Assembly: GCA_029210175.1 (NCBI GenBank) | Contig: JARGPL010000017.1 | Span: forward strand, 1-64,000 | Source: Minwuia sp. | Lineage (GTDB): Bacteria > Pseudomonadota > Alphaproteobacteria > Minwuiales > Minwuiaceae | Reading direction: 5' to 3' | Length of the DNA stretch: 64,000 nucleotides | Shown: positions 1 through 64,000 of the stretch, piece by piece | How the letters are laid out: the number at the start of each line of letters is the position of its first letter | Numbering within the stretch: the stretch's first letter is position 1 | Translations under genes and position numbers: made by a program | The notes under the pieces: model-generated | The model's database searches: none | The model's input: only the letters and a program-made list of their open reading frames with translations | Told to the model about the DNA's origin: nothing

Positions 1-140
1 TCCTCAGAAAAGCCGCGGCCCGAACAATCGACGAACTCTGGGACACCATCGCCACCTGCATCTCCGCATTCACCCCGGATGAATGCAGAAACTACTTCAA
101 GGCCGCTGGATATGAACCCGAGTAAACCGAATCTGCTCTA
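1..140 (+). mobile_element. right end of an IS630-type insertion sequence
   Basis: The transposase stop is followed by only ~14 bp before a different coding frame resumes. IS630 elements insert at TA and duplicate it; a TA lies at 139-140 (in CTAG), so the element probably ends there. The left end and the other TA copy are outside the window, so the boundary is inferred. Confidence 0.5.
3..125 (+). CDS. IS630-family transposase, C-terminal 40 residues (5' cut by window edge)
   Basis: The open frame entering from the left edge ends with a stop at 123-125. Its final residues, including RTIDELWD, DECRNYF and the terminal AAGYEPE, match the usual end of IS630-family DDE transposases (known family feature, recalled, not searched). 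The catalytic DDE residues lie outside the window, so intactness cannot be judged. It sits directly against a broken gene, consistent with an insertion event. Confidence 0.75.
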   Translation, partial: LRKAAARTIDELWDTIATCISAFTPDECRNYFKAAGYEPE

Positions 141-323
141 GATCGCCATCTGATTCCGCCTGATCCCCGCCTTTGGACGGTCGAGAAGCTGCCCGAGTTC
201 GTGGCGGCGAGGGAGGAACTGATCAGGCAGCGCATGGTGCGCCTCAATGCGCCGGGACAGGGCGGCGCTGAGGACACAGAGCAGGGGAACCCATCGGGGG
301 AAAACCTCCCGGCGATGGCGTAG
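141..323 (+). pseudogene. C-terminal remnant of a DUF262/GmrSD-like protein
   Basis: Directly after the IS end a frame without a start codon runs to a stop at 321-323. It reads HLIPPDPRLW, then EKLPEFVAAREELI, then RMVRLN. That pattern of a proline turn, a tryptophan and an amphipathic helix before a short tail resembles the end of DUF262/DUF1524 (GmrSD-type) proteins (inference from recall). The N-terminal part is absent, so this is a fragment cut by the insertion. Confidence 0.45.
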
Positions 324-394
324 CGGCTGCCATTGCCGGGGAACCGTCCCTGAAGCCGTCACCTGCCCACGATCACCATCGCGAAGGTCTCGTC

Positions 395-664
395 ATGTTG
401 CGTGTTCCCGTCGCCCGGGACGGCTCTGTTTTCGCTCCTGCACTGAGGCGGTCAAAAGGGTACTGGATTGGGGCCAAGGGGAGCGAGAGCCTCGTTCCGG
501 ACTTTCTGGATGCCCTCGCCACGCTGACTCAGATGCCGTTGGCCCGGTGGCGGCGTCCCAATGCGAAGGGGAACTGGGGGATTGTCTCGGCTGCCGATTG
601 GGCGGAAATCGACGTTGACCAGCATGAGATCGCTCGTTCTGATGTGATCCAGGGCTGTACCTGA
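395..664 (+). CDS. conserved hypothetical protein, 89 aa
   Basis: A compact 89-residue frame with GC-rich third positions lies on the same strand as the fragment before it. It has an N-terminal stretch MLRVPVARDG, a central acidic/hydrophobic helix and a basic-aromatic block ARWRRPN followed by GNWGIVSAADW. No signal peptide, membrane segment or catalytic motif is visible. Small proteins with a similar RRPN...GNWGIV core occur on mobile DNA, as far as I recall, but I cannot name a function. Confidence 0.6.
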   Translation: MLRVPVARDGSVFAPALRRSKGYWIGAKGSESLVPDFLDALATLTQMPLARWRRPNAKGNWGIVSAADWAEIDVDQHEIARSDVIQGCT

Positions 665-740
665 ATTGCCGCCTTGATCGGCGTCTTGCGGGTGGCGAGG
701 CTGCGCGCCAGCGTCAGCGCGGGCCTCCTGTGACCGGGAA

Positions 741-1124
741 TCAGCAGGCTCCGGCCTTCCGCGCGCCGTAGGTTGCCTCGCTTGTCGTGAACTTGCTTCC
801 GGCATCCGATGACAGCTGCGCGATCAGCCCGTTGCACGAAAATCCCATGATGCTCAGATACTGCTCGGCAGATCTTGCCGCCTGCTCGTTCCAGTCAACG
901 GCGAGGCTGTTCACCGCCGCCGTGGCATCGGCCCGGCTGTAGCCGTCCCCGTATGGCGACGAAAGCTGCTCGATCAGGCCGTCGCGCGAAAACCCCTGAA
1001 AGCTCAGGTAGTTGTTTGCAGACCGGACAGCGTTCCTCTGCGGCCCGGTCAGAGATTGGGCCGCAGCGAATGACGCGCTCACAAGCACGCAGAAAAAGGC
1101 CAGGGCAACGGCTGTCTTCTTCAT
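741..1124 (-). CDS. exported protein with two Ltp (host cell surface-exposed lipoprotein) repeats
   Basis: The start at 1124 is set by a GGAGG box just upstream and by the signal peptide that follows (MKKTAVALAFF...SFAAAQS). The mature part is two similar ~45-residue repeats, each with an A..S A..YLS..GFS..GLI.QLSS core, which is the Ltp repeat (PF07553). The best-known Ltp proteins are phage-encoded superinfection-exclusion lipoproteins of Gram-positive hosts that block DNA injection. Here there is no lipobox cysteine at the cleavage site, so the product is probably periplasmic. Its position between an IS end and a truncated mutY marks it as acquired DNA. Confidence 0.75.
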   Translation of the reverse strand: MKKTAVALAFFCVLVSASFAAAQSLTGPQRNAVRSANNYLSFQGFSRDGLIEQLSSPYGDGYSRADATAAVNSLAVDWNEQAARSAEQYLSIMGFSCNGLIAQLSSDAGSKFTTSEATYGARKAGAC

Positions 1125-1325
1125 GGAGTTCCTCCATTGGCAATCAGGTACGATGGTGTCCGGCCGCGTGATATCGCTGGCGGCGAGGTCCGGGATCAGC
1201 GCCGCCGCGCGGTGCATGTCGGTTGTGATCTGCATCTGCTGCTCTCCAATGGCTGTCGTATTGGTTGCACTACAGCATGGGTCAGCATCCGGGAAAAGAC
1301 GGTTGAGCCAGAATTCAGGCGGCCG

Positions 1326-1409
1326 TCAGTCCAGGCGCCAGGGCAGGCGGCGCCGGTGGCTGTCGTAGTGGGCCAGCAGGTCGGCTATGATGCGGGACGG
1401 ATCGGGCAT
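1326..1409 (-). pseudogene. mutY: truncated mutY, N-terminal 27 codons only
   Basis: A frame starting at 1409, divergent from the DUF721 gene, encodes MPDPSRIIADLLAHYDSHRR and then RLPWR before a stop two codons later. The YD.HRR.LPWR element is the signature start of MutY adenine glycosylases, and mutY - DUF721 - thioredoxin - smc is a familiar alphaproteobacterial order. MutY is normally ~350 residues; the helix-hairpin-helix and the iron-sulfur cluster region are missing. The break at about 1334 coincides with the right edge of the accessory patch. The rest may lie elsewhere or be lost. Confidence 0.8.
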
Positions 1410-1429
1410 GGTTCGCTGGCGGTTCCGGC

Positions 1430-2014
1430 GTGATGCTCAGGGAGAGGCGGATTCAGGTGGCGGGCGAGAAGTCTGACAGCAGCAAAGGATTAGGCAGCGT
1501 TCCCCGTCGTGGCAAGGGCGGCTTCCGCCGTGCCGGTGAGGACGTGGCCGCCATCCTGTCCCCGGCGTTCAAGCGCCGTGGCTTTGCGCAGACCGATATC
1601 GTGTTGCGCTGGCCGGAGATTGTCGGGGCCGCACTGGCCGATCAGTGCCGCCCGGAGCGGCTGGCCTGGCCGCGCGTCATCGACGGGCAGGAAAAGTCTG
1701 CCGCCGCCGACGGGGCCATCCTGCACCTCAGCGTCTCGCCGGGCTGGGCCACCGAGATCCAGCATCTGGAGCCCTTGCTGATCGAGCGGGTGAACCGTTT
1801 CTTCGGCTGGCGCGCCGTTACCGGCATGCGCCTGCGCCAGGTCCACCTGAAACCGACACCTGAAACGCGGCAGCGCAAGCACCGCCCCTTGAGCGAATCG
1901 GAAAGCGCCGAACTGGACCGTGTGACCGCCATGGTCACGGACGCAGATGCACGGCGTGTCTTGCGGGGCCTGGGCGAATCCATCTTCACGGCGGATGATA
2001 AAACCGCGAAGTGA
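1430..2014 (+). CDS. DUF721 family protein (DciA-like)
   Basis: This 194-residue protein begins at a GTG, with an ATG available one codon later. The core, about residues 25-130, has the DUF721 pattern: a helix ending in KRRGF, then a strand W..IVG..LA..C.PERL, then HLSVSPGWATEIQHLEPLLIERVN. DUF721 proteins of bacteria lacking DnaC/DnaI are DciA homologues that help load the replicative helicase (known for the family; assigned here by resemblance). It is divergent from the mutY remnant and followed by the DsbA-like gene on the same strand. Confidence 0.8.
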   Translation: MMLRERRIQVAGEKSDSSKGLGSVPRRGKGGFRRAGEDVAAILSPAFKRRGFAQTDIVLRWPEIVGAALADQCRPERLAWPRVIDGQEKSAAADGAILHLSVSPGWATEIQHLEPLLIERVNRFFGWRAVTGMRLRQVHLKPTPETRQRKHRPLSESESAELDRVTAMVTDADARRVLRGLGESIFTADDKTAK

Positions 2015-2153
2015 TTGAGGCCGATCACCATTTGCCACATTCTGACCCTATTCTGGTGAATGCTGCCCTTTCGGTCGGGATCAGGATTTTCAGATTGAGG
2101 CTGCGGGCGCTCGGCAGTATGATTTCACAACATGTAGTGGGTACGGACAGACA

Positions 2154-2792
2154 ATGGCACTAACAGACAAGTTTGACGGGGCGATCTCGCGGCGGACGCT
2201 GCTGGTCTCGGGTGGCATCGCGACGGGGCTTGCCCTCAGCGGTGTGGCATTGCCTGCGGCGGCACAGGGCGCGGATTACCCGAAGGGTGACATGGTGCTC
2301 GGCGATCCGGACGCGCCTGTGGAGGTGATCGAATATGCCTCCATGACCTGCCCGCACTGCCGTCGCTTCCATGAGGAAGTCTATCCGGCGCTGAAGAAGG
2401 AGTGGGTCGACACGGGCAAGGTCCGCTTTGTCTTCCGTGAATTCCCGCTCGACCGCTATGCGCTGCAAGCATCCATGCTGGCCCGCTGTGGTGGGGAGCA
2501 GAAGTTCTTCGGCTTCATCGATCTGCTGTTCAAGCAGCAGGCAAGCTGGACCAGCGCCAGTGACCCGGCCGCAGCCCTGCGCCAGATCGGCCTGCTCGGC
2601 GGCATTTCCAGCGACGCCTTCGATGCCTGCATGGCCGATGAGTCGCTGGTCGATTCGATCCTCGCCACGCGCCTGGATGGCCATCAGAGGATGAAGGTCT
2701 CGGGCACGCCCAGCGTTTACGTGAATGGTGAGAAGGTGGGGGATCCGATGGACTATGCGGACATCTCCAGCCGGATCCGCAGCGCCTTGTAA
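2154..2792 (+). CDS. Tat-exported DsbA-family thiol:disulfide oxidoreductase
   Basis: The N-terminus has a twin-arginine signal (SRRTLL followed by a hydrophobic stretch and an AAAQG cleavage region), so the protein should act folded in the periplasm. The thioredoxin fold carries a CPHC active site (Cys66/Cys69) in YASMTCPHCRRFH and a cis-proline loop SGTPSVYVNG near residue 195. With 212 residues it is a normal-length thioredoxin_4/DsbA-like protein. It lies 27 bp before smc, an arrangement common in alphaproteobacteria. Confidence 0.9.
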   Translation: MALTDKFDGAISRRTLLVSGGIATGLALSGVALPAAAQGADYPKGDMVLGDPDAPVEVIEYASMTCPHCRRFHEEVYPALKKEWVDTGKVRFVFREFPLDRYALQASMLARCGGEQKFFGFIDLLFKQQASWTSASDPAAALRQIGLLGGISSDAFDACMADESLVDSILATRLDGHQRMKVSGTPSVYVNGEKVGDPMDYADISSRIRSAL

Positions 2793-2819
2793 GGCCAGGA
2801 CAGGGGTGGCGCAGCAGCA

Positions 2820-5800
2820 GTGAATTTCAACAAGCTTCGGCTGGTCGGCTTCAAGTCCTTCGTCGAACCGACGGAACTGACCATCTCGCCGGGCATGACC
2901 GGCGTGGTGGGGCCGAACGGCTGCGGCAAGTCGAACCTGGTCGAGGCCCTGCGCTGGGTGATGGGTGAAACATCGCCCAGGAACATGCGTGGCGGCGAGA
3001 TGGATGACGTCATCTTCGCCGGGTCCGCCACCCGCCCCGCCCGCAATCAGGCCGAAGTGCAGCTGACGCTGGAGAACCCGACAGGCAGCCCGGTCCCCGC
3101 CGCCTACAGCGATGCGCCGGAGATCACGGTCAGCCGCAAGATCACCCGTGAATCCGGTTCCGACTATCGTCTCAACGGCGGTCATGTCCGGGCGCGGGAC
3201 GTGCAGTTGCTGTTTGCCGATCTGGCAACCGGTGCCCGGTCCACTGCCATCGTCAGTCAGGGCCGCATCGGGGCGCTGATCGGAGCCAAGCCGGCGGAAC
3301 GGCGGTTGCTGCTGGAGGAAGCGGCGGGCATCACCGGGCTGCATTCGCGTCGGCATGAGGCCGAATTGCGCCTGCGCGGGGCCGAGACCAATCTGGAGCG
3401 GCTGGATGACGTCACGGGACAGCTGGACGGGCAGCTTTCCGGATTGAAGCGGCAGGCCCGTCAGGCCAGCCGCTATCGCAACCTGTCGGATGCCATCCGC
3501 CAGGCGGAAGCGATCATCCACCATCTGCGCTACACAGCCGCGCTGGCAGCCCTGAACAAGGCCCGGGACATCAAGGAAGCCGCCGAGGCCGTGGTCACCG
3601 AGACGACGCGGGCCGCTGCTGCCGCGTCGGCGTTGCAGGCGGAAACCGTGGCGCGGATCGAGCCGTTGCGGAAAGCGGAGGTGGAGGCGGCAGCGGCGCT
3701 GCAGCGGTTGCTGCTGGCGCGGGAATCGCTGGATCAGGAAGAGGCGCGTGTGCGCCAGACGATCACGGATCTGCAAGACCGTGTCGGCCAGTTCGGCCGT
3801 GATCTGGAACGTGAAACACGACGCCAGACGGAGGCCGGGGAGCGGGTCGCGGCGCTGTCGCAGGAAGCTGGATCCCTGCATCGCGCATCCGCCGGACAGG
3901 ACGACCTGAAACTACAGGCGGAGCAGGCTGTCGATGTTCGGCGCACCACACTGGCCGAGGCCGAGACAGCGCTGTCGGCAGCAACCGAACATCTGGCCGA
4001 GCTGCGGGCCAGAAGGCAGGCATTGAGCCGTCGCCTGGCTGATGAAACCGCCCGACGGGACGATCTGTCCCGGCGGGTCAAGGCGGCGGAACAGGAACTG
4101 GCGCGCACTGGTGATCAAGGTCTGGCAGACCGGATCAGCGCGGCTGAACGGGCAGAGATGGAAGCCCGCGCTGTCGTGGACGCGGTCGCTGCCGAGATTG
4201 CGTCGACGGAAGCAGCGCGCGTCACGGCGGAGGAGCATCTCAACGGCGTCATCGAGGCGGAACGCACGGCGAAATCGGCCAGTGCGGCGCTGGAAACCGA
4301 ACTCACGACCCTGACCCGCCTGCTGGCGCGGGATGCGAAGACAACGCATGCGCCCGTCATCGATCAGGTGCAGGTCACCCCCGGCTTCGAGACGGCATTT
4401 GCAACGGCACTGGGCGAAGGTGTGCAGGCCGCACTGCAACCGGATGCCCCGGCGCACTGGATGCAGCGGGAACCGGCTGACTTGTCCGGGGTCTTGCCGG
4501 ATGGTGCCACGCCGCTTTCTGTCGAGGTCGATGGCCCGGCGGCGCTGGCACGACGGTTGGCGTCTGTCGGGGTCGTGGCCGACCGTGCTGCGGGTGATGC
4601 CCTGGCACCCGTGCTGAAGCCGGGACAGCGGCTGGTGTCCCGGGCAGGTGACCTCTGGCGCTGGGACGGTTTCGTGCGGCGTGCGGGCAAGCAGGCGGCG
4701 GGGGCCGTCAGGCTGGAACAGCAGAACCGCCAGCGCGCCGTCCGGCAGTCTGTCGAACCGGCGCGGGCATCCCTGCGTGACGCCGAACAGGCCGTCGCCA
4801 AGGCCCGCGAGGCCGTTGCCGGCGTCATCGGCGCGGAGCGTTCCGCCCGTGCCCGGCGGGGGGAGGCGGAACAGCGGATCGCCAAGGCAGGTCAGGCCCT
4901 TGTCGCCATGCGCAGGCAGGCTGACGGGGAACGCCAGAAACGCGAACGGCTGGCAGCCGCGCTGGAAAGTCTGCGTCGCGACGGTGCAGCGGCGGCGACC
5001 CTGGTCGAGGCCCTGACCGCCGAGTTTGCGGCCCTGCCACAGACCGATGGTGCCGAACGTGCCCAGGCGGACGCGCGCAGCGCCGTGGACACGGCCCGGC
5101 AGGCCGTCGAGATCGCGCGGCAGGGATTGGAGAAGCTGGATCGGGAACGGCGGTTCCGGCAACGCCGGGGCGAGGAGATCGCGCGCGAGGTCGCCGACTG
5201 GGGTAAGCGCGCCGAGGAAGCGGCAACAACCGTCGCGGAACTGAGCGAACGTCGGGATGCCGCGCGGCAGGCCCTGTCCGACATCGCCAAACGCCCCGAT
5301 ACCATCAGCAGCCAGCGCGCCGACCTGGTGGGCCGCATCGAAAGTGCGGAGGCGGCCCGGTCCGAGGCCGTGAAACGCCTGACCGGGGCCGAAGCCACGC
5401 TCGCCGAGAGCGATCGGGAACTGCGTTCGGTTCAGGCCGCGCTGCAGACGGCACGCGAAGACCATGTACGCAAGGAAGGCGCGGTGGAAATGGGCGTGGC
5501 CGAGTTGCAGCGCCTCACGCGCGAAATCAGCGACGCCATGGAATGCCCACCGGGCAAGGTGCTGGAAGCCGGCGGCCTGGCCGACGATGTGGAACTGCCC
5601 GACCTGCGCGATGCGGAGCGCAGCCACGAGCGACTGAAGCGGGAGCGCGAGAACATGGGTCCCGTCAACCTGCGTGCCGAGATCGAGGCGCAGGAAGTGG
5701 CGGAGAAACTGGACACGCTGACCAGTGAGCGGGCCGATCTGGAAGCGGCGATCCAGCGTCTCCGCCAGGGCATCAGCGCCATCAACAAGGAAGCACGGGC

Positions 5801-6281
5801 GCGGTTGCTGGAGGCGTTCGAATTGGTGAATGGCCACTTCACGCAGCTGTTCCAGCGCGTGTTCGGCGGTGGTGAAGCACGCCTCGCCCTGACCGAGGCG
5901 GATGACCCGTTGCAGGCCGGGCTGGAGATCATGGCCAGCCCGCCGGGCAAGCGGATGCAGATCCTGACCCTGCTGTCGGGCGGCGAACAGGCCCTGACCG
6001 CAACGGCGCTGCTGTTCGCCGTGTTCCTGACCAATCCGGCCCCGATCTGTGTTCTGGACGAGATCGACGCGCCGCTGGACGATGCCAACGTGGAACGCCT
6101 GATGCTGCTGATCGAAGATCTGGCGGCGCGCGGCGGCACCCGTTTCCTGGTCATCACCCACAACCCGATCACCATGGCCCGCATGGACCGCCTGTTCGGC
6201 GTCACCATGGCCGAACGCGGCGTCAGCCAGCTTGTGTCGGTGGACCTGGCCGAAGCCGCCGCGCTCAGGGAAACAGCCTGA
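2820..6281 (+). CDS. smc: chromosome segregation protein SMC
   Basis: A full-length 1153-residue SMC ATPase. Walker A is GPNGCGKSN (residues 31-39), followed by long coiled-coil arms rich in Ala, Glu and Arg around a hinge near residues 500-620. The C-terminal head has the signature LSGGEQALTATALLFA and Walker B ICVLDEIDAPLDD. Such proteins dimerise and work with ScpA/ScpB to compact and segregate the chromosome. The GTG start at 2820 gives the usual NFNKLRLVGFKSF opening. It is probably cotranscribed with the preceding gene; no frameshift is seen. Confidence 0.97.
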   Translation: MNFNKLRLVGFKSFVEPTELTISPGMTGVVGPNGCGKSNLVEALRWVMGETSPRNMRGGEMDDVIFAGSATRPARNQAEVQLTLENPTGSPVPAAYSDAPEITVSRKITRESGSDYRLNGGHVRARDVQLLFADLATGARSTAIVSQGRIGALIGAKPAERRLLLEEAAGITGLHSRRHEAELRLRGAETNLERLDDVTGQLDGQLSGLKRQARQASRYRNLSDAIRQAEAIIHHLRYTAALAALNKARDIKEAAEAVVTETTRAAAAASALQAETVARIEPLRKAEVEAAAALQRLLLARESLDQEEARVRQTITDLQDRVGQFGRDLERETRRQTEAGERVAALSQEAGSLHRASAGQDDLKLQAEQAVDVRRTTLAEAETALSAATEHLAELRARRQALSRRLADETARRDDLSRRVKAAEQELARTGDQGLADRISAAERAEMEARAVVDAVAAEIASTEAARVTAEEHLNGVIEAERTAKSASAALETELTTLTRLLARDAKTTHAPVIDQVQVTPGFETAFATALGEGVQAALQPDAPAHWMQREPADLSGVLPDGATPLSVEVDGPAALARRLASVGVVADRAAGDALAPVLKPGQRLVSRAGDLWRWDGFVRRAGKQAAGAVRLEQQNRQRAVRQSVEPARASLRDAEQAVAKAREAVAGVIGAERSARARRGEAEQRIAKAGQALVAMRRQADGERQKRERLAAALESLRRDGAAAATLVEALTAEFAALPQTDGAERAQADARSAVDTARQAVEIARQGLEKLDRERRFRQRRGEEIAREVADWGKRAEEAATTVAELSERRDAARQALSDIAKRPDTISSQRADLVGRIESAEAARSEAVKRLTGAEATLAESDRELRSVQAALQTAREDHVRKEGAVEMGVAELQRLTREISDAMECPPGKVLEAGGLADDVELPDLRDAERSHERLKRERENMGPVNLRAEIEAQEVAEKLDTLTSERADLEAAIQRLRQGISAINKEARARLLEAFELVNGHFTQLFQRVFGGGEARLALTEADDPLQAGLEIMASPPGKRMQILTLLSGGEQALTATALLFAVFLTNPAPICVLDEIDAPLDDANVERLMLLIEDLAARGGTRFLVITHNPITMARMDRLFGVTMAERGVSQLVSVDLAEAAALRETA

Positions 6282-6398
6282 ACCCGAGGCAAGGTCGCCC
6301 GCCTGTCCCCCCTCCCACGGCGCAGGCGAGCTTGATCCAGGTGCCTGGCCCTTCAGCGTTTGAGCAGCACGCCGTTCGTGGGCCGGCGGCGCGCAGAC

Positions 6399-6893
6399 TC
6401 AGCCCTTGCGACGCTGGCCCAGGCCGATGTGGCGTCCGGCCTCCGGCGGTGGTGTCAGCCGGGCATGGCTTTCCATGATGGTGGCCAGCCGTTGCTGCAC
6501 ATTGTCAGCCATCGGCGCTGTGCGGCGGGTGAGGCGGCTGACGTGCAGGGACATCAGTTCGTTGGTGGCGGCGCGAAACCCCTCCGTGCCATGGATCATC
6601 TCATGGATGTAGTGAATGCGCTTGGCATCATGGCCCAGCAGGGTGGTGCGGAAGATCAGCGGATCGCCTTCCTTTACCTCCTGCAGATAGTTGATGTGCG
6701 CTTCCAGTGAGAAGGTGGAGACCTGTTCGGCATCGCGATGGGCCTGCGTCAGACCGCAGGCGTCCAGAAACGCGTCCGTCGCATGGTCGAAGACAACCAG
6801 ATAATAGCCCATGTTCATGTGGCCATTGTTGTCGATCCATTCAGGGCGGACCTTGTCCGTGTAAAGCTCGAACGGGGCAGTGATCGGTATCAT
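6399..6893 (-). CDS. hotdog-fold acyl-CoA thioesterase
   Basis: A 164-residue single-domain hotdog protein of the 4-hydroxybenzoyl-CoA thioesterase group. The motif WIDNNGHMNMGYYLVVFD around residues 19-36 carries the Asn/His positions of the catalytic region. The closest look is to the betainyl-CoA or carnitine-pathway thioesterases (inference). It overlaps the upstream DUF1289 gene by 4 bp (ATGA), so the two are translated together. The substrate is not defined by sequence. Confidence 0.8.
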   Translation of the reverse strand: MIPITAPFELYTDKVRPEWIDNNGHMNMGYYLVVFDHATDAFLDACGLTQAHRDAEQVSTFSLEAHINYLQEVKEGDPLIFRTTLLGHDAKRIHYIHEMIHGTEGFRAATNELMSLHVSRLTRRTAPMADNVQQRLATIMESHARLTPPPEAGRHIGLGQRRKG

Positions 6894-7093
6894 CGTGCAG
6901 TCTCCTGCGCTTCTGTCAGTTCAATGCGCCGGGCCTCCGCGGCCAGGCTGATTTCCCAGCGCCGGTCGTCGTCGGCGCGGGACCATTCGCCGATCTCGGC
7001 ACGGCTGCGGTAACAGCCGACGCACATGTCGCGGCCTGCATCCAGCACACAGACCGAGATGCAGGGGGAGGGGATGGACGGTCGCGGCATCAA
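6890..7093 (-). CDS. DUF1289 family protein
   Basis: A 67-residue protein with the DUF1289 cysteine pattern: SPCISVCVLD, then CVGCYRS, then EIGEW and the basic tail after DDDRRWEI. Four cysteines suggest a small metal or iron-sulfur site. The family is widespread in proteobacteria and of unknown role. Two start codons (ATG ATG) are adjacent; the choice matters little. Confidence 0.85.
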   Translation of the reverse strand: MMPRPSIPSPCISVCVLDAGRDMCVGCYRSRAEIGEWSRADDDRRWEISLAAEARRIELTEAQETAR

Positions 7094-7109
7094 TCGGCTT
7101 TCCTGTCTG

Positions 7110-8777
7110 TCAGTCCTGACCGGCCGCAGCCTTGGCGCGCAGGCCGGAAATCGTGACCGTTGGCGACAGGACGTCCGGATCGATGCGGATTTCGATCAGG
7201 CTGGGGCCGCTTGCGGCCAGCCCCTTTTCCAGCGCGGGGAAGAAATCCGCCGTGCGCTCCACCACCGTGCCGTCCATGCCATAGGCCTGGGCGATGGTCG
7301 CGAAGTTGGGGTTCTTCAACTCGGTCGCGATTTCCCGTCCCGTGTAGTCCCGTTCCTGATGCATGCGGATGGTGCCGTACATGCCGTTGTTCACGACGAT
7401 GAAGACAATCGGCAGATCGTACTGCACGGCGGTGGCGAATTCCTGGCCATTCATCATGAAGCAGCCATCGCCGGAGAAACTGATGACGTGCCTGTCCGGG
7501 TGGGCCAGCTTTGCCGCGACAGCCGACGGCACGCCGTAGCCCATGGAACCGGACGTCGGGGCAAGCTGCGTGCGATAGCGCTTGTGGCGCATGAAACGGT
7601 GCACCCAGGTGATGCAGTTGCCGCCGCCGTTGGTGACGATGGTGTCGGGGGGCAGGTTCTCGGAGATGTGGTGGATGATTTCCGACAGTTGAACGTCACC
7701 GGCCATCGGGGTGGGCGTGGTCCATTCCATGAACCGCTTGTGCGCGGCGGCGATCACGCCCTTGTCGGCGCGCACGGCCATGCCTTCCACAGCGCGGGCA
7801 AAGGCGGCAGGGGTCGCGACCAGCCCCAGATCCGCCTGATAGACCTTGCCGATTTCTTCCGGGTCCGGATAGACATGCACCAGTTTCTGCTTCGGGCGGG
7901 GAATGTCGAAGTGGTCATAGCGTCCGGTGGTCATTTCCCCCAGCCGGGCGCCAACGCAGATCACCAGATCGGCATTCTTGATCCGCCCCACCAGTTCCGG
8001 ATCCGGTGCGATACCCGAACAGCCCGCATAGGCGGGCGCAGTATTGTCGATGAAATCCTGGCAGCGGAACGAGGTCGCGACCGGCATGTCGTTCGCGGCA
8101 CAGAATGCGGCCAGGCGATCCGCCGTGTCCTGTGACCAGCGCGCGCCACCGACGATCATGATGGGGCGTTCGGCAGCCGTCAGCATGTCCTGCAGCCGGG
8201 TTACATCATCGGGTGTCGGCGCGATTTCCGGCGACCGCCAAGGTGTACCGATGGTGGCTTCCACTGCGTCGCGCAGCATGTCTTCCGGCAGGGCGAGCGC
8301 CACCGGACCGGGGCGCCCTGCAGTGGCTGTATGGAACGCGCGGCTGACATATTCGGGAACACGGCCCGCATCTTCGATCTGTGCCGTCCATTTGGTCAGC
8401 TGTTCGAACATGCGCCGGTAATCGATCTCCTGAAACGCTTCCCGATCCGCCTGATCGCGCGCCACCTGGCCAATGAACAGGACCATCGGCGACGAATCCT
8501 GAAACGCGATATGCAGACCCGGGGATGCGTTCGTGGCGCCCGGACCCCGGGTGACGAAGCAGATGCCGGGACGGCCTGTCAGCTTGGCGTAGGCTTCGGC
8601 CATCATCGCCGCACCGCCTTCCTGACGGCAGGTGATCAGCTGGATCGACGGCTGGTCGTACAGCGCATCCAGGGCGGCGAGATAGCTTTCGCCGGGCACG
8701 CAGAACGCCAGGTCGGCCCCCTGGTTCGCCAGGCTGTCCACCAGCAGCTGGCCGCCTGTCCTGTGATTGGTCGCCAT
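7110..8777 (-). CDS. thiamine diphosphate-dependent enzyme (acetolactate synthase-like fold)
   Basis: A 555-residue protein with the three-domain architecture of the acetolactate synthase/oxalyl-CoA decarboxylase superfamily. The N-terminal pyrimidine-binding domain has the conserved Glu in FCVPGESYL (residue 30). The C-terminal domain has the ThDP motif GDGCFMMNG...FIVVNNGMYG. I chose the start at 8777 (MATNHRTGG) because it gives the family's usual N-terminus. No small regulatory ALS subunit is near, so a catabolic lyase or carboligase role is likelier than branched-chain biosynthesis (inference). Confidence 0.85.
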   Translation of the reverse strand: MATNHRTGGQLLVDSLANQGADLAFCVPGESYLAALDALYDQPSIQLITCRQEGGAAMMAEAYAKLTGRPGICFVTRGPGATNASPGLHIAFQDSSPMVLFIGQVARDQADREAFQEIDYRRMFEQLTKWTAQIEDAGRVPEYVSRAFHTATAGRPGPVALALPEDMLRDAVEATIGTPWRSPEIAPTPDDVTRLQDMLTAAERPIMIVGGARWSQDTADRLAAFCAANDMPVATSFRCQDFIDNTAPAYAGCSGIAPDPELVGRIKNADLVICVGARLGEMTTGRYDHFDIPRPKQKLVHVYPDPEEIGKVYQADLGLVATPAAFARAVEGMAVRADKGVIAAAHKRFMEWTTPTPMAGDVQLSEIIHHISENLPPDTIVTNGGGNCITWVHRFMRHKRYRTQLAPTSGSMGYGVPSAVAAKLAHPDRHVISFSGDGCFMMNGQEFATAVQYDLPIVFIVVNNGMYGTIRMHQERDYTGREIATELKNPNFATIAQAYGMDGTVVERTADFFPALEKGLAASGPSLIEIRIDPDVLSPTVTISGLRAKAAAGQD

Positions 8778-8945
8778 GTCGCCTGTCCCCCCAAAACCCC
8801 TGTCCCGCCGCAAGCAGGCTTTCAGCGGACGCTATGGATTTCGGCTGGGTGGTGCAAGGTGTGGCATGCCTATCATCCGCTGTCGGCATTTGACCGTAGA
8901 TTGAGGACTGGTACGTTCGGCAGAGATATATCGGGGAGTGAGATC

Positions 8946-10088
8946 ATGGGTTTCTTCAATTTCGAACCGGCGGCCCTGCCGCCGGAGGCGGAGGCGCTGC
9001 GCCCGCAGGTGCGCGCGTTCCTGGACGAGGCTCTGAAGGACAAGCGCCCCGTCGACCGGGCCTGGAACTGGATGGGTCACGATCAGGACTTCAGCCGCAA
9101 GGTCGGCGAACAGGGCTGGCTGGGCATGACCTGGCCGGAACAGTACGGCGGTGGCGGGCGCACGTTCTTCGAGCGCTATGTGGTGATGGAAGAGATGCTG
9201 GCCGCCGGTGCGCCGGTGCAGGCGCACTGGGTTGCCGATCGGCAGAGCGGCCCGCTGCTGCTGCGCTTTGGCACAGAGGAACAGCGCGAGTTCTTCCTGC
9301 CCCAGATCATCAGCGGCAATGCCTGCTTCTGCATCGGCATGTCGGAGCCGGACTCAGGCTCCGATCTGGCCGCGACCCGCACCAAGGCCGAGAAGGTGGA
9401 TGGCGGCTGGAAGGTGAATGGCACCAAGGTCTGGACCTCCAGCGCCCACCTGGCTCACTACATGATCGCCCTGTTCCGCACGGATGCGGAGGACAAGCAT
9501 GGTGGCCTGAGCCAGTTCATCGTCGACATGAAATCGCCTGGCCTGACCGTCAGCCCGATCATCAATCTGGCGGGCAACCACCACTTCAACCAGTGCGTCT
9601 TCGACGATGTCTTCGTGCCGGATGAGCGGCTGGTGGGCAAGCCGGGCGGCGGCTGGAACCAGGTCGTGGCTGAGCTCGCGTTCGAGCGGAGCGGACCGGA
9701 GCGGTACCTGAGCTGCATCCAGCTGGTCTATGAACTGCTTGGCATTGCGGCCCGGAGCAAGGACCCGGCGATGGTGGAGGAAGTCGGTCGCCTGACCGCC
9801 CATGCCATGACCCTGCGGCGCATGTCCCTGTCTGTTGCGGGCAAGCTGCAACGCGGTGAAAACCCGGCGCTGGAAGCCAGCGTGGTGAAGGATGTCGGCG
9901 GTGTGTTCGAACAGTCGATACCGGAAATCGCCGCCCGACTGGTGGATGAGGAACCGACACTGATGGATGCCAGCAACTTCCAGCAGGTGCTGGCTTTCCT
10001 GACCATGGAAGCGCCGTCATTCAGCCTGCGCGGCGGCACACGCGAGATTTTGCGCGGCATCATTGCACGGGGGCTTGGTCTGCGATGA
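8946..10088 (+). CDS. acyl-CoA dehydrogenase
   Basis: A 380-residue flavoprotein. Residues ~120-150 carry the substrate/FAD motif ACFCIGMSEPDSGSDLA and residues ~160-170 WKVNGTKVWTSS; the C-terminus ends GGTREILRGIIARGLG. It overlaps the next gene by 4 bp. The next gene encodes a second, shorter acyl-CoA dehydrogenase, and such adjacent unequal pairs often form alpha2beta2 enzymes acting on bulky CoA esters (family knowledge; pairing here is inferred). Confidence 0.9.
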   Translation: MGFFNFEPAALPPEAEALRPQVRAFLDEALKDKRPVDRAWNWMGHDQDFSRKVGEQGWLGMTWPEQYGGGGRTFFERYVVMEEMLAAGAPVQAHWVADRQSGPLLLRFGTEEQREFFLPQIISGNACFCIGMSEPDSGSDLAATRTKAEKVDGGWKVNGTKVWTSSAHLAHYMIALFRTDAEDKHGGLSQFIVDMKSPGLTVSPIINLAGNHHFNQCVFDDVFVPDERLVGKPGGGWNQVVAELAFERSGPERYLSCIQLVYELLGIAARSKDPAMVEEVGRLTAHAMTLRRMSLSVAGKLQRGENPALEASVVKDVGGVFEQSIPEIAARLVDEEPTLMDASNFQQVLAFLTMEAPSFSLRGGTREILRGIIARGLGLR

Positions 10089-11143
10089 GCGAACTTCGAA
10101 GCATTCTGACCGACAGCGTCAACGGCCTGTTCGGTGACAAGATCACGCGTGAACTGCTGACCCGCTTTGACGAGACCGGCGATGACGGCGGCGTCTGGGC
10201 CGAAGTCGAGGCGCAGGGCCTGACCCGTCCGCTGGTGTCGGAGGAGAACGGCGGTGTTGGCGGCGAATGGCGCGACGCCCATGTGCTGGTGCAGGCGGGT
10301 GGGTTCCATTCTGCCCCTGTGCCGCTGGGGGAGACCATTCTGGCGACCTGGCTGGCCGAAAAGGCGGGGCTGGAGGTGCCGGAAGGGGCCGCGACGGTTA
10401 TCGACGGCAGCGACGGCTCGCTGAGCCTGACCGGCGACGGCAGGACCGGCAAGCTGTCAGGCAGGGCATCCCGGGTGCCCTGGGGCACCAAGGCCGAAAC
10501 GGCGCTGGTGGTTGCGCCGCATGACGGTGGCCCGATGGTGGCGCTGGTGCGGATGTCGGATGCCGCGCATGTCGCGCCGAACCAGAACATGGCCCGCGAA
10601 TCCCGCGACGATGTCAGTTTCGATGGCGCATCGGTGCAGATGGCGCATCTGCCGAACGATGTGCCGGCGGATGTCATCCTGCAGTACGGAGCCATGATCC
10701 GGGCGGCGCAGATTGCCGGTGCCATGGACAAGGTTCTGACCCAGACCGTGCAGTACGCCAACGAACGCACGCAGTTCGGAAAGCCTTTGGGCAAGTTCCA
10801 GGCGATCCAGCAGGAAATGTCGCGCATGGCGGGCGAAGCCGCATCTGCAGGTGTCATCGCCGAAGCACCCTTCGCGGCGCTGGATGAGGGATTGAACCCC
10901 GAATGGCAGATTGCGGCGGCCAAGGCGCGTGCGTCGGAGGCGGCGGGCATTGGCGCGTCTGTCGGGCATCAGACCCACGGGGCCATCGGTTTCACTTATG
11001 AACACAGCCTGCATTTCGCGACTCGTCGGCTGTGGTCCTGGCGTTCCGAATTTGGCGGTGCGCGGTTCTGGTCGCGGCGCCTGGGCGCGCGGGCGGTTGA
11101 TCGGGGCATGGACAACTTCTGGCCCGACATTGTTTCAGGATGA
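10085..11143 (+). CDS. acyl-CoA dehydrogenase, second (shorter) subunit
   Basis: A 352-residue member of the same superfamily, with the C-terminal helical-domain motif QYANERTQFGKPLGKFQAIQQ and HGAIGFTYEHSLHFATRR. Its middle domain is shorter than in the upstream partner and lacks the clear CMSEP.SGSD element, as expected for the non-catalytic member of a heteromeric enzyme. Translationally coupled to both neighbours by 4-bp overlaps. Confidence 0.85.
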   Translation: MSELRSILTDSVNGLFGDKITRELLTRFDETGDDGGVWAEVEAQGLTRPLVSEENGGVGGEWRDAHVLVQAGGFHSAPVPLGETILATWLAEKAGLEVPEGAATVIDGSDGSLSLTGDGRTGKLSGRASRVPWGTKAETALVVAPHDGGPMVALVRMSDAAHVAPNQNMARESRDDVSFDGASVQMAHLPNDVPADVILQYGAMIRAAQIAGAMDKVLTQTVQYANERTQFGKPLGKFQAIQQEMSRMAGEAASAGVIAEAPFAALDEGLNPEWQIAAAKARASEAAGIGASVGHQTHGAIGFTYEHSLHFATRRLWSWRSEFGGARFWSRRLGARAVDRGMDNFWPDIVSG

Positions 11144-11916
11144 CCGACATGGCTGAGTTCGAGACGATACTGGTCACACGGCAGCAGCGGGACGGTGGCG
11201 CGGTGGCAACCATCACGCTGAATCGTCCGGCCAAGCTGAACGCCATGTCGACGCAGATGAACCTGGATCTGCAGGCGGCGGCCTATGACCTCGCCCGCGA
11301 CGACAGTCTCCGGGCCGTGGTGCTGACGGCGGCGGGCAAGGCCTTCGTCGGCGGCGCGGATATCAAGGAAATGGCCCGGCTGGACCGTCACACCGCCCGC
11401 ACCTTCATCACCAACCTGCATCTGGCGATTGACGAGATCCGGCGCATCCCGGTTCCGGTGATCGGGCGGATCAATGGCTACTGCCTGGGGGCCGGTCTGG
11501 AACTGGCTGCGGTCTGCGATTTCCGCGTTGCCGCGGACACGGCGAAGTTCGGCATGCCGGAGGTTCGCGTCGGCATGCCCAGCGTGATCGAGGCCGTGCT
11601 GCTGCCGCGCCTGATGGGCTGGGGCAAGGCCACCGAGATCCTGCTGACCGGCGACATGATCGACGCCGATGAGGCGATGGTCTGCGGTCTGGTGCAGAAG
11701 GTTGCCACGCCGGATCAGATCGACGCCCAGGTCGATGCCTGGATCGGCTCCATCATGGCTTCGGCGCCGGATGCGGTACGCATGCAGAAGCGGTTGATCC
11801 GCAGCTGGCAGGACATGCCGATCGATGCCGCGATCAATGCGGCCATCGACGCATTCGAAGAAAGCCATGCGGGGCCGGAACCCCGGACCTACCTCTCGCG
11901 TTTTCTCGGCGGTTAA
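11140..11916 (+). CDS. enoyl-CoA hydratase/isomerase family protein
   Basis: A 258-residue crotonase-fold protein. The N-terminal block ATITLNRPAKLNAMS, the oxyanion-hole segments AFVGGADIKEM and GRINGYCLGAGLELA, and the later MPEVRVGMPS are all present. It would hydrate the enoyl-CoA made by the two dehydrogenases upstream. An alternative start at 11149 (MAEFET) is possible; the first ATG gives the 4-bp overlap. Confidence 0.9.
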   Translation: MTDMAEFETILVTRQQRDGGAVATITLNRPAKLNAMSTQMNLDLQAAAYDLARDDSLRAVVLTAAGKAFVGGADIKEMARLDRHTARTFITNLHLAIDEIRRIPVPVIGRINGYCLGAGLELAAVCDFRVAADTAKFGMPEVRVGMPSVIEAVLLPRLMGWGKATEILLTGDMIDADEAMVCGLVQKVATPDQIDAQVDAWIGSIMASAPDAVRMQKRLIRSWQDMPIDAAINAAIDAFEESHAGPEPRTYLSRFLGG

Positions 11917-11982
11917 CCGAACCTTCAACCGGTGCTGCCATCATCGCGATCAGTCTGGAACTCCGCAGTAAAGTAACCACCG

Positions 11983-12384
11983 ATGGCCTACGACCGATCC
12001 CTGCCTGTGCTTGTCGTCGATGACTATCGCGATATTGTCCGGCTGCTGACCAACCTGCTGCGTCAGCTGGGGTTCAGTGACGTGGATGGGGCGACCAACG
12101 GGGCGGAGGCCCTGCGGAAGCTGCGCAAGCGCGAACATGCGCTGATCCTGGCTGACTGGAACATGGAACCGATGACGGGGCTGCAGCTGCTGCGGGAAAT
12201 CCGGGCCGACGCTGCCATGCAGGATCTGCCGTTCATCATGGTGACCGGCGAATCCAAGACCGAATATGTCGTCACCGCGAAGCGCGCGGGCGTCAGCAAT
12301 TACATCGTCAAGCCATTCAACCTGCAGGCTGTGCAGGATCGGATCGAGGCAACTGTGGGGGCTTTCGCGCCGCTGGATGACTGA
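11983..12384 (+). CDS. single-domain response regulator (CheY-like)
   Basis: A 133-residue receiver domain with no output domain. The acidic pair is at Asp13/Asp14 (VVDDYRD), the phospho-acceptor Asp58 in LADWNM, Thr88 in MVTGES and Lys110 in IVKPF. All key residues are present, so it should be phosphorylated by a histidine kinase encoded elsewhere and signal through a partner protein. No chemotaxis genes are adjacent. Confidence 0.9.
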   Translation: MAYDRSLPVLVVDDYRDIVRLLTNLLRQLGFSDVDGATNGAEALRKLRKREHALILADWNMEPMTGLQLLREIRADAAMQDLPFIMVTGESKTEYVVTAKRAGVSNYIVKPFNLQAVQDRIEATVGAFAPLDD

Positions 12385-12432
12385 TCTGGTGGCCGCTTGG
12401 GCGGGAGCGATTCCATCATTTGATGGACCGAT

Positions 12433-12807
12433 CTAGGAATCAATGTCGTTGTGCAGATCGACGCGATTCCGCACCTGCCAGGACTCGCCCGTTGCAATGA
12501 CGCAGCTGATGCCGTCTGCACCTGTCAGGATGATTGTCCAGCTGCTGCCTTCGCCGGATGAAAGGAGTTCGAGAACCGACCCGTTGGTCGCCAGACCCAT
12601 GGCGACCGGCGCCTCGCTGAAGCGATTGGAAAGCTGTTCCAGCACGGTGCTGCGGCTCTCGCAGATGCGTGTGCTGTCCGTGCTGCCGGCGACGCTGCCA
12701 TCCGCTTCGGCCTGCGCGGCAGGCCGACTGACGGGGACCAGACTGATGGCAATCGCTATCAGCCATGCCTGAACGCCAACGCCAGCCCTTGATGTCGCGA
12801 TCTTCAT
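12433..12807 (-). CDS. small secreted protein of unknown function
   Basis: The start at 12807 gives a signal peptide (MKIATSRAG, hydrophobic core AWLIAIAISLVPV, cleavage near RPAAQA). The mature ~90 residues have a conserved-looking block: CESR..VLEQLSNRFSEAPVAMGL, then LLSSGEGSSWTIILT and a second cysteine in GISCVIATGESW. Two cysteines suggest one disulfide. Similar small periplasmic proteins are common in alphaproteobacteria; no function is known to me. Confidence 0.75.
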   Translation of the reverse strand: MKIATSRAGVGVQAWLIAIAISLVPVSRPAAQAEADGSVAGSTDSTRICESRSTVLEQLSNRFSEAPVAMGLATNGSVLELLSSGEGSSWTIILTGADGISCVIATGESWQVRNRVDLHNDIDS

Positions 12808-12987
12808 CTCGACCACTCCGTGTCCGGGTCCCCATTCCGGGAGCCTGCACGATGGAGCGTAATGGCAGGGGCTGAATAATCGGTAAACGCGACCCGCGCT
12901 GCCTGAACCGCACCGTTGACCCCGGTTTTCGCCCCCGGTCGAAAAACCCCTTGTACTGCTTGGCACGCCCCGTCTATACCCGGCGGT

Positions 12988-13078
12988 GGAGAGGTGGCCG
13001 AGTGGCTTAAGGCGCTCCCCTGCTAAGGGAGTGGGGACTAATCCTCCCTCGTGGGTTCGAATCCCATCCTCTCCGCCA
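12988..13078 (+). tRNA. tRNA-Ser (anticodon GCU)
   Basis: The sequence folds as a class II tRNA. The acceptor stem is GGAGAGG with CCTCTCC, the discriminator is G and the CCA is encoded (13076-13078). There is a long variable arm and the T loop GTTCGAATC. The anticodon loop CTGCTAA gives anticodon GCU (serine, AGC/AGU codons). Its 3' two-thirds are supplied by the prophage attL and repeated at attR. Confidence 0.97.
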
Positions 13079-13079
13079 C
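13015..13079 (+). repeat. attL core (65 bp, 3' part of tRNA-Ser)
   Basis: From the anticodon stem to one base past CCA the sequence is identical to 55157-55221. The flanks differ immediately on both sides (GGCG before and TACC after, against CCAT and GATT), so the 65 bp defines the crossover segment. Because the copy is complete, the tRNA is restored after integration. Confidence 0.95.
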
Positions 13080-13283
13080 TACCCTTGAAATCACTGACTT
13101 TTTTCCGACGCTGCGCCCTGATCGGTGGCCGACATCAGATCCCTGAAGTGGACAGCGTCGGTCATAACCAGACGCACAAAGCCGGAACATCCCGATTCTG
13201 TGACACAGGACTGACACAGTCGGTTGCCACGGCGTTCCTATTCGTGCGCCTTGTTTTTCGCCTGTTTTTCTGTCGAGGCACCC

Positions 13284-13312
13284 TTGCGTATTAGGCACAA
13301 CGTGCCTATATA
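13284..13312 (+). promoter_or_regulatory. promoter with palindromic operator in its spacer
   Basis: A -35-like TTGCGT (13284-13289) and a -10-like TATATA (13307-13312) are 17 bp apart. The spacer holds the perfect palindrome AGGCAC-AAC-GTGCCT (13293-13307). The first gene of the downstream pair starts at 13340. The likely ligand is the HTH protein encoded at 13711 (inference). Confidence 0.6.
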
Positions 13313-13339
13313 TTATGTATCAACAAGGGCGACAGACAG

Positions 13340-13714
13340 ATGACCTCACATGCAATCAGCGGCAAGCGCCTGCCCTACAGCGTCGAAGGTCTGGCGCGCC
13401 GGTTCATTGACGGGATCAGGGCGGCGCTGACGCCGGACGAACTGGCGGAACTGATCCGCCGCACCAGCGGATCCGCGAAAACCGCGGGGCGATGCGCCAG
13501 CCTTGATTACATAGACGCGGCCGCGGTGATGGCGGCAGCGTTCGCGGACATGGCCGGCCATGAACCCGCCGGGCGGCCGGATCAACCTGCATGGTCTGTC
13601 GCTGGCGATCTGAGCATGATCGCCGACGCTTGGGTCGTTGCGCGACTCTGGGCGTGGACAGACGGCAAAGAAATCGAACAGGCCGCCCGCGTACCGGCGC
13701 GGGCCAGCGCATGA
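13340..13714 (+). CDS. prophage hypothetical protein, first gene of an HTH-linked cassette
   Basis: A 124-residue soluble protein with no recognisable domain. It is helix-rich, with GIRAALTPDELAELIRRTSG near residues 27-46 and an alanine-rich middle; the C-terminus ends in DGKEIEQAARVPARASA. It follows its own promoter and overlaps the next gene by 4 bp (ATGA). The next product is a small helix-turn-helix protein. This 'unknown gene plus HTH gene' order at a prophage end is the layout of anti-CRISPR operons, so it is a candidate anti-defence gene, on context only. Confidence 0.7.
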   Translation: MTSHAISGKRLPYSVEGLARRFIDGIRAALTPDELAELIRRTSGSAKTAGRCASLDYIDAAAVMAAAFADMAGHEPAGRPDQPAWSVAGDLSMIADAWVVARLWAWTDGKEIEQAARVPARASA

Positions 13715-13917
13715 ACGTGAAGGCATTCCTGGCGCGGCATTCCCTCACCGGGGCCGCGCTCGCGCGCCTGCTGGGCGTGTCGCCGCGGGCGGTGCGCACA
13801 TGGGAACAGGCGGGCGGGCCGAACGCACGCGCGATGCCGGACACGGTGCGACGGCTGCTATGGCTGATTGATCAGCACGGGCCGGATCTGCTGGCCGGAT
13901 ACCCCCCACCCGACTGA
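13711..13917 (+). CDS. small HTH protein (Aca-like candidate autorepressor)
   Basis: A 68-residue protein that is little more than a helix-turn-helix: SLTGAALARLLGVSPRAVRTWEQ (split as two helices at about residues 11-33), followed by a short C-terminal helix MPDTVRRLLWLI. Size, position as the second gene of a two-gene operon, and an inverted repeat in the promoter all match anti-CRISPR-associated (Aca) regulators, but sequence identity to any Aca family was not tested. Confidence 0.75.
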   Translation: MNVKAFLARHSLTGAALARLLGVSPRAVRTWEQAGGPNARAMPDTVRRLLWLIDQHGPDLLAGYPPPD

Positions 13918-13934
13918 TCGATTGTTGCAGTTCC

Positions 13935-13964
13935 GGACACGGCCTGCGTGTGCCAGTTTTTTTT
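13935..13964 (+). terminator. likely Rho-independent terminator
   Basis: The arms GGACACG (13935-13941) and CGTGTGCC (13947-13954) pair with one bulge, and eight T residues follow at 13957-13964. It lies 18 bp after the HTH gene and closes the first cassette before the promoter of the second. Confidence 0.55.
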
Positions 13965-13985
13965 GCGATATGGCAAAAGTTTTCA

Positions 13986-14014
13986 TTGACATGTACACCA
14001 ACAATGTACATATT
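13986..14014 (+). promoter_or_regulatory. second promoter with palindromic operator in its spacer
   Basis: A consensus -35 TTGACA (13986-13991) and a -10-like CATATT (14009-14014) are 17 bp apart. The spacer contains two ATGTACA elements (13991-13997 and 14004-14010), each built on the self-complementary TGTACA, separated by CCAACA. The arrangement copies that of the promoter at 13284 but with a different palindrome, so each cassette appears to have its own regulator. Confidence 0.6.
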
Positions 14015-14066
14015 GGATACATGGACGGCAGGGGATGGCCCAGCCGAAACACAAGGGGATAGCCCG

Positions 14067-14318
14067 ATGACCAGCCAGTATCAGACCAGCCGCCAGGTTT
14101 TCACCGCCGATGAGTATTTCGCGCTCGGCAACGTACCGCGTTACCTCCGTTCCGTTGAGGCGGTCTGTGTCAATGACCTCGACGAGACCGACGGATGGAG
14201 GCTGACCGCGCATCGTTCCGAATACCGGCAAGCCCTGAAGATCGTGAAGGCAGCAATCCTGCATCGGGCCGCTTTAGTCAAGGTTCGGGCCATTGAAGCG
14301 CGGTACGCGGCGCAGTGA
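14067..14318 (+). CDS. prophage hypothetical protein, first gene of the second HTH-linked cassette
   Basis: An 83-residue soluble protein starting at 14067 after an AAGGGGA ribosome site. It opens MTSQYQTSRQVFTADEYF and ends in a basic helix (KVRAIEARYAAQ). No domain is recognised. It overlaps the following HTH-bearing gene by 4 bp (GTGA). As with the gene at 13340, the context is that of an anti-CRISPR or other anti-defence gene; nothing in the sequence itself proves it. Confidence 0.7.
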   Translation: MTSQYQTSRQVFTADEYFALGNVPRYLRSVEAVCVNDLDETDGWRLTAHRSEYRQALKIVKAAILHRAALVKVRAIEARYAAQ

Positions 14319-14719
14319 CGCCCTACGGCCTGTTGCTTCTGACAACGGGGATGTCGCTGAAACAGGCGGCATCCCTGCACGATGTTCGGGAGGATACCAC
14401 CCGTTCATGGTCCAGCGGACGGCGGCAACCACCGACCGAAGCCCTTGATCAGCTGCGTGATCTCTACGACCAGATACAGACTGTTGCCGACAATCTTGTC
14501 CAGCACCTCGAAGATCTGGATGTCGATGATGCCCTGCCGTTGGAGATTGCCGTTTGCACAACGGACGCGGAGGCGGTGGATCGCGGCCTGCCCTTTGCCG
14601 CATGTCACCAACGGGCGATTGCCTGCGCCCTGACGGTGATTCTCAATCCTGTGGAACTGGTCACCGTGGCGCAAAGCACCGCTTCCCTGGTCCACGCCAG
14701 ACCAGCCGGCAACGCCTGA
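14315..14719 (+). CDS. HTH-domain protein, second gene of the second cassette
   Basis: A 134-residue protein starting at a GTG that overlaps the preceding stop. The N-terminal ~55 residues hold a DUF1870/Aca2-like helix-turn-helix (GMSLKQAASLHDVREDTTRSW, then SGRRQPP). The rest is an acidic helical domain (QHLEDLDVDDALPLE) that may dimerise or bind a partner. It probably represses the promoter at 13986. The family assignment is by pattern only. Confidence 0.7.
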   Translation: MTPYGLLLLTTGMSLKQAASLHDVREDTTRSWSSGRRQPPTEALDQLRDLYDQIQTVADNLVQHLEDLDVDDALPLEIAVCTTDAEAVDRGLPFAACHQRAIACALTVILNPVELVTVAQSTASLVHARPAGNA

Positions 14720-14769
14720 TCGGTTGCCAACGTACCCGCGCAACCGTTTCCCAATATGGCAGCAGTTTG

Positions 14770-15363
14770 TCAACCAGCCGCCGACCGCTTGTTCCATTCC
14801 AGAATAGCGGCGTTGGTCAGGGGCTTTTCGGTATCGGCCATTTCCCGCGCGAACTGTTCGTCATCGATCGCGGCGATGCCGGGGGTGTCGGGGGTGCGCA
14901 GGGTGCGCAGTTCGCGGATGCTTTCGGTCACCGCCTGCACCTTTGCCTTCCTGGCGGCGGGCGACGCTTCCGCCCTTCCCTTCCGACTGTGGGCCAGTTC
15001 CCGCGCGCCAAAGAAAAAGCTGACAATCGCGGCCAGCAGATACCACAGTTCATCCGGTATCAGGTCCAGCCCCTGCATGCGGATGCTGAACCCCACCGGA
15101 TCGGCCATGGCATAGACGAACAGGCCGACGGTGCCCAGCGCCAGCACCGGTCGCGGCAAGCGGTTCAGCCCGTCGATCAGCGCATCCCACCAGGTGCGGT
15201 TCTGCAGCTGGCGGAATTCCCCCGCGAACTGGCCCAGCACGGCCATGGTCTCGTCGTGGCCGGCGGCTTCCCGCGCGCCCTTGTCGCCCCACACCTTGCC
15301 TACGAAGCCGTTGACGACGTTGCCCACGCCCTCAACGACAGCACCAATCGGGTTCCATCTCAT
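14770..15363 (-). CDS. holin family protein (GTA-type, three membrane segments)
   Basis: A 197-residue protein with the core of the GTA_holin_3TM family. The stretch NRTWWDALIDGLNRLPRPVLAL leads (in two pieces) into TVGLFVYAMADPVGF, followed by LWYLLAAIVSFFFGARELAHS. Membrane segments lie at about residues 70-90 and 108-125. It would form the inner-membrane lesions that release the endolysin. It is the last gene of the late operon, adjacent to the accessory cassettes. Confidence 0.85.
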   Translation of the reverse strand: MRWNPIGAVVEGVGNVVNGFVGKVWGDKGAREAAGHDETMAVLGQFAGEFRQLQNRTWWDALIDGLNRLPRPVLALGTVGLFVYAMADPVGFSIRMQGLDLIPDELWYLLAAIVSFFFGARELAHSRKGRAEASPAARKAKVQAVTESIRELRTLRTPDTPGIAAIDDEQFAREMADTEKPLTNAAILEWNKRSAAG

Positions 15364-15689
15364 CGCATCACTCCGTCAGTAATCCAGCCGTGCCAGCGAC
15401 CCGGCCCACCATTTACTGATGGGGTAATGGTCGGCGCCTGCAGGTCGCCGTTCCATATCCAGCTGTGACCGTTCGACAAGACTTCCGGACGCAAAGCCAG
15501 CAGCCCGATGACCCCATCCAGGCCAATGAAAAACATGTGGTCGGGCCGCTCCCCCTGTTCCGGGATACGGAAAGCGCACCAAACACCATCCGCATCCTTT
15601 CCAGAACCGACCCGCCAGGCGATATCGCCGGGGGCTTTCAATTCGCTAAGCCTCTCACGGATAACAACAGTCGCTGAAGCTACGCCCAT
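15360..15689 (-). CDS. DUF6527-like prophage protein
   Basis: A 109-residue soluble protein that overlaps the holin gene by 4 bp. The C-terminal motif HSWIWNGDLQAPTITPSV, then GRWHGWITDGVM, resembles DUF6527 phage proteins, which lie in lysis or tail regions and have no assigned role. A hydrophobic segment FFIGLDGVIGLLAL sits in the middle but is too polar at its edges for a membrane helix. Confidence 0.65.
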   Translation of the reverse strand: MGVASATVVIRERLSELKAPGDIAWRVGSGKDADGVWCAFRIPEQGERPDHMFFIGLDGVIGLLALRPEVLSNGHSWIWNGDLQAPTITPSVNGGPGRWHGWITDGVMR

Positions 15690-16297
15690 GCCGCCGTCCT
15701 TTCGTGATGCTGCCGCGCGGTGTAGTGGAACTGCGCGGACATGAATTCCTCGGCACGGCGGATCCAGCCGCCCTTGCCGCCATCGCGCCGGCGGGCGAAG
15801 GCGCGCAGCTTTGGCCGCCGGTCGGCGATGCGGTAATAATAATCCCGGCGCTCGATCGCGTAGGCATCGACCAGCAGGTCGCCCATGGCCTGGTACGCCC
15901 TTTCGGCGGCGGAGGCTGTGCCCGGCCCGATGATGCCATCGGTTGCCAGATCGGCGTTACACGCCCGGTTCAGCACCGCCTGCAGCAGCCGCCCGGCATG
16001 GCTGCCGGCATTGACCTGCATGTCAAAGACGGCGGGTTGCAGCGGTTCCGGCAGACGCCATATCCCCGGCTTCTGATAGTAGCGATCGATGAACAGGCCG
16101 ACGGCGCGTTCGACCGTGACCAGCCGCACATCGGCGGCATCGACATCGCCGTCGCCATCCAGGTCCAGCCCCAGCCGGCGCATGGTGTGAATGGTGACGC
16201 CGTATTTCGTCGCGCCGCCCGGGTCGTTGGGGTGGTCAACGTACCCGCCTTCGCGCTCCACGATATGGCGGGCCATGGCTTCGATGCAGTTACTCAT
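15680..16297 (-). CDS. endolysin, glycoside hydrolase family 108 with peptidoglycan-binding domain
   Basis: The start at 16297 (MSNCIEAMAR) gives the standard 205-residue enzyme. Residues ~10-90 form the GH108 N-acetylmuramidase domain with the catalytic Glu16 in REGGYVDHPNDPGGATKYGVT. Residues ~95-185 form the PG_binding_3 domain (VFDMQVNAGSHAGRLLQ...GIIGPGT). It digests the cell wall at the end of the lytic cycle. No signal peptide, so export depends on the holin. An insert of acidic repeats DLDGDGDVDAADV is notable. Confidence 0.92.
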   Translation of the reverse strand: MSNCIEAMARHIVEREGGYVDHPNDPGGATKYGVTIHTMRRLGLDLDGDGDVDAADVRLVTVERAVGLFIDRYYQKPGIWRLPEPLQPAVFDMQVNAGSHAGRLLQAVLNRACNADLATDGIIGPGTASAAERAYQAMGDLLVDAYAIERRDYYYRIADRRPKLRAFARRRDGGKGGWIRRAEEFMSAQFHYTARQHHERTAAWA

Positions 16298-16490
16298 CTG
16301 GCGCGCCCAAGATGATAGCCACCGCAACGACCGCGGCGGCCAGCGGCAGAAGGGGGCCCAGCAAGCTGCTGTAGACCCAATCACGATAGTAAGGCTTGGC
16401 CCACGCGCCACGGGCGATCTGTACACCGGCAAACAACCAACCCGGCAACAACCAGAGCGATAACAGCAATTGCATATCCGGGCTCGTCAT
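16290..16490 (-). CDS. small two-helix membrane protein in the lysis cassette
   Basis: A 66-residue protein with two predicted membrane segments (LLLSLWLLPGWLFAGV and LLPLAAAVVAVAIILGA) and a short basic loop between them. It overlaps the endolysin start by 8 bp and the upstream stop by 4 bp. Size and place suggest a second holin or antiholin, but there is no sequence hallmark. Confidence 0.65.
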   Translation of the reverse strand: MTSPDMQLLLSLWLLPGWLFAGVQIARGAWAKPYYRDWVYSSLLGPLLPLAAAVVAVAIILGAPDE

Positions 16491-16903
16491 GATCCGCCCC
16501 CACCACCATCGCCACCGGTCATCAGCGCGGCCAGTCGATCACGTTGCACTTTGGCAGCCGCGACCACTCGATCCACAAACAGCCTTTCAGGATCATGCCA
16601 GCTGTAGAAAATGATGCCACCCTCGCTCGCGTTGCGGACATCAGGCTGACTGACATAAACCTTGTAGCCTTTCGCTGTCGGTCCAATCTCCACAGGATCG
16701 TCCGGATCCAGACCACGATCCAGCAGGCGACCAAAATCGTCGGGGTGCAGGCTGCCGCAATAGCTGCAGGACCGGTCACCGTTCGGAAGGACATGCCATA
16801 TGTCAGGATTGACGTGGTCCCGTGTGAAGACGGGTGGCGACCCGGCCGGGCGGCTGGCGCAAAAGAATTCGCCATGGTCTCGAATTTCGCTTTGGTCGGT
16901 CAT
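16487..16903 (-). CDS. prophage hypothetical protein with a CxxC motif
   Basis: A 138-residue soluble protein. A CSYCGSLHPDDFGRLL block at about residues 46-61 looks like a metal-binding knuckle followed by a helix; the last residues are a glycine run. It overlaps both neighbours by 4 bp. Similar proteins with CSYCGS.HP occur in other alphaproteobacterial prophages, as I recall; the role is unknown. Confidence 0.6.
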   Translation of the reverse strand: MTDQSEIRDHGEFFCASRPAGSPPVFTRDHVNPDIWHVLPNGDRSCSYCGSLHPDDFGRLLDRGLDPDDPVEIGPTAKGYKVYVSQPDVRNASEGGIIFYSWHDPERLFVDRVVAAAKVQRDRLAALMTGGDGGGGGS

Positions 16904-17358
16904 TGGATTTCAACCTCTATCCAGCCTGTGGGGACAACGAATACCTGACCATCGGCGCACAGGTATTCGCCAACGGATCGCACGCGATAAAGCCCTGGCC
17001 GCAGGTTGTCAGGCTGTTCGATTTCCAGCTCGATCCAGCGGGTCTGACCCGGCCGCAGCGTGGCCTTGTTCGGGTTCATGCGCGAAAGGCGCACGCCGTC
17101 CGGCCGTTCCCATTCCGCCAGGGCCGACAGGCGGCAGTTGCGGTGACGGGTGGCGCGGAACTCGATCCCGACGGTTCGATTCGTGACCGGACCCGACCGG
17201 GTTTCGTGGACGGTGACGGGGGGGGTCGCCAGTTCGATGGCGGCCTGTGATTGTTGTTTCGCCTTCCGCGCACCGGAGAAGCCAAAGCCGACAAGGATGC
17301 CCAGCGCCAGCACGAACAGGGCCCCCGCGATCGCATGGCGATCCTTTCCCCTGATCAT
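16900..17358 (-). CDS. prophage membrane-anchored protein of unknown function
   Basis: A 152-residue protein with one N-terminal membrane segment (AIAGALFVLALGILVGFGF) and a predicted beta-rich periplasmic part containing two cysteines (HRNCRLS and GEYLCADG). Together with the small lipoprotein at 18036 it could act in outer-membrane disruption, but neither is a recognisable spanin. Confidence 0.6.
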   Translation of the reverse strand: MIRGKDRHAIAGALFVLALGILVGFGFSGARKAKQQSQAAIELATPPVTVHETRSGPVTNRTVGIEFRATRHRNCRLSALAEWERPDGVRLSRMNPNKATLRPGQTRWIELEIEQPDNLRPGLYRVRSVGEYLCADGQVFVVPTGWIEVEIQ

Positions 17359-17576
17359 TTCAGCAGCCCGACAATTTTTTCGAACCAGCCCAGCGCCATA
17401 CCGATCACGACGCCAAGTCCGCCCAGCACATAAACCGCGCCCCGACCGCGCTGCAGCACGGCCATCACTTCACTGACCTTCGCTTCCAGCTTTTCGTTCT
17501 TGCGTTCCAGCGCCGCCTCGCGCTGTTCGACAAGCGCCAGCCTTGTCTTCAGGTCCGCCAGTTCGGTGTCACTCAT
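17355..17576 (-). CDS. small coiled-coil plus transmembrane protein
   Basis: A 73-residue protein. Residues 1-40 are a heptad-rich coiled coil (LKTRLALVEQREAALERKNE, continuing KLEAKVSEVMAVL) and residues ~47-66 a membrane segment (VYVLGGLGVVIGMALGWF). The layout resembles haemolysin XhlA-type accessory lysis proteins. It overlaps its upstream neighbour by 8 bp. Confidence 0.65.
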   Translation of the reverse strand: MSDTELADLKTRLALVEQREAALERKNEKLEAKVSEVMAVLQRGRGAVYVLGGLGVVIGMALGWFEKIVGLLK

Positions 17577-18039
17577 GCTGCCCTCCCGCCATGTGCGCCG
17601 TCGCCAGATCGGTCAGGTCGACCCAGGCGGTCCAGCGGCGGTCGGTGACGTCCTGGACGCGGGGCAGGGCCAGCGGATCGCGTTCCATCGTGTCGGCAAC
17701 CAGGTGCCAGTCGGTGCCGCTCCACGCCATGCAGGCGACGTGATCCTCGTCGCGCAGGTCGTGCGGGTCACAATCGAAAAAGCCGATGCGGAGCGCCCGC
17801 CGCAGGCTGTTTTCCGACAGGCCGCCGTGCGCCAGCATCAGGTCGGTGTAAAGCAGCTGCGCCACGTTCATGGCGAACCCCTTGCAGTCCAGATGCAGCA
17901 CGCCAGCCGAGGGCATTTCCCGCATCACGAACGCTTCATGCAGGGTCCAGTCCGGTTGTCCCGCTTGGTACTGCAAATGCGCGCGGGCGTATTCAGCCGC
18001 CAGCCGCATCGCCTGGTCTGAGACCGACAGTCGGTTCAT
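17569..18039 (-). CDS. transglutaminase-like cysteine peptidase (BTLCP-type)
   Basis: The start at 18039 gives 156 residues. A Cys-His-Asp triad in the right order is visible: Cys52 in HLDCKGFAMN, His100 in EDHVACMAW and Asp116 in HLVADTM. This is the pattern of bacterial transglutaminase-like cysteine proteinases. In a phage tail/lysis region it may process a structural protein or cut a peptide crosslink (inference). It has no signal peptide. Confidence 0.7.
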   Translation of the reverse strand: MNRLSVSDQAMRLAAEYARAHLQYQAGQPDWTLHEAFVMREMPSAGVLHLDCKGFAMNVAQLLYTDLMLAHGGLSENSLRRALRIGFFDCDPHDLRDEDHVACMAWSGTDWHLVADTMERDPLALPRVQDVTDRRWTAWVDLTDLATAHMAGGQHE

Positions 18040-18221
18040 CGGCTGACTCCTTGCTTGAAATTCTCGCAGCCCGTGGTGTCCGGGTTGCGCAGGCAGAACC
18101 CGGCCAGGTCCGCCCGGAACACCGGCTTTGCCGCAGGCGGTGGATCGGCGGGGTTCATGGGCGAACAGGCGACCAGAGCCAGCAGCAGGACGCAAAGCGT
18201 GACCACGCGGTTACAGGCCAT
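18036..18221 (-). CDS. small lipoprotein in the lysis region
   Basis: A 61-residue protein with a lipoprotein signal (VVTLCVLLLALVAC, lipobox LVAC) followed by a proline-rich stretch and one cysteine pair region (GFCLRNPDTTGCENF). Small proline-rich lipoproteins near endolysins are often outer-membrane spanins; here the partner is not obvious. Confidence 0.65.
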   Translation of the reverse strand: MACNRVVTLCVLLLALVACSPMNPADPPPAAKPVFRADLAGFCLRNPDTTGCENFKQGVSR

Positions 18222-20337
18222 TGATCGTCGCCCGATAGACCACCTCTAGCAGCGCGTGGGCCGCATCGGACGGATGCACCCCGTCCGGGTAATGGGTCGC
18301 ATTCGATGCTGCCGCGTCCCCGCCAACCGTCGCCTCACCCGCGAAATCGCAGATGGCGTCGATGCTGTATGTCGTGTCGAAGCCTGACGCGGCGAAGGCG
18401 GCGTTGACGGCATTGCGCCAGGTGTTGAAGCCCGCCGTGGTGCGCGGCAGGATGTTGATCAGAACCACCTTGTCCCAGCCCGCCGCCTTGCGGGCCGCGC
18501 AATATTCGCCGACCTTCACCGCATAGGCGGCGGCATCGGTGAAGCCGGTCACGAAATCATTGCCGACCAGAACCGACAGCACGAAGGTGCGGCCCTGCTT
18601 GTTTGGCGGGATCATGCCGTCGATATAGGCGATGCGGGCCTCCAGGCTGTTGCCGGTGCTGGCGGCATAATCCTCCAGCAGGGTGGCGGTGGACGTGGCC
18701 GGCACCACGCCATCGACGGCCGGGCTGGCATTGGCCCCGAAGTCATAGGCATAGCTTGTCGTCGCGCCCTGGCCGCGGGTGATGCTGTCGCCCTCCGCAC
18801 AAAGGAACCGGCGTTCCGTGACCTCGATCGACGATGCCCGGCGGACATGGTCACGCATGGCCCAGGACGCCCGGCGCAGCTCGTCGTCGGTCAGTGCGCG
18901 CCGCCACAGGGCGATGGCCGCGAAATCATATTTCGCGGCGGCGCCGCCGAACAACGACCCAACCGCCAGGTCGCGCACGCTGGTGGTCAGGCCGGCGGAC
19001 GTGGCTTCGACCGCACGGATGTCGTTGCGCCATATCGTCATCTGCCCGTCGGCATTGCTGTATCGGGTGGCCAGCGCCATCGGCACATCGTCGTCGGGGT
19101 TCCAAAGCCCGTCGAGGTAACCGCCGATGACCTCCCCAGCCGCGAAGGTGACGGAATCCGCCCCGAACAGGGCCAGCGGCCCGCTGTTCACGCCGTCGGA
19201 CATGGCCACGCCAAGCTGGTTGACCCGGCTGACACTGTCGAAGGCGGCCAGCGCCATCTGGTACTGGTTCACGCCCGGCGGCACGTCGTTGCGCTTTCCG
19301 ATGACCACGGCGGTGAATTCCGACAGGTCCTGGTAATCGTCCCATTGCGCGATCGCAGGCGAACTGCCCGTCATGGTCATGTAACCGCCGCTGATCGTCG
19401 GCTGGTTGGTATGGGCGTCGGCGCCGAACAGGATGTCGCCGACCAGGTTTTCCGCCCCCAGGTCCACCGACCCTTCGTACAATGCCACTTCATGCAGCCG
19501 CACGGACCCCGCGGCACTGCCGACCGTATTGATGATGAATATGTTCGCGCCGGTGGTCGTGGTCGTGAACGTGCTGGTGCGCCGGACATAGCCGGACGCC
19601 GGCGCAGTCACCGTGTCGAGATCCGAACCCAACCCCGTCTTGAAATCGAAATCCGACCCTTCACCGCTTTCAACGGATACAACCAGGGTATAGGTGCCGG
19701 CGGGCAGGGTCGTGTAATTGTGGCTCAATGACCAGTCCGTGGCGCCGCCGCTGACCAACGCGGCGTCGGTCAATCCATTCGGCCCGGTCTCGCTGTCATC
19801 GGTCACCGTCGCCCCGTTGAACTTGAGCCAGTAGGTCGCGTTGTTGAACATGTGCCGCGACGGCGTGAACAGGTTCGCCGGGTTGTTGCCATGCGCCAGG
19901 TTCGGCACGGACTGCCGCAACCCGTTGGTCTCCGCCTGGTCCACGTACCACAGGCCCAGCAGGTCGGGCGGCAGGGCGCCAGTCATGGCCTCCCGCACCG
20001 CCGTCTGCACCGCCGCCGCGGCGGTGTTCGCGGTGGTCGTTGCCGCCGTGATCGCCGTGTCCTGATCGGCGATCACGTTGCTGGTCAGGCTCCACGACCC
20101 GGCGCCGGACGCGCCGACCTTGGTGTAGACCTTCAGCGTGTCTGCGGCGATGGCCACGGTATCGGCCGCCGGCGACAGGTCGGCGTTCATCGCGGTTTCC
20201 GTGGCATAAACCACGGTATCCTGGGCCTGGAACGCTTCCATGGTGGACACCAGATCGTTCAACAGGGCCAGCATGTCAGCCTGGCTGACGTCCTGGCCGG
20301 GAATGATGACGGCATCGGGCTGCGGGTCGATCGCCAT
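18211..20337 (-). CDS. tail fibre/receptor-binding protein with LamG-like and SGNH esterase domains
   Basis: A 708-residue protein. Residues 1-130 are an alanine/threonine-rich stalk with a short virion-attachment start (DPQPDAVIIPGQD). Residues ~300-500 look like a concanavalin/LamG carbohydrate-binding fold with a C-terminal RALTDDELRRA motif. Residues 516-708 form an SGNH hydrolase: GDSITRGQG (Ser518), VGNDF, and Asp685/His688 in YPDGVHPSDAAH. It probably deacetylates or cleaves a surface polysaccharide during adsorption. Confidence 0.8.
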   Translation of the reverse strand: MAIDPQPDAVIIPGQDVSQADMLALLNDLVSTMEAFQAQDTVVYATETAMNADLSPAADTVAIAADTLKVYTKVGASGAGSWSLTSNVIADQDTAITAATTTANTAAAAVQTAVREAMTGALPPDLLGLWYVDQAETNGLRQSVPNLAHGNNPANLFTPSRHMFNNATYWLKFNGATVTDDSETGPNGLTDAALVSGGATDWSLSHNYTTLPAGTYTLVVSVESGEGSDFDFKTGLGSDLDTVTAPASGYVRRTSTFTTTTTGANIFIINTVGSAAGSVRLHEVALYEGSVDLGAENLVGDILFGADAHTNQPTISGGYMTMTGSSPAIAQWDDYQDLSEFTAVVIGKRNDVPPGVNQYQMALAAFDSVSRVNQLGVAMSDGVNSGPLALFGADSVTFAAGEVIGGYLDGLWNPDDDVPMALATRYSNADGQMTIWRNDIRAVEATSAGLTTSVRDLAVGSLFGGAAAKYDFAAIALWRRALTDDELRRASWAMRDHVRRASSIEVTERRFLCAEGDSITRGQGATTSYAYDFGANASPAVDGVVPATSTATLLEDYAASTGNSLEARIAYIDGMIPPNKQGRTFVLSVLVGNDFVTGFTDAAAYAVKVGEYCAARKAAGWDKVVLINILPRTTAGFNTWRNAVNAAFAASGFDTTYSIDAICDFAGEATVGGDAAASNATHYPDGVHPSDAAHALLEVVYRATINGL

Positions 20338-20367
20338 GTGGGGGTCTCCTCTGAAAACGGCGCGGGT

Positions 20368-22533
20368 TTACGCGATCACGGTTGAAACGCTGGCGGTAAA
20401 GGCGGAAAGCCCGCCCCATGCGTCCGCGCTGCGGGCGAAGTAATAGCGGGTGCTGGCACTGGTCAGGCCGGTGTCGGTGACCGTGAATGTCTGGTTAGGG
20501 GCCGCGGACACGGCCAGTATTTCCACCGCCGCGCCGCTGTCGTCGGTGTCGGACCCGTAGATCCGCAGCGCCCGCACGTCGTTGTCGGCCGGCGTGGTGA
20601 AACTGACATCCGCCTCCGTCGGCGTGGTGCTGGTGGCGGTGCCGCCGATCGGGGCGTCCACCGATGCGGCCGGCGCGGTGATGGTCTGGCCGGTGATGGA
20701 CACGGGCAGGGACCGGCGACCATCGACGGACAGGGCATAGACCCGGAAATCATAGGACGACCCGACGCTGACCCCTTCCGTCTCGACATAGACGTCGCCC
20801 GCCCCGTCCAGCTGATCGCTGTCCACGACAACCAGATCCTGCCAGACGCCGCCGCTGATGCGCCGCTGCACCTGGTATCCGACAACGGCGCCGGACGCCG
20901 ACGGTGCGAAGGTCAGGATGGCCTGCGGCACATCCGAACCGTCACCCACAGCCCGCGCGCCGGATGTGACCGTCAGGGCACCGCCGGGCAGCAGCGGCAC
21001 CGGCACATTGTCCAGATCCTCACTGCTGGCGAACGTGGTTTCATCAACCGTTTCGTCCCAGGCAAAGATGCTTTCTGCGGTTTCAATCAGCCCCAGCCCG
21101 ATGGTCAGCATCACGCCGCCATTGCGTTCCTGCAGCCGCGGTTCCAGCGTCTGGATTTCATAGCTGCCATCCGCGGCATCGAACGCAGGCAGGGCCAGCG
21201 TGATGTTGTCGCCGCCGTGCGCTGCATAGGCGATGGCCGGAAACTCGGCCGTCATGGACCGTTCCAGCCGCAACTGGTTCAGATGGATCTTCTGCAGCCG
21301 CATGGCCTGCGTCGGTGATGGCACCAGCGGCAGGTCAAGCCGGGCCTCGCGCACCACACCGCCGTCATCCGACAAGGCTGTCGCGTCCTGCAGCGGTGCA
21401 ATCTCGGTTTCCTGCCATGCCCGATCTTCCGCAATGATCGCAGTCCGGATCGTGTTCGGCGCGTCCCGGCCTTCGCGCAGGTCGCTGTATGTCATCTGTT
21501 CCCCGACGATATCGGTCAGGGTCAGGGTCGGTGCCCGCCAGACCCCGGCGAGATAGGTCAGCCGTCCCGATACATCGATCAACCGCGCGGCGGCCGCGTC
21601 GGTCAGCGGTTCCAGCTTCGCCGCTTCCTGGCCGCCCATTTCGATCACGCCGCCGACGCGATACCGCGCTTCGGTGCCGCCGGCGCTCAGGTCCATCGCG
21701 GCGTCGCAGTCATCCGCACCCGCAGCAAAGCTGTCGAAATCGACCAGGTCATCGACGCGGTTCATGCCGCGGCTGTCGCGCGCCATGTCCAGCGCGGCCA
21801 GCGCGGCATTGTCGCTATAGGTCCAGGTGTCCGGATCGGCGGCGTCCTGTGTCCCCTCGCGCGGGTCGTAAAGCAACGACCAGGTGCCCGTGACCCGAAC
21901 CTCCGGCGGGGTGTTCACCCAGCGGTCGGCGGCAGTGGATGGCGCACCGAAGTCGAGCCGCAGCCACATCACGGTGACCCCTTCCCATATGTCGCTGCTG
22001 GCCAGGATGTCGCTGTCGGCGATCTCGCTCAGGAACAGCGCGGGCGGCCCGGCCTGATCCCCCATCCCGATCCATATGCGGGCCAGCCCGTCGAACGGGT
22101 CGCTGGTCACCGCCGCGCCCTTGGCCATGTCGAAGATGTCGTTGCTGCCGTCCGACGTCCAGGTCAGTTCCCGCGTGTCGAACTCGACCGCCTCTATGCC
22201 GTCAGACGGGCGACTGTTCAGCAAAAAGCCCAGATACAGCGTTGCGCCTTCGACATGGTTGAAGACGCGAAACCCGCCAATCCGGCTCCGGCCATAGACG
22301 TACCGATAGGGCGGCGCGGACGACACGCCGCCGATGCGCGCCTGCACCTGCTGTTCCGCCCGCTTTGGCTTCGCCGGTGATCCGGTCAGGGATGCCGCGG
22401 CAAAGGCCCCCAGCGCGGTGACGGCGCCACCCAGCAGCGATGCACCGATGCTGCCGACAGCGGCGATCACCACCGCAGATCCCGCGATGGACGATCCGAC
22501 GACCGTGGCGGCCAGTGAAATGGCGACGGGCAT
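20368..22533 (-). CDS. tail tip/host-specificity protein (J-like)
   Basis: The start at 22533 (MPVAISLAATVV) overlaps the upstream stop. The 721-residue product has an N-terminal hydrophobic glycine-rich stretch (residues 1-50) and a basic linker. The central domain carries the ARIGGVSSAPPYRYVYGRSRIGGFRVF element seen in two parts in tail-tip proteins. Near the C-terminus is a fibronectin-III-like segment (residues ~560-640: QVQRRISGGVWQDLVV). It should cap the tail and contact the receptor-binding protein encoded next. Confidence 0.8.
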   Translation of the reverse strand: MPVAISLAATVVGSSIAGSAVVIAAVGSIGASLLGGAVTALGAFAAASLTGSPAKPKRAEQQVQARIGGVSSAPPYRYVYGRSRIGGFRVFNHVEGATLYLGFLLNSRPSDGIEAVEFDTRELTWTSDGSNDIFDMAKGAAVTSDPFDGLARIWIGMGDQAGPPALFLSEIADSDILASSDIWEGVTVMWLRLDFGAPSTAADRWVNTPPEVRVTGTWSLLYDPREGTQDAADPDTWTYSDNAALAALDMARDSRGMNRVDDLVDFDSFAAGADDCDAAMDLSAGGTEARYRVGGVIEMGGQEAAKLEPLTDAAAARLIDVSGRLTYLAGVWRAPTLTLTDIVGEQMTYSDLREGRDAPNTIRTAIIAEDRAWQETEIAPLQDATALSDDGGVVREARLDLPLVPSPTQAMRLQKIHLNQLRLERSMTAEFPAIAYAAHGGDNITLALPAFDAADGSYEIQTLEPRLQERNGGVMLTIGLGLIETAESIFAWDETVDETTFASSEDLDNVPVPLLPGGALTVTSGARAVGDGSDVPQAILTFAPSASGAVVGYQVQRRISGGVWQDLVVVDSDQLDGAGDVYVETEGVSVGSSYDFRVYALSVDGRRSLPVSITGQTITAPAASVDAPIGGTATSTTPTEADVSFTTPADNDVRALRIYGSDTDDSGAAVEILAVSAAPNQTFTVTDTGLTSASTRYYFARSADAWGGLSAFTASVSTVIA

Positions 22534-22928
22534 CAGGCCAGGTATCCCGTGGACCAGGCCGTCGTGGCGGCGCGATGCCGCATCACGCCGCGCTGCGTCT
22601 TCACACACCAGCGGTCGCCATCGAACACGGCCAGCGCCAGGGTCGGCACCTTGATGACGCCGACGTCGCCCGCCCGGGCCGCGGCGCTTTCGATCTCCGG
22701 CCAGCCCAGCGTGGCGAACGACCGCCCAACGGTGGCCAGCATGCCCCCGCCACGGGCCAGGATATCCGCCGCGCCCGCGGCATCGCTGTACTGGTCGCGA
22801 AAGATCGCCGCGGCGTCGGGCAGGCCAATGGCGACCAGCACGTCACAGACGGCCAGGCAACAGTCCGCCTTGCCCCAGACGAACGGCTGCTGTGCCAGAT
22901 GGCGGACAATGGCCGCCTGCAATGTCAT
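22533..22928 (-). CDS. NlpC/P60-like tail assembly protein (DUF6950-like)
   Basis: The start at 22928 (MTLQAAIVRH) makes an ATGA overlap with the preceding gene; an ATG three codons earlier is also possible. The motif FVWGKADCCLAVCDVL carries the probable catalytic cysteine of the NlpC/P60-type fold, as in lambda K. With 131 residues it is a single peptidase domain, expected to help the tail tip assemble or open the cell wall. Confidence 0.7.
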   Translation of the reverse strand: MTLQAAIVRHLAQQPFVWGKADCCLAVCDVLVAIGLPDAAAIFRDQYSDAAGAADILARGGGMLATVGRSFATLGWPEIESAAARAGDVGVIKVPTLALAVFDGDRWCVKTQRGVMRHRAATTAWSTGYLA

Positions 22929-23488
22929 TCCGGCCATGACAACACCTTTTCCGGCTGGGTCACCAGATGCCGACCGGCGGTGTCGCCGGGGTGCTCGGAA
23001 AGCTGGTCTTCAAATGAATGCAGCGCGGCGCCGGGTTCGCGCGGACTGGCGCCGGACCAGACGCTGATGCTCAGACCAAAGCTGACCTGCCCGTCGCGCC
23101 CGCCCGACATGGTGAACTGCCGGCCATCCATAACCCCGGCCAGCATCAGGTCCGGGTCGGCCACCAGCGTGCCGTCATCGCCAAGCAGACCCCAGTAGAT
23201 GCGGGCCGCGCGGTTGCGGATCACGGCCCCCAGGTCGCCATCCAGCTTGTCCTTGAAACCGACCAGCGAAAGCGTCAGTCGTTTGGCGATGCTGGAACCG
23301 CCCTCCGATGCCGGGGCGATGGCGCCGAATTCCCCGACACCCAGCCAGTCATTCCCACCCCAGGTGATGGTGCCCGTGCGCGTGTGTGCCCGTACCGCGC
23401 CGCCGGGCCAGTCCAGATAGACGAACAGCACCAGCGATATCGACGGCTTGGCCAGCGCGGCCAGGAATGCGGAATCAAGCGTCCTCAT
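22925..23488 (-). CDS. phage tail protein (DUF2163-like minor tail protein)
   Basis: A 187-residue protein starting at 23488 (MRTLDSAFLAAL). The opening LALAKPSISLVLFVYLDWPGG pattern, then ITWGGNDWLGVGEFGAI, is typical of the minor tail proteins that lie between tape measure and tail tip in GTA-like and HK97-like phages. No catalytic residues are expected. It overlaps both neighbours by a few bases. Confidence 0.7.
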   Translation of the reverse strand: MRTLDSAFLAALAKPSISLVLFVYLDWPGGAVRAHTRTGTITWGGNDWLGVGEFGAIAPASEGGSSIAKRLTLSLVGFKDKLDGDLGAVIRNRAARIYWGLLGDDGTLVADPDLMLAGVMDGRQFTMSGGRDGQVSFGLSISVWSGASPREPGAALHSFEDQLSEHPGDTAGRHLVTQPEKVLSWPE

Positions 23489-24203
23489 GGACCGGCACCT
23501 CCCCCAGTTCATCGGCGAACACCTGCAGGAACTGCATCTGCCAGTTCGACACGCCGTTCTGGTCGCGCTCCAACCCCGTCGGCGGGGCGGCCAGAACGAA
23601 CAGGCCGGACGCCTCATAGGTCACGGCGTCGTCTTCCGCCGCGTCCAGCACCAGGCGCGGCGCGATCGATATGCTGGCCAGCCCGTCGGCATCGGCGGTC
23701 ACGTCGGCGGTGACCCGGTATCTCCAGCCGCCGATGCTGATCTCGGCACCGCGGGTGAATGCAGGCAGGGATGGCCACAGGCCGCTGACGCTGATGGTCG
23801 CCGCATCCGCAGCGGCATTCGCGGCCACCACCGGCGACGCCCCCACCCAGGGCCGCAGGGTGCCCGTGTCATCCCAGGACCATTCCCCGCCGGATGCGTC
23901 GGCCCAGTTGACCGTCGCCGCCTGGTAGGTGCTGACGACGCCGCCGTTGCGATAGGCTTCCCAATCGGTCAGTTGCACCAGGTTGTGACCACCCCGCATG
24001 CGTGCCAGGAAGATGTTCAGGTCCGGCATATGCGGCGGCCCGGCCACGCCACTGACCGTGGCAAGAATCCGCGGGCGGTGGGTTTCCGTCTGGTAGACCG
24101 CGCCGGACAGCAGCGACCGGGTGCTGCCGATTCGGTGCTGCGGCACCCAGCCGGATCCGGTGACCTTCAGCGCCGCCGGCCATTGGTAGACATATCTGGT
24201 CAT
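23475..24203 (-). CDS. minor tail protein downstream of the tape measure
   Basis: A 242-residue protein, mostly beta structure, with repeated W/G motifs (WSWDDTG, WRYRVTADV, NWQMQFLQVFADEL). Its stop and the next start overlap by 14 bp, and its start shares one base with the tape-measure stop. Position matches the distal-tail or hub protein of long-tailed phages; the exact subunit cannot be named. Confidence 0.65.
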   Translation of the reverse strand: MTRYVYQWPAALKVTGSGWVPQHRIGSTRSLLSGAVYQTETHRPRILATVSGVAGPPHMPDLNIFLARMRGGHNLVQLTDWEAYRNGGVVSTYQAATVNWADASGGEWSWDDTGTLRPWVGASPVVAANAAADAATISVSGLWPSLPAFTRGAEISIGGWRYRVTADVTADADGLASISIAPRLVLDAAEDDAVTYEASGLFVLAAPPTGLERDQNGVSNWQMQFLQVFADELGEVPVHEDA

Positions 24204-26629
24204 CAGGCCAGGAACCCCGCGTTGTCGCGATGCGCCCGCTGCACGTCCTGCAGCGTCTGCTGTCGCATTTGCTGGAACCGCGGGGCCAGCCGCCGTTCGA
24301 CATCATCGATACCCAGTCCGCTGACCGTGATCGACTGGTTGACGGTGACGCCGCCGCCGCCACCGCCGCGCAGCATCCCGCCCGCGGCGTGGTTGGGGAT
24401 GATGGTGCCCGGTATCTTCGGAATGAACAGTTCCGGGCCGCGTTCCCCGACGATGGACGGCATGCCGACCGGCGGGTCACCGCCGCCGGCAAAGTGGGGC
24501 AAGGCCGCCGCCAGCGCGCGGCGCAGCGGTTCCTTGCCTTCGTTCATCCGGGCGATGCCGCGGCTGATCACGTCATTGGGAATGATGGTGCCCGGCCTGT
24601 CCGGCACGAACAGTTCCGGGCCCTTTTCACCGACCAGTGACGCCTTGCCCGCCGGCGGCCGCCCGCCCTTGGCAAATGCGCCGCCGAACAGGCCGGCGAT
24701 GCCTTGGAAGATGCCGCCGAACAGGTCGCCACCGCCACCGCCGCTGCTGTTCTGGGCCTTCGCCTGCTGCACCAGCACGTCGGCCAGCGCCTCACCAATG
24801 CTGAACAGCACGTCCAGGATCACGTCACCCGCATCCTTGGTGCCGCGGGCAAAATCCTCGAACGATGACCGCAGTTCGTCCACGCCGCTTTTCGCCATTT
24901 CTTCCAGCGCGTCGGTGGCTTCGTCGTATTTTTCCCTGGCCTTTTCCACCGCCTTGCCGTGCTGTTCGGTGGTGATCAGACCGCGTTCCAGCATTTCATT
25001 CAGCCGTTCGATTTCGTCGGCAAGTTTTTCATGCTCTGTCTTGATGTCTTCAATGACACGCTTGGCGGCCTTGCCCAGGCCGTCGTACTTTTCGTTCACC
25101 GCCGCGACGGCGCGTTCGTATTCTTCCAGTTCCAGCCGCCCGTCGGCGTACAGGTCGTTCAGCTCTGCCAGTTCGGCGGCCTGCTGTTCCTCCGCCGTGC
25201 GCAGCGCCGCGACGATTTCGGTGGCGCGTTCCTGCACCGCGTTGGCCTTTTCAATTTCGGCGATCTTGCGCTGCAGCAGGGCGATTTCCTCTGCCTGCTG
25301 TTCCATGCCGGGCCTGACGTTGCCGTCATCGTCCAGCACGTCGGCGGCGCGGAACGACCCGAACGTGTCCCGGCCCAGGTCGGTGCGCCGCAGGTCATCA
25401 AACTGCGCCTGCAGCTTGGCAATCTCCGCCGACGCCTTGTCCAGCGTGGCCTGGGGGATGATGTTGCCACCGCCTTCGGCGCCGCCGCCTTCGCCAACGC
25501 CGTCCTCACCCTTCATCCGCTTCAGCAGATCTTTCAGATCGATGATCTTGGCCGTGAGCCGTTCCACCTCTGCGGCCTGGGCAATGATGTTGCCGGTCAG
25601 CTGATCAGGCACCTGTTTGCCAGATGCCAGCATCCGGTCACGCGCCTCGCGATAATTGCCAAGCTTGGTCGCTGCCGCAGCGGCAGCCTCTTCGACCTCC
25701 CGAATTCTGGCGGGCAGCATGGATTCTGTCGGGATCTCATCGGAGAATGCGGACGCGATATCGCGGACAGTGGCCAGGACTTCAGTCTTGATTTCCTCCC
25801 AGCGCACCAGCCAGTCGGCAAAGAGGATGCCTGTCTGGTTCATCAGGGCGGTCTGCTGTTGTTGCAGGCGGTTGATCTTGTCACCTGCCTGACGGCCCTT
25901 CTCCACCATCTCCTTATCGATGACCGCGCCTGCCTCGCGGGCCGCAGCGGCGTAGTCATCCAGCCCCTGCTTGCCACCGCGCAACAGGTTGACCAGTGCC
26001 GCGCCTTCGCTGTCGAAGGCCTTGAAGGCGATGCGCAATTGTTCCTGTTCTGATTCCGCGCCCTTGATGGATTCGGCCAGGTCACCCATCACATCGGTGG
26101 CGCTGCGCGTGGTGCCATCGGCGTTGCGGACGGCAATGTCATACTGTTCCAGAATGCCCTTCAGTTCGCCGGAACCTTGCGCGGCCTCCCCCAGGCGCCG
26201 GGTGAAGCGCTGAAACGCGATGTCGAGGGTGTTGGCAGAAACGCCGACCTGTTCGGATGCAAACCGCAGTTCCTGCAACCGCTCAACACCAATGCCCAGC
26301 TTGTCGGCTGTATTGGCCAGGTTGGAGAATTGCTCAACCGCCTGGCGCGCGGCATCCATTGCCGCGTTCAGCGCAATAGCGGCCCCGCCGAATGCGGCGC
26401 CTGCAGCCAGTCCAACAGGGCCCAGCGCACCGAACGCATTACCAAATCGGCCTGCAGCTGCGGCAATGCCCTTAAACTCGGCGTCGATCTGGCGGCCCAT
26501 CTTCTGGATCGGCGTCAGGATCTTCTTGCTGCCCCGCTTCGCCTCCCCGGCACCCCGGTCCAGCCCGCGAGTCAATGACTGAACATTCGCATCCAGCTTG
26601 ACGATAAGGGTCTCGATGGTCTCTGCCAT
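24203..26629 (-). CDS. tail tape measure protein
   Basis: An 808-residue protein starting at 26629 (MAETIETLIVKLDANVQSL). It has long alanine-rich helices, a hydrophobic stretch at ~60-90, and extended coiled coils (residues ~340-620). The C-terminus has two related GPELF modules: GKASLVGEKGPELFVPD...PGTIIPND and GMPSIVGERGPELFIPK...PGTIIPNH. It sets tail length; 808 residues predicts a tail of roughly 120 nm by the usual scaling (inference). Confidence 0.9.
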   Translation of the reverse strand: MAETIETLIVKLDANVQSLTRGLDRGAGEAKRGSKKILTPIQKMGRQIDAEFKGIAAAAGRFGNAFGALGPVGLAAGAAFGGAAIALNAAMDAARQAVEQFSNLANTADKLGIGVERLQELRFASEQVGVSANTLDIAFQRFTRRLGEAAQGSGELKGILEQYDIAVRNADGTTRSATDVMGDLAESIKGAESEQEQLRIAFKAFDSEGAALVNLLRGGKQGLDDYAAAAREAGAVIDKEMVEKGRQAGDKINRLQQQQTALMNQTGILFADWLVRWEEIKTEVLATVRDIASAFSDEIPTESMLPARIREVEEAAAAAATKLGNYREARDRMLASGKQVPDQLTGNIIAQAAEVERLTAKIIDLKDLLKRMKGEDGVGEGGGAEGGGNIIPQATLDKASAEIAKLQAQFDDLRRTDLGRDTFGSFRAADVLDDDGNVRPGMEQQAEEIALLQRKIAEIEKANAVQERATEIVAALRTAEEQQAAELAELNDLYADGRLELEEYERAVAAVNEKYDGLGKAAKRVIEDIKTEHEKLADEIERLNEMLERGLITTEQHGKAVEKAREKYDEATDALEEMAKSGVDELRSSFEDFARGTKDAGDVILDVLFSIGEALADVLVQQAKAQNSSGGGGGDLFGGIFQGIAGLFGGAFAKGGRPPAGKASLVGEKGPELFVPDRPGTIIPNDVISRGIARMNEGKEPLRRALAAALPHFAGGGDPPVGMPSIVGERGPELFIPKIPGTIIPNHAAGGMLRGGGGGGVTVNQSITVSGLGIDDVERRLAPRFQQMRQQTLQDVQRAHRDNAGFLA

Positions 26630-26739
26630 GGTGCGGTTCCTTCGGAAATTGGGTTGGTGGACAGGCGTGCGCGGGTTCCGGGTGACGGAACCAACCGACG
26701 CGTCTAGACTTCGCCGCATCCAATAGTTGCGGAGGTTTC

Positions 26740-27054
26740 ATGTTTCTTCTTGGTGTGCTTTCGACGCTCAGCGGCTTCGCGTGCCTGGTAATCGTGGGCG
26801 TCCTATTGGCAGTTGTGCCAATGGGGCAGGTTCTGCGCGATATGGGCGAGAACCCCTTTTCGTTTGCGACGTTCGCGGGGCCGGTGCTGCTGATGGTCGC
26901 CCTGGTTCCCGTCGGCTTCACCGCAATCATCGCGGGTGTGATGGCTCAGCAGTCGGCAGAACAGGACAAGAAGAGGCCGCGGGATGTGCAAAAAAAGAGC
27001 CCGGCCAGCACAACGCCAGCCGAGCCGAATCTTAAACCCCGCGACGAAGGGTGA
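26740..27054 (+). CDS. moron: small membrane protein on the opposite strand
   Basis: A 104-residue protein transcribed against the tail operon, with its own GGAGG ribosome site. Two hydrophobic segments (residues ~1-28, and ~45-68 FAGPVLLMVALVPVGFTAIIAG) are followed by a basic, lysine/proline-rich cytoplasmic tail. An inverted repeat (GGTTCCG at 26674-26680, CGGAACC at 26686-26692) lies ahead of it. Opposite-strand membrane genes inside tail operons are often lysogenic-conversion or superinfection-exclusion genes; no homologue is recognised. Confidence 0.65.
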   Translation: MFLLGVLSTLSGFACLVIVGVLLAVVPMGQVLRDMGENPFSFATFAGPVLLMVALVPVGFTAIIAGVMAQQSAEQDKKRPRDVQKKSPASTTPAEPNLKPRDEG

Positions 27055-27058
27055 AGGT

Positions 27059-27075
27059 ATAACGACCGTCGTTAT
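27059..27075. promoter_or_regulatory. perfect 17-bp palindrome between convergent genes
   Basis: ATAACGAC-C-GTCGTTAT, extendable to 11-bp arms allowing one G-T pair. It lies between the 3' ends of the moron and the antirepressor gene, so it could be a bidirectional terminator stem (though it lacks a clear T run) or a protein-binding site. Confidence 0.45.
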
Positions 27076-27089
27076 GCCTTGGGGGGTAA

Positions 27090-27827
27090 TCAGATCAGCA
27101 GCCTGTCAGTCTTTTCCGCCAGCAATGCGATTCCCTTGGCTGTCACGCGCACCTGTTCGCTGATGCGGGTGGAGCCGTCGCCGCGGGTCACCTCGGTCAC
27201 CTTGTGTTCCAGCAGACCGCGCATCAGCTTGTCCTGATAGGCGATCCAATGTGCGCAACCGGCGCGGCGGTGAATCCACTTGTTGCCGGACAGCCAGCTG
27301 AACAGGTCTTTTGGGCGCATGCCCAGAGCCTTCGCCGTGTCGGTGATGCATTCTGACCCGTCGGCGGTCGCTATCCGGTCCAACGCCTCAGCCTTCGGCG
27401 TCAGTTCGGCAACGTCCTGTTCCAGATCCAGCACCCTTTCGCTGTATGTCAGCAACAGATGCCGCATCACGGCGGGGTCGTTCAGCGCCTTGACAGGATC
27501 CGGCGGGCTCTTTGCCCGTTCTTCACAGGCGATGAAATACCGCCGGGCCTCACGACCCTTGTCGTTGTTCTCGACCATCGCCAGTTCCTTGGCCATGTCG
27601 AGGGTCAGTTTGTATTCCAAAGTGGGGCGGCCACCTGAAGGGTTTTCCGCCGAATCGCTGAAAACCCAATAGTCCACGCCGTCAGTGAATTCATACTTTT
27701 TGATGCGGCGTTTCATCCACGTCGAGAAATCATCTTTCACCGCCATGTATCCGTGCAGTTCGCGCGCATCTGCGGTAGGAATGTGGCGCCCGGCGGTCGG
27801 CAGGTCGGTGATCTTGATCAGTTCCAT
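27090..27827 (-). CDS. phage antirepressor, AntA/AntB plus KilAC domains
   Basis: A 245-residue two-domain protein. Residues ~15-95 are the AntA/AntB domain (ARELHGYMAVKDDFSTW, then MKRRIKKYEFTDGVDYW). Residues ~150-240 are the KilAC DNA-binding domain (GSECITDTAKALGMRPKDLF, then SWLSGNKWIHRR). Such proteins bind and inactivate CI-type repressors. It is placed inside the tail gene region rather than in the immunity region, behind a conserved-looking small gene and near an XRE regulator. This matters because the prophage repressor lacks autocleavage residues. Confidence 0.88.
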   Translation of the reverse strand: MELIKITDLPTAGRHIPTADARELHGYMAVKDDFSTWMKRRIKKYEFTDGVDYWVFSDSAENPSGGRPTLEYKLTLDMAKELAMVENNDKGREARRYFIACEERAKSPPDPVKALNDPAVMRHLLLTYSERVLDLEQDVAELTPKAEALDRIATADGSECITDTAKALGMRPKDLFSWLSGNKWIHRRAGCAHWIAYQDKLMRGLLEHKVTEVTRGDGSTRISEQVRVTAKGIALLAEKTDRLLI

Positions 27828-27838
27828 GATGGTTCCTT

Positions 27839-28207
27839 TCAGGCGGTGCGGCGTGCCGGGATGGATTCGGCGGCGCGGAATGTCGGGCCGAACATGGTGG
27901 CGGACAGGCCGGATTCGGTGCTGGCCTGCCGGATCAAGGCGTCGGCCATGCGGCGCAGGCGGGTGGCGGCGGCCTCGTCGGCAGGGTTCATGGCCCCGGC
28001 GCGCAGGAATTCGATGTCGTCGCGCATGGTGGCGAGGAACGCCAGGCGGTCGGCCGCGGTGCGGACAGCCGCATGGCTCAGGCTTTCGCGGGCGCCGTCG
28101 ATGTCGACCAGCAATGCCCCTTCGAACGCCACGTCGTCACCATCATTCAGGGCCAGCGCCATGCACAGCCGCCCGATGTCCGCCCCCTTCTGTGTTGCTC
28201 CGTTCAT
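27839..28207 (-). CDS. prophage hypothetical protein upstream of the antirepressor
   Basis: A 122-residue helical soluble protein, 11 bp upstream of the antirepressor gene and in the same orientation, so probably cotranscribed. Visible blocks are GRLCMALALNDGDDVAFEGA and DRLAFLATMRDDIEFLRAG. Divergent from the XRE regulator at 28284 across a region with two similar operators. No function is recognised. Confidence 0.65.
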   Translation of the reverse strand: MNGATQKGADIGRLCMALALNDGDDVAFEGALLVDIDGARESLSHAAVRTAADRLAFLATMRDDIEFLRAGAMNPADEAAATRLRRMADALIRQASTESGLSATMFGPTFRAAESIPARRTA

Positions 28208-28233
28208 GGATCATCCCCTTGATATCGCCGATG

Positions 28234-28282
28234 ATGTAATTTACATAATCAGATATCGAAACTTAGTCAATGTGAATTACAT
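28234..28282. promoter_or_regulatory. two related operators in a divergent promoter region
   Basis: Site 1 is a perfect palindrome, ATGTAATTTACAT (28234-28246). Site 2, TGTGAATTACAT (28271-28282), is its close imperfect copy and ends two bases before the XRE start codon. The 77-bp AT-rich region separates the XRE gene from the antirepressor operon, so one regulator could control both (inference). Confidence 0.6.
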
Positions 28283-28283
28283 C

Positions 28284-28565
28284 ATGTCTGATATTTTTTC
28301 TGTAATCCCCGATGCGGGACAGATCAGGGCCGCCCGAGCGTTCCTAAGATGGTCGGCACGAGACTTGGCCCGAGAAGCCGATTTGAGCGTTCCGACGATC
28401 CAGCGCATTGAGGCCCAGACCGGGCAGATTCAAGCGATGATGTCGACAATGGGGGCCATCATTTCTGCCTTTCGACGATACGGCATCACCTTCCTCAAGG
28501 ACGAAGGGGCGGGCCCCGGCGTTCGATACCTGGATCCTCAATTGTCGTTCGACATAGAAGACTGA
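28284..28565 (+). CDS. XRE-type HTH regulator divergent from the antirepressor operon
   Basis: A 93-residue protein with an XRE helix-turn-helix: AGQIRAARAFLRWSARDLAR, then EADLSVPTIQRIEAQTG. The C-terminal part (AFRRYGITFLKDEGAG) is the usual short extension of small transcriptional regulators. It starts right at operator site 2, so autorepression is likely. It probably controls the antirepressor operon. Confidence 0.8.
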   Translation: MSDIFSVIPDAGQIRAARAFLRWSARDLAREADLSVPTIQRIEAQTGQIQAMMSTMGAIISAFRRYGITFLKDEGAGPGVRYLDPQLSFDIED

Positions 28566-28569
28566 CCCC

Positions 28570-28800
28570 TCACCCCTTCGCCTTGATCGACGGGCCGTCG
28601 GGATATTTCGCCTGCATGTCTTTCGTCCAGGCCAGCAGGTCGGCCTTTTCCCTGCCTGTCATCTTGCGATGACTGCCGCCGCCGCCTGATTTGGCCTGCA
28701 GCATTTCCGCCCGACCCCGGATGGCCGCGTGGAATTCGCGGTACGTCGCGTTCCAGAATGTCTCTGGCGTCCAGTCAAGCATGCCGAACGCCAGTTCCAT
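28570..28800 (-). CDS. tail assembly chaperone, GT-like extension (TAC_6 family)
   Basis: A 76-residue frame from ATG 28800. Residues MELAFGMLDWTPETFWNATY match the TAC_6 family of GTA-like phages. The same frame is open upstream to a stop overlapping the end of the preceding chaperone and reads KPSDGLTPWGRW just before the ATG. So the main product may be a -1 frameshift fusion with the upstream chaperone, as lambda gpG-T, rather than a separate protein. Confidence 0.8.
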   Translation of the reverse strand: MELAFGMLDWTPETFWNATYREFHAAIRGRAEMLQAKSGGGGSHRKMTGREKADLLAWTKDMQAKYPDGPSIKAKG

Positions 28801-28817
28801 CCATCGCCCCCAGGGGG

Positions 28818-29186
28818 TCAGGCCGTCGGAGGGTTTTCAGGGTCTTCGCCGTCCTCCGCTGCGTCTGCATCGGCGGCCTGTTCGTCGCCGCCGCTGAACG
28901 ACAGGACGATGCAACGGCGGACGGCGGCGAACGATCCCATGACATCGGCCACCAGGCACCCGTCCAGAAACGCCCGGTCCAGTTCACCGCCGGACAGTGC
29001 ATGCAGCGCCGCCACGATGTGGCTGACCTTCGGCGTGTCCAGGGCGCCGTGGGCCAGGTCGGCGATGCCGACCCCCCAGGCGTCTTCCAGCGCCGCCATG
29101 TTGCCCAGGGTGCCGACCAGCACCGCGGTGCGGCCCGCCACCGTAACGGTGACGGCGCCGCGTTGCGGGTTCGCGCGCTGGATCAT
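28818..29186 (-). CDS. tail assembly chaperone, G-like (GTA TAC_11 family)
   Basis: A 122-residue protein of the GTA TAC_11 family. It has a beta-sandwich start (ANPQRGAVTVTVAGRTAVLV) and then LEDAWGVGIADLAHGAL, and it ends in an acidic tail with repeated Glu/Asp and a slippery heptamer. Such chaperones coat the tape-measure protein during tail assembly. It overlaps the tail-tube gene by 4 bp. Confidence 0.8.
   Translation of the reverse strand: MIQRANPQRGAVTVTVAGRTAVLVGTLGNMAALEDAWGVGIADLAHGALDTPKVSHIVAALHALSGGELDRAFLDGCLVADVMGSFAAVRRCIVLSFSGGDEQAADADAAEDGEDPENPPTA
28830..28836 (-). other. programmed -1 ribosomal frameshift site A-AAC-CCT
   Basis: Read in the zero frame of the upstream chaperone, the heptamer is A AAC CCT, an exact X-XXY-YYZ slippery site. 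It lies four codons before its stop. Slipping to AAA CCC puts the ribosome in the frame of the TAC_6 protein (ENP then SDGLTPWGRWMELAFG). Twelve bases downstream is a CCCCC-T-GGGGG inverted repeat that could take part in a stimulating structure. Confidence 0.75.
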
Positions 29187-29605
29187 GCGGCGGTGAAGGC
29201 GATGACGCCGCCGCTTTCGAGGCTGACGGAAAACTCGACCGCGCCTTCGTGCTCGCCACTGTATTCCAGCGACGTGACATGGAACGGGCCTTCGAACGTG
29301 CCGAAATCCGGGATGACGATCTGGAAATTGATCATCGCCGCGGCATCGATCGCGGCATTCTTCAGCGCGGTGTCGCCCGCGCCGTCGTCGGTGAACACGC
29401 CGGATCCGGACACGCCGACCGACTGGGTGGCGACGGCGCCCAGATATTCACGCCAGCGGCCCGTCGACTGCTGATCGGTGATGTCGATCGCCTGCTTGTT
29501 GTGGCTGAAACTGGGGGAACGTAGGCCGCCGATCGTGGCAAACGTTTCAGGGGAATCGCCGTTGGAAATCTTCAACAGCAGCGCGGCACCGGCTTGTGCG
29601 GCCAT
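29183..29605 (-). CDS. major tail tube protein (TP901-1 family)
   Basis: A 140-residue beta-rich protein with the TP901-1/GTA tail-tube pattern: GAALLLKISNGDSPETFATI at the start, RSPSFSHNKQAIDITDQQ, then VTSLEYSGEHEGAVEFSVSL near the end. It polymerises into the tail shaft. It precedes the chaperone pair in the order normal for long-tailed phages. Confidence 0.88.
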   Translation of the reverse strand: MAAQAGAALLLKISNGDSPETFATIGGLRSPSFSHNKQAIDITDQQSTGRWREYLGAVATQSVGVSGSGVFTDDGAGDTALKNAAIDAAAMINFQIVIPDFGTFEGPFHVTSLEYSGEHEGAVEFSVSLESGGVIAFTAA

Positions 29606-29659
29606 GGTGTGTACTCCTTCGATATTCGGGGTTGGCAGTTCGGGGGTGGTCGGGGGGGG

Positions 29660-30073
29660 TCAGGCCGTGGCCTGGGTCGTGATTTCGTATCGGGCAACGC
29701 CGTGCCATGTCTCGCCGTCGGCGTCGGCCATGATGGTCTGATACCGCTTCACGGTCAGAACATGGGTCTGGCCGGTGATGGTCAGGGCCTGGCGGTGCAA
29801 GGTGGCGTGAATGGCGGCCAGCACCGCCGCCGTCTGCTTGCGGCCCATCTGGCGCGACCAGACATGGATGGTCAGATTCTCCACCTGGCCCAGCATGTTC
29901 GACCCGTCCCAGGGTTCGGTCAGGGGGTCGCCCAGTTCGATGTAGGGAAACGTGTCGCTGCCTTGCGGCACGTGATCATAGATGCGATTGCCGACCAGAT
30001 CGGTCACCGCGCTGGCGCCGGTCAGGGCGGTGTAGACCGCAGCCTGCACGGCGGATGTGGCGTCACCGGTCAT
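29660..30073 (-). CDS. tail terminator/completion protein (DUF3168)
   Basis: A 137-residue DUF3168 protein: AVQAAVYTALTGASAV at the start, then GNRIYDHVPQGSDTFPYIEL and a TIHVWSRQMGRKQTAAVL helix. These proteins cap the tail tube and join it to the head. Position between the HK97 gp10-like gene and the tail tube gene fits. Confidence 0.85.
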   Translation of the reverse strand: MTGDATSAVQAAVYTALTGASAVTDLVGNRIYDHVPQGSDTFPYIELGDPLTEPWDGSNMLGQVENLTIHVWSRQMGRKQTAAVLAAIHATLHRQALTITGQTHVLTVKRYQTIMADADGETWHGVARYEITTQATA

Positions 30074-30083
30074 GGCTGTTTCC

Positions 30084-30506
30084 TCACTTCGGCGCGTCGG
30101 GCAGGTTGGCCTTCGCCGCCTGCTTTACCGCCGCCTTCACCGACCGGTTGATCCGGCCCTTCAGGCGCTTCTTCAGGATGCGATAGGCCGGGAACAGGAA
30201 CGGTTGCGCCGCGGTGCCGGCATGGTCGGGCCGGTTCTTGCCGCCGCCTTTCGTGCCGAATTCCACGAACCGCGCATAGAACCGGTTCGTGCCAACGACG
30301 GCAGACAGGCCATTGTCACTGATCTGGTGCGTAATCGATTTGCGCAGATCGCCGGAATCCGCCGGGGCCAGGGTGCGGGCGGCGTCTTCCAGTTCGGCGG
30401 CGCTTTTCGCCACGGCCTTGCGGGTCTTTTCGGCGGCGTTGTTGCCCAGGGCCAGCAGCTTCTTTTCCAGCCGTTCGCGGTTCAGCATCTTCGCGGTGCT
30501 GGTCAT
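30084..30506 (-). CDS. head-tail joining protein, HK97 gp10-like
   Basis: A 140-residue protein starting at 30506 with a basic helical opening (MLNRERLEKKLLALG), the family motif AARTLAPADSGDLRKSI and VGTNRFYARFVEFGTK. It ends in a basic tail. HK97-gp10 family proteins act at the head-tail joint. It overlaps the upstream gene by 4 bp. Confidence 0.85.
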   Translation of the reverse strand: MTSTAKMLNRERLEKKLLALGNNAAEKTRKAVAKSAAELEDAARTLAPADSGDLRKSITHQISDNGLSAVVGTNRFYARFVEFGTKGGGKNRPDHAGTAAQPFLFPAYRILKKRLKGRINRSVKAAVKQAAKANLPDAPK

Positions 30507-30850
30507 GTCGCCACCCCGCTTTCGGCAATCACCATCATGAACTGCGGGCGGGGGCCGCCGTTGTGTATCTCGCGGATGTTCAGGATCATGTCGGCGTTGC
30601 TGGTCCAGACCATGCGGGCGGCGGTGGTGAAATCCAGCCGGGTGCGCAGCATGATGCGGAACCGCTGGCTGAACTCGATGCGTCCGGCCTCCACGGCTTC
30701 CTTTGCCGTGATCGGCTCCACGCGGGCCCAGACCGTCGCCACCGTGGACCAGGCGCGGGTGAACCCGCCCTGGCCATCGGACGTGTTGCCCTGGCCTTCG
30801 ATGCGGATCCGCTGATCCATGGCCCCTGGCTGCATGCGCGGCCCGGCCAT
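30503..30850 (-). CDS. phage head closure protein (head-tail adaptor)
   Basis: A 115-residue protein of the SPP1 gp16/HK97 gp9-like adaptor family: MDQRIRIEGQ near the start, TVWARVEPITAKEAVEA, then FRIMLRTRLDFTTAARMVW. It forms the ring between connector and tail. The start at 30850 overlaps the connector gene stop. Confidence 0.85.
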   Translation of the reverse strand: MAGPRMQPGAMDQRIRIEGQGNTSDGQGGFTRAWSTVATVWARVEPITAKEAVEAGRIEFSQRFRIMLRTRLDFTTAARMVWTSNADMILNIREIHNGGPRPQFMMVIAESGVAT

Positions 30851-31470
30851 CAGACATGCACCTTGTACGGCGCGATCAGCCGTTCGACCGCCATGGGCAG
30901 GGTCGATGAAATCGTGCCGATCACCACGGCGGAACGGTTGTCGTACCAGGCGGAAACCAGCTGCAGCGCGGCCAGCCGCAGGCTTGCGGGCAAGCTGCTG
31001 GCCGTGTCGCCATATCCGGCGATGAACGTGATCGTCACCGCGTCCCGCACGTCCTGCACCGATGGCCAGGACTGGCCCTTCTTCAGGCTGATGACGCCGG
31101 GTTCGCTGCCCGTGTTGACCGCATAGACCGACGTGCCCAGCGTCTGGCTGTCGCCATTGCCGTCCAGATATTTGATCGACGACACCGACTGCAACGGCGG
31201 CAGGGGCACGCGGATGCCCGCGTAAGGATCGGCCCAGGTCTCGCACGGGAAATCGTCAAGCGTCCAGGCCCATGTCTGAGTCAGCAGGGCACGGCCCAGC
31301 ATGCCGCGCCGACCGTCCAGATGTTCCGCCGCGGCGGCGACCAGATCATCTATCAGGCTGTCATCGTCGCTGATCTCCACGCGCAGGAATGCCTTGGCGT
31401 CCGCGGTTGAAACCAGCGCCGCCGGGGCGACCGTGCGGCTCAGGCGATTCGGGGCAAAGGGGTCATACAT
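30850..31470 (-). CDS. head-tail connector protein (gp6/phiE125 gp8-like)
   Basis: A 206-residue protein with the family opening TADAKAFLRVEISDDDSLID followed by DLVAAAAEHLDGRRG, and a conserved C-terminal helix (SLRLAALQLVSAWYDNRSAV). It forms the first ring below the portal. The preceding open frame at 31486-32193 lies between this gene and the capsid region. Confidence 0.85.
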   Translation of the reverse strand: MYDPFAPNRLSRTVAPAALVSTADAKAFLRVEISDDDSLIDDLVAAAAEHLDGRRGMLGRALLTQTWAWTLDDFPCETWADPYAGIRVPLPPLQSVSSIKYLDGNGDSQTLGTSVYAVNTGSEPGVISLKKGQSWPSVQDVRDAVTITFIAGYGDTASSLPASLRLAALQLVSAWYDNRSAVVIGTISSTLPMAVERLIAPYKVHV

Positions 31471-31485
31471 GGGCGGAGTTCCGGT

Positions 31486-32193
31486 TCAGAACAGGGATGC
31501 AAGGGTGGCAAAGGGGAATGCGGTAATCGCCGACCCCGGTGTTGCGTTGATGATCTGCACCCCGGCGGGCAGGGTCGGCGGAATGCTGTCGAACGCCGTG
31601 ACCCAGCGGGCCAGGGCATCCGGCGGGGCGTTGTTCATGCCGGGCGGGTGGTCGCCGTGCCAATGGGCACGACCATCGGAGCCACGGCGCATGTCGTACC
31701 CCACCAGGATGATCCGCCGCGCCCCGGCATGCAGCGCCAGGTTCACCGCCTGATAGCCGCTGTTGCCGCCGCTGTGGATCAGTCTGGGGTCGTGGCTCAG
31801 GCCCGGTTCATGGGCCAGGGCGATGTGATGAATGCCGGGCCAGCGGCTGCAGGCCCTGGCGTCCTGACTGACCCGCAGGCCGGTGAAGTGCGGCAGGCCG
31901 TCATGCAGCTGCCACCATTTCAGATCGCAGGCATAAAGGATATCCAGCGGCAGCCGCCGCCAGGCTTCGTTGACGCCGATCAGGCGGGCTTTGCCGCCCG
32001 CTTGCGCGGCGCGGCACGTTTGCGCCGCGGCTTCGGTGAAGCCAGGGCCGCCGGCGATGCAGATGATTGTTTCGCCGGGCCAGATGCAGGGGATTCGGGC
32101 GGCGCGGGGGGCGGCTCCGGCTGGCCATTCGCCGCCGTGCCCGCGTCCAAAGGGGTCGCCCAGCCATTGCGAATGAACACTTCCGCCGTTTCC
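31486..32193 (-). CDS. conserved prophage protein without a canonical start codon
   Basis: An open frame of 235 codons after an in-frame stop at 32194-32196. It clearly looks coding: IWPGETIICIAGGPGFTEAA, LIGVNEAWRRLPLDILYACD, DLKWWQLHDG, IHSGGNSGYQAVNLALHAG and ARRIILVGYDM. Proteins with this GGP...GNSGYQA..LA...GA..IIL.GYDM layout are found near phage structural genes; none has a known role that I can name. There is no ATG, GTG or TTG before GTG 31746, which would leave only 86 residues and lose half the conserved blocks. A CTG start, frameshifting from the overlapping gene, or a lost start are the options. Confidence 0.6.
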   Translation of the reverse strand, partial: GNGGSVHSQWLGDPFGRGHGGEWPAGAAPRAARIPCIWPGETIICIAGGPGFTEAAAQTCRAAQAGGKARLIGVNEAWRRLPLDILYACDLKWWQLHDGLPHFTGLRVSQDARACSRWPGIHHIALAHEPGLSHDPRLIHSGGNSGYQAVNLALHAGARRIILVGYDMRRGSDGRAHWHGDHPPGMNNAPPDALARWVTAFDSIPPTLPAGVQIINATPGSAITAFPFATLASLF

Positions 32194-32288
32194 TCACTCA
32201 CATCATGGGGGCCGGGATGATATGCGCGGGGGTGAATGTCGCCGCGCGGGGCGTGCAGCTTCTTCAATTTGACGTTGATCAATGGCAC
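31980..32288 (-). CDS. small prophage structural-region protein
   Basis: A 102-residue protein from a GTG at 32288. Residues 1-50 are conserved-looking (INVKLKKLHAPRGDIHPRAY, then HDVSEETAEVFIRNGWATP); the rest is a proline/alanine/lysine-rich tail. The tail overlaps the other frame described at 31486-32193 for ~200 bp. Small proteins of this type often lie between capsid and connector genes; the role is unknown. Confidence 0.6.
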   Translation of the reverse strand: MPLINVKLKKLHAPRGDIHPRAYHPGPHDVSEETAEVFIRNGWATPLDAGTAANGQPEPPPAPPESPASGPAKQSSASPAALASPKPRRKRAAPRKRAAKPA

Positions 32289-32413
32289 GGCTCGGATCCT
32301 CCGTCGTTCGCTGAAATGTGGCTGCAGACCTGGCCGGGAACAGGGAACCCGGCCAGGTCCACCACGCGCGGCAACGGGGGAAGGGGGAACCGGCCCCACC
32401 CCCCGCCGCGCGA

Positions 32414-32878
32414 TCAGGCGTCGGCGGCCGGACGCAACAGCGGCTGGCCGACGACAAAGGCAACGATGTTCGTGCTGCCCGGCGTATTGGCCGCCGTGGC
32501 GACCACGCGGACATACCGCTTCGACCCCAGGTAGCCGACGCGATAGGTCAGATCATCTTCGGCGGCGTCATCGATCGTCAGGAACACACCGGTGGAACTG
32601 TCGGGCGCGACCACGGGCGAACGCGACCCTTCGATATCCACGTGATCGCTGTTGGTCACGGCGGCGAACCCGCTGTTGATCGTGTCGGATTCTTCCAGAT
32701 GGAAGGTCCATGTCGGCTGCGGGCTGTTGGCGATGTTGGTCACCGGCCCGACGTGGATGGCAAGGGCGACGCCGCCCGCGAAATCGCGCAGGTCAACGCC
32801 GTTGGTCGGGGTTTCGGTGGCCGTTTTCGCGCCGCTGATGTGCTGCACGAACTCGATATTCTGATGCAGGGACTGCAT
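32414..32878 (-). CDS. probable virion structural protein downstream of the capsid gene
   Basis: A 154-residue protein, beta-rich, with no membrane segment. Blocks include FAGGVALAIHVGPVTNIAN, TWTFHLEESDTINSGFA and AEDDLTYRVGYLGSKRYVRV. Its place after the major capsid gene and a partial terminator fits a decoration or head-fibre protein, but it matches no family I recognise with confidence. Confidence 0.55.
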   Translation of the reverse strand: MQSLHQNIEFVQHISGAKTATETPTNGVDLRDFAGGVALAIHVGPVTNIANSPQPTWTFHLEESDTINSGFAAVTNSDHVDIEGSRSPVVAPDSSTGVFLTIDDAAEDDLTYRVGYLGSKRYVRVVATAANTPGSTNIVAFVVGQPLLRPAADA

Positions 32879-32896
32879 GGGGGTGTCTCCTTCAAT

Positions 32897-32931
32897 GAAA
32901 ACGCCGCCAACCCGTTGCCGGGCGGCGGCGT
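32897..32931 (-). terminator. terminator/attenuator after the major capsid gene
   Basis: On the minus strand ACGCCGCC and GGCGGCGT form an 8-bp GC stem (32924-32931 with 32901-32908) followed by four T residues. It lies 44-78 bp after the capsid stop. A leaky terminator here would give much more capsid than downstream message, a common phage device. Confidence 0.6.
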
Positions 32932-32974
32932 CTCAGTCTTCGATGGGCCAGGGGTGGCCGTTCAGGTCAGTGGA

Positions 32975-34369
32975 TCAGGTTGCAGCGGCTTTCATGAACT
33001 TGATGGCGTCGCTGTTCTGGACGTCACCGCCGACGCGCTTGGTCATGTAGAACTTGACCTGACCCTTGGTGGTGTAGGGATCAATCAGCGTCCGCATGCC
33101 CAGGCGATCAACGATCATGTAGCCATCGCGAAAATTGCCAAACGCGATCGGATAGGTGTCCGACGCGATGGCCGGCATGTCGTCCAGCTGCGCGATGGAA
33201 TAACCATGCAGCGAGAAACCCGGACCACCGTCCAGGCCGCCAGTGCCGCCGAAGTCCACCAGATAACGACCGTCCGCATCCTTCAGCTTGCGCACCCCCG
33301 CCGCCGTCAGGCGTGACATCGCCCAGACAGCGCCGGCGTGATAGCCCTGATGCAGCGCCGCGATCATGTCGATCAGGGCAGACGCATCATCGGCAGTGCC
33401 GGACGTCGGGAATGCACCATCGGCGCCCATGGGCACGTACTGCAGCACGCCCCAGGCGCGGTTGGCCGCATCGGTCGTGGTCACCGACGCCGCCGCATAG
33501 TCGACGAAACCGCGGGGCTTGTTCGCCCCGTTGCCCGTGACAAAGGCGGCGTTCTCCGTCCGGATCATCTTGTCGCCGGTCAGATTCATGACCCACCCGC
33601 CGACGTCGATGACGGCATCATCCAGCAGGCGCTGCGATGCCTTGGGCATGGCATACTGCTCGAACGCCTCAATCGTCTGTTCGCCGATCTGGGGCGTGCC
33701 GGTTTCGGGCCGCGACTCCATTTCACCGACCCAGCCGCCGGACGTCGCATCGTCCGACCGATAGGGGAACGTCAGCTTGTCGGAGCCGATACCCTGCACG
33801 GTGGCGATGCTGCGCATCGGGCTGGTATCGCGCAGCCGTTCACGCACCGTCGTCTCCATTTCCGTCGGCACCATATAACCGCCGTCGGTATCGGACCCGA
33901 CGCGCAGGTTGTTCTGGATGTCGGCGGGCAGCGCGTTGACGTTGCCGTTGACACGGATCAGGTTGAGCCACGCCTTCGCATAGTTGGCATAGGCGTCGAT
34001 GTGGGTGTCGCCGAAATCACCACCGATCGGGTCGGTCGGGCGGTGCTTCTCTGACGGGGCGTTGTGGCGGGCAAAGAACTGCCGCGCGGCAGCAGCCTTC
34101 TTCTCCGCGGCTTCACCACGGCCACCGGACCCGATGTTCATCTGGTCGATGGATGCGAAGATCTTGTCGGAACTGTCACGCAGTTCGGTCAGGGTCGCTT
34201 CGTGCTGGGCCATCGCGGCCTCGATGTTCACGACCTTGGTGGCGGTTTCGGTGCTGGCGGCACCGTTGGCGGCAATCTCCGCCTGCATGGCGTCGTTGGC
34301 CGCCTTGAATTCCTCGAACGTGGTGCCGAGGCCATTGATGGCGTTCTGGATTTCCTGAAGCTGGGGCAT
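32975..34369 (-). CDS. HK97-family major capsid protein
   Basis: A 464-residue protein. Residues ~1-110 are a coiled-coil delta domain with a basic, cleavable-looking region (AAEKKAAAARQFFARHN). The rest is the HK97 fold: DTDGGYMVPTEMETTVRERL (P-loop/E-loop start), DKMIRTENAAFVTGNGANKPRGF and the C-terminal GMRTLIDPYTTKGQVKFY. The ClpP-like protease encoded upstream should remove the delta domain at maturation. It forms the head shell. Confidence 0.95.
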   Translation of the reverse strand: MPQLQEIQNAINGLGTTFEEFKAANDAMQAEIAANGAASTETATKVVNIEAAMAQHEATLTELRDSSDKIFASIDQMNIGSGGRGEAAEKKAAAARQFFARHNAPSEKHRPTDPIGGDFGDTHIDAYANYAKAWLNLIRVNGNVNALPADIQNNLRVGSDTDGGYMVPTEMETTVRERLRDTSPMRSIATVQGIGSDKLTFPYRSDDATSGGWVGEMESRPETGTPQIGEQTIEAFEQYAMPKASQRLLDDAVIDVGGWVMNLTGDKMIRTENAAFVTGNGANKPRGFVDYAAASVTTTDAANRAWGVLQYVPMGADGAFPTSGTADDASALIDMIAALHQGYHAGAVWAMSRLTAAGVRKLKDADGRYLVDFGGTGGLDGGPGFSLHGYSIAQLDDMPAIASDTYPIAFGNFRDGYMIVDRLGMRTLIDPYTTKGQVKFYMTKRVGGDVQNSDAIKFMKAAAT

Positions 34370-34371
34370 TG

Positions 34372-35322
34372 TTACTGTTTCCCGATCTGGGGTTTCATCT
34401 TGCTGGCCAGATCCTTGATACTGGCCAGCAGCGGGCCGAAATCCGGTTCATCAGCTTCCCGCTGATTCCCGTTGTCCGGCTGGGGTGTGCGGCCTGACGC
34501 CATGGCCCTGGCCCTGGTGCGTGAGAACCCTGCATCCCGCAGGGCACGCTCGGCATCCCGAATGGTCGGGTCGCCTTCAAGGGGGGCTGAATGCATCAGC
34601 TCGCGCGGTGTCTTGTTGAAGATGGAAAGGTCGAACGCGGCCCGTGCGGCCGGATCGGTTTCATCGGCGATGATGCTGTCGGCAAAGCCCCGGTCGACGG
34701 CCTGTTCGGCGTCCATCCAGGTCTCGGCATCCATCATCGCGGCAATCACGTCGGTGTCGTCGTCGGCGCGCCGCGCATAGGTGCGGGCGATGGCCGCGTC
34801 GATGCCACCCAGCACGGCCACCATGGCCGCATGGTCCTGCCTGTCACCTATTGTGATCGACCAGGCGTTGTGAATCATCATGAACGCATTGGCGTGCATG
34901 GCGATGCTGTCGCCCGCCATGGCGATGACCGACGCGGCGGACGCGGCCACGCCGGTGACCACGACCTCGATGCGGGCGGCGTGACTGACCAGGTCATTGA
35001 ACATGGCAATGCCGTCGAAGACGTCGCCGCCGGGGCTGTTGATTTCCAGCCGGATGCGCGGCGTGGTGATGCTGGCAAGGGCCTGGCGCAGCATGCGGGC
35101 GCTGATGCCCCATTCGCCGATTTCGTCATAGATCACCAGCGTGGTGCAATCTGACCCTTCCGCCCGGACATCGAACTGGCGCCCCGTGCCGCGGGCAAAG
35201 ACGCCGCGACGGGCATGGCCGGGAATGGCGTCAGGCAGATCGATCGGGGCCAGCCGGGCGCAGATGCCGATGTCGGTGTGCGCCATGCAGAGGGCGGGCA
35301 GGGTGATCAGGTTGGCATTCAT
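34372..35322 (-). CDS. head maturation protease, ClpP-related
   Basis: The start at 35322 gives 316 residues. The ClpP-like Ser protease fold is visible: INSPGGDVFDGIAMFN, the nucleophile Ser128 in VAASAASVIAMAGD and His151 in FMMIHNAW, with acidic residues after it (DTDVIAAMMDAETWMDAEQA). A C-terminal extension (~residues 240-316) may act as scaffold. Typical for HK97-like phages between portal and capsid genes, here with a start overlapping the portal stop by 4 bp. Confidence 0.92.
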   Translation of the reverse strand: MNANLITLPALCMAHTDIGICARLAPIDLPDAIPGHARRGVFARGTGRQFDVRAEGSDCTTLVIYDEIGEWGISARMLRQALASITTPRIRLEINSPGGDVFDGIAMFNDLVSHAARIEVVVTGVAASAASVIAMAGDSIAMHANAFMMIHNAWSITIGDRQDHAAMVAVLGGIDAAIARTYARRADDDTDVIAAMMDAETWMDAEQAVDRGFADSIIADETDPAARAAFDLSIFNKTPRELMHSAPLEGDPTIRDAERALRDAGFSRTRARAMASGRTPQPDNGNQREADEPDFGPLLASIKDLASKMKPQIGKQ

Positions 35323-36566
35323 GGCTGGGGTTCTCCGGTCTGGTCCGACATCAGCACGCCGCTGTCGGATTGCATGTTGGATTCGATGATGTAGCGATTG
35401 CCGCCGTCGTCGGTGCGCGGGTCCAGGTTTTCCAGCCTGCGCCATTCGTTGGCGCTGATGACACCGGCGCGGCGCTGGATATTCAGGGATTCGGCCCGCG
35501 CCTTCGGGTCGCCGCGCAACAGGGCATCGACATTGTGTTTCACCTGCATTCGGTCGCGGTCCCGCTCCGGCACCAGCGAAAATTCGATGGCCTGTTCCCA
35601 GCGGATCAGCCAGGGCGCGATGCTGAATTTCAGCACTTCCAGCGACTGTTCGGTGATGTTGCTGAACGTCGCCCGTTCCAGGTCATAGACCAGGTGCGGC
35701 GGAACCCCATAGATGCGGCAGATGTCCAGCAGGCCGAACTTGCGGCTTTCGATGAACTGCGCATCCTTGTGATTCATGCTTGTCGGTTCAAACGTCATGC
35801 CATAGGGCAGGACCGCAGTGTGATAGGCGTTGGCGCCGGAATACAACTCTTCCATGTCTTCGCGCAGGCCCCGCCGCGATTCCGGGCCGACATCCGTGCC
35901 GGGGGCCGTGGTCACCACCGCCGACGGCTTCGCCCCATTGGCAAAGAACCGGCCCGCATGCTGCTGCACCGCGCGGGCTTCACCGAACGCATTGCGGAAC
36001 TGGGCCACCGGCGACAGGCCGCGCACACCATCATCTGACGGGCCACGCACATGGAAGATGCGGGACTGGGGAAACGTGGTTTCCCGCCCGGTCTGCGGGT
36101 TGCGCCAGACCCATTGCGGCACCTGGCGGTCGTTCAGTTCGATGCGGGTATGCGCCGGGTGCAGGCGGATCATCTGCACCGGCCGGTCGCCGGTGCCGCG
36201 GGTGATCAGCGCGGTGCCCGCACCGGATTTCAGGGCGTCATCCATCAGCAGTTCGCGGAATTCGAACGGGCGTTGCCAGGGGTTCGGGTTGCGCAACACC
36301 CGGGCGGCCGGGTGTTCCGGCGCCGGGGTGCGTTTGCCGGCGGCGACAGTCATCACCCGGATCGGCAATTGCGACACGGTTTCGGACAGGAACCGGATGC
36401 AGCGGTGCGCCACCGGGATGCCCGCAACGGTTTCCGACGTGACCGGCACGCCGGCGTCACTGCCACGGCCATAGTTCGCCAGTACCTTTTCCATATCCTG
36501 CGGTGACGTGATGTCGTTGCGCACGCCCAGCCAGCCGCCGATTGCATGGCCCAGACTACGCAGCAT
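35319..36566 (-). CDS. portal protein, HK97 family
   Basis: A 415-residue portal. The start at 36566 (MLRSLGHAIGGWLG) is chosen for spacing to the terminase; longer frames upstream lie inside the terminase gene. Visible family blocks are VAHRCIRFLSETVSQLP, NPNPWQRPFEFRELLMDD, FFANGAKPSAVVTT and the tunnel-helix region IYGVPPHLVYDLERATFSNI. It forms the dodecameric DNA channel at the head vertex. Confidence 0.92.
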   Translation of the reverse strand: MLRSLGHAIGGWLGVRNDITSPQDMEKVLANYGRGSDAGVPVTSETVAGIPVAHRCIRFLSETVSQLPIRVMTVAAGKRTPAPEHPAARVLRNPNPWQRPFEFRELLMDDALKSGAGTALITRGTGDRPVQMIRLHPAHTRIELNDRQVPQWVWRNPQTGRETTFPQSRIFHVRGPSDDGVRGLSPVAQFRNAFGEARAVQQHAGRFFANGAKPSAVVTTAPGTDVGPESRRGLREDMEELYSGANAYHTAVLPYGMTFEPTSMNHKDAQFIESRKFGLLDICRIYGVPPHLVYDLERATFSNITEQSLEVLKFSIAPWLIRWEQAIEFSLVPERDRDRMQVKHNVDALLRGDPKARAESLNIQRRAGVISANEWRRLENLDPRTDDGGNRYIIESNMQSDSGVLMSDQTGEPQP

Positions 36567-38298
36567 CGAAGATGTCCCCGCGGGTGTATTCAATGATCTT
36601 CGGTGCCGAATCCTTGGCCAGCGGCATCTGGCTCATGGCCATCAGGCCAGCAGCGATTCCGTCGATCTTCTGCTTGCTCATGGCTGATTCCTTCTTTGGC
36701 AGGATGCTGCCGTCGACGCGGCGTTCGACCACCGCATTGCTGGCGTGCCAGGTCAGGCACGGGTTGCCGGGGTGCGCGAACCGGCCCGATGACCGCACGC
36801 GCGCTTCCAGATCCAGCGCCGCGGACCCGATGTTCGCCGCCGTATAGTTCAGGATGCCCGCAGGCAGGCCATCACGTTCCAGCCGGGTCACGATGTCGGG
36901 GCCCGTGCCGTACCGGTCAAACACCACGGCGCGGACGTTGAACCGTTCGCAGGCTTTGCGGATGTGGTTTTCAATACTTTCGCTGTCGATCCAGTCGCCT
37001 TCTGTCGGGGTGACCAGACCCGCGTCTGACCAGACCCGATAGAAATCCAGCGCCATTTCCCGGACACGGCGGTTGATCACGTCCCGCGGCAACCAGAACT
37101 GCGGGAACCAGACCAGCGCACCGTCACGGCGGAACACCAGAACGACCGCAGTCATGTCATCGCGCTCAGACATGTCTGCACCGATCCAGCAGTCTTCACC
37201 CTCGAAGTCATCCAGGGTCAGGCCGGTGTCGGCGCAGGCGATCCATTCATCGTGTTTCAGCCAGGTGGTTGCCGACGTCAGCCAGCGGTTCAGGTCCTTC
37301 GTGACGAACTCGGCCTGGCTTTCGTTGCTGTTTGCCGCTTCCAGTGCCCGGTCGTGCATGTATCGAAGCTGCTTCGATACCTTCAGATTCGGGTTCGCCT
37401 TGATCCATACGGCAGGATCCAGCGGGTCGTCGCCATCGTCCAGCGTGTAGATCACGCCGAAATAGTGGTCGGCTTCAATGATGCCTTCCAGCACCTTCAC
37501 AGCCAGCTGCCGCTGTTCGTAGCACGGCCCCTCGATGTTGCGCCCCGCCGTGGTGATGATCAGCGCCATCGGGTTCGTCCGTGCGCCCTGGGCGGTGCGC
37601 AGAACATCCCACAGCCCGCGATCCTTGTGCGCATGGAATTCATCCATGCAGAGGGCATGCGGGTTCAGGCCGTCCTGCGTTGACGACTTGGAATTGATCG
37701 GCTTGATATCGCCCATGTTCGCGGCGATGGAAATGCTGTTCGCCCAGGTCTCTATGCCGAACGCTTCCCGCAGGTCAGGGGTCGCATCGCACATCTTTTT
37801 CATGACGCCCCAGACGATGCGCGCCTGGTCGCCGGTGGTCGCCGCCGTCTTGATCTGGGGCCCAACCTCTCCCTCGCAGACCGCGCAATAGAGCATGATC
37901 GCGGCGGCAAAGGCGGACTTGCCGTTCTTGCGCGCGACCTCGATGTAGACCGTGCTGAACCGCCGGCCCAGGTCGGTGCCGTCCGCATCGACACGGCGGA
38001 ACCCGAACAGGTTCACGACGATGAAAACCTGCCATGGTTCCAGATGCAGGGTCGGGGTGGTCCAGCGGCCTTCGACGTGCGGCAGTTTCTCGATGAAGTC
38101 ACAGGCGTCACTGGCGTGCTGGCGGTTGAACGTGAACGGCGGTTTCTTGCGCCGGGCGCGGTTCATGTCGCCCAGGAACCGGGCCGCGGCATCGCGCACC
38201 AGCTTGCAATGCTTGCGGCCCTTCGTGTCCCTTACCGCCGCCTGCGCATAGCGCCGGGCGATGGCAACATAGTCGCGCCGGTGCCTACTTGACGCCAT
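36556..38298 (-). CDS. terminase large subunit
   Basis: A 580-residue Terminase_1-type packaging motor. The ATPase has the Walker A-like ARKNGKS (residues ~122-128) and Walker B CMDEFH (Asp219/Glu220), with coupling motif ITTAG. The nuclease domain contains acidic residues in IGADMSERDDMTAVVLVF and VVFDRYGTGP. It overlaps the portal start by 11 bp and the small subunit stop by 14 bp. Together with the HNH protein upstream it suggests cos-type packaging. Confidence 0.93.
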   Translation of the reverse strand: MASSRHRRDYVAIARRYAQAAVRDTKGRKHCKLVRDAAARFLGDMNRARRKKPPFTFNRQHASDACDFIEKLPHVEGRWTTPTLHLEPWQVFIVVNLFGFRRVDADGTDLGRRFSTVYIEVARKNGKSAFAAAIMLYCAVCEGEVGPQIKTAATTGDQARIVWGVMKKMCDATPDLREAFGIETWANSISIAANMGDIKPINSKSSTQDGLNPHALCMDEFHAHKDRGLWDVLRTAQGARTNPMALIITTAGRNIEGPCYEQRQLAVKVLEGIIEADHYFGVIYTLDDGDDPLDPAVWIKANPNLKVSKQLRYMHDRALEAANSNESQAEFVTKDLNRWLTSATTWLKHDEWIACADTGLTLDDFEGEDCWIGADMSERDDMTAVVLVFRRDGALVWFPQFWLPRDVINRRVREMALDFYRVWSDAGLVTPTEGDWIDSESIENHIRKACERFNVRAVVFDRYGTGPDIVTRLERDGLPAGILNYTAANIGSAALDLEARVRSSGRFAHPGNPCLTWHASNAVVERRVDGSILPKKESAMSKQKIDGIAAGLMAMSQMPLAKDSAPKIIEYTRGDIFDAA

Positions 38299-38698
38299 TG
38301 CTGGCGAACGGGTTCTTGTTGCGCTTGGCGGGTTCCGCACCGATGCGGGATTTCACGCCCTGCAGGCCGAACACTTCCAACTGCTTGCGCAGTTCGGCCA
38401 GCGCCGCGATCGATGGCTGTGCGCCATTGCCCTCGAACGCGGCGGTGAACTGCGCGGTGGTCATCGCCTGCAGCTGGCACAGGTTGGCGAACGCCTGGCT
38501 GTCCCGCTCCGTCGCCAGCCGGTTGGCTTCGACCAGAACGACCAGATCGTTCCAGACCTCCACGGCATGCGCCGGGAAGTCTGGCGGCATGCGGGGCAGA
38601 TCCGTTTCCACTTCGCTGCTTGGATGCTCCGCCAGCGCCGGGGCGGTGCCGCGCTGCGCCTTGATGGATGCCGGTTCGCGCTTTCGTCCGCGGTTCAT
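38285..38698 (-). CDS. terminase small subunit, P27 family
   Basis: A 137-residue protein starting at 38698 (MNRGRKREPASIKAQRG). The family pattern PPDFPAHAVEVWNDLVVLVE, the helix ..RDSQAFANLCQLQAM and the C-terminal GLQGVKSRIG are present. It recognises the packaging site and recruits the large subunit. Further upstream M codons exist, but this one gives the canonical basic start. Confidence 0.88.
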   Translation of the reverse strand: MNRGRKREPASIKAQRGTAPALAEHPSSEVETDLPRMPPDFPAHAVEVWNDLVVLVEANRLATERDSQAFANLCQLQAMTTAQFTAAFEGNGAQPSIAALAELRKQLEVFGLQGVKSRIGAEPAKRNKNPFASNGVK

Positions 38699-38922
38699 GG
38701 TGATGACCTCCGACTGTGTTCTGCCCGTCAACAGCGAATCAATGACGCGCGGGGCGCGCATCGAAAAACCTTTACCGAATGCGGTATGCGTCATATGCAA
38801 CGCTCAGGCATATTCACCTGCTTTACCAAAAATTTATCAATGAAAACAATAAATTACAGCGGAACATCAATTCGCCCACGCCTATTTTTGACTTGGGCAC
38901 GGATAGGTCAATAGCGACCTTT
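38699..38922. other. AT-rich gap between terminase and HNH genes, possible cos region
   Basis: The gap is clearly more AT-rich than its surroundings (for example TTTACCAAAAATTTATCAAT around 38820) and holds no convincing gene. It contains the inverted repeat GGTCAA (38906-38911) ... TTGACC (38931-38936). In HK97-like phages the cos site lies between the HNH and terminase genes, so this is the most probable place (inference). Confidence 0.4.
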
Positions 38923-39261
38923 CTAGGTATTTGACCCGCCCCCACCCCCTTCGCGTACCGTTTTCCGTGCGTGGCATCCGTGGCACAGCGCCTGCAGGTT
39001 CGCCCCGTCCAGCCGTGCCCCGCCGTCTCGGATGGGTCGGATGTGATCCACGTCGGTGGCGAGGTTGCTGCATCCCTCCGAGCCGCACATCGGGTCCCTG
39101 GCCAGCACGTTCAGCCGCGCCGCCCGCCATTTCCGTGAGTCGTAGAACCGTTTCACGTCGGCGGGGCGCTGCATGTTGTAGGCCCGCGCCCGCGCCCGTT
39201 TGCCCCCGGATGGCCCGAGGCTTGCGGCCCCTGACTGGAACGTGTTCGGGCGACGGGCCAT
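38923..39261 (-). CDS. HNH endonuclease (packaging-associated)
   Basis: A 112-residue protein with a complete HNH motif: paired cysteines around CGSEGC, then DVDHIRPIRDGGARLDGANL and CHGCHARK. HNH proteins next to the terminase are needed with it for cos cleavage in HK97-like phages. It starts immediately after the stop of the next gene upstream. Confidence 0.9.
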   Translation of the reverse strand: MARRPNTFQSGAASLGPSGGKRARARAYNMQRPADVKRFYDSRKWRAARLNVLARDPMCGSEGCSNLATDVDHIRPIRDGGARLDGANLQALCHGCHARKTVREGGGGGSNT

Positions 39262-40014
39262 CTACCTGGCCGCCGCTGTTCTGTGTGTGTCGTGGAGGGT
39301 TGCGCCGTCTGTTTCGCCTGTTTCAGGCCCACTTATCGACGCTCCATTTATGACATTAGCCGCGCCCTGCGCATCCGTCAAGCGCCGCTGTGCCCTGCTG
39401 GCAAGTGATTGAATGGATTTGCCTTCTACCGCCACCAGCGCCGCCGCCCCGGCCCGGAATAACTGACATCGCTTTCCGTCTGCCGTGATTGTGCTGTCCG
39501 GGTCGGTCCAGCCGTCGCGCGCCATGATCCAGGCCGGCCAGCATTCCTGCACGGCGATGGCAAACACCGCGCCGCGTTGCCTGGCTGTCATGGCTTCGGT
39601 CAGGGCGCGCCATCGCTGGTGTTCTGCGGGGGAGACATCGGCGGCGGTGCCGGTGCGTTCGCGCCCGGCCGGTGCGGGTGCGCCGACGATCCGCCGGTGC
39701 AGTTCGCGCCAGACCATCAGCGCCCGATAGGTTTCATCGTCGACCAGCCCGGCCCCGAACAACAGGTCCAGCGGCGCGCCGGTCAGGTCGGTGCCCTGCC
39801 TGGCCGCGCCCTCCTCGCGGATCCCGACCGTCATGGCCGCGGTCGCGATCTTGCGCAGCCGCTGTTCCGGCGTGGCCCCGACCGCGCGGTCATCGCCCGA
39901 TCCCCCGCGCTGCAGCCGCCCGTTCGGCTCCCGATCGCCTTTCAGCCGGGGCCGCCCGCGCCGCTCGATCTTGCCTTTCTTGCCGAACTTCCGCCTGTTC
40001 TTCGCCTTGGCCAT
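39262..40014 (-). CDS. prophage hypothetical protein with a basic N-terminus
   Basis: A 250-residue protein. The first 40 residues are strongly basic (KAKNRRKFGKKGKIERRGRP), suggesting nucleic-acid binding; the middle has a conserved-looking helix pair (DLLFGAGLVDDETYRALMVW) and AVFAIAVQECWPAWIMARDG. It lies between the HNH gene and the replication module. Function unknown. Confidence 0.6.
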   Translation of the reverse strand: MAKAKNRRKFGKKGKIERRGRPRLKGDREPNGRLQRGGSGDDRAVGATPEQRLRKIATAAMTVGIREEGAARQGTDLTGAPLDLLFGAGLVDDETYRALMVWRELHRRIVGAPAPAGRERTGTAADVSPAEHQRWRALTEAMTARQRGAVFAIAVQECWPAWIMARDGWTDPDSTITADGKRCQLFRAGAAALVAVEGKSIQSLASRAQRRLTDAQGAANVINGASISGPETGETDGATLHDTHRTAAAR

Positions 40015-40077
40015 GGTGTCATCCTTGTCTGTGTTTCGCGCCCCGCCGCCATGCCGGGCCCTGCCGTCATCGCCGCC

Positions 40078-40749
40078 TCATCCGTGCCGGTTCTGGCCGC
40101 CTGCCTGCTGATCGATCCACTGGCGCAGCGCTGCGGCGATCTGGTGCAGCACCGCCGCCCGCTCCTGAATTGCCGCCCGCAGCCCTGGCCAGTCGGGCCA
40201 GAAGTCATGCGCATCGGGCCAGGACCGGATGGCATCGTCACAGGCCATCACCGGGTATCCGGCCATCGCCCCGACATAGGCCGACAGCACCGGCGCCGGG
40301 TCGGCCTGCACCCGCGCCGGCACTTTCAGCAACAGCGATGCCTCACCCAGCGCCCGCAACAGCGCGCCCCGTCCGCCGCTCAGGTCCAGACAGGGCCGCA
40401 CCATCGCCGCCGCCAGATCGGTCGCCGCCGCCAGGTCCACGGCTCCGGCCGCCGTCCCGCTCCCGGCCCGGCCCCCGCCCTCCGGCACCACCTGCCAGCC
40501 CGTCGCCCAGTGCATGGTGAAGTCCTGGCGATCCATCGGTGACAGGTCCGCCGTCCTGACATTCACGATCCGCAAGCCGCATTGCTGCCCGATAGACGCC
40601 CTCGCCCAATGCTCCGCCCCGGTCCTTGCCCGCACCTCCGCCGGCCCGGCCTCGCGCCGCAGCGCGGTGGCCAGCGCCGTCGGCGGTGTCGCCGTCCGTG
40701 CCCGTTCCTGTGCCCGTTCCTGTGTCCTGGCGCCGTCTCCTGCTGTCAC
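40078..40749 (-). CDS. prophage replication-region protein of unknown function
   Basis: A 223-residue frame from GTG 40749. Its codons show strong GC bias at the third position, which the overlapping frame does not, so it is the real gene in the shared stretch. Blocks include ALRREAGPAEVRARTGAEHW, DRQDFTMHWATGWQVVPEGG and WPDAHDFWPDWPGLRAAIQE. No domain is recognised. It overlaps the C-terminal tail of the replication protein for 407 bp. Confidence 0.6.
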   Translation of the reverse strand: MTAGDGARTQERAQERARTATPPTALATALRREAGPAEVRARTGAEHWARASIGQQCGLRIVNVRTADLSPMDRQDFTMHWATGWQVVPEGGGRAGSGTAAGAVDLAAATDLAAAMVRPCLDLSGGRGALLRALGEASLLLKVPARVQADPAPVLSAYVGAMAGYPVMACDDAIRSWPDAHDFWPDWPGLRAAIQERAAVLHQIAAALRQWIDQQAGGQNRHG

Positions 40750-41500
40750 CGCGCTTCCCCGATGACCAGAGCAGGTGATTGCCGACCCAGGTGATCCATG
40801 CCCCTTCCCAGTCCTTTCGGCGGCTCCCCCTGGCCCGGTGGTGACCGGCGAACGTCCCGGCGACAAGCTCGATCTCTGCATCGTCCATTCCCCTCTCTCT
40901 CGCATGTGCCCGCCCTGCGTCCGACAGACGCCAGTCCACCGGTAAAGCCGTTACCGCATCCGCCGTACCGGGTGGCCCACCGGGTGGCGCCACGGGCGGT
41001 GCCCCGCACCCGCCCGCGCCCGCGTATTGATTTGATTGATTCAATGATGGTTCATATTGACGGTTAGGGTGCACTGGGTTCACCACCCCTGGTGCACTGG
41101 GTTCACCACCCTGGTGAACTGGGTTCACCACCCCTGGTGAACTGGGTTCACCACCCCCCTGCCGTTCAGGGGCACCCGCCGACCCTGCCGCCGCCCCTGC
41201 CGCCGACCCGGTATTTACCGCCTGATCCGCGTCGAATGCCAGGTGCAGCCGGTACGTGTTGCGCACGCTGGTGCCCCCGACACGGCGGCGCACCACCGAC
41301 AGCAGGCCGCCCGCTTCCAGATGCTTGATCGCCTTGATCACACCCCGCCGCGACAGTTCCGTCGCATCGGCAATGGTGGTCATCGACGGCCAGGCCACAC
41401 CCGCGTGGTCGGCATTGTCGGCCAGCTTCACCAGAACCGCCTTCGCCGCCGCCGACCCGCACCGCTGCCGATAGGCCCACGCAATCGCCACGACACTCAT
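40343..41500 (-). CDS. phage replication initiation protein (O-like, winged helix)
   Basis: The start at 41500 (MSVVAIAWAYRQRCG) gives 385 residues. Residues ~10-75 form a winged-helix HTH_36 domain (MTTIADATELSRRGVIKAIK). Residues ~112-150 are encoded by the iterons and form a repeated GEPSSPGVVNPVH linker. Residues ~185-250 are a replication-protein C-terminal domain (RRKDWEGAWITWVGNHLLW). After about residue 250 the frame becomes G/R-rich and repetitive and is probably non-functional read-through over the next gene. It should bind the iterons inside its own gene and start phage DNA replication. Confidence 0.8.
   Translation of the reverse strand: MSVVAIAWAYRQRCGSAAAKAVLVKLADNADHAGVAWPSMTTIADATELSRRGVIKAIKHLEAGGLLSVVRRRVGGTSVRNTYRLHLAFDADQAVNTGSAAGAAAGSAGAPERQGGGEPSSPGVVNPVHQGGEPSAPGVVNPVHPNRQYEPSLNQSNQYAGAGGCGAPPVAPPGGPPGTADAVTALPVDWRLSDAGRAHARERGMDDAEIELVAGTFAGHHRARGSRRKDWEGAWITWVGNHLLWSSGKRGDSRRRRQDTGTGTGTGTDGDTADGAGHRAAARGRAGGGAGKDRGGALGEGVYRAAMRLADRECQDGGPVTDGSPGLHHALGDGLAGGAGGRGPGRERDGGRSRGPGGGDRSGGGDGAALSGPERRTGRAVAGAG
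41068..41160 (-). repeat. four tandem iterons inside the replication gene (probable ori)
   Basis: Four direct repeats of 22-25 bp begin at 41068, 41091, 41113 and 41136, all containing CTGGGTTCACCACC. The last two form a partial dyad (GGTGAA ... TTCACC). Next to them (41022-41066) is an AT-rich stretch. Iterons plus an AT-rich unwinding element within the initiator gene is the layout of lambda ori in gene O. Confidence 0.8.
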
Positions 41501-41901
41501 GCCGCACCCCCTTCCACATCCGCCACAGAAGCCACCGGCGCGCCGCTCAGGCACCCCAGAACCTCCCGTCCCAGATCGGTGATCCGGTCACCCACCGGCC
41601 GCCAGCCCTGCTGCCAGGCCTTCGCCCGCGCCGCCTGATCGGGGAACCGCCGGTTGAACGCCGCCGACGACAGGCGCCAGGCGCCATGGCCCCAGACGGT
41701 CTCGACCCACCCGGCCTGCAGGCACGCCTGCCGCACCCGCTGCTGCGCCGCGGTTTCGCGGTACGGGCTGACCCGGTACGCCGGTCGCACCCGCACCCCC
41801 TCCGCCGCACCCAGCACCGCCTGCAGGAACTGCCGCCGCTCTCCGGTGACCACCCGCGCCGCCACCACCCGAACCCGCCCCTTTCGCCGTCGCGCCATCA
41901 C
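41497..41901 (-). CDS. prophage hypothetical protein upstream of the replication gene
   Basis: A 134-residue basic protein (MARRRKGRVRVVAARVV at the start) with a tryptophan-rich middle: VETVWGHGAWRLSSAAFNRR and AKAWQQGWRPVGDRI. It overlaps the replication gene by 4 bp and the methyltransferase gene by 4 bp. A DNA- or RNA-binding role is plausible from charge; no domain is recognised. Confidence 0.6.
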   Translation of the reverse strand: MMARRRKGRVRVVAARVVTGERRQFLQAVLGAAEGVRVRPAYRVSPYRETAAQQRVRQACLQAGWVETVWGHGAWRLSSAAFNRRFPDQAARAKAWQQGWRPVGDRITDLGREVLGCLSGAPVASVADVEGGAA

Positions 41902-43466
41902 CCGTCCCCCTCGGCCTGCAGGCCGGTCCAGACCTCGTCACACAGCACGATGCGCCGCCCGATCCATTGCATCACCGGCACCGCCATGCTGTTGCCCAGC
42001 GCGCGATACCTGGGCCCGTCGGGGCAGGCTTGCGCCGCCTTGCCGCGCCAGGGAATCGCCGTCCAGCCATCGGGAAACCCCTGCAGCCGCTCGGCCTCCA
42101 GCGGCATGATCCGCCGGACCGACATGTTGGTTCGAAGCAACGTGTAACCCTGTCCAGGCCGCGCGCCATGCGGCGCCACGTCCGGCGCATATTCGGCCTC
42201 GCAGATGTCGTCGCGGCGCTCATGCACCGCCAGCACCGACCTGCTGGACCCGCCGGACGCGGCCCGCAACGCCGCCGTCTCCGATGGCCCTTCGATCCGC
42301 GCGCCCTCGTCCCGGCCCCGGATGTCGAACGCCACCGCCATCTGCTGCCCGCCACCGGCGCGCTGGCCATTGCCCACCCGCAACGCCGGGGTCACGTCCT
42401 GCTGCGCGCCCGACCCGTCATCACAGGCCGAAAACGCCACCAGGTTGCCGCATTCATCGCCGCTGGGCCCGCCGGATCGCTTCGACCATTTCGACGTCAC
42501 CACCAGACCGCCGTCCAGATCGAAGTCCGTGCCCATGCCGCTGCCCTTGCGCGCCGCAAGGGTCGGGGCCACGTCCTGCACGATCAGCGTGTCGGATCCG
42601 TCACCACGCGGGCTGGCATTCCCCGTGCTGGCCAGGACCGGCCCGGCAACCGCATCTATCCCCCCTGCGCCGTCACATGCGCCATCACATGCGCCACCAC
42701 CCGCGTCTGGCCTTCCAGCGCCCGGCGCAGTGATACCGGCATACGGTTGTCCTTGCCCCGCGATGCGGCGCGGCGCAGCAGCCCGCCGCAGGCTTTCGGG
42801 CTCAAGCAATACCGCTGCGGCACAGCGCCCGTCTCCACGATGTCCGACAGCGAACACACGCTCGCGTCGCTGGGGAACACCGAAATATTGAGCATCAAGA
42901 CTCCGCCAGCTGACGCCATACCCGCATTCGACCAGTCCGGCGAAAAAGCATCCAAGGGCTGCCGTTTCGTGACTTTCGTATTCATCACTTCCCAGCCATT
43001 CGGACCCTTCTTCCATGTCGTCCGGCGGTGGAACCGGCTCCGGCGCGTCGTGTATCCAGCTGCTGCGAACGCCGGGCACGTTTTCCCAGACCACCCAGAC
43101 GGGCCGATAGCGTTCAACCAGTGCAAGGAATGTGAGGGCGAGGTTACCGCGCGGATCATCCAGTCCCTTTCGCAATCCGGCGATGCTGAACGACTGGCAG
43201 GGGGTTCCGCCGACAAGAACATCGATAGCTGATCCATCCGGACCTCCCAAATGCGGGCCCCATGCGGGCCATTCACGGAATTTCGTCATGTCGCCCAGGT
43301 TCGGCACGCCGGGAAACCGGATCGCGCGCACCGCATTGGGAAACCCCTCGATATCGGCGCAGGCGACAACCTCCATGCCCGCCCGCCCGAACCCCAGCTC
43401 CGCCGCCCCGATCCCCGAACAGACCGACAGCACCCGCAACGGGCGTCGTGTGGCCGCGGCACTCAT
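41898..43466 (-). CDS. phage DNA (cytosine-5-)methyltransferase
   Basis: The start at 43466 (MSAAATRRPLRVLS) gives 522 residues. Motif I is VCSGIGAAELGF; motif IV is GGTPCQSFS with nucleophile Cys90; motif VI is VWENVPG (Glu128); motif VIII is FGVPQRRERVF; motif X is RALGNSMAVPV. The region between VIII and X (~250 residues, with an ACDGACDGA repeat) holds the target recognition domain. No cognate nuclease is nearby, so it is an orphan phage enzyme, probably protecting phage DNA from host restriction. Confidence 0.93.
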   Translation of the reverse strand: MSAAATRRPLRVLSVCSGIGAAELGFGRAGMEVVACADIEGFPNAVRAIRFPGVPNLGDMTKFREWPAWGPHLGGPDGSAIDVLVGGTPCQSFSIAGLRKGLDDPRGNLALTFLALVERYRPVWVVWENVPGVRSSWIHDAPEPVPPPDDMEEGSEWLGSDEYESHETAALGCFFAGLVECGYGVSWRSLDAQYFGVPQRRERVFAVGHRGDGRCAAAVLLEPESLRRAAAPRRIAGQGQPYAGITAPGAGRPDAGGGACDGACDGAGGIDAVAGPVLASTGNASPRGDGSDTLIVQDVAPTLAARKGSGMGTDFDLDGGLVVTSKWSKRSGGPSGDECGNLVAFSACDDGSGAQQDVTPALRVGNGQRAGGGQQMAVAFDIRGRDEGARIEGPSETAALRAASGGSSRSVLAVHERRDDICEAEYAPDVAPHGARPGQGYTLLRTNMSVRRIMPLEAERLQGFPDGWTAIPWRGKAAQACPDGPRYRALGNSMAVPVMQWIGRRIVLCDEVWTGLQAEGDG

Positions 43467-44713
43467 GCGTCCGTCCCCGCGAACAGGTCGGGGCCGGGAA
43501 TGCCCTGTGCGGCGACCCGGCGGCGTGATGCGTCGATGCGGGCGCGGGCGATGGCCGCGTAATGCGCATCCTGTTCGATGCCGGTGAAGCGAAATCCCTC
43601 CATCACCGCGCCGCGACCCGTGGACCCGGACCCCATGAACGGGTCCAGCACCACACCGCCCGGCGGCGTGATCAGCCGGCACAGCCACTGCATCAGGGCG
43701 GTCGGCTTCACCGTCGGGTGAATGTTCGCCCGCGGCGCGACCTCATACCCCGGATCGCGCCGGGTGATGTGCTGCCCCCTGGTTTCGGACCGGATGCCCG
43801 CGGCCCCCTTGGGCATGTGGTCCAGCCCGTCGTCGCGGTCGTCGCGCGATGCCTTGGCGCAATAGAAATATCGCGCCGCCGACCCCTGATCATCATATTC
43901 GGCACCCGTGGCGGTCATCCCCCAACCGCCGCCTGGACGCCTTGACCTCAGGGGCCGACCGTTGGTGCTCTTGCCCTGCGGAAACAGCCCGGCCACCGCT
44001 GCGCTGCCGTCGTGGCACAGGTTCGCAGGCCAGCGGCCGGTTGTCGGTCGAGGCTCCCCGCCTTTCCCAAGCCCCATATTCGCGTCGTTCCACGTGCGAC
44101 CGCCCGCGGCGGCTCCTTTCCACCCAGCTAACTCGGCACCAATCCGGCAGGCATCAACATGCAGCGCCCCGGTGCCATGCGCGGCCAGGTTGGCGGCGAC
44201 GGTGCCGATCAGCGGCACCCGCGCCAGGCAGATCGGTTCATGCGCCGGTTTCAGGGCGGTGCCCCAGCCTTCCCAGTCACCGGACTGACTGTGCGATTTG
44301 GGGAATCCGCTGCCATACATCCAGATCAGCTGGTCGCGAATCTCGAAACCCGCCGCCTCGATCGCCATGACCATGCGGTGAAACGTGCGGGTGCCGCCGA
44401 ACGCGGCCAGGTGCGCGCCGGGCTTCATCACCCGCCGCACCGCCGCCCAGGTCGCCGGGTCGAACGCAATGTCGCCGCCGTCCCAAGTCTGCCCCATGAA
44501 CCCCGCCGATGCCCGGCCATAGACACCGGTCGCGCCACTGGCCTGCGCCGGCGCGGCATCATCGGCCCCGAACCGCCGCACGATACTGGTCAGGTGATAG
44601 GGCGGGTCCGTCACCACCGCATCCACCGACGCCGCATCCATGCCCGCCATCACCGCCCGGCAATCGCCGACATGCACCTGCACAGGGCCATCGGTCTCCG
44701 CCCCGCCACTCAT
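43463..44713 (-). CDS. phage DNA N6-adenine/N4-cytosine methyltransferase (beta class)
   Basis: A 416-residue enzyme. Catalytic motif DPPYHL is at residues 36-41 and the AdoMet motif VLDPFMGSGSTGRG near the C-terminus, so the order is that of the beta class. The ~200 residues between them form the target-recognition region. It overlaps the C5 enzyme by 4 bp and shares one base-pair boundary with the GcrA-like gene upstream, so all three are cotranscribed. The recognition sequence cannot be read. Confidence 0.9.
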   Translation of the reverse strand: MSGGAETDGPVQVHVGDCRAVMAGMDAASVDAVVTDPPYHLTSIVRRFGADDAAPAQASGATGVYGRASAGFMGQTWDGGDIAFDPATWAAVRRVMKPGAHLAAFGGTRTFHRMVMAIEAAGFEIRDQLIWMYGSGFPKSHSQSGDWEGWGTALKPAHEPICLARVPLIGTVAANLAAHGTGALHVDACRIGAELAGWKGAAAGGRTWNDANMGLGKGGEPRPTTGRWPANLCHDGSAAVAGLFPQGKSTNGRPLRSRRPGGGWGMTATGAEYDDQGSAARYFYCAKASRDDRDDGLDHMPKGAAGIRSETRGQHITRRDPGYEVAPRANIHPTVKPTALMQWLCRLITPPGGVVLDPFMGSGSTGRGAVMEGFRFTGIEQDAHYAAIARARIDASRRRVAAQGIPGPDLFAGTDA

Positions 44714-45306
44714 GCCGACACCTGCGCATCGGCACCGGCGGGGTCGGCGGCTTCACCAGCGCGGCGGATCGACCGCCGGGCGTGCGCGGCGCAATAGGTC
44801 CGGGCCATCCGGCCGCCCAGGCCTTTCAGCGGCACCGCCCCCTCTCGCCCCGCCGCCTGCCGTGCTGCGACATTGCGGCCGCAGAACCCGAAACCGGGCG
44901 CGCCGGGGTCGCCGATCGGCCAGGCGCACTGCTGCCCGTGCGGCGGGGCCGCCAGGCCGGGCACATGCACCGTGTCATCCGGCCAGGGCTGCCCGGCCTT
45001 CACGTCGGCGGGCCGGCGGCGCGGCATCACCTTGGTCGACGGCACCCGGGCCCGTTCGCGCCGGGGGCGGGCCGCATCCGCATGCGCCCTTGCCGCCCGC
45101 TTCTCCGCCCTTGTCTGCGCCGGGGTCTGGCGCAGCGCCCCCACCTTGATGCCCTGGCGATTGGCGAACCCCAGCACGGCGTTGCGGGTGAAACTGCGGT
45201 TGAATTCATCGCGCAGGGCGGCGGCGATATCGCTGGCATTGTTGCCAGGGTCCGCCGCCAGCGCCACCAGCCGCGCCCGCTGTCCATTGGTCCATGTCGG
45301 GCGCAT
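44710..45306 (-). CDS. GcrA-family cell cycle regulator homologue
   Basis: The start at 45306 (MRPTWTNGQRARL) gives 198 residues. The N-terminal SANT-like helix region (VALAADPGNNASDIAAALRD, then FTRNAVLGFANRQGIKVG) and the C-terminal CAWPIGDPGAPGFGFCGR...TYCAAHARR match GcrA (PF07750). Chromosomal GcrA activates sigma-70 promoters at methylated GANTC sites. A phage copy beside a beta-class methyltransferase may reroute methylation-dependent transcription. Confidence 0.85.
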   Translation of the reverse strand: MRPTWTNGQRARLVALAADPGNNASDIAAALRDEFNRSFTRNAVLGFANRQGIKVGALRQTPAQTRAEKRAARAHADAARPRRERARVPSTKVMPRRRPADVKAGQPWPDDTVHVPGLAAPPHGQQCAWPIGDPGAPGFGFCGRNVAARQAAGREGAVPLKGLGGRMARTYCAAHARRSIRRAGEAADPAGADAQVSA

Positions 45307-45821
45307 CAGACCACCCCCATGGCGTGAATCACCACATGCTCTGCCGTGGCCTGGCTGCGGCAGCCGTCGCACATGCGGTTGCCAGGCCCGGCGGACGGAA
45401 ACGGCGTGCGACAGGTGATGCACGGGCGCCGCACCTGCTCCGGCACATCGATGACGCCCAGGCCATTGTGGATTCGCACCAGTTCGTTCTGACACGCGGC
45501 GCGGCTCCGCCCCAGCGCCGCTGCCGCCCCGGCGATGCCGCCCGCCGTCTGCCGCAGGGCCAGCAACCGCCGCCGCTCCGCCGGGGTCCAGACCTTCGCC
45601 ATGGCCGCGGGCGCATGAATGTCCTGCGCCCGCGAACCATTGCGCAGCCTGAACACGCGCGCGCCGATCTGTTGCCGGGTGAATGTCACGCCGTGCTTCG
45701 CGGTCATCAGCTGTGCCGCCTGCGCCCGGCTTTCGCCCTGGTTGATCAGGGCAATCACCTCATCATCCAGGGCCTGCGTCCAGCGCACGTACTGCCGTTC
45801 GACCGGCGTGCCCGCCCTCAT
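45306..45821 (-). CDS. two-domain HTH protein related to GcrA, with zinc ribbon
   Basis: A 171-residue protein with two GcrA-N-like helical repeats, one at residues ~13-55 (RWTQALDDEVIALINQGESR) and one at ~75-120 (KVWTPAERRRLLALRQTAGG). The C-terminal four-cysteine site is CITCRTPF...NRMCDGCR. It overlaps the GcrA-like gene by 3 bp. It probably binds DNA as a phage regulator; the target is unknown. Confidence 0.7.
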   Translation of the reverse strand: MRAGTPVERQYVRWTQALDDEVIALINQGESRAQAAQLMTAKHGVTFTRQQIGARVFRLRNGSRAQDIHAPAAMAKVWTPAERRRLLALRQTAGGIAGAAAALGRSRAACQNELVRIHNGLGVIDVPEQVRRPCITCRTPFPSAGPGNRMCDGCRSQATAEHVVIHAMGVV

Positions 45822-45824
45822 GGG

Positions 45825-46754
45825 TCAAAGGCTCCCGAACAGCAGCGGCAGGGCCGTCGCGGCGGCGACCCGTTCAGCCTCGGCCCGCACCGCAGTATCG
45901 AACACCCGCACCACGTCGTGCAGCATGAACGACCAGCGCACCGAACTGCCGCGCACCCGATACCGCAACCGCACGAACACGGGCACCGGGTCGCCCTGGT
46001 CGAACACGGGAATGCAGACCCGCAACAGGTTGGGAATCTTCACCGGCGCGCCCTTGTCGTCGCGGTGCTCTTCCCGCGCGATCAGCGTCGCTTCACCGCT
46101 GGACAGGTTGATCTTCGTCTGCACCTCGTTCGTTGCAAACACCTGCACCCCGCGGCTCAGCGCCATAACGGTGTCGGCCCCGGCCAGCTTGCCACCCAGC
46201 GCCCGGACGATCGGCTCACGTTCCGCCGCGGCGTCGTATGGCATCACGTCCAGGATGTGATCTTCCAGGAACTCGGCGAAATCGGCCGCTTCCAGATCCT
46301 TGCCATGCACCCCCAGCCACTTCTGCCATTCTTCCGACAGCGGCAACCGATAGGCGCCGATATGGTCGTTCCAGTCCGCTTCCGCGGCGGCGGCCAGACC
46401 GACATCGCCCGCCACAGCATCATCGTAATTGTAGATCGCCCGGATGCTGGGCTGGGCCCGGTCGGCATGGCAGAACAGCACCGACTGATCGTTCTTGAAG
46501 CGATTGGCGTGGTCGATCAGCGATTGCGCCGTGTCCAGCCGCGTGGTGCCGCGCATGCGCTCCGGCCGGGTGCGCCATTCGTCCAAGAACGATTTCACTG
46601 ACTTCACCGTCACCCCGTCCACGCCCGGCACGAACAGCACCGGCACGGTCAGGCCCGTGTTCGGATCCTTCACGTCGCAGCTGCCCGGCTGATGATATTT
46701 TTCCATGATCGCGGCAACGACCGCGGCCCCTGGTTCGTTCTCGTGGTTGCTCAT
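45825..46754 (-). CDS. DUF2303 family protein
   Basis: A 309-residue DUF2303 protein, common in early regions of temperate phages. Visible blocks are DVKDPNTGLTVPVLFVPGVD, GTTRLDTAQSLIDHANRFKN and the acidic helix ADFAEFLEDHILDVMPYDA. These proteins often lie next to recombination or replication genes; their biochemical role is not established. Confidence 0.85.
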   Translation of the reverse strand: MSNHENEPGAAVVAAIMEKYHQPGSCDVKDPNTGLTVPVLFVPGVDGVTVKSVKSFLDEWRTRPERMRGTTRLDTAQSLIDHANRFKNDQSVLFCHADRAQPSIRAIYNYDDAVAGDVGLAAAAEADWNDHIGAYRLPLSEEWQKWLGVHGKDLEAADFAEFLEDHILDVMPYDAAAEREPIVRALGGKLAGADTVMALSRGVQVFATNEVQTKINLSSGEATLIAREEHRDDKGAPVKIPNLLRVCIPVFDQGDPVPVFVRLRYRVRGSSVRWSFMLHDVVRVFDTAVRAEAERVAAATALPLLFGSL

Positions 46755-47152
46755 GCGTCTTCCCTTTCGTCATTGGCCTTCGCGGCGGCCGGGTGAACCG
46801 GGCGCGGCCCGGAAAACATCTGCATCTGCTTGGGGTTGACCGGCGTCAGCAGGCCACCGGGGGTGGCCCACAGGTGTGCGGTGCCGCGCGGGGCTTCGGG
46901 CGTGACCTTGGCCACGGTCGGCTTGATTTCGAACGACGCACCGGCCAGCTTGAATTCCAGTTTCAGGGTCAGCGTGCCCTTCGGCTTGCCGCCGTGGTTC
47001 AGGACATGCGTCTGCAGGGTCGAAACGATGTCCTGCACCGCTTCCGACAGGTCATTGTTCAGATCACCGTCTTCCAGATGCGCGATCATCTGGTCGAAGT
47101 ATCGGTGGACGGGCAACGTGCCGCCGTCCGCCGCTCTCATGTCGTCACTCAT
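46751..47152 (-). CDS. prophage early protein upstream of DUF2303
   Basis: The start at 47152 (MSDDMRAADG) has a GGAGG box at the right distance; the ATG four codons earlier overlaps that box. The 133-residue product is mostly beta (GTLTLKLEFKLAGASFEIKP) with a proline-rich C-terminus (MFSGPRPVHPAA). It overlaps the DUF2303 gene by 4 bp, and the two are commonly paired in phages as I recall. Function unknown. Confidence 0.7.
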   Translation of the reverse strand: MSDDMRAADGGTLPVHRYFDQMIAHLEDGDLNNDLSEAVQDIVSTLQTHVLNHGGKPKGTLTLKLEFKLAGASFEIKPTVAKVTPEAPRGTAHLWATPGGLLTPVNPKQMQMFSGPRPVHPAAAKANDEREDA

Positions 47153-47332
47153 TCTTGCCTCCATCGGTTCGGTTCCTTGATGCTTCGGTTTCTGCAGGGT
47201 CGGGCTGCCGCGCCCCGCCGCACCGGGGAGGGGGCGTGCGGGGCGCGGCGATCCACCGGCGGGGCAGGGGGGCTGGTCGGGGCCACCCGCCGGCGAACGG
47301 GAATTCGGGGCGCGTGCTGCGCTGGCGTCATC

Positions 47333-47836
47333 TCAGGCGTCATCGTCCGGGGCGACCTGCAACAGCAGCTGCCGCAACAGGGCCAGCGCATGCAGCGCCT
47401 GTTCGACATGCGGCAGGCAGGCCACCGCCTCGGCCTGTTCGATCACGCCATCGGCGGCGGCATCCATCTGGTGGCTGATGGTCTCGGCGGCGGCCTTCAC
47501 CGCATCCGCATTGATCCGCAGCATCAGCGCGACATCCGCGTCGCCCAGCGCCGCCGGGTCGATGCCCAGATCGATCAGCAAGCGGCCCTGCACGGCGGCC
47601 ATGTGCGCCGTCACCGGGCTGGTGCCGGTCGCCAGTTCCAGCGACAGCACCACATCCACCGGCGGCTGGCTTTCGGGCGCATGCGGGCTGGCGATTTCCC
47701 CCAGCCGCGACTTGCCCAGGCGGCTGATGGCCGCCGCCGCGCGCAACCCGCCCGCGTTCTCGATCAGGTCGGCGAAGACATCCTTCACCGTGCCGGCGCG
47801 GCGCGGGCGATAGGACTTGATGCGCGATGTACTCAT
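47333..47836 (-). CDS. prophage early regulatory-region protein, 167 aa
   Basis: A helical protein with a basic start (MSTSRIKSYRPRRAGTVKDV) and a possible HTH (GGLRAAAAISRLGKSRLGEI) at residues ~28-47, in which a regulator-like SRLG.S.L turn is visible. The C-terminal half (QAEAVACLPHVEQALHALAL) is an amphipathic helix. Placement just after the Cro-like region fits a CII-type activator or replication accessory, but this is not proven. Confidence 0.6.
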   Translation of the reverse strand: MSTSRIKSYRPRRAGTVKDVFADLIENAGGLRAAAAISRLGKSRLGEIASPHAPESQPPVDVVLSLELATGTSPVTAHMAAVQGRLLIDLGIDPAALGDADVALMLRINADAVKAAAETISHQMDAAADGVIEQAEAVACLPHVEQALHALALLRQLLLQVAPDDDA

Positions 47837-47874
47837 GGTCGGTTCTCCATGGGTCAGGGGTCGCCCCTGCCCGG

Positions 47875-48129
47875 TCAGGGGCGGGGCGGGGTGTAGGGGT
47901 TGGGAATCGGGTGGACAGCGACGGCGCTTGTCCGGGTGCCGTCGGCGACGGCAGCGGGTATGGTCGTCAAATGGGAAACGGAACCGACATCACGGTCGAT
48001 CACGCCAAGCAGGCGCAGCGCCAGCCAGCCGCAGAACAGCACGACAGCGACAACGATCAGCGCGGCAAAGGCCCCTTCGGCGAACGCGCCGCACAGGTGC
48101 CACAGGGTGCGTTGCGGCAGGCGGCGCAT
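47875..48129 (-). CDS. small single-pass membrane protein
   Basis: An 84-residue frame from ATG 48129: MRRLPQRTLWHLCGAFAEG followed by the membrane segment AALIVVAVVLFCGWLALRLL and a short periplasmic tail ending PYTPPRP. A much longer frame reads through it from upstream but consists mainly of antisense sequence. A membrane protein in the early operon may act in exclusion; unknown. Confidence 0.55.
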   Translation of the reverse strand: MRRLPQRTLWHLCGAFAEGAFAALIVVAVVLFCGWLALRLLGVIDRDVGSVSHLTTIPAAVADGTRTSAVAVHPIPNPYTPPRP

Positions 48130-48225
48130 CTTCGGGCGCGGATCAGGCCAGGCACGACCGCCCCTGCCGCCGCCCCTGCCTGCGCCCTTGCCTGCGCCGC
48201 CCTTGCCACCACCATTGCCTGCGCC

Positions 48226-48708
48226 ATGGTGTGCAGCCCCACCGCCCGCGCCGCCGGCACGTCCGCCGACCCGGCCCCGACCCGTGCCGCCATGGTCGGC
48301 ACCACCCTTGTCGGCACCGTGCGTGTCATCGACGGCGATACCATCGCGGTCACCGGCAAGGGATGGACGTACAGCGTCCGCCTGTTCGGCATCGACACGC
48401 CGGAACGCGGCGCGCAGGGCTTCACGGCGGCGACGGATACGCTGTCGAATTTCATTGGCAAGCCGGGCGTCGTCGCCTGCCTGATTGTCGACGTGGACCG
48501 CTACCATCGACCCGTCGGCCTTTGCCGCACGCACGACATAAATCCGCTCGGGCGTTCGGCCGGGACCGGCGGCCCCGATGAACACGCGATCACCCTCAAC
48601 GAAAGGATGCTGCGCACCTGCCGCGCCCGCCTGCTGCCGCGCTGGTTTCATCGGGTCACCGCCGCGATGCAGGCCCGCCTGCGCGCCGCCGCCAGCGGGT
48701 GCCGCTGA
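48226..48708 (+). CDS. thermonuclease (SNase-like) homologue, incomplete, on the opposite strand
   Basis: The plus strand here encodes clear SNase motifs: GTVRVIDGDTIAVTGKG, YSVRLFGIDTPERGAQGF and VDVDRYHRPVGLC. The third codon positions are ~90% GC, against ~65-70% for the minus-strand frame. ATG 48226 is preferred; ATG 48292 is possible, and an upstream TTG would add a signal-peptide-like stretch. The C-terminal half does not follow the SNase pattern (the usual lid with its conserved Arg/Tyr is not seen), so the domain may be truncated or frameshifted. It runs against the early operon. Confidence 0.6.
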   Translation: MVCSPTARAAGTSADPAPTRAAMVGTTLVGTVRVIDGDTIAVTGKGWTYSVRLFGIDTPERGAQGFTAATDTLSNFIGKPGVVACLIVDVDRYHRPVGLCRTHDINPLGRSAGTGGPDEHAITLNERMLRTCRARLLPRWFHRVTAAMQARLRAAASGCR

Positions 48709-48782
48709 TGACCGCCCGGCGGAACCACGGTTGGGCGGGTTCATCGGCGGCACCGCCGGGCTGTCCGCCCCCGCGCGGGGCC

Positions 48783-49013
48783 TCATGCCGCCCGCCCCTT
48801 CTCCGGGGCGGTGCGCGTGCCGAACATGTCGTCGGCGGTGACGGCGCCACCGGTGGCTTCGATGATCTTCCGCATCAGGTTCAGCCGCGGCATCCGCTTG
48901 CCGTTCAGATACATGCTGACGGTCGATTCCCGGCACCCGATCAGGGCCGCGAACTGCGTAGACGTCATGCCCTTTTCCGCCATCCAGTCGTTCAGTTTCA
49001 CGATGCACACCAT
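48783..49013 (-). CDS. Cro-like XRE repressor
   Basis: A 76-residue protein with an XRE helix-turn-helix: LNDWMAEKGMTSTQFAALIG, then CRESTVSMYLNGKRMP. It is divergent from the CI-like gene, and the operator-bearing gap of 77 bp separates them, which is the standard cro-cI geometry. It is the first gene of the leftward early operon. Confidence 0.82.
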   Translation of the reverse strand: MVCIVKLNDWMAEKGMTSTQFAALIGCRESTVSMYLNGKRMPRLNLMRKIIEATGGAVTADDMFGTRTAPEKGRAA

Positions 49014-49035
49014 TCAAAACGTGAATTAACGGGAA
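49011..49035. promoter_or_regulatory. operator in the cI-cro gap
   Basis: CATTCAAAACGTGAATTAAC spans the Cro-like start codon. It contains TTCA-AAACG-TGAA and the motif CGTGAATT (49020-49027). The same CGTGAATT/AATTCACG element recurs in the promoter at 49953-49995, so one repressor probably binds all sites. Confidence 0.6.
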
Positions 49036-49090
49036 TGAATTGAGCATATTCGTGCTTCCCTTGGCAAGGAATAAGGTGAAATTTCCCGCC

Positions 49091-49849
49091 ATGCCCGACA
49101 GGACACGCCCTGAACAGAACGTCACGACCAACCGAATCCGCGAATGGCGGAAACGGCGCGGCATGACCCAGGGCGATCTGGCGGAACGGCTCGACACATC
49201 CATCAACACCGTCAGCCAGCTGGAAAGCGGCAACAGGCAACTCAGCGAATCATGGATGCGGCGGCTGGGGGTCGCGCTGGACGTGGCGCCGGGCGAACTG
49301 ACCATCGACGGTCTGGCCGCGCCGTTGCGCCGCTGGGTCGGGCAGCGCGCGATGCCTGTTCGCACGCCGCGCCCCGCCACGGATCCGGTGGCGCCGGCGG
49401 CACCGCCCCCCGTCGCGGCGGCATCTGGCCTGCCGCTGTTCACGACCCAGCCCCGGGGTGACGGGGCCGGAACCCTTGGTATCTTCTGGGGCCAGGCGAT
49501 GGAACACATTGCCCGACCGCCCGGCCTGGCTGGCGCCGACAGCGCGTATTGCCTCTACATGCAGGGCGACCGGATGACCCCGCGGTTCGAACATGGCGAA
49601 CGCATCTATGTCTCACCCACGCGCCCGGCCAGGCTCGGCGACGACGTGGTGGTGTATCTGAACGATCGGCCCGACGCCGAGGTGTCGGAACAGGATCCGG
49701 TCACCGCCTTCGTCGGGCGGATGACGGCGGACGGGCCCGACAGCGTGACGGTCAGCCACTTCCGCCCGCCGGTGGACCATGTCGTCGCCCGCGACCGAAT
49801 CGCCGCGATCAACCGTATCTACCCCACGGCGGAACTGCTTGGCGTCTGA
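49091..49849 (+). CDS. CI-like prophage repressor with an inactive S24 peptidase domain
   Basis: The start at 49091 (MPDRTRPEQN) gives 252 residues. Residues ~13-50 are an XRE DNA-binding domain (EWRKRRGMTQGDLAERLDTS). Residues ~125-250 have the S24/LexA fold: CLYMQGDRMTPRFEHGERIY, then PTRPARLGDDVVVYL. The catalytic serine of the usual GDSM motif is Arg161 and the usual lysine is replaced by Gly209 (AFVGRM). So RecA-stimulated self-cleavage should not occur. It should hold the lysogenic state by binding the CGTGAATT operators. Confidence 0.88.
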   Translation: MPDRTRPEQNVTTNRIREWRKRRGMTQGDLAERLDTSINTVSQLESGNRQLSESWMRRLGVALDVAPGELTIDGLAAPLRRWVGQRAMPVRTPRPATDPVAPAAPPPVAAASGLPLFTTQPRGDGAGTLGIFWGQAMEHIARPPGLAGADSAYCLYMQGDRMTPRFEHGERIYVSPTRPARLGDDVVVYLNDRPDAEVSEQDPVTAFVGRMTADGPDSVTVSHFRPPVDHVVARDRIAAINRIYPTAELLGV

Positions 49850-49952
49850 CAGGCCCGGCCTTCGCGTCCTCTGCACCCTCGACATGTCGTTTGACCGATC
49901 CTGCACCTCTGCCGCGATGCCGCAGCGGGTGGATCATCGTGACAAATTTCTG

Positions 49953-49995
49953 TTGACCTGAAATTCACGTTCTGATTTAGCTTAAGCGTGAATTT
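49953..49995 (+). promoter_or_regulatory. promoter/operator of the integrase operon
   Basis: A -35-like TTGACC lies at 49953-49958. A perfect 9-bp inverted repeat AAATTCACG (49961-49969) ... CGTGAATTT (49987-49995) covers the rest of the core promoter; the -10 is weak. It shares its half-site with the operator in the cI-cro gap. The HD-domain gene starts at 50013. Confidence 0.65.
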
Positions 49996-50012
49996 GCATG
50001 AAAGGGCGACAG

Positions 50013-50897
50013 ATGACTGATGCACAAACAGTGACGCCGATGGCCGATCCGGTGCCGAGAACCCGCGCCGTGACGGCCAGCACGGCCCCCAACACCCGCC
50101 CCGGCCCGGCCCTGGATGGCACCGGCCCCGTCACGCCACCCCCCGTCACGACCCCGCCCGTCACGACCCCGCCCGGCACCCTGACCGAACAGGACCCGAC
50201 GCACCCGACCTGGCCATCACGCGCCGATGACTGGATTCATACCGGCACCTTCATGCCGACCGCGTCGGGGCGCATCTGGCCCTATCTGACCGCGACGGAA
50301 CAGGACGTGCACTGGCCCGACATCGCCGCGCACCTGTCGCGCATTCCGCGCTTCATGGGCGCGACCGACGGCGGCTGTTACTCCGTGGCGCAGCATTCGG
50401 TGGCGGTGATGCAACTGGCATCGCCAGCCGCCCGGCCCTGGGCCCTGCTGCACGACGCGCATGAGGCTTTTGTGGGTGACATGCTGACCCCGATCAAACG
50501 CGCCCTGCGCATCCGCGCCGCCTACACGGCGGAAACCATCAACATGCACTGGTATCATGGCGAGACCATTCTGAACGCGGCGCTGGAACACCTGCGCGAC
50601 GTGGCCGACCGCGCCATATTTGGCCGGGTCGGCATCGTCCCGCTGGCCACCGCCCCCCTCGCCATTCGCCAGGACGTCGCCCGCGCCGACCGCATCATGC
50701 TGGCGCGGGAGGCGCAATGGCTGCTGCCCGACGGCCCGGCGATGGACGCCTGGGCGACCTTCGACCGGGCCCTGTTCGAAATCGACCGCGGCCCGCAGAT
50801 CGAACCCCTGCACCCCGACGCGGCGGCGGCGCTGTTCCTGCACCACCTGCAGCAGGTCATCCCGACCACCCGCATCGACATGGAGGGGCAGGCATGA
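50013..50897 (+). CDS. HD-domain phosphohydrolase (YfbR-like nucleotidase)
   Basis: ATG 50013 follows an AAAGGG site. The 294-residue product starts with a proline/threonine repeat region (residues ~20-60, PPVTTPPVTTPP). The HD domain follows: YSVAQHSVAVMQL (His), WALLHDAHEAFVGDM (His-Asp) and a late acidic ARADRIML. YfbR-type enzymes remove phosphate from deoxynucleotides; in a phage it may supply nucleosides or deplete dNMPs. Confidence 0.8.
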   Translation: MTDAQTVTPMADPVPRTRAVTASTAPNTRPGPALDGTGPVTPPPVTTPPVTTPPGTLTEQDPTHPTWPSRADDWIHTGTFMPTASGRIWPYLTATEQDVHWPDIAAHLSRIPRFMGATDGGCYSVAQHSVAVMQLASPAARPWALLHDAHEAFVGDMLTPIKRALRIRAAYTAETINMHWYHGETILNAALEHLRDVADRAIFGRVGIVPLATAPLAIRQDVARADRIMLAREAQWLLPDGPAMDAWATFDRALFEIDRGPQIEPLHPDAAAALFLHHLQQVIPTTRIDMEGQA

Positions 50898-51079
50898 CTG
50901 ACACCAGCGAAATGATCCGCGACGGCAGCGATGAAGCCGACCGCCTTTATCAGATGTGGATTGACGTCCTGGACCACTGGCAACGCGAAGGCAGGGAAAT
51001 TACCGAAGGCCAGACCATTCTCGCCCATCGGCGTGCCCTGAATATAATGCTGCTGGTCCTGAACGCCTGTCACGTATAG
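50894..51079 (+). CDS. small prophage protein in the integrase operon
   Basis: A 61-residue acidic helical protein (DGSDEADRLYQMWIDVLDHW) that overlaps the HD-domain gene by 4 bp (ATGA). It has no recognisable domain. Translational coupling implies a shared role with its neighbours. Confidence 0.6.
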   Translation: MTDTSEMIRDGSDEADRLYQMWIDVLDHWQREGREITEGQTILAHRRALNIMLLVLNACHV

Positions 51080-51253
51080 GTGTTGCACCGCGATGCCCGC
51101 GATGACGTGCAACAGTTCCGCGCTGCGTTTGCCCAGGAATGGGAAAACATGCTGGATGCAGATGGTCGCTCGCCAAGGCTTCCGCACCGCGACGATGCGT
51201 TTATCCGCTACCTGATGGATACTGCAAAGGGTTCCGTGGACGGTGCGTCATGA
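51080..51253 (+). CDS. very small prophage protein (57 aa, GTG start)
   Basis: A frame from GTG 51080, directly after the preceding stop, to TGA 51251-51253, overlapping the next gene by 4 bp. It reads LHRDARDDVQQFRAAFAQEW, then ENMLDADGRSP. An internal ATG at 51149 would leave 34 residues. Operon packing on both sides supports it; no domain is seen. Confidence 0.5.
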   Translation: MLHRDARDDVQQFRAAFAQEWENMLDADGRSPRLPHRDDAFIRYLMDTAKGSVDGAS

Positions 51254-52254
51254 CCACCGCCACCGGCATTGAATGGACCGGGCATGTCTGGAATCCCATC
51301 GTCGGCTGCAGCGTGCTGTCGAAGGGCTGCACCAACTGCTACGCCATGTCGATGGCGCACCGGCTGGGCAGCATGGCCGCCACGCCGCATTATCACGGCC
51401 TGACGCGGAAGGTGAAAGGCACCGTGGTCTGGACCGGCAAGGTAGCCGCCGCGCCCGATGCCACCTGGCTGGCGCCGCTGAAACGCCGCAAGCCGACCAC
51501 CTATTTCGTCAACTCCATGGGTGATCCGTTCCATGAAGCGGTGCCCGATGTCTTGGTCGACTACATGTTCGCCATCATGGCGCTCTGCCCGCAGCACATT
51601 TTCCAGATCCTGACCAAGCGACCGGAACGGATGCGGGATTTCATGGCCCACATCCTGTCGCGGCGACTAGTGGGTGGCCAAAACTGGCCTACCTCCCCAC
51701 TGGAGGATGCCGCATTCAACATAGTTGAGGATATGGGCCTCGATGGCAACGTCGCCGCCACTTCCGCTTATGAGGCTTGGCATGACTGGCCTCTCCCCAA
51801 CGTCTGGCTCGGCACGTCGGTGGAGGATCAGGCCAGCGCCGACGCCCGCATCCCCGCCCTGCTGGACACCCCCGCCGCGATCCGCTTCATCAGTGCCGAA
51901 CCCTTGCTGGGGCCGGTGGACCTGACACTAGATGGCCTGATGTACTTCGACTGCGCCGACGACTGCGAATACCGGTTCCACGACTACACGACAGGCGTTA
52001 CCGAGTGCCGTCGTTGTGAGGACAGCTTCAAGACTGACGACCCTGGTCTTGATTGGGTCATCTGTGGCGGCGAGGCCGGTCCCGGTGCCCGTCCCATGCA
52101 CCCTGATTGGGCACGTTCCCTGCGCGACCAGTGCGCCGCTGCCGGTGTCCCGTTCTTTATGAAGCAGATGAGCGCAGTCACGCTGGATGGGGCGAAGGCC
52201 GACAAGACGGCCATCCCGGACGATCTCCTTATCCGGGAGGTGCCCAATGCCTAG
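51250..52254 (+). CDS. phage Gp37/Gp68 family protein (DUF5131)
   Basis: A 334-residue protein with the DUF5131 hallmarks. These are a radical-SAM-like cysteine cluster near the N-terminus (IVGCSVLSKGCTNCYAMS), ILTKRPERMRDFM, NVWLGTSVEDQ and the C-terminal WVICGGEAGPGARPMHPDWA, then VPFFMKQM. The family is frequent in phages; the reaction is not known. Confidence 0.92.
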   Translation: MTTATGIEWTGHVWNPIVGCSVLSKGCTNCYAMSMAHRLGSMAATPHYHGLTRKVKGTVVWTGKVAAAPDATWLAPLKRRKPTTYFVNSMGDPFHEAVPDVLVDYMFAIMALCPQHIFQILTKRPERMRDFMAHILSRRLVGGQNWPTSPLEDAAFNIVEDMGLDGNVAATSAYEAWHDWPLPNVWLGTSVEDQASADARIPALLDTPAAIRFISAEPLLGPVDLTLDGLMYFDCADDCEYRFHDYTTGVTECRRCEDSFKTDDPGLDWVICGGEAGPGARPMHPDWARSLRDQCAAAGVPFFMKQMSAVTLDGAKADKTAIPDDLLIREVPNA

Positions 52255-52612
52255 AGGTCATCACAACAACCACTTGAAAGCCAGCCGCCAGCAGCGCTGG
52301 AAGCCGGGCGGGTCAGTTGCGTCAAACGGCTATGTAAAGCTGCGATTGGGCAAGGATCACCCCCTGGCTGATCCGAACGGATATGCCTACGAGCATTTGG
52401 TCGTATGGGTAGCCGCCGGACATCAACGTCCCCCACCCGGTTTGGTTATTCACCACATGAATGGCGACAAGACTGACAATAGGATTGGCAACCTCATGCT
52501 GATGACCCGCGCAGAACACAATGCTGACCACCTTGCAGAAGACGACCGCCGCTGCCCGCGAACAGGACGACTGCTGCCGAGGAATAATTCACGGTCGGGA
52601 GGGGCGTCATGA
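52247..52612 (+). CDS. HNH homing-type endonuclease
   Basis: A 121-residue protein. A basic start (RGHHNNHLKASRQQRWKPGG) is followed by a GYVKLRLG beta unit and an HNH core: YEHLVVWVAAGH, HHMNGDKTDNRIGNLMLMTR and AEHNADH. This is the single-domain layout of free-standing phage HNH homing nucleases. It overlaps the DUF5131 gene by 8 bp. Confidence 0.88.
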   Translation: MPRGHHNNHLKASRQQRWKPGGSVASNGYVKLRLGKDHPLADPNGYAYEHLVVWVAAGHQRPPPGLVIHHMNGDKTDNRIGNLMLMTRAEHNADHLAEDDRRCPRTGRLLPRNNSRSGGAS

Positions 52613-52833
52613 GCAAGACACAGGACCTGTCGCGGGCGATGGAAAGCATCATCGACTACTGCACCGACGACCTGGATGAAATGGAGAGCCCGGGTCCTGT
52701 AGAAGACTGGCTGCGTGCCGTCCGCCCATTCTTCGCAGACCGCGCTGACATCTGCGCGGTAACGAACGAGGCGCTCAACGATGAGGGCCGCATATTTCTG
52801 GCCATCGACAAGGCGATTGGGGGCACCGCATGA
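52609..52833 (+). CDS. small acidic prophage protein
   Basis: A 74-residue acidic protein (IDYCTDDLDEMESPGPVEDW near residues 15-34) with a helical C-terminus. It overlaps the HNH gene by 4 bp. No domain is recognised. Between its stop and the next gene (52834-52917) only a 31-codon overlapping frame is seen, which I do not call. Confidence 0.55.
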   Translation: MSKTQDLSRAMESIIDYCTDDLDEMESPGPVEDWLRAVRPFFADRADICAVTNEALNDEGRIFLAIDKAIGGTA

Positions 52834-52917
52834 CCATCGCCACCCCGACACCGGCGGATCTGCCGAAGCCTTTGCCGAACTGCAATCGGCGATCGATGCC
52901 GCCCGGAGGAAATTCTG

Positions 52918-53397
52918 ATGACTGAATGGCACACAGACCCGCCTGGGCTACGCGGGGTCAGCCAGCGCCGCATGGCATGGACCGAACGCCACGGCCTGTG
53001 CTTCGTCATCCACCCGTTCTGGCGCGGCCCCGATTGGATCATCACATTGGGCAGCAAGGGCCCAGGCCTCGTGATCAATGACGAAAGTGCGTGTCTTGGC
53101 ATCCTGCCAGAACGCTACCGACACCTGCCCGACCCGCCAGAGCCGGGCATCCGGTCATTGCTTGACAGTTGGAAACCCATCGCCACCGCACCAGCATGGC
53201 CGCAACCCTTCGACCTCATGGGATGGTGCGACACCTTCGGCCTCTATCCGATGACCCGCCTGCGCCATGGAACGTTCGCCATGCTGTCCAGCAGTCACGG
53301 CGAAATCATCAGGGACGGTGACAACCCGGACGCCCCGATGCCCATCACCCCGACCCACTGGCAACGTCTCGACAATTTCATACCGGTGACACGATGA
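52918..53397 (+). CDS. prophage hypothetical protein, 159 aa
   Basis: ATG 52918 follows a GGAGGAAA ribosome site. The product is rich in tryptophan and proline (SLLDSWKPIATAPAWPQPFD, FWRGPDWIITLG), with no membrane segment. A WKPI.TAP motif is shared with small phage proteins of the DUF551 type (weak resemblance). It overlaps the next gene by 4 bp. Confidence 0.6.
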   Translation: MTEWHTDPPGLRGVSQRRMAWTERHGLCFVIHPFWRGPDWIITLGSKGPGLVINDESACLGILPERYRHLPDPPEPGIRSLLDSWKPIATAPAWPQPFDLMGWCDTFGLYPMTRLRHGTFAMLSSSHGEIIRDGDNPDAPMPITPTHWQRLDNFIPVTR

Positions 53398-53780
53398 CCG
53401 AGTTTGGACACTTCGCGCGCGACGTCGCCGGTGTGCGCATCGACACATGGGGGGCAGGGCCATTCATAATCATCGACGCGGCGGGCAAAGTCTGGCGCTT
53501 TCAAGACAGTCTGCGCTTCGGACCATTGATATTGACGGCTCGCTGGATGCCCAAGGAACAACAGCCCGGTAGTCGTTCTGCGTTCTGGTCGCCTCATGAT
53601 CGCTGGTGTCAGCAGGGGCGAAAACTTGCTGGCGACGGCATGACATGCATCTGGCGCGAACCGAAGCCAACGACGATGCGAATACATGGCCGCGAACTGG
53701 TCATCGTGGACGGCGGCGAACCGGATGGCAGGGAACTGATCATCGACGCCAACGGCAACACGACAGGGGAGATAAAGTAA
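53394..53780 (+). CDS. prophage hypothetical protein, 128 aa
   Basis: A mainly beta protein: AGVRIDTWGAGPFIIIDAAG at the start and RELIIDANGNTTGEIK at the end. Coupled to the preceding gene by 4 bp. No catalytic motif or family is recognised. Confidence 0.55.
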   Translation: MTEFGHFARDVAGVRIDTWGAGPFIIIDAAGKVWRFQDSLRFGPLILTARWMPKEQQPGSRSAFWSPHDRWCQQGRKLAGDGMTCIWREPKPTTMRIHGRELVIVDGGEPDGRELIIDANGNTTGEIK

Positions 53781-53782
53781 AA

Positions 53783-53929
53783 ATGACTGACTTGAGCAAG
53801 CGGATGCGGGAGGTGGTCGAAGGTTTGTCCGAAGGCGAGACAATCCCGCTGGACGATGTGACGACTATTATCGCCGAAGCAGCCGACGCAATTGACAGGC
53901 TTCGCGAGGCATTGGGAGAGGAGGCGTGA
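53783..53929 (+). CDS. small helical prophage protein (48 aa)
   Basis: ATG 53783 starts 2 bp after the preceding stop; the stop overlaps the excisionase GTG (GTGA). The product is one amphipathic helix pair (MREVVEGLSEGETIPLDD, then ADAIDRLREALGEEA). Tight packing supports translation; role unknown. Confidence 0.55.
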   Translation: MTDLSKRMREVVEGLSEGETIPLDDVTTIIAEAADAIDRLREALGEEA

Positions 53930-54297
53930 CCACCCCCCTCCTCCCCACAGCAGACGCCATTGCCTGGCTCGCGGCCCGTGGCGTGCAGGTCAGCGAGAAG
54001 ACACTCGCGCGCAAGCGGCAGGCGGGTGATCTCGGCTATGTGGTGGGAATCGGGCGACATCGGGTACTCTATCGCCCGGCAGAGCTGCAGCGCCTGCTGA
54101 CAGACAGGGAGGTGGACCCATGCCGCTCAGACTCACACGGCGGGGCGACACGCCGCACTGGTATCTCCACGGCACCGTCGGCAGGCGCCGAGTACGCGAG
54201 AGCACAGGCACGGCTGAGAAAGCCGCAGCCGACCGCATCCGCATCCGCCGCGAAACCGAAATCCTCGACCGTCATATCCATGGCCCGAAATCGGTAG
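53926..54297 (+). CDS. excisionase-like HTH protein overlapping the integrase
   Basis: From GTG 53926 the first ~65 residues look like an excisionase or HTH_17 protein: LLPTADAIAWLAARGVQVSE, then KTLARKRQAGDLGYVVGIG and RHRVLYRPAELQRLL. The frame then runs 178 bp into the integrase gene in another phase, giving a basic, low-complexity tail. The working protein may depend only on the first part. Next to int, the role is directional control of excision. Confidence 0.75.
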   Translation: MTTPLLPTADAIAWLAARGVQVSEKTLARKRQAGDLGYVVGIGRHRVLYRPAELQRLLTDREVDPCRSDSHGGATRRTGISTAPSAGAEYARAQARLRKPQPTASASAAKPKSSTVISMARNR

Positions 54298-55142
54298 CGA
54301 CGTTTCCGGAGGCCCTGAATCTCTACCTCGATCAGGGCGGGGAGGGGCGATTCGCCGCCCGCCTGCTGACTCATTTCGCCACCACCCGCCTGGCCGCGAT
54401 CGACCAGGCCGCGATCGCGGCGGCGGCGCGCCGGCTCTATCCGGATGCGGCGCCCGCCACCGTCAACCGCCAGCTGATCACTCCACTTTCGGCGATCATG
54501 AACGTCGCCGCCGACCACGGCCTGTGCGACCCGCCGCGCTTCAAGCGCCGCCGCGTCCGCCCGCCACAGCGCCGCGCCGTCCCGCCGGAATGGCTGGCCG
54601 CCGTCATGGCACAAGCCGCGCCGCACCTGGCCGCGCTGCTCGCCTTCATGGCCTTCTCCGGCGCGCGCATATCGGAGGCCGTGCGCCTCACCTGGGCCGA
54701 CATCGACCTGGCTGCGGGCGATGCGGTGCTGCACTGCACCAAGACACAGCCGCGCCGCGTGGCCCTGCCGCCGACCGTCGTCGCCGCGATCGCCAGCATC
54801 CCCGGCCCGCGCCGGCCGGCAGCGCCGGTGTTCCGCTACAGCCACCGATCCAGCCCCATCGACGCCCTGGCCACGGCCTGCCGCCGGGCGGATGTGCCGG
54901 TCCATTCTTTCCATGAAATCGGCCGCCACACCTTCGCCACCTGGATGCTGCAGCAGGGCGAGACCCTGGCCGACGTGGCCGACGCCGGCGGCTGGAAATC
55001 CATCGCCCTGGTCAAGGACATCTATGGCCATCTGGAACACTCCCGTACCGACCGCGCCGTCCGCAATCTGGACCGGCGATTGACACAATCGGGACACACC
55101 GACGAAACCGAACAACCCGAACCTGTTGAAAAAAAACGATAA
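54120..55142 (+). CDS. int: tyrosine-type site-specific integrase
   Basis: A 340-residue recombinase. The N-terminal arm-type region is basic (residues 1-55), followed by a core-binding domain. The catalytic domain has Arg183 (FSGARISEAVRL), Lys208 (CTKTQPRRV), His265 and Arg269 (FHEIGRHTFATW) and the nucleophile Tyr302 (KDIYGHLEH). It ends 14 bp before attR, the usual position for a tRNA-targeting phage integrase. Confidence 0.95.
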   Translation: MPLRLTRRGDTPHWYLHGTVGRRRVRESTGTAEKAAADRIRIRRETEILDRHIHGPKSVATFPEALNLYLDQGGEGRFAARLLTHFATTRLAAIDQAAIAAAARRLYPDAAPATVNRQLITPLSAIMNVAADHGLCDPPRFKRRRVRPPQRRAVPPEWLAAVMAQAAPHLAALLAFMAFSGARISEAVRLTWADIDLAAGDAVLHCTKTQPRRVALPPTVVAAIASIPGPRRPAAPVFRYSHRSSPIDALATACRRADVPVHSFHEIGRHTFATWMLQQGETLADVADAGGWKSIALVKDIYGHLEHSRTDRAVRNLDRRLTQSGHTDETEQPEPVEKKR

Positions 55143-55156
55143 TCCGCTTTCTCCAT

Positions 55157-55221
55157 CTCCCCTGCTAAGGGAGTGGGGACTAATCCTCCCTCGTGGGTTC
55201 GAATCCCATCCTCTCCGCCAC
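55157..55221 (+). repeat. attR core (65 bp)
   Basis: Identical to 13015-13079 and immediately downstream of int. This is the displaced 3' end of the original tRNA-Ser gene; lacking the 5' half, it is not a functional tRNA. Confidence 0.95.
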
Positions 55222-55538
55222 GATTTTCTGTCTCACGCTCAACTCGCTGCGCTCGCCCGCTCCGAAGGGGCGGCGAACGGTCGCCGGGCCGCAGTCGCGG
55301 CTTGTTGGAGAGTTCGAACTATCTCCCGCTCCCTCCGCCACTAAGTCATTTTTTTTGTTGATATAATTATATTCTCTGGGACTGCCTCCCAGACCCCCCG
55401 GGTTCCGCGGGGCTGCGCGCGTCGATACCCCCATCTTCGAACCCGAGAACGCTTTGGCGTGTCGATTCTCCACGCGCCCGGCCCGGTATTCTCTGTCGGC
55501 GTTTCAGCGGTTCGCTTTGGTGATTGGGTGAATGCGGC
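55222..55538. other. attR-flanking sequence with a second tRNA-like 3' tail
   Basis: About 100 bp after attR, GTTCGAAC at 55313-55320 lies inside a GGAGA...TCTCC dyad and is followed by CCCTCCGCCACTA. The end resembles the tRNA tail at attL (TCTCCGCCACTA). It could be the scar of an older integration at the same tRNA, or chance. The rest, including an AT-rich stretch at 55348-55373, shows no gene. Confidence 0.35.
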
Positions 55539-55721
55539 TCAGCTGAAGCCCAGCAGTGTCTTCTGATCATCCCAGTGCGGCGGCAGGTCGATGCGCTTGA
55601 TCAGCGTCTCGGCGGTCCAGACAATGGGCTCAGTGCAGGAGCCGGAGAACTCCAGATGCCGGTGGTACAGACTTGGGGAGCAGAGCAACAACGGCAAGCG
55701 TTGCGCTGATCCTGCGGTCAT
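55539..55721 (-). pseudogene. possible 3' fragment of an unknown gene
   Basis: A 60-codon frame with GC-rich third positions and a protein-like end (HLEFSGSCTEPIVWTAETLI, then KRIDLPPHWDDQKTLLGFS). Upstream of it the frame loses coding character, and no good start or ribosome site is visible. It may be the tail of a gene broken by past rearrangement next to the integration site. Not recognised. Confidence 0.35.
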
Positions 55722-56147
55722 CCAGGAGCGCTACCACGCGGGGTCTCAATGTCATTTCAGGTTGTCCAACCACTCTAAGAACAATCTGGGCCTGCTGCAT
55801 GTCGGCGAGATATTCCCTCTCAGGGTCGGTTCGTGATCCAGGCTCTCGTCTGGCATGCGAATATCAAACCCTGCCCTCAAGTGAGTCTGGCAACCAGTTT
55901 CAGAACGCTGCAAGTCCGTGGCGGCTCTCCGTTCAGGACTAATCATGATGAGGGGTGCCTGAAGTGCCGCAACAGCAGCAAGCAGCCCATTCAGAACGGC
56001 AAACAGGCAGGCATCGAAAGATCGCCGGAGGCCGGTTCACTCTCGGCTGCACGCCCCGCCATTCATCCATTGAGAAATTCAATATTGACCGTCGGCGGAT
56101 GCTCGCCGTGAATAGGCACGAAGTCTGTTTCTTGTCCAGGAAGTTCC
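55722..56147. other. non-coding stretch before the VOC gene
   Basis: Short overlapping frames exist on both strands, including a minus-strand one reading EREYLADMQQAQIVLRVVG, but none has a convincing start, length and codon bias. It may contain degraded regulator or transposon sequence. No promoter of standard form was identified for the downstream gene. Confidence 0.4.
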
Positions 56148-56525
56148 ATGCAGATCAGAAGCCTCGATCATCTTGTCCTGAACGCCCGCGATGTAGGCGT
56201 GATCATCGCGTTCTACAGCCGCGTGCTGGGCATGGAACCGCGGGAGGAAATGCCGGGCAAGTGGTCGCTGCATTTCGGTGACAACAAGATCAGTCTGAAC
56301 GACGCTAACAATGCGCCCGCCATTGCCCGCGGCAGCGTGCCGGGCAGTGGCAACTACTGCATCCTGACCGATGTGCCGATGGACGAGGTTGTTGAGCACC
56401 TGCAGGCACACGATGTCGCCATCGAGGCCGGTCCGGGAAAGCGCATCGGTGCGACCGGGCCGATCATGTCGGTCTACTTCCGCGATCCCGATGGCAATCT
56501 GATCGAACTCAGCAATCCGATCTGA
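56148..56525 (+). CDS. VOC superfamily (glyoxalase/dioxygenase fold) protein
   Basis: A 125-residue vicinal-oxygen-chelate protein. The motifs are IRSLDHLVLNARDVGVII (metal His7), FYSRVLGMEPR, WSLHFGDNKISL (second metal position) and the closing FRDPDGNLIELSN (metal Glu near residue 121). Its 3' end overlaps the 3' end of the convergent hydantoinase gene by 17 bp. It may act on an intermediate of the adjacent pathway (inference). Confidence 0.8.
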   Translation: MQIRSLDHLVLNARDVGVIIAFYSRVLGMEPREEMPGKWSLHFGDNKISLNDANNAPAIARGSVPGSGNYCILTDVPMDEVVEHLQAHDVAIEAGPGKRIGATGPIMSVYFRDPDGNLIELSNPI

Positions 56526-57945
56526 CGGCCAGTGACGGTTCCGGCAGCGGCGGGTTGGGGCGGTCACACGGCAGAAATGTGCCGTAGCCCGGTGACTGCA
56601 GCGTCTCGCCATCGTGACTGACGACCTGGCCACGCACAAGAGTAGTCACCGGCCAGCCGGTCACCTCGATCCCCTCATAGGGTGTGTAGTCGACGGCATG
56701 GTGCAGGTTGGCGTTGGCAATGGTGACCTTCCTATGCGGATCCCAGATGGCGATATCGGCGTCGGAGCCGATGGCAATGCTGCCCTTGCGGGGGCTGAGA
56801 CCATAGATCTGGGCTGGTCGCGTGGCGGTGACGCGGACGAAGGTTGCCAGGTCGATGCGGCCTTCGGCAATACCGTTGAACAGCAGCGGCAGGCGGGTTT
56901 CCAGCCCCGGCACCCCGTTCGGGACATAGCGGAACGCGGCGTCGGTGCCATGCAGCATCTTGCCTGCGGGGTCCTCAAAACGGAACGGCGCGTGGTCGGA
57001 GGAAAAGACCTGGAACGTGCCGTTTCTCAGACCCGACCAGATCACTTCCTGATTGGCCTTGTCGCGCGGCGGCGGACTGCAGAGGCACTTGGCACCTTCG
57101 AAGCCGGGTTTGGCGAGGTCGTCTTCGGTCAGATAGAGGTATTGCGGGCAGGTTTCGGCATGAATTCTCAGGCCCCGGCCCTGGGCGGAATGGATTTGCT
57201 GCACTGCCTCGCGCCCGGAGACGTGGACGATCAGGACCGGCACGTCGACAATCTCCGACAGGCTGATGGCGCGGTGCGTGGCTTCCCGCTCCACCGGCAT
57301 GGGCCGCGATACTGCGTGGTAGATCGGGGTGGTCAGGCCTGCCTGTTCCAGCCGATCGGTCAGCCAACTGATCACGTCACTGTTCTCGGCATGGACCATC
57401 ACCATTGCGCCTTCCCGCCGCGACAGGGCCAGGACTTCCAGAATCTGGCGGTCGTCCAGCTTTAGATCGTCATAAGTCATGTAGATCTTGAACGACGTGT
57501 AGCCCCGGGCGATGAGGCTGGGCAGTTCCTGTCCGACCACCTGCGGTGTGGGGTCGGTGACGATCAGGTGAAAGGCATAGTCAACGACTGCCTTGCCGTC
57601 GGCACGGGAATGATAATCCCTCACAGCTTCGGTCAGGGACCCGCCCTTCATCTGCAGCGCGAAGGGCAGGATTGTCGTCGTGCCGCCCGCGGCTGCCGAG
57701 CGGCTGCCGGTCTCGAAGCCATCGGCGCAGATGCTGCCGTCACCGGACGGCTGGTCGAGATGGCAGTGGGCGTCGATGCCGCCGGGCAGCACCAGCCTGC
57801 CGGTCGCGTCGATCTCGCGCGCACCCGAACCCAGGCTCACGCCAAGCGCGGTGATGCGACCGTTCACGACGCCGACATCGGCCTTGAAGCTTTCGGATGC
57901 GGTGCCGACCGTGCCACCACGGATCACGAGATCAAAATCTGCCAT
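56509..57945 (-). CDS. dihydropyrimidinase/hydantoinase-family cyclic amidohydrolase
   Basis: A 478-residue binuclear zinc amidohydrolase. The ligands are all present: His60 and His62 (DAHCHLDQP), carboxylated Lys153 (TSFKIYMTY), His185 (VHAEN), His241 (VHVSG) and Asp317 (SSDHAPF). It opens cyclic amides or imides such as dihydrouracil, hydantoin or maleimide. The neighbouring oxidases and isomerase suggest a ring-opening step in an N-heterocycle pathway rather than pyrimidine breakdown; the usual beta-ureidopropionase and dihydropyrimidine dehydrogenase are not nearby. Confidence 0.88.
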   Translation of the reverse strand: MADFDLVIRGGTVGTASESFKADVGVVNGRITALGVSLGSGAREIDATGRLVLPGGIDAHCHLDQPSGDGSICADGFETGSRSAAAGGTTTILPFALQMKGGSLTEAVRDYHSRADGKAVVDYAFHLIVTDPTPQVVGQELPSLIARGYTSFKIYMTYDDLKLDDRQILEVLALSRREGAMVMVHAENSDVISWLTDRLEQAGLTTPIYHAVSRPMPVEREATHRAISLSEIVDVPVLIVHVSGREAVQQIHSAQGRGLRIHAETCPQYLYLTEDDLAKPGFEGAKCLCSPPPRDKANQEVIWSGLRNGTFQVFSSDHAPFRFEDPAGKMLHGTDAAFRYVPNGVPGLETRLPLLFNGIAEGRIDLATFVRVTATRPAQIYGLSPRKGSIAIGSDADIAIWDPHRKVTIANANLHHAVDYTPYEGIEVTGWPVTTLVRGQVVSHDGETLQSPGYGTFLPCDRPNPPLPEPSLAVRSDC

Positions 57946-57994
57946 TGCCCTAAGTTCCCTTCGACGTCTTGGTGCTGGGTACGTGTTGCCGGGT

Positions 57995-58738
57995 TCAGGC
58001 GCCCTGGATACCGCCCAGATCGCTGAACAGCCTCCCCCAGCCCTGGATGTGTTTCGGTGCAACACCGGCTGCGCGCAGGGCGCCCCAGACCGCCGTCGAG
58101 ATGCTGTCGTAGATTGGGATGCCCAACTCCGGTTCCAGTTCCTCTGCCAGCCCCGCACCGGCCAGGTTGGTGCACAGGATGACGATGCCGTCGGGTCTTG
58201 CCTGCGCCACATCGCGGATCATGTCCCGCAACTGGTTGGGCTTCGTCAGGGCGAAGTCGAAGTTCACCTTCACCCCCAGATGGCGCTCAGCCACGCATTC
58301 GTACCCCTCGGAACGGAAGTTCTCGATGATCCCGATCTGGACGTCGTCGATATAGGGGGTGACGAGGCCAAAGGTCTTCAGGCCTGACAGCTTGAAGATA
58401 TCCGCCAGTGCCAGCACGGATGAAGAGGCCTTGATCCCTGTCCGTGCTTCGATCGCCTGACACAGCGCCACATCCTTGTCGAACCCGAGCCAGCCTGCCG
58501 ATGTGCCGTTCCAGCAAAGCGCATCGCAATGTGCATCCGCGAGCAGGTCCGCTGCCGTCAGCATCGGCTCCAGATCGAACTGGGCCAATGCCTGATCACT
58601 CAGCGATATTTCCGTCACCCGGAACCGTCCAAAGTGTGCCGTCGCCTCTGGCATACCGGCCAGCATGGCGCTGGTCACAGGTTCCAGAATCGTGTTGGAG
58701 GATGGGGTCAGCATGCCCAGGCGTAAGGGGTCACTCAT
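57995..58738 (-). CDS. maleate cis-trans isomerase/arylmalonate decarboxylase family protein
   Basis: A 247-residue Asp/Glu-racemase-superfamily protein. The two conserved cysteines are Cys75 (LCWNGTSAGW) and Cys189 (LCTNLAGAG), and the N-terminal SSNTILEPVTSAML loop is present. Members isomerise maleate to fumarate or decarboxylate malonates via a cysteine adduct. Next to a cyclic amidohydrolase the maleate activity is the more attractive guess. Confidence 0.8.
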   Translation of the reverse strand: MSDPLRLGMLTPSSNTILEPVTSAMLAGMPEATAHFGRFRVTEISLSDQALAQFDLEPMLTAADLLADAHCDALCWNGTSAGWLGFDKDVALCQAIEARTGIKASSSVLALADIFKLSGLKTFGLVTPYIDDVQIGIIENFRSEGYECVAERHLGVKVNFDFALTKPNQLRDMIRDVAQARPDGIVILCTNLAGAGLAEELEPELGIPIYDSISTAVWGALRAAGVAPKHIQGWGRLFSDLGGIQGA

Positions 58739-58754
58739 CTGATCGGCTCCATGA

Positions 58755-61061
58755 TCATTCTTCGGCAGCGTCCAGCGCCGCCAGTACCTTTTCAGGGGTG
58801 AAGGGCAGGCTGGTCAGGCGCACCCCGGTTGCATCTTCCACCGCATTCGCGACAGCGGCGGCGACGCCCAGCATGCCCGCTTCACCGACGCCCTTCGCGC
58901 CCATCGGCCCGGGCCCCATTCCCTGTTCAAGGATGAACGACCGATACTGTTCAGGCAGGTCGGACGCGCGGGCGACGCGATAGTCCAGCGGCGTCGGCAC
59001 GGCCAGCACGTCCTCTTCGTCGTAGGTGATTTCCTCGAACAGGGTCTGGGCCAGGGCGACAATCGTCCCGCCCTCATCCTGGCCGCGAACACCGCCGCCA
59101 TGCAGGGTGTGCCCCGCATCGACCCCCGTCACGAGGTCGTGGATACGGATCTCGCCAGTTTCCCTGTCGACGCTCAGCGATACACCCACCCAGTGGGGCA
59201 TCCAGTACAGATGCTTCGCACCAAAGGGGGCATCCGGTTCCTTCGGGTACTGGACGAAGCCGTCTGCGCTGAGCTCGAACCCGAAACGCCCGAACTTCTT
59301 CCTGACAAATGGTTCCAGATCAAGCGGCTGGCCCGCACCAATGATCTTCCATTCCCGCAGGTCGAGGGTCGTGGCGTCGCAGCCCAGTTCCCCGGCTGCC
59401 ATGTCGATGATCTCGCCGCGCAGTTTCCGGGCCGCAAGCCAGACGGCGTTGCCGGTCAAGGTCGTGGCGCAACTGGCATGGGTCCCCTGATCGAACGGGG
59501 TCACGTCGGTGTCGATGGCGGCGTAGCGCACCCATTCGCGGGGCACGTTCAGCACATCGGCGACGAGGCCGGTGATCACCGTGGTTGCACCCTGCCCGAT
59601 CTCGATGGCGCCACAGAGCACCAGAACCCGACCATCTGTCGTGATCTTGACTGTTGCCTTGCCAAGCCGCCCGAAACTGCCGCCGTCCTTCAGCCCCAGG
59701 GCATAGCCCTTGCCTCGTACCACCGGTCCGTCCGGTGATCCGGCAACGTGCCGAAGGTCGGCCTCTACCCGGTCCAGCCCCTCCGAGAAGTCCGTATCGA
59801 CCAGGCTGTCGCCGACCTTGAAAGGCTCGCCTGCCGGAATCAGGTTCTGGCGGCGGAAATCGATGGGGTCCATGCCGATCCGCCGGGCGATCATGTCGAT
59901 CTGGCTTTCCGATGCGAAGCTTGCCTGGGTGCCGCCCATGCCACGGTAGGAGCCGGCGGGAATGGTGGTGGTCCGGATTACCCGTGAATGCGCGTGGTAC
60001 GCCTGCCAGCGATAGGGGCCGGAGGATCGGTAGGCAGCGCGGGCGCCGACCTGCGCACTGGCGTCGGCATAGGCCCCGCCGTTCAGGTCGATCTCGGTCC
60101 GCCGCGACAGCAGCCGTCCATTGGCATCGACGGATGTCGTCAGCACCAGATCACCATCGTGCTGGCTGAGTGTCAGCATGGATTCATCCAGCGTCATCAA
60201 CAGGCGAACCGGCGCATTCGCCAGCATGGCTAGCAACACCGCCAGCGGCTCATGCTTGCAATAGCTCTTGCCGCCGAAGCCACCGCCGATATAGGCGGTC
60301 TGGACGCGGAAATAGCCTTCTGGCAGGCCGAACATCTCCGACAGGTCCTGGCGCAGGACAAACGGATCCTGATTGCACGACCAGAGTTCAATGCGGTCGG
60401 TCAGCTGGCGGGCGATGCAGATCCACGGCTCCATGTAGAAGTGACCAATGCGCGAGAAATGGAAGCGGTCGGTGAACACATGCGCCGCCTCGGCTTCCAC
60501 GGCGTCGATGTCGCCATCCTCGAAGTCATAGGAAAACAGCACGTTCTTCGCCGGTTCATTTGCGGTGCGCGTGTCGCGGCCCAGCTTCATCGGCACGTTC
60601 GGATGCTTCTGGTCGAAGATTGCAGGGGCGTCTTCGTGCAGCGCTGCTCCGATGTCCATGACCGGGGGCAGCAACTGGTAGGAGACGTGTATCCGCTCCA
60701 TGGCGCGAAAGGCCGTGACCTCATCCACCGCAACGACGGCGGCAACCACATCGCCTTCGAAGCGAACCCTGTCGGTACAGATGACGGGCTGGTCATGTAC
60801 CCAATTGCCATAGGTAGTGCGCTTCAGCGGGCCAAGATCCCTGCCTGTGGCGACGAGGCGGACACCGTCCATGGCTTCTGCTTTAGACGTATCGATATCG
60901 ACGATCCGGGCATGGGCGTGCGGGCTGCGCAGCAGGCGTGCCTCCAGCATGCCGGGCAGGACGATGTCACCGGTGAAGGGGCCTTCACCGCTGACCTTGT
61001 CGCGGGCATCCTGGCGGGCGCGGTCGCTGAGTTCGCGGTTCTGGCGCGGGGAATCAGGCAT
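58755..61061 (-). CDS. molybdenum hydroxylase, large (Mo-cofactor) subunit, xanthine dehydrogenase family
   Basis: A 768-residue subunit. Cofactor motifs are GGGFGGKSYCKHE, SYRGMGGTQASFASE and IEIGQGATTV; the catalytic Glu727 is in GAKGVGEAGML. It hydroxylates a heteroaromatic carbon using water. The three-gene set runs large - [2Fe-2S] - FAD on the minus strand, each overlapping by 1-4 bp, so the FAD gene is transcribed first. Substrate specificity cannot be fixed from motifs. Confidence 0.92.
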   Translation of the reverse strand: MPDSPRQNRELSDRARQDARDKVSGEGPFTGDIVLPGMLEARLLRSPHAHARIVDIDTSKAEAMDGVRLVATGRDLGPLKRTTYGNWVHDQPVICTDRVRFEGDVVAAVVAVDEVTAFRAMERIHVSYQLLPPVMDIGAALHEDAPAIFDQKHPNVPMKLGRDTRTANEPAKNVLFSYDFEDGDIDAVEAEAAHVFTDRFHFSRIGHFYMEPWICIARQLTDRIELWSCNQDPFVLRQDLSEMFGLPEGYFRVQTAYIGGGFGGKSYCKHEPLAVLLAMLANAPVRLLMTLDESMLTLSQHDGDLVLTTSVDANGRLLSRRTEIDLNGGAYADASAQVGARAAYRSSGPYRWQAYHAHSRVIRTTTIPAGSYRGMGGTQASFASESQIDMIARRIGMDPIDFRRQNLIPAGEPFKVGDSLVDTDFSEGLDRVEADLRHVAGSPDGPVVRGKGYALGLKDGGSFGRLGKATVKITTDGRVLVLCGAIEIGQGATTVITGLVADVLNVPREWVRYAAIDTDVTPFDQGTHASCATTLTGNAVWLAARKLRGEIIDMAAGELGCDATTLDLREWKIIGAGQPLDLEPFVRKKFGRFGFELSADGFVQYPKEPDAPFGAKHLYWMPHWVGVSLSVDRETGEIRIHDLVTGVDAGHTLHGGGVRGQDEGGTIVALAQTLFEEITYDEEDVLAVPTPLDYRVARASDLPEQYRSFILEQGMGPGPMGAKGVGEAGMLGVAAAVANAVEDATGVRLTSLPFTPEKVLAALDAAEE

Positions 61062-61573
61062 CAGTCCGCAGCCTCCGCAATCCGGGTGGTGGCCTGTTCC
61101 TGACGTCGGGAGGCGGCTAGTTCAATGGCTTCGATGATCACCTGATACCCGGTGCAGCGGCAGACGTTGGCATCCAGCCAGTCGCGGATGGTCTGCCGGT
61201 CAGGCGCCGGATGTTCTGCCAGCAGGGCGGTGGCCGAAAGCACCATGCCTGGCGTGCAGTAGCCGCACTGAAAGGCGGAGCATTCGATGAACGCGCGCTG
61301 CACGTCGGTCAGCCCGGTCGCATCGCCGGAAAGTCCCTTCACGGTCACGACATCCCGGTTGGCGACCAGGAATGCCGGTGTCAGGCACGACGTCGTGGGC
61401 GTGCCTTCGACCAGCACGGTGCAGACACCACAAACGCCCTGGTCGCAGCTGACGCGCACATCGATCTGGCCCAGTTGTTCGCGCAACAGTTCGGCAAGCA
61501 TCATGCTCGGTGCGACGGCGGCGACCCTTTCGATGCCATTCAGGCGGAAACGCAATCCGATCAGGTCACTCAT
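61061..61573 (-). CDS. molybdenum hydroxylase, [2Fe-2S] subunit
   Basis: The start at 61573 (MSDLIGLRFRLNG) gives 170 residues. Eight cysteines bind two clusters: CDQGVCGVCTVL plus a later TSCLTP for the plant-type cluster, then QCGYCTPGM and VCRCTGYQ for the second. It passes electrons from the Mo centre to the FAD subunit. Its 3' end shares one base with the large-subunit start. Confidence 0.92.
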   Translation of the reverse strand: MSDLIGLRFRLNGIERVAAVAPSMMLAELLREQLGQIDVRVSCDQGVCGVCTVLVEGTPTTSCLTPAFLVANRDVVTVKGLSGDATGLTDVQRAFIECSAFQCGYCTPGMVLSATALLAEHPAPDRQTIRDWLDANVCRCTGYQVIIEAIELAASRRQEQATTRIAEAAD

Positions 61574-62442
61574 GCGGCATCGGTCCTGTGCATGTCGGCA
61601 ACATCGGCCAGCAGCCGCGACAGAACGACCGGCACGGCACGGTGTCGCCAAGCACCGGAAATGTTGGCGCGGTCACTCATGATCGGCAGGCGGGCGGAAA
61701 AGGCCGCTGCCACTTCGCGGGCTGCGTCGGGATCAAGCGGCAGTTCGGTCCCGGCTGGCAGATCGAGTGTGCGTACCTGCGGCAGGGGGTGCGCCCCGGC
61801 CACCACCGCGCGCCAGTTTCCGTCACCGCTGTGCCCGACCGTCAGCAGAAAGCCCGGCAGGTGACTGCGGTCGTGAATCAGGACGCGTGCAGCGGTCGGG
61901 ATCTGCACATCCGTCAGCAATGCGCCGAATGCAGACGGTTTCGTCGAACTGCCGAGCCAGACTGCGGGCAGATCGACCACGCCGTCACGGGTCGCGAAGG
62001 TCACGGTGGCACCGACAGCCATCAGCACGGGCAGCAGGTCGTAGTGTGGTTTCCGCGCCATCAGGTTGCCACCCAACGTGCCCTGGTGGCGGATCCGAAC
62101 GTTCGCGATGGGGGCGAACGCTTCCGCCACGCTAGGCATTGCCTCTCGCAGCACCGGGTGGCACCCCAGGGCGTCGAGGCTGATGCCGGAGCCCATGCGA
62201 ACATCCCCGTCGATGGCCTGGACCGTTCGCAGGGCCGCAATGTCGCGCAGCAGGATCACCTCATCCCATTCGATGCCGGTCTTCATGCCGTTCAGCAGGT
62301 CGATGCCACCCCCCATGTAGGCGGCGTTCGGCAGGCCAGCATGGGTCGCCACCGCTTCCTGAACAGTGGTAGGACGATGGACGCGGAAAGGGACAATGCG
62401 CCTTCGGCTCCGTGGTACGGGATCGATCATCTGGTCTCTCAT
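61570..62442 (-). CDS. molybdenum hydroxylase, FAD subunit (CoxM-like)
   Basis: A 290-residue FAD-binding protein. FAD motifs are YMGGGIDLLNGMKTG and RIRHQGTLGGNLMARKPHYD. It lacks the usual second Ser/Gly-rich signature in places but has normal length. ATG codons at 62442 and 62430 are both possible starts. It passes electrons to the final acceptor. Confidence 0.88.
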   Translation of the reverse strand: MRDQMIDPVPRSRRRIVPFRVHRPTTVQEAVATHAGLPNAAYMGGGIDLLNGMKTGIEWDEVILLRDIAALRTVQAIDGDVRMGSGISLDALGCHPVLREAMPSVAEAFAPIANVRIRHQGTLGGNLMARKPHYDLLPVLMAVGATVTFATRDGVVDLPAVWLGSSTKPSAFGALLTDVQIPTAARVLIHDRSHLPGFLLTVGHSGDGNWRAVVAGAHPLPQVRTLDLPAGTELPLDPDAAREVAAAFSARLPIMSDRANISGAWRHRAVPVVLSRLLADVADMHRTDAA

Positions 62443-62448
62443 CCGTGC

Positions 62449-62961
62449 CTAGAGATAGATAGCCATCAGCTGATGGGCGGCATCGCAATTGACCAGGTGA
62501 ACGGTCTTGTTGCGGATCGCCAGATCATCACCATCAACGGCCAGGCGGTAGCGGTAGCGGCCACCATAGATGGTCTGCTCCTCGATGCGATATTCCAGCA
62601 TCGTGAAACATGCGCTGACATCGATGTCGCCATCACCATCCGGCGAGGGCGCGACTATGATGTTGGTCACCAGATGCGTCGTGCGCGACGCGGGTGTCTG
62701 GGCATGGACCTCCGGGTGGCGCAGGCGCCGCACCCGCATCTGCATCATCGTCCGGTCGTCGTACATGATTGATGCACGGGTATCAGGGTCGGTCTGATCG
62801 TCGGCTGTTGGAATCCAGTAGGTGCCGTCGTCGGTGAACAGCGCCATCCAGTCTTCCCAGCGCTTCTCATCAAGGATCAGCGCCTCGTGATACAGGAACT
62901 GCTCGACGAGATCGCGTCCGGGCAATTCGGCAACCGTCTGTTCTGCCAGCCTCATCATCAT
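62449..62961 (-). CDS. aromatic-ring-hydroxylating oxygenase, beta subunit
   Basis: A 170-residue NTF2-fold protein with the family pattern: FLYHEALILDEKRWEDWMAL, TDDGTYWIPTADD and the late RYRYRLAVDGDDLAIRNKTV. It has no cofactor of its own and stabilises the alpha3beta3 oxygenase. It follows the alpha gene by 12 bp. Confidence 0.92.
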   Translation of the reverse strand: MMMRLAEQTVAELPGRDLVEQFLYHEALILDEKRWEDWMALFTDDGTYWIPTADDQTDPDTRASIMYDDRTMMQMRVRRLRHPEVHAQTPASRTTHLVTNIIVAPSPDGDGDIDVSACFTMLEYRIEEQTIYGGRYRYRLAVDGDDLAIRNKTVHLVNCDAAHQLMAIYL

Positions 62962-62973
62962 CGTGGTCTCCCC

Positions 62974-64000
62974 TCAGGCGCTCATGTATTTCAGCCAGAC
63001 GTCGTTGTACTGCTGGCGCAGCACGAACTCGCTGGATCCGGGCGCGCCAAGACCGCCGGTGTTGTTCGGCATCTCGGCCCCCATGTGGCGTGCGAACATC
63101 ACCCAGTCGGAGCCTTCGGCATTCAGGCCTTCCTGCGCCCGCTCGAAGATTGCCACATCGTCGGTCTGGATCATGGATGCGGGGGAATGGGTCGCGGCGA
63201 CGGACCGGACCGCGAAGCGATTCCACTCATCCGGCGCACCCTTGAACAGCACCGGGTAGATGCGCACCTCGGTCCGGTCCACATCGATGGGCAGGACCAT
63301 GCGCAAATGCTGTCCCATCGCCTGGAATGTCAGGTTGGGATAGACCATCGAATTGAACCGGTCATAGGTCAGGATCTCGCGCGTGCGGTCCTCCCCATGG
63401 CGTTCCACCAGCATGGCCCGCAATTCCTTGAAGGCCATGCCGTCGGGGTCGGGCACCTGGGGCACAGCCCCCTGGTAGCCGTGGCCGTTCGCAAAGCCGT
63501 GGACACCCATCGGGTCGAAGTCCACCGGGTTACGCGTGCCGGGCTTGTAGAAGCTGGGGCCGCCGCCATGGCGGGAGAACTGGCGTCCGTCCTCATCCAG
63601 GGTTGAGTGATGCGCGAACGGCGCGTGGTACAGATCGACGCCATTGTCCATCTGCAGCTTCCAGTTGGCCCGGACGATGTAGCGGTTGCATCCGGCCTGA
63701 GCGAGGATCTCGCCGTCCGGTGCCCGGTCGCAGAGGTCGTCGATGCTGGCCTTGATGGGTCCCAGGTGGTCGTCCAGTGACAGCCCATCGGGGCTGAGCG
63801 AGACGAAGATGAAGCCCCGGTAGCTGTCGACGCGCGCGGGCCGGGCAAGATCCAGGGACGGGTCCTTCAGGAAGTCGTCGCTGAACCCGTCGCGATAGGG
63901 AATGCCCGCCAGCTTGCCGTTAGCGCGATAATTCCAGCCGTGATAGGGGCACCGGAAACCGGGGCTGTTGCCCTCCGGCGTGGCGCAGAGCTTGACGCCG
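62974..64000 (-). CDS. aromatic-ring-hydroxylating oxygenase, alpha subunit (5' end outside window)
   Basis: The frame is open to the right edge, giving the last ~341 residues. The second half of the Rieske motif (FRCPYHGWNYRANGKLAG) is near the edge; the mononuclear iron site follows (ANWKLQMDNGVDLYHAPFAHH, with Asp and two His). The C-terminal domain is complete. The usual Glu before DNG is Met-Asp here, within normal variation. It would dihydroxylate or monooxygenate an aromatic ring using a separate reductase, not seen in the window. Confidence 0.92.
   Translation of the reverse strand, partial: GVKLCATPEGNSPGFRCPYHGWNYRANGKLAGIPYRDGFSDDFLKDPSLDLARPARVDSYRGFIFVSLSPDGLSLDDHLGPIKASIDDLCDRAPDGEILAQAGCNRYIVRANWKLQMDNGVDLYHAPFAHHSTLDEDGRQFSRHGGGPSFYKPGTRNPVDFDPMGVHGFANGHGYQGAVPQVPDPDGMAFKELRAMLVERHGEDRTREILTYDRFNSMVYPNLTFQAMGQHLRMVLPIDVDRTEVRIYPVLFKGAPDEWNRFAVRSVAATHSPASMIQTDDVAIFERAQEGLNAEGSDWVMFARHMGAEMPNNTGGLGAPGSSEFVLRQQYNDVWLKYMSA

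Follow-up and report, generated by a model that had tools for sequence, protein, structure and literature searches.

A complete 42-kb prophage at a tRNA-Ser gene of a Minwuia sp. genome carries two adjacent two-gene cassettes, the second of which (U2-H2) is probably a divergent acr-aca2-type operon of a temperate phage. The window (the whole stretch of DNA that was analyzed, 64 kb) contains both the prophage borders and phage genes. The left border, attL (13015–13079, no strand assigned), is a 65-bp repeat comprising the 3' part of tRNA-Ser(GCT) (12988–13078, ARAGORN) and recurs as an exact direct repeat at attR (55157–55221), which is adjoined by a tyrosine integrase gene (54120–55142, plus strand; phrog_1, E = 1.9e-40). 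As the original prediction had claimed, both cassettes are real and consist of an orphan gene and an HTH gene overlapping by 4 bp, with products of 124 and 68 aa (U1 and H1) and of 83 and 134 aa (U2 and H2). They are followed by a GTA-type holin gene (14770–15363, minus strand; PF11351, E = 5e-25); a similar gene, as judged by eye, also neighbors the operon of a sister prophage in genome G005 (L003, 134–736).

H2 (14315–14719, plus strand) is very probably an Aca2-type regulator of the cassette 2 operon, as indicated by sequence profiles and by its predicted two-domain Aca2/YdiL fold. A profile of 18 H2-family proteins retrieved Aca2 (7ezy) as the top match in the PDB over the full length (E = 5e-6), and the Pfam family Aca2_YdiL (PF08965) was matched at E ≤ 1 by half of these proteins (9/18, best E = 0.0012), with H2 itself scoring 12.1 bits, under the curated cut-off of 23.8. 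The AF2 model of H2 (pLDDT 90.9) comprises an N-terminal HTH and, by structure comparison, an Aca2-type C-terminal domain. Both domains were aligned with SO3848 (Z = 12.6), Aca2 7ezy (11.2), ZF40 Aca2 (9.9–10.3), and 1s4k (9.3), the alignment spanning residues 1–128 of H2 on 7ezy and 1–116 on ZF40 Aca2, with Z above that of matches confined to the HTH; the next structural match, Aca10 (Z = 7.6), covered 52 residues of the HTH only. In a Foldseek search, E ≤ 0.001 was reached solely by SO3848, followed by Aca2 7ezy (0.0024) and ZF40 Aca2 (0.016–0.12), and hhalign of the H2 family against ZF40 Aca2 alone aligned only the HTH. SO3848 (2OX6), the best structural match, and YdiL (1S4K) have the same two-domain fold as H2, without a known acr; one report describes the function of both as unknown and places neither in a recognized prophage or island (PMC8434428). 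Given the fold, H2 may dimerize, and it may bind both DNA and RNA.

The cassette 2 promoter (TTGACA-17-CATATT; 13986–14014, plus strand) contains the putative operator ATGTAC-N9-GTACAT (13991–14011), the paired ATGTACA of the original prediction, which overlaps both the spacer and the −10 element. On its own this palindrome is weak, since about 0.1 arm-6 repeats (loop 3–8) are expected per 29 nt, but it is kept across 21 related H2-family promoters. It is followed by two leader hairpins on the plus strand, HP1 (CGGC-A-GGG-GAUGG-CCC-A-GCCG; 14026–14046) and HP2 (GGG-GAUAG-CCC; 14055–14065), the latter overlapping the U2 Shine-Dalgarno sequence. U2 (14067–14318, plus strand) is the main candidate anti-CRISPR (anti-Cas9) protein. 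It matched no Pfam, NCBIfam, or PADLOC family at E ≤ 1, no PHROG, and no PDB chain by sequence at E ≤ 10; its structure, predicted without relatives (pLDDT 73.6, pTM 0.51), was too uncertain for a structure search. Between the −35 element and the start codon, the window and the G005 sister prophage are identical at 71 of 84 positions and their H2 proteins share 54% identity, whereas the gene between them, in the place of U2, is unrelated.

The first gene also varies across the H2 family. The 25 sites that carry an H2-family member yielded 21 distinct leaders (L032, the same sequence as L031, was dropped, and no leader was obtained for L033 and L038), and the first genes behind them formed 15 groups between which no similarity was detected, as would be expected of anti-defense cargo. 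The conserved regulator is found downstream of unrelated small genes, and phage genes accompany it in the window and at L030 of genome G395, where 6 of 10 proteins matched PHROGs, including tail, baseplate, and endolysin families. Among 385 genomes of the class, the H2 profile matched 15, including the window's genome (G000) and G005; the other 13 matches were weak (E = 5.6e-7 to 7.6e-4) and mostly over the HTH. At E ≤ 0.01, a leader covariance model matched 12 of these 385 genomes, where chance would give about 4. The match in G005 is real; the other 11 were taken as chance, as inspection by eye of the 60 nt upstream and of the ORFs behind them revealed no family promoter palindrome. By this model, the window's leader scores lowest in the family (21.8 bits, E = 0.005), and the large leader search, with stricter filters, missed it in G000. 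A single-sequence search of viral contigs returned no close homologs of U1, H1, U2, or H2. The Bradyrhizobium phage ppBeUSDA76-1 carries an H2 relative with 35% identity, and no leader was recognized by eye near its operon. Our literature search on Aca2 in Alphaproteobacteria or Minwuia CRISPR returned no title on this system.

The host encodes a type II CRISPR-Cas system, which we infer to be of subtype II-C, with uninterrupted Cas9 (1048 aa), Cas1, and Cas2, an anti-repeat upstream of cas9, and an array of 32 spacers between 33 near-identical repeats. Five of these spacers match the window, all within the prophage: spacer 15 perfectly (30/30) inside H1 (13822–13851, minus strand; 3' flank CGGCC), spacer 27 with one PAM-distal mismatch (27943–27972, minus strand; ACGCC), spacer 22 with two mismatches (28819–28848, plus strand; CCGTC), spacer 23 with three (30775–30804, plus strand; GGATC), and spacer 6 with six of 30 (50391–50420, plus strand; TCGCC). 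The common 3' flank pattern NN-R-Y-C was noticed after the fact. In controls, neither 320 shuffled spacers nor the real spacers compared with 73 kb of other loci gave fewer than 8 mismatches, and no match to the G005 contig was found at ≤7 mismatches. In a second H2-family host, G395, an array of 16 spacers includes two that match the host's own H2-bearing prophage, with 0 and 1 mismatch; elsewhere the best matches of these 16 spacers had 8 mismatches in eight other loci and 7 in the 64-kb window. No match was found for the second array of G395 (22 spacers) or for the arrays of four other H2-family hosts (3, 6, 4, and 7 spacers), each in about 9–12 kb compared. Judged by its sequence, the Minwuia host thus appears to be a self-targeting lysogen, with an intact-looking CRISPR-Cas system and spacers matching its resident prophage, and the exact spacer match implies that something in the prophage probably holds Cas9 in check. 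We lean slightly towards U2 or U1 as the inhibitor. Known AcrIIC proteins, directed against type II-C Cas9, offer a parallel, as the host has type II Cas1, Cas2, and Cas9 and both candidates are small orphan phage proteins, although neither has a sequence match to a PDB chain.

Alternatively, the operon could be an aca2-type anti-defense or moron operon whose cargo has a target other than Cas9 (restriction, a further defense system, superinfection, or lysis timing), with tolerance of Cas9 due to another cause or to an acr gene elsewhere in the prophage. The great diversity of the cargo would suit this explanation, as would G005, which has the operon but gave no cas1 hit, the lack of a Cas1 hit in 7 of the 12 further hosts of the H2 family, and the published statement that only 3% of Aca2-like proteins (35/1223) sit with upstream acr genes (PMC9410906). 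We nevertheless consider it rather unlikely, because in two hosts type II-like arrays (16 and 32 spacers) target the operon-bearing prophage, which the other array of G395 does not. It is also unlikely, in our view, that the self-targeting is harmless and calls for no anti-CRISPR, with Cas9 silent, the PAM wrong, or strains mixed in the assembly. G395 is indeed a metagenome bin, which favors such mixing, but the Cas genes, anti-repeat, and repeats of the Minwuia host look intact, the five protospacers share their 3' flank pattern, and one host has several spacers directed at the same prophage, a situation repeated in a second host.

The regulatory region of the H2 family also supports an Aca2-like operon. 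In all 21 leaders, a palindrome between the −35 and −10 elements precedes a two-hairpin 5' leader. Across the extracted promoters, 97.1% of palindrome cells are paired, with a covariation score of 0.273 versus 0.081 for shuffled sequences. In a sequence-only alignment of the leaders compared with 500 shuffles, 78.9% of cells are paired (68.8% shuffled), 20 cells show a two-sided change (9.2 shuffled), and the covariation score is 0.257 (0.125 shuffled; at most 0.140 for slid structures), values reached by 0/500 shuffles; the count of pairs with a two-sided change was equaled by 11/500. These comparisons are to be read with the kinship of the sequences in mind, as L025, L027, L044, and others are close relatives, kinship alone can raise values above those of shuffles even when no structure exists, and the same sequences served to derive the structure. 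The stability of single leaders is modest (mean z = −1.65, n = 21), and an Rfam search that covered the window region, the ZF40 region, and 6 of the 23 family loci assigned the leaders to no family. We consider it likely that the leader acts as RNA. The competing possibility that HP1 is solely a second DNA operator (IR2) draws on ZF40, whose second inverted repeat is described as similar to IR1 (PMC8434428), and on the fact that covariation alone cannot separate DNA palindromes from RNA. It appears improbable, since HP1 of the H2 family (GGG..CCC) is unlike the operator (TACAC..GTGTA), HP2 at the ribosome site changes on both sides, and G.U cells exceed A.C cells by 9 to 3 in 16 leaders (five near duplicates dropped; 10 to 6 in all 21), which is suggestive only. 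In addition, an HTH protein reportedly binds both RNA and DNA, going by the title of Birkholz 2024.

On inspection and in a hairpin scan, operons of true Aca2 proteins are laid out similarly, most clearly the acrIF8-aca2 operon of Pectobacterium phage ZF40, whose genes we take to be gp31 and gp30. Like cassette 2, it has a palindrome inside the core promoter, a similar leader hairpin with a G-C pair closing its AUGG loop, another small hairpin at the ribosome site, and a small orphan gene followed by a gene for an HTH protein of the same fold with a C-terminal dimerization domain. The two differ in that H2 and ZF40 Aca2 share about 16% identity in the structural alignment, the operator is TACAC..GTGTA or GTAC-type in the H2 family and GTTCGC..GCGAAC in ZF40, and the HP1 sequence of the H2 family is unlike its operator. 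Judged by eye, about half of the H2 leaders have the Shine-Dalgarno sequence in the loop of HP2, whereas ZF40 has it in the 3' arm of that hairpin. The setting differs as well, being alphaproteobacterial with a type II host system for H2 and I-F for ZF40. The leader covariance model did not find the ZF40 leader, and in seven Aca2-type loci its matches were weak, those marking the real leaders in L061 and L060 (E = 1.4 and 2.3) ranking under chance hits at E = 0.18–0.39.

Cassette 1 (U1-H1) has its own promoter (TTGCGT-17-TATATA; 13284–13312, plus strand), which is absent from the list of our promoter scan. Its spacer carries the predicted palindrome, TAGGCAC-AAC-GTGCCTA (13292–13308), which is not expected inside a given 17-nt spacer, as only 17 perfect arm-7/loop-3 repeats occur within 64 kb. 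Only this DNA palindrome was seen in cassette 1, with no leader hairpin like those of cassette 2. U1 (13340–13714, plus strand) is a candidate anti-defense protein without Pfam, NCBIfam, or PADLOC matches at E ≤ 1 or PDB sequence matches at E ≤ 10; it has a weak match to phrog_21393 (E = 6e-7), a PHROG without assigned function, and, among 9 genomes of the family, was found only in its own. Apart from that weak match, the earlier description of U1 and U2 as proteins of no known family agrees with these searches. H1 (13711–13917, plus strand), the presumed repressor, gave only weak HTH matches; in the 385 class genomes it was detected in its own and five others through weak partial matches (E = 3.4e-4 to 8.6e-4). 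It resembles short single-HTH Aca proteins (such as Aca1) in being a single short HTH encoded behind a promoter palindrome, but differs in that its sequence matched no solved Aca significantly. A separate putative regulator for each palindrome fits the data. The terminator proposed between the cassettes is plausible (13935–13964, plus strand; a bulged stem followed by 8 T), with terminator-like sites not clearly enriched locally (5 in 12000–16000 versus 3.2 expected, sd 1.7).

A small gene with an overlapping HTH gene and a palindromic promoter is also a toxin-antitoxin layout, and the nearest solved chains to H1 are HigA-2 (E = 0.47–0.57, not significant), but it is very improbable that the two cassettes encode toxin-antitoxin pairs in which H1 and H2 are the antitoxins, given that U1 and U2 lack a toxin-antitoxin family match in Pfam, NCBIfam, and PADLOC, that the C-terminal domain of H2 is the Aca2/YdiL one, and that the swapping of cargo under a single regulator family would be hard to reconcile with a cognate pair. 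The anti-CRISPR/aca reading originally applied to both cassettes gains support for cassette 2 from its Aca2-fold regulator, conserved operator and leader, and self-targeting in two hosts; for cassette 1, the searches added nothing to the gene layout. The original prediction included neither the leader hairpins nor the kinship between H2 and Aca2 nor the self-targeting spacers.

We propose that upon infection or induction the TTGACA promoter of the acr-aca2-type operon would drive a burst of U2 and H2. H2 would then shut the operon at the DNA level by occupying the palindrome between the −35 and −10 elements and, by analogy with Aca2, may also act at the RNA level by binding the leader hairpins, namely HP1, with its AU(N)RG-type loop, and HP2 at the ribosome site. 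U2 would be the protective cargo, most likely directed at the host's own type II Cas9, as the array holds a perfect spacer and several near matches to the prophage; U1 would be the second candidate, with a palindrome of its own and the small HTH protein H1 as its putative regulator.

To our knowledge, few anti-CRISPRs are known in Alphaproteobacteria. We tentatively suggest, with some doubt, that the H2 family forms a separate alphaproteobacterial Aca2-type branch with a large unrecognized anti-defense pool, in which a portable cartridge (operator, two-hairpin RNA leader, and HTH gene) takes swapped cargo and in which operator and hairpin have drifted apart, leaving one HTH surface to read two unlike signals; U2, U1, and some other cargo groups might then be new type II Cas9 inhibitors. 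The H2 family with its operator and leader may serve as bait for candidate anti-defense genes missed by the searched family libraries. As this bait is tied to natural self-targeting in two hosts, U2 and U1 are directly testable against a sequenced type II Cas9 with known spacers, and the operon offers a divergent system for asking how recognition of a DNA operator and of an RNA hairpin might be combined in one small HTH domain.

The original prediction described two consecutive cassettes, each of two overlapping ORFs with a palindrome in the promoter, and all of these elements were present when the sequence was re-read. Cassette 1 comprises U1 (124 aa, 13340-13714, forward strand) and the 68-aa HTH protein H1 (13711-13917, forward strand), and cassette 2 comprises U2 (83 aa, 14067-14318, forward strand) and the 134-aa HTH protein H2 (14315-14719, forward strand). 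The predicted location at the left end of a prophage was also correct: both cassettes lie just inside attL (13015-13079), a 65-bp repeat of the 3' part of tRNA-Ser, in a complete prophage that closes with the same repeat at attR (55157-55221), which the integrase gene adjoins. Genes for tail fibre, tape measure, major head, and large terminase lie between attL and attR, and a GTA-type holin gene neighbors cassette 2. The prophage protein encoded at 41898-43688 matches PHROGs for DNA methyltransferase and DNA primase and is a possible second counter-defence gene. Of the proposed anti-CRISPR/aca character, a relation to Aca2 is supported for cassette 2 by fold and distant homology. Cassette 1 has its palindrome, lacks leader hairpins of the cassette 2 kind, and could not be tied to a known Aca family.

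H2 is very probably an Aca2-type regulator. As a single sequence it gave below-threshold matches only, among them Pfam Aca2_YdiL (E 0.22). Its relatives were found in the same-genus genome G005 (54% identity), one Bradyrhizobium phage, 16 genome-contig places (one of them G005 again), and 7 viral-contig places, giving a family of 25 places with the window counted. A profile built from 18 members placed Aca2 (7ezy) top among all solved sequences, over its full length (E 5e-6). The AlphaFold2 model of H2 (pLDDT 90.9) aligned in both domains with SO3848, Aca2, and 1s4k (Z 12.6 to 9.3), with HTH-only rows at 7.6 or below; in Foldseek, only SO3848 passed E 0.001, with 7ezy at 0.0024. SO3848 and YdiL (1S4K) are the two proteins named as Aca2 structural homologues in the Aca2 structure paper (PMC8434428). 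Direct hhalign comparison of the H2 family with Aca2 of the Pectobacterium phage ZF40 gave an alignment confined to the HTH. On modelled fold and distant homology, cassette 2 is predicted to work like, and to belong with, Aca2-type operons.

Within the family, the promoter is conserved and the cargo, i.e., the gene or genes directly behind the leader, is exchanged. From -35 to the start codon, 71 of 84 positions are identical between the window and G005, whose sister prophage has the conserved regulator with a similar holin alongside, and a gene unrelated to U2 between leader and regulator. The 25 places provided 21 distinct leaders, with L032 left out as a copy of L031 and no leader recognised in L033, L038, or the Bradyrhizobium phage; the promoters of all 21 contain a palindrome between -35 and -10, and their first genes form 15 groups (linked by blastp and phmmer). 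None of the ten cargo proteins scanned passed the Pfam cut-off (three weak matches, E 0.02-0.06), and one matched a PHROG, of unknown function. A cargo protein of about 120 aa (GFWGTM..RAFLDSRYGRHFADGV..LPYLTGFV; phrog_8020, unknown function) recurs in Roseomonas (L024, 5632-5994; L025, L027, L033) and in viral contigs (L043, L044), in H2 operons mostly behind first genes that differ; in L044 it is in one frame with another cargo protein.

Two hairpins, HP1 (14026-14046) and HP2 (14055-14065), are located between -10 and the start codon. HP1, which is unlike the DNA operator of the family, has a stem of about 7-8 positions, commonly with an inner mismatch, and a loop that contains AU(N)RG in all leaders except L036, L037, and L041 (18 of 21, counted by eye). 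HP2, located at the ribosome site, has a stem of 3-4 pairs, and its loop includes the Shine-Dalgarno sequence in about half of the members (by eye). In a sequence-only alignment of the 21 leaders, compared with 500 shuffles and slid structures, paired cells (78.9% vs 68.8% shuffled), cells with two-sided changes (20 vs 9.2), and the covariation score (0.257 vs 0.125; slid structures 0.140 or below) were each reached by 0/500 shuffles; two-sided change affected 8/12 pairs, a value that 11/500 shuffles also attained. At the innermost position of the HP1 stem, 17 sequences have a G-C pair and four have A-U; these four (L024, L025, L027, and L044) are closely related, so that this exchange may represent a single event. 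G.U cells outnumber A.C cells 10 to 6 in the whole set and 9 to 3 without five near duplicates, which is suggestive of an RNA rather than a DNA element; in this count the stem of L041 was poorly chosen by the automatic procedure. Leader stability is moderately above that of shuffles (mean z -1.65), and no Rfam family matched the leader stretches searched.

The ZF40 acrIF8 leader likewise has a palindrome in the promoter, a nine-pair hairpin with an AUGG loop, and a second, small hairpin that carries the Shine-Dalgarno sequence in its 3' arm, whereas its operator differs from that of the H2 family. The acrIF8-aca2 promoter is described as having two similar inverted repeats, the second of which is dispensable for transcriptional repression (PMC8434428, PMC9410906). 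By its title, Birkholz 2024 reports an HTH protein that binds RNA as well as DNA; the protein concerned is Aca2. Among seven loci of Aca2 relatives, the leader plan is partly present in Serratia (loop AUUAG), Photobacterium damselae (loop ACUAG), and, with other loops, P. toruni and two Pasteurella phages; it is not clearly visible in the Shewanella and Acinetobacter loci. The H2-family covariance model does not connect the two sets of leaders, with no match on ZF40 and E values of 1.4 (P. damselae) and 2.3 (Serratia), ranked under chance matches. Upstream of an Aca2-like gene on a Shewanella baltica plasmid (L059), a GCCGCT-TATTC-AGCGGT hairpin occurs in two direct copies ahead of the small gene, a leader design other than the AU(N)RG type.

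The host of the window encodes cas2, a type II cas1 (TIGR03639), and an uninterrupted cas9, with an array in which 33 repeats enclose 32 spacers, each 30 nt long; we infer subtype II-C. The cas9 product has 1048 aa, scores 607 bits where the cut-off is 100, and shows RuvC and HNH motifs by eye. An anti-repeat upstream of cas9 (3 mismatches in 24) fixes the crRNA direction. Matches to the window were found for five of these spacers, with 0, 1, 2, 3, and 6 mismatches, in every case within the prophage, and the perfect protospacer sits inside H1 of cassette 1; 320 shuffled spacers never fell under 8 mismatches, and the real spacers reached 8 at best in 73 kb of other loci. The 3' flanks (CGGCC, ACGCC, CCGTC, GGATC, TCGCC) all end in R-Y-C (positions 3 to 5), a pattern spotted post hoc and compatible with a PAM. 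Mismatches are located towards the PAM side in spacers 22 and 23 and at the far end in spacer 27. In another genome of the genus (G007), 42 spacers were read from the array G007:C32 (L095), whose repeat length is type I-like, and one of them has 5/33 mismatches to 52156-52188, inside the ORF 51139-52254; judged by this spacer, another host seems to have encountered relatives of this phage.

Cas1 matches were found in five of 12 further H2-family hosts, and arrays near cas1 were read in these five. In the metagenome bin G395, host of L030, a 16-spacer array adjoins a 1075-aa ORF, a putative Cas9 by its first residues, and two spacers match the H2-bearing prophage (0 and 1 mismatch), its prophage nature confirmed by tail, baseplate, and endolysin families; elsewhere, the lowest counts for the 16 spacers were 7 mismatches (window) and 8 mismatches (eight other loci). 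The 1-mismatch spacer is the cleaner case, since the perfect match falls in an intergenic GC-rich palindromic stretch. Within loci of about 9-12 kb, no match was found for a second G395 array (22 spacers) or for those of G396 (3 spacers), G399 (6), G400 (4), and G394 (7). The bin G395 has two arrays (G395:C30, G395:C62), each near a Cas1 match, with 36-nt repeats and 30-nt spacers; the repeats differ between the two.

Self-targeting has served to point out anti-CRISPRs, although it can also be explained by a silent system or by changes in the PAM or the target (PMC6990116). A Cas9 inhibitor could be encoded by cassette 1 or elsewhere in the prophage. The cargo of cassette 2, as a candidate blocker of host Cas9, is the best single explanation for lysogen survival despite several matching spacers, and cassette 2 would form a divergent branch of Aca2-type operons that falls below current family cut-offs.
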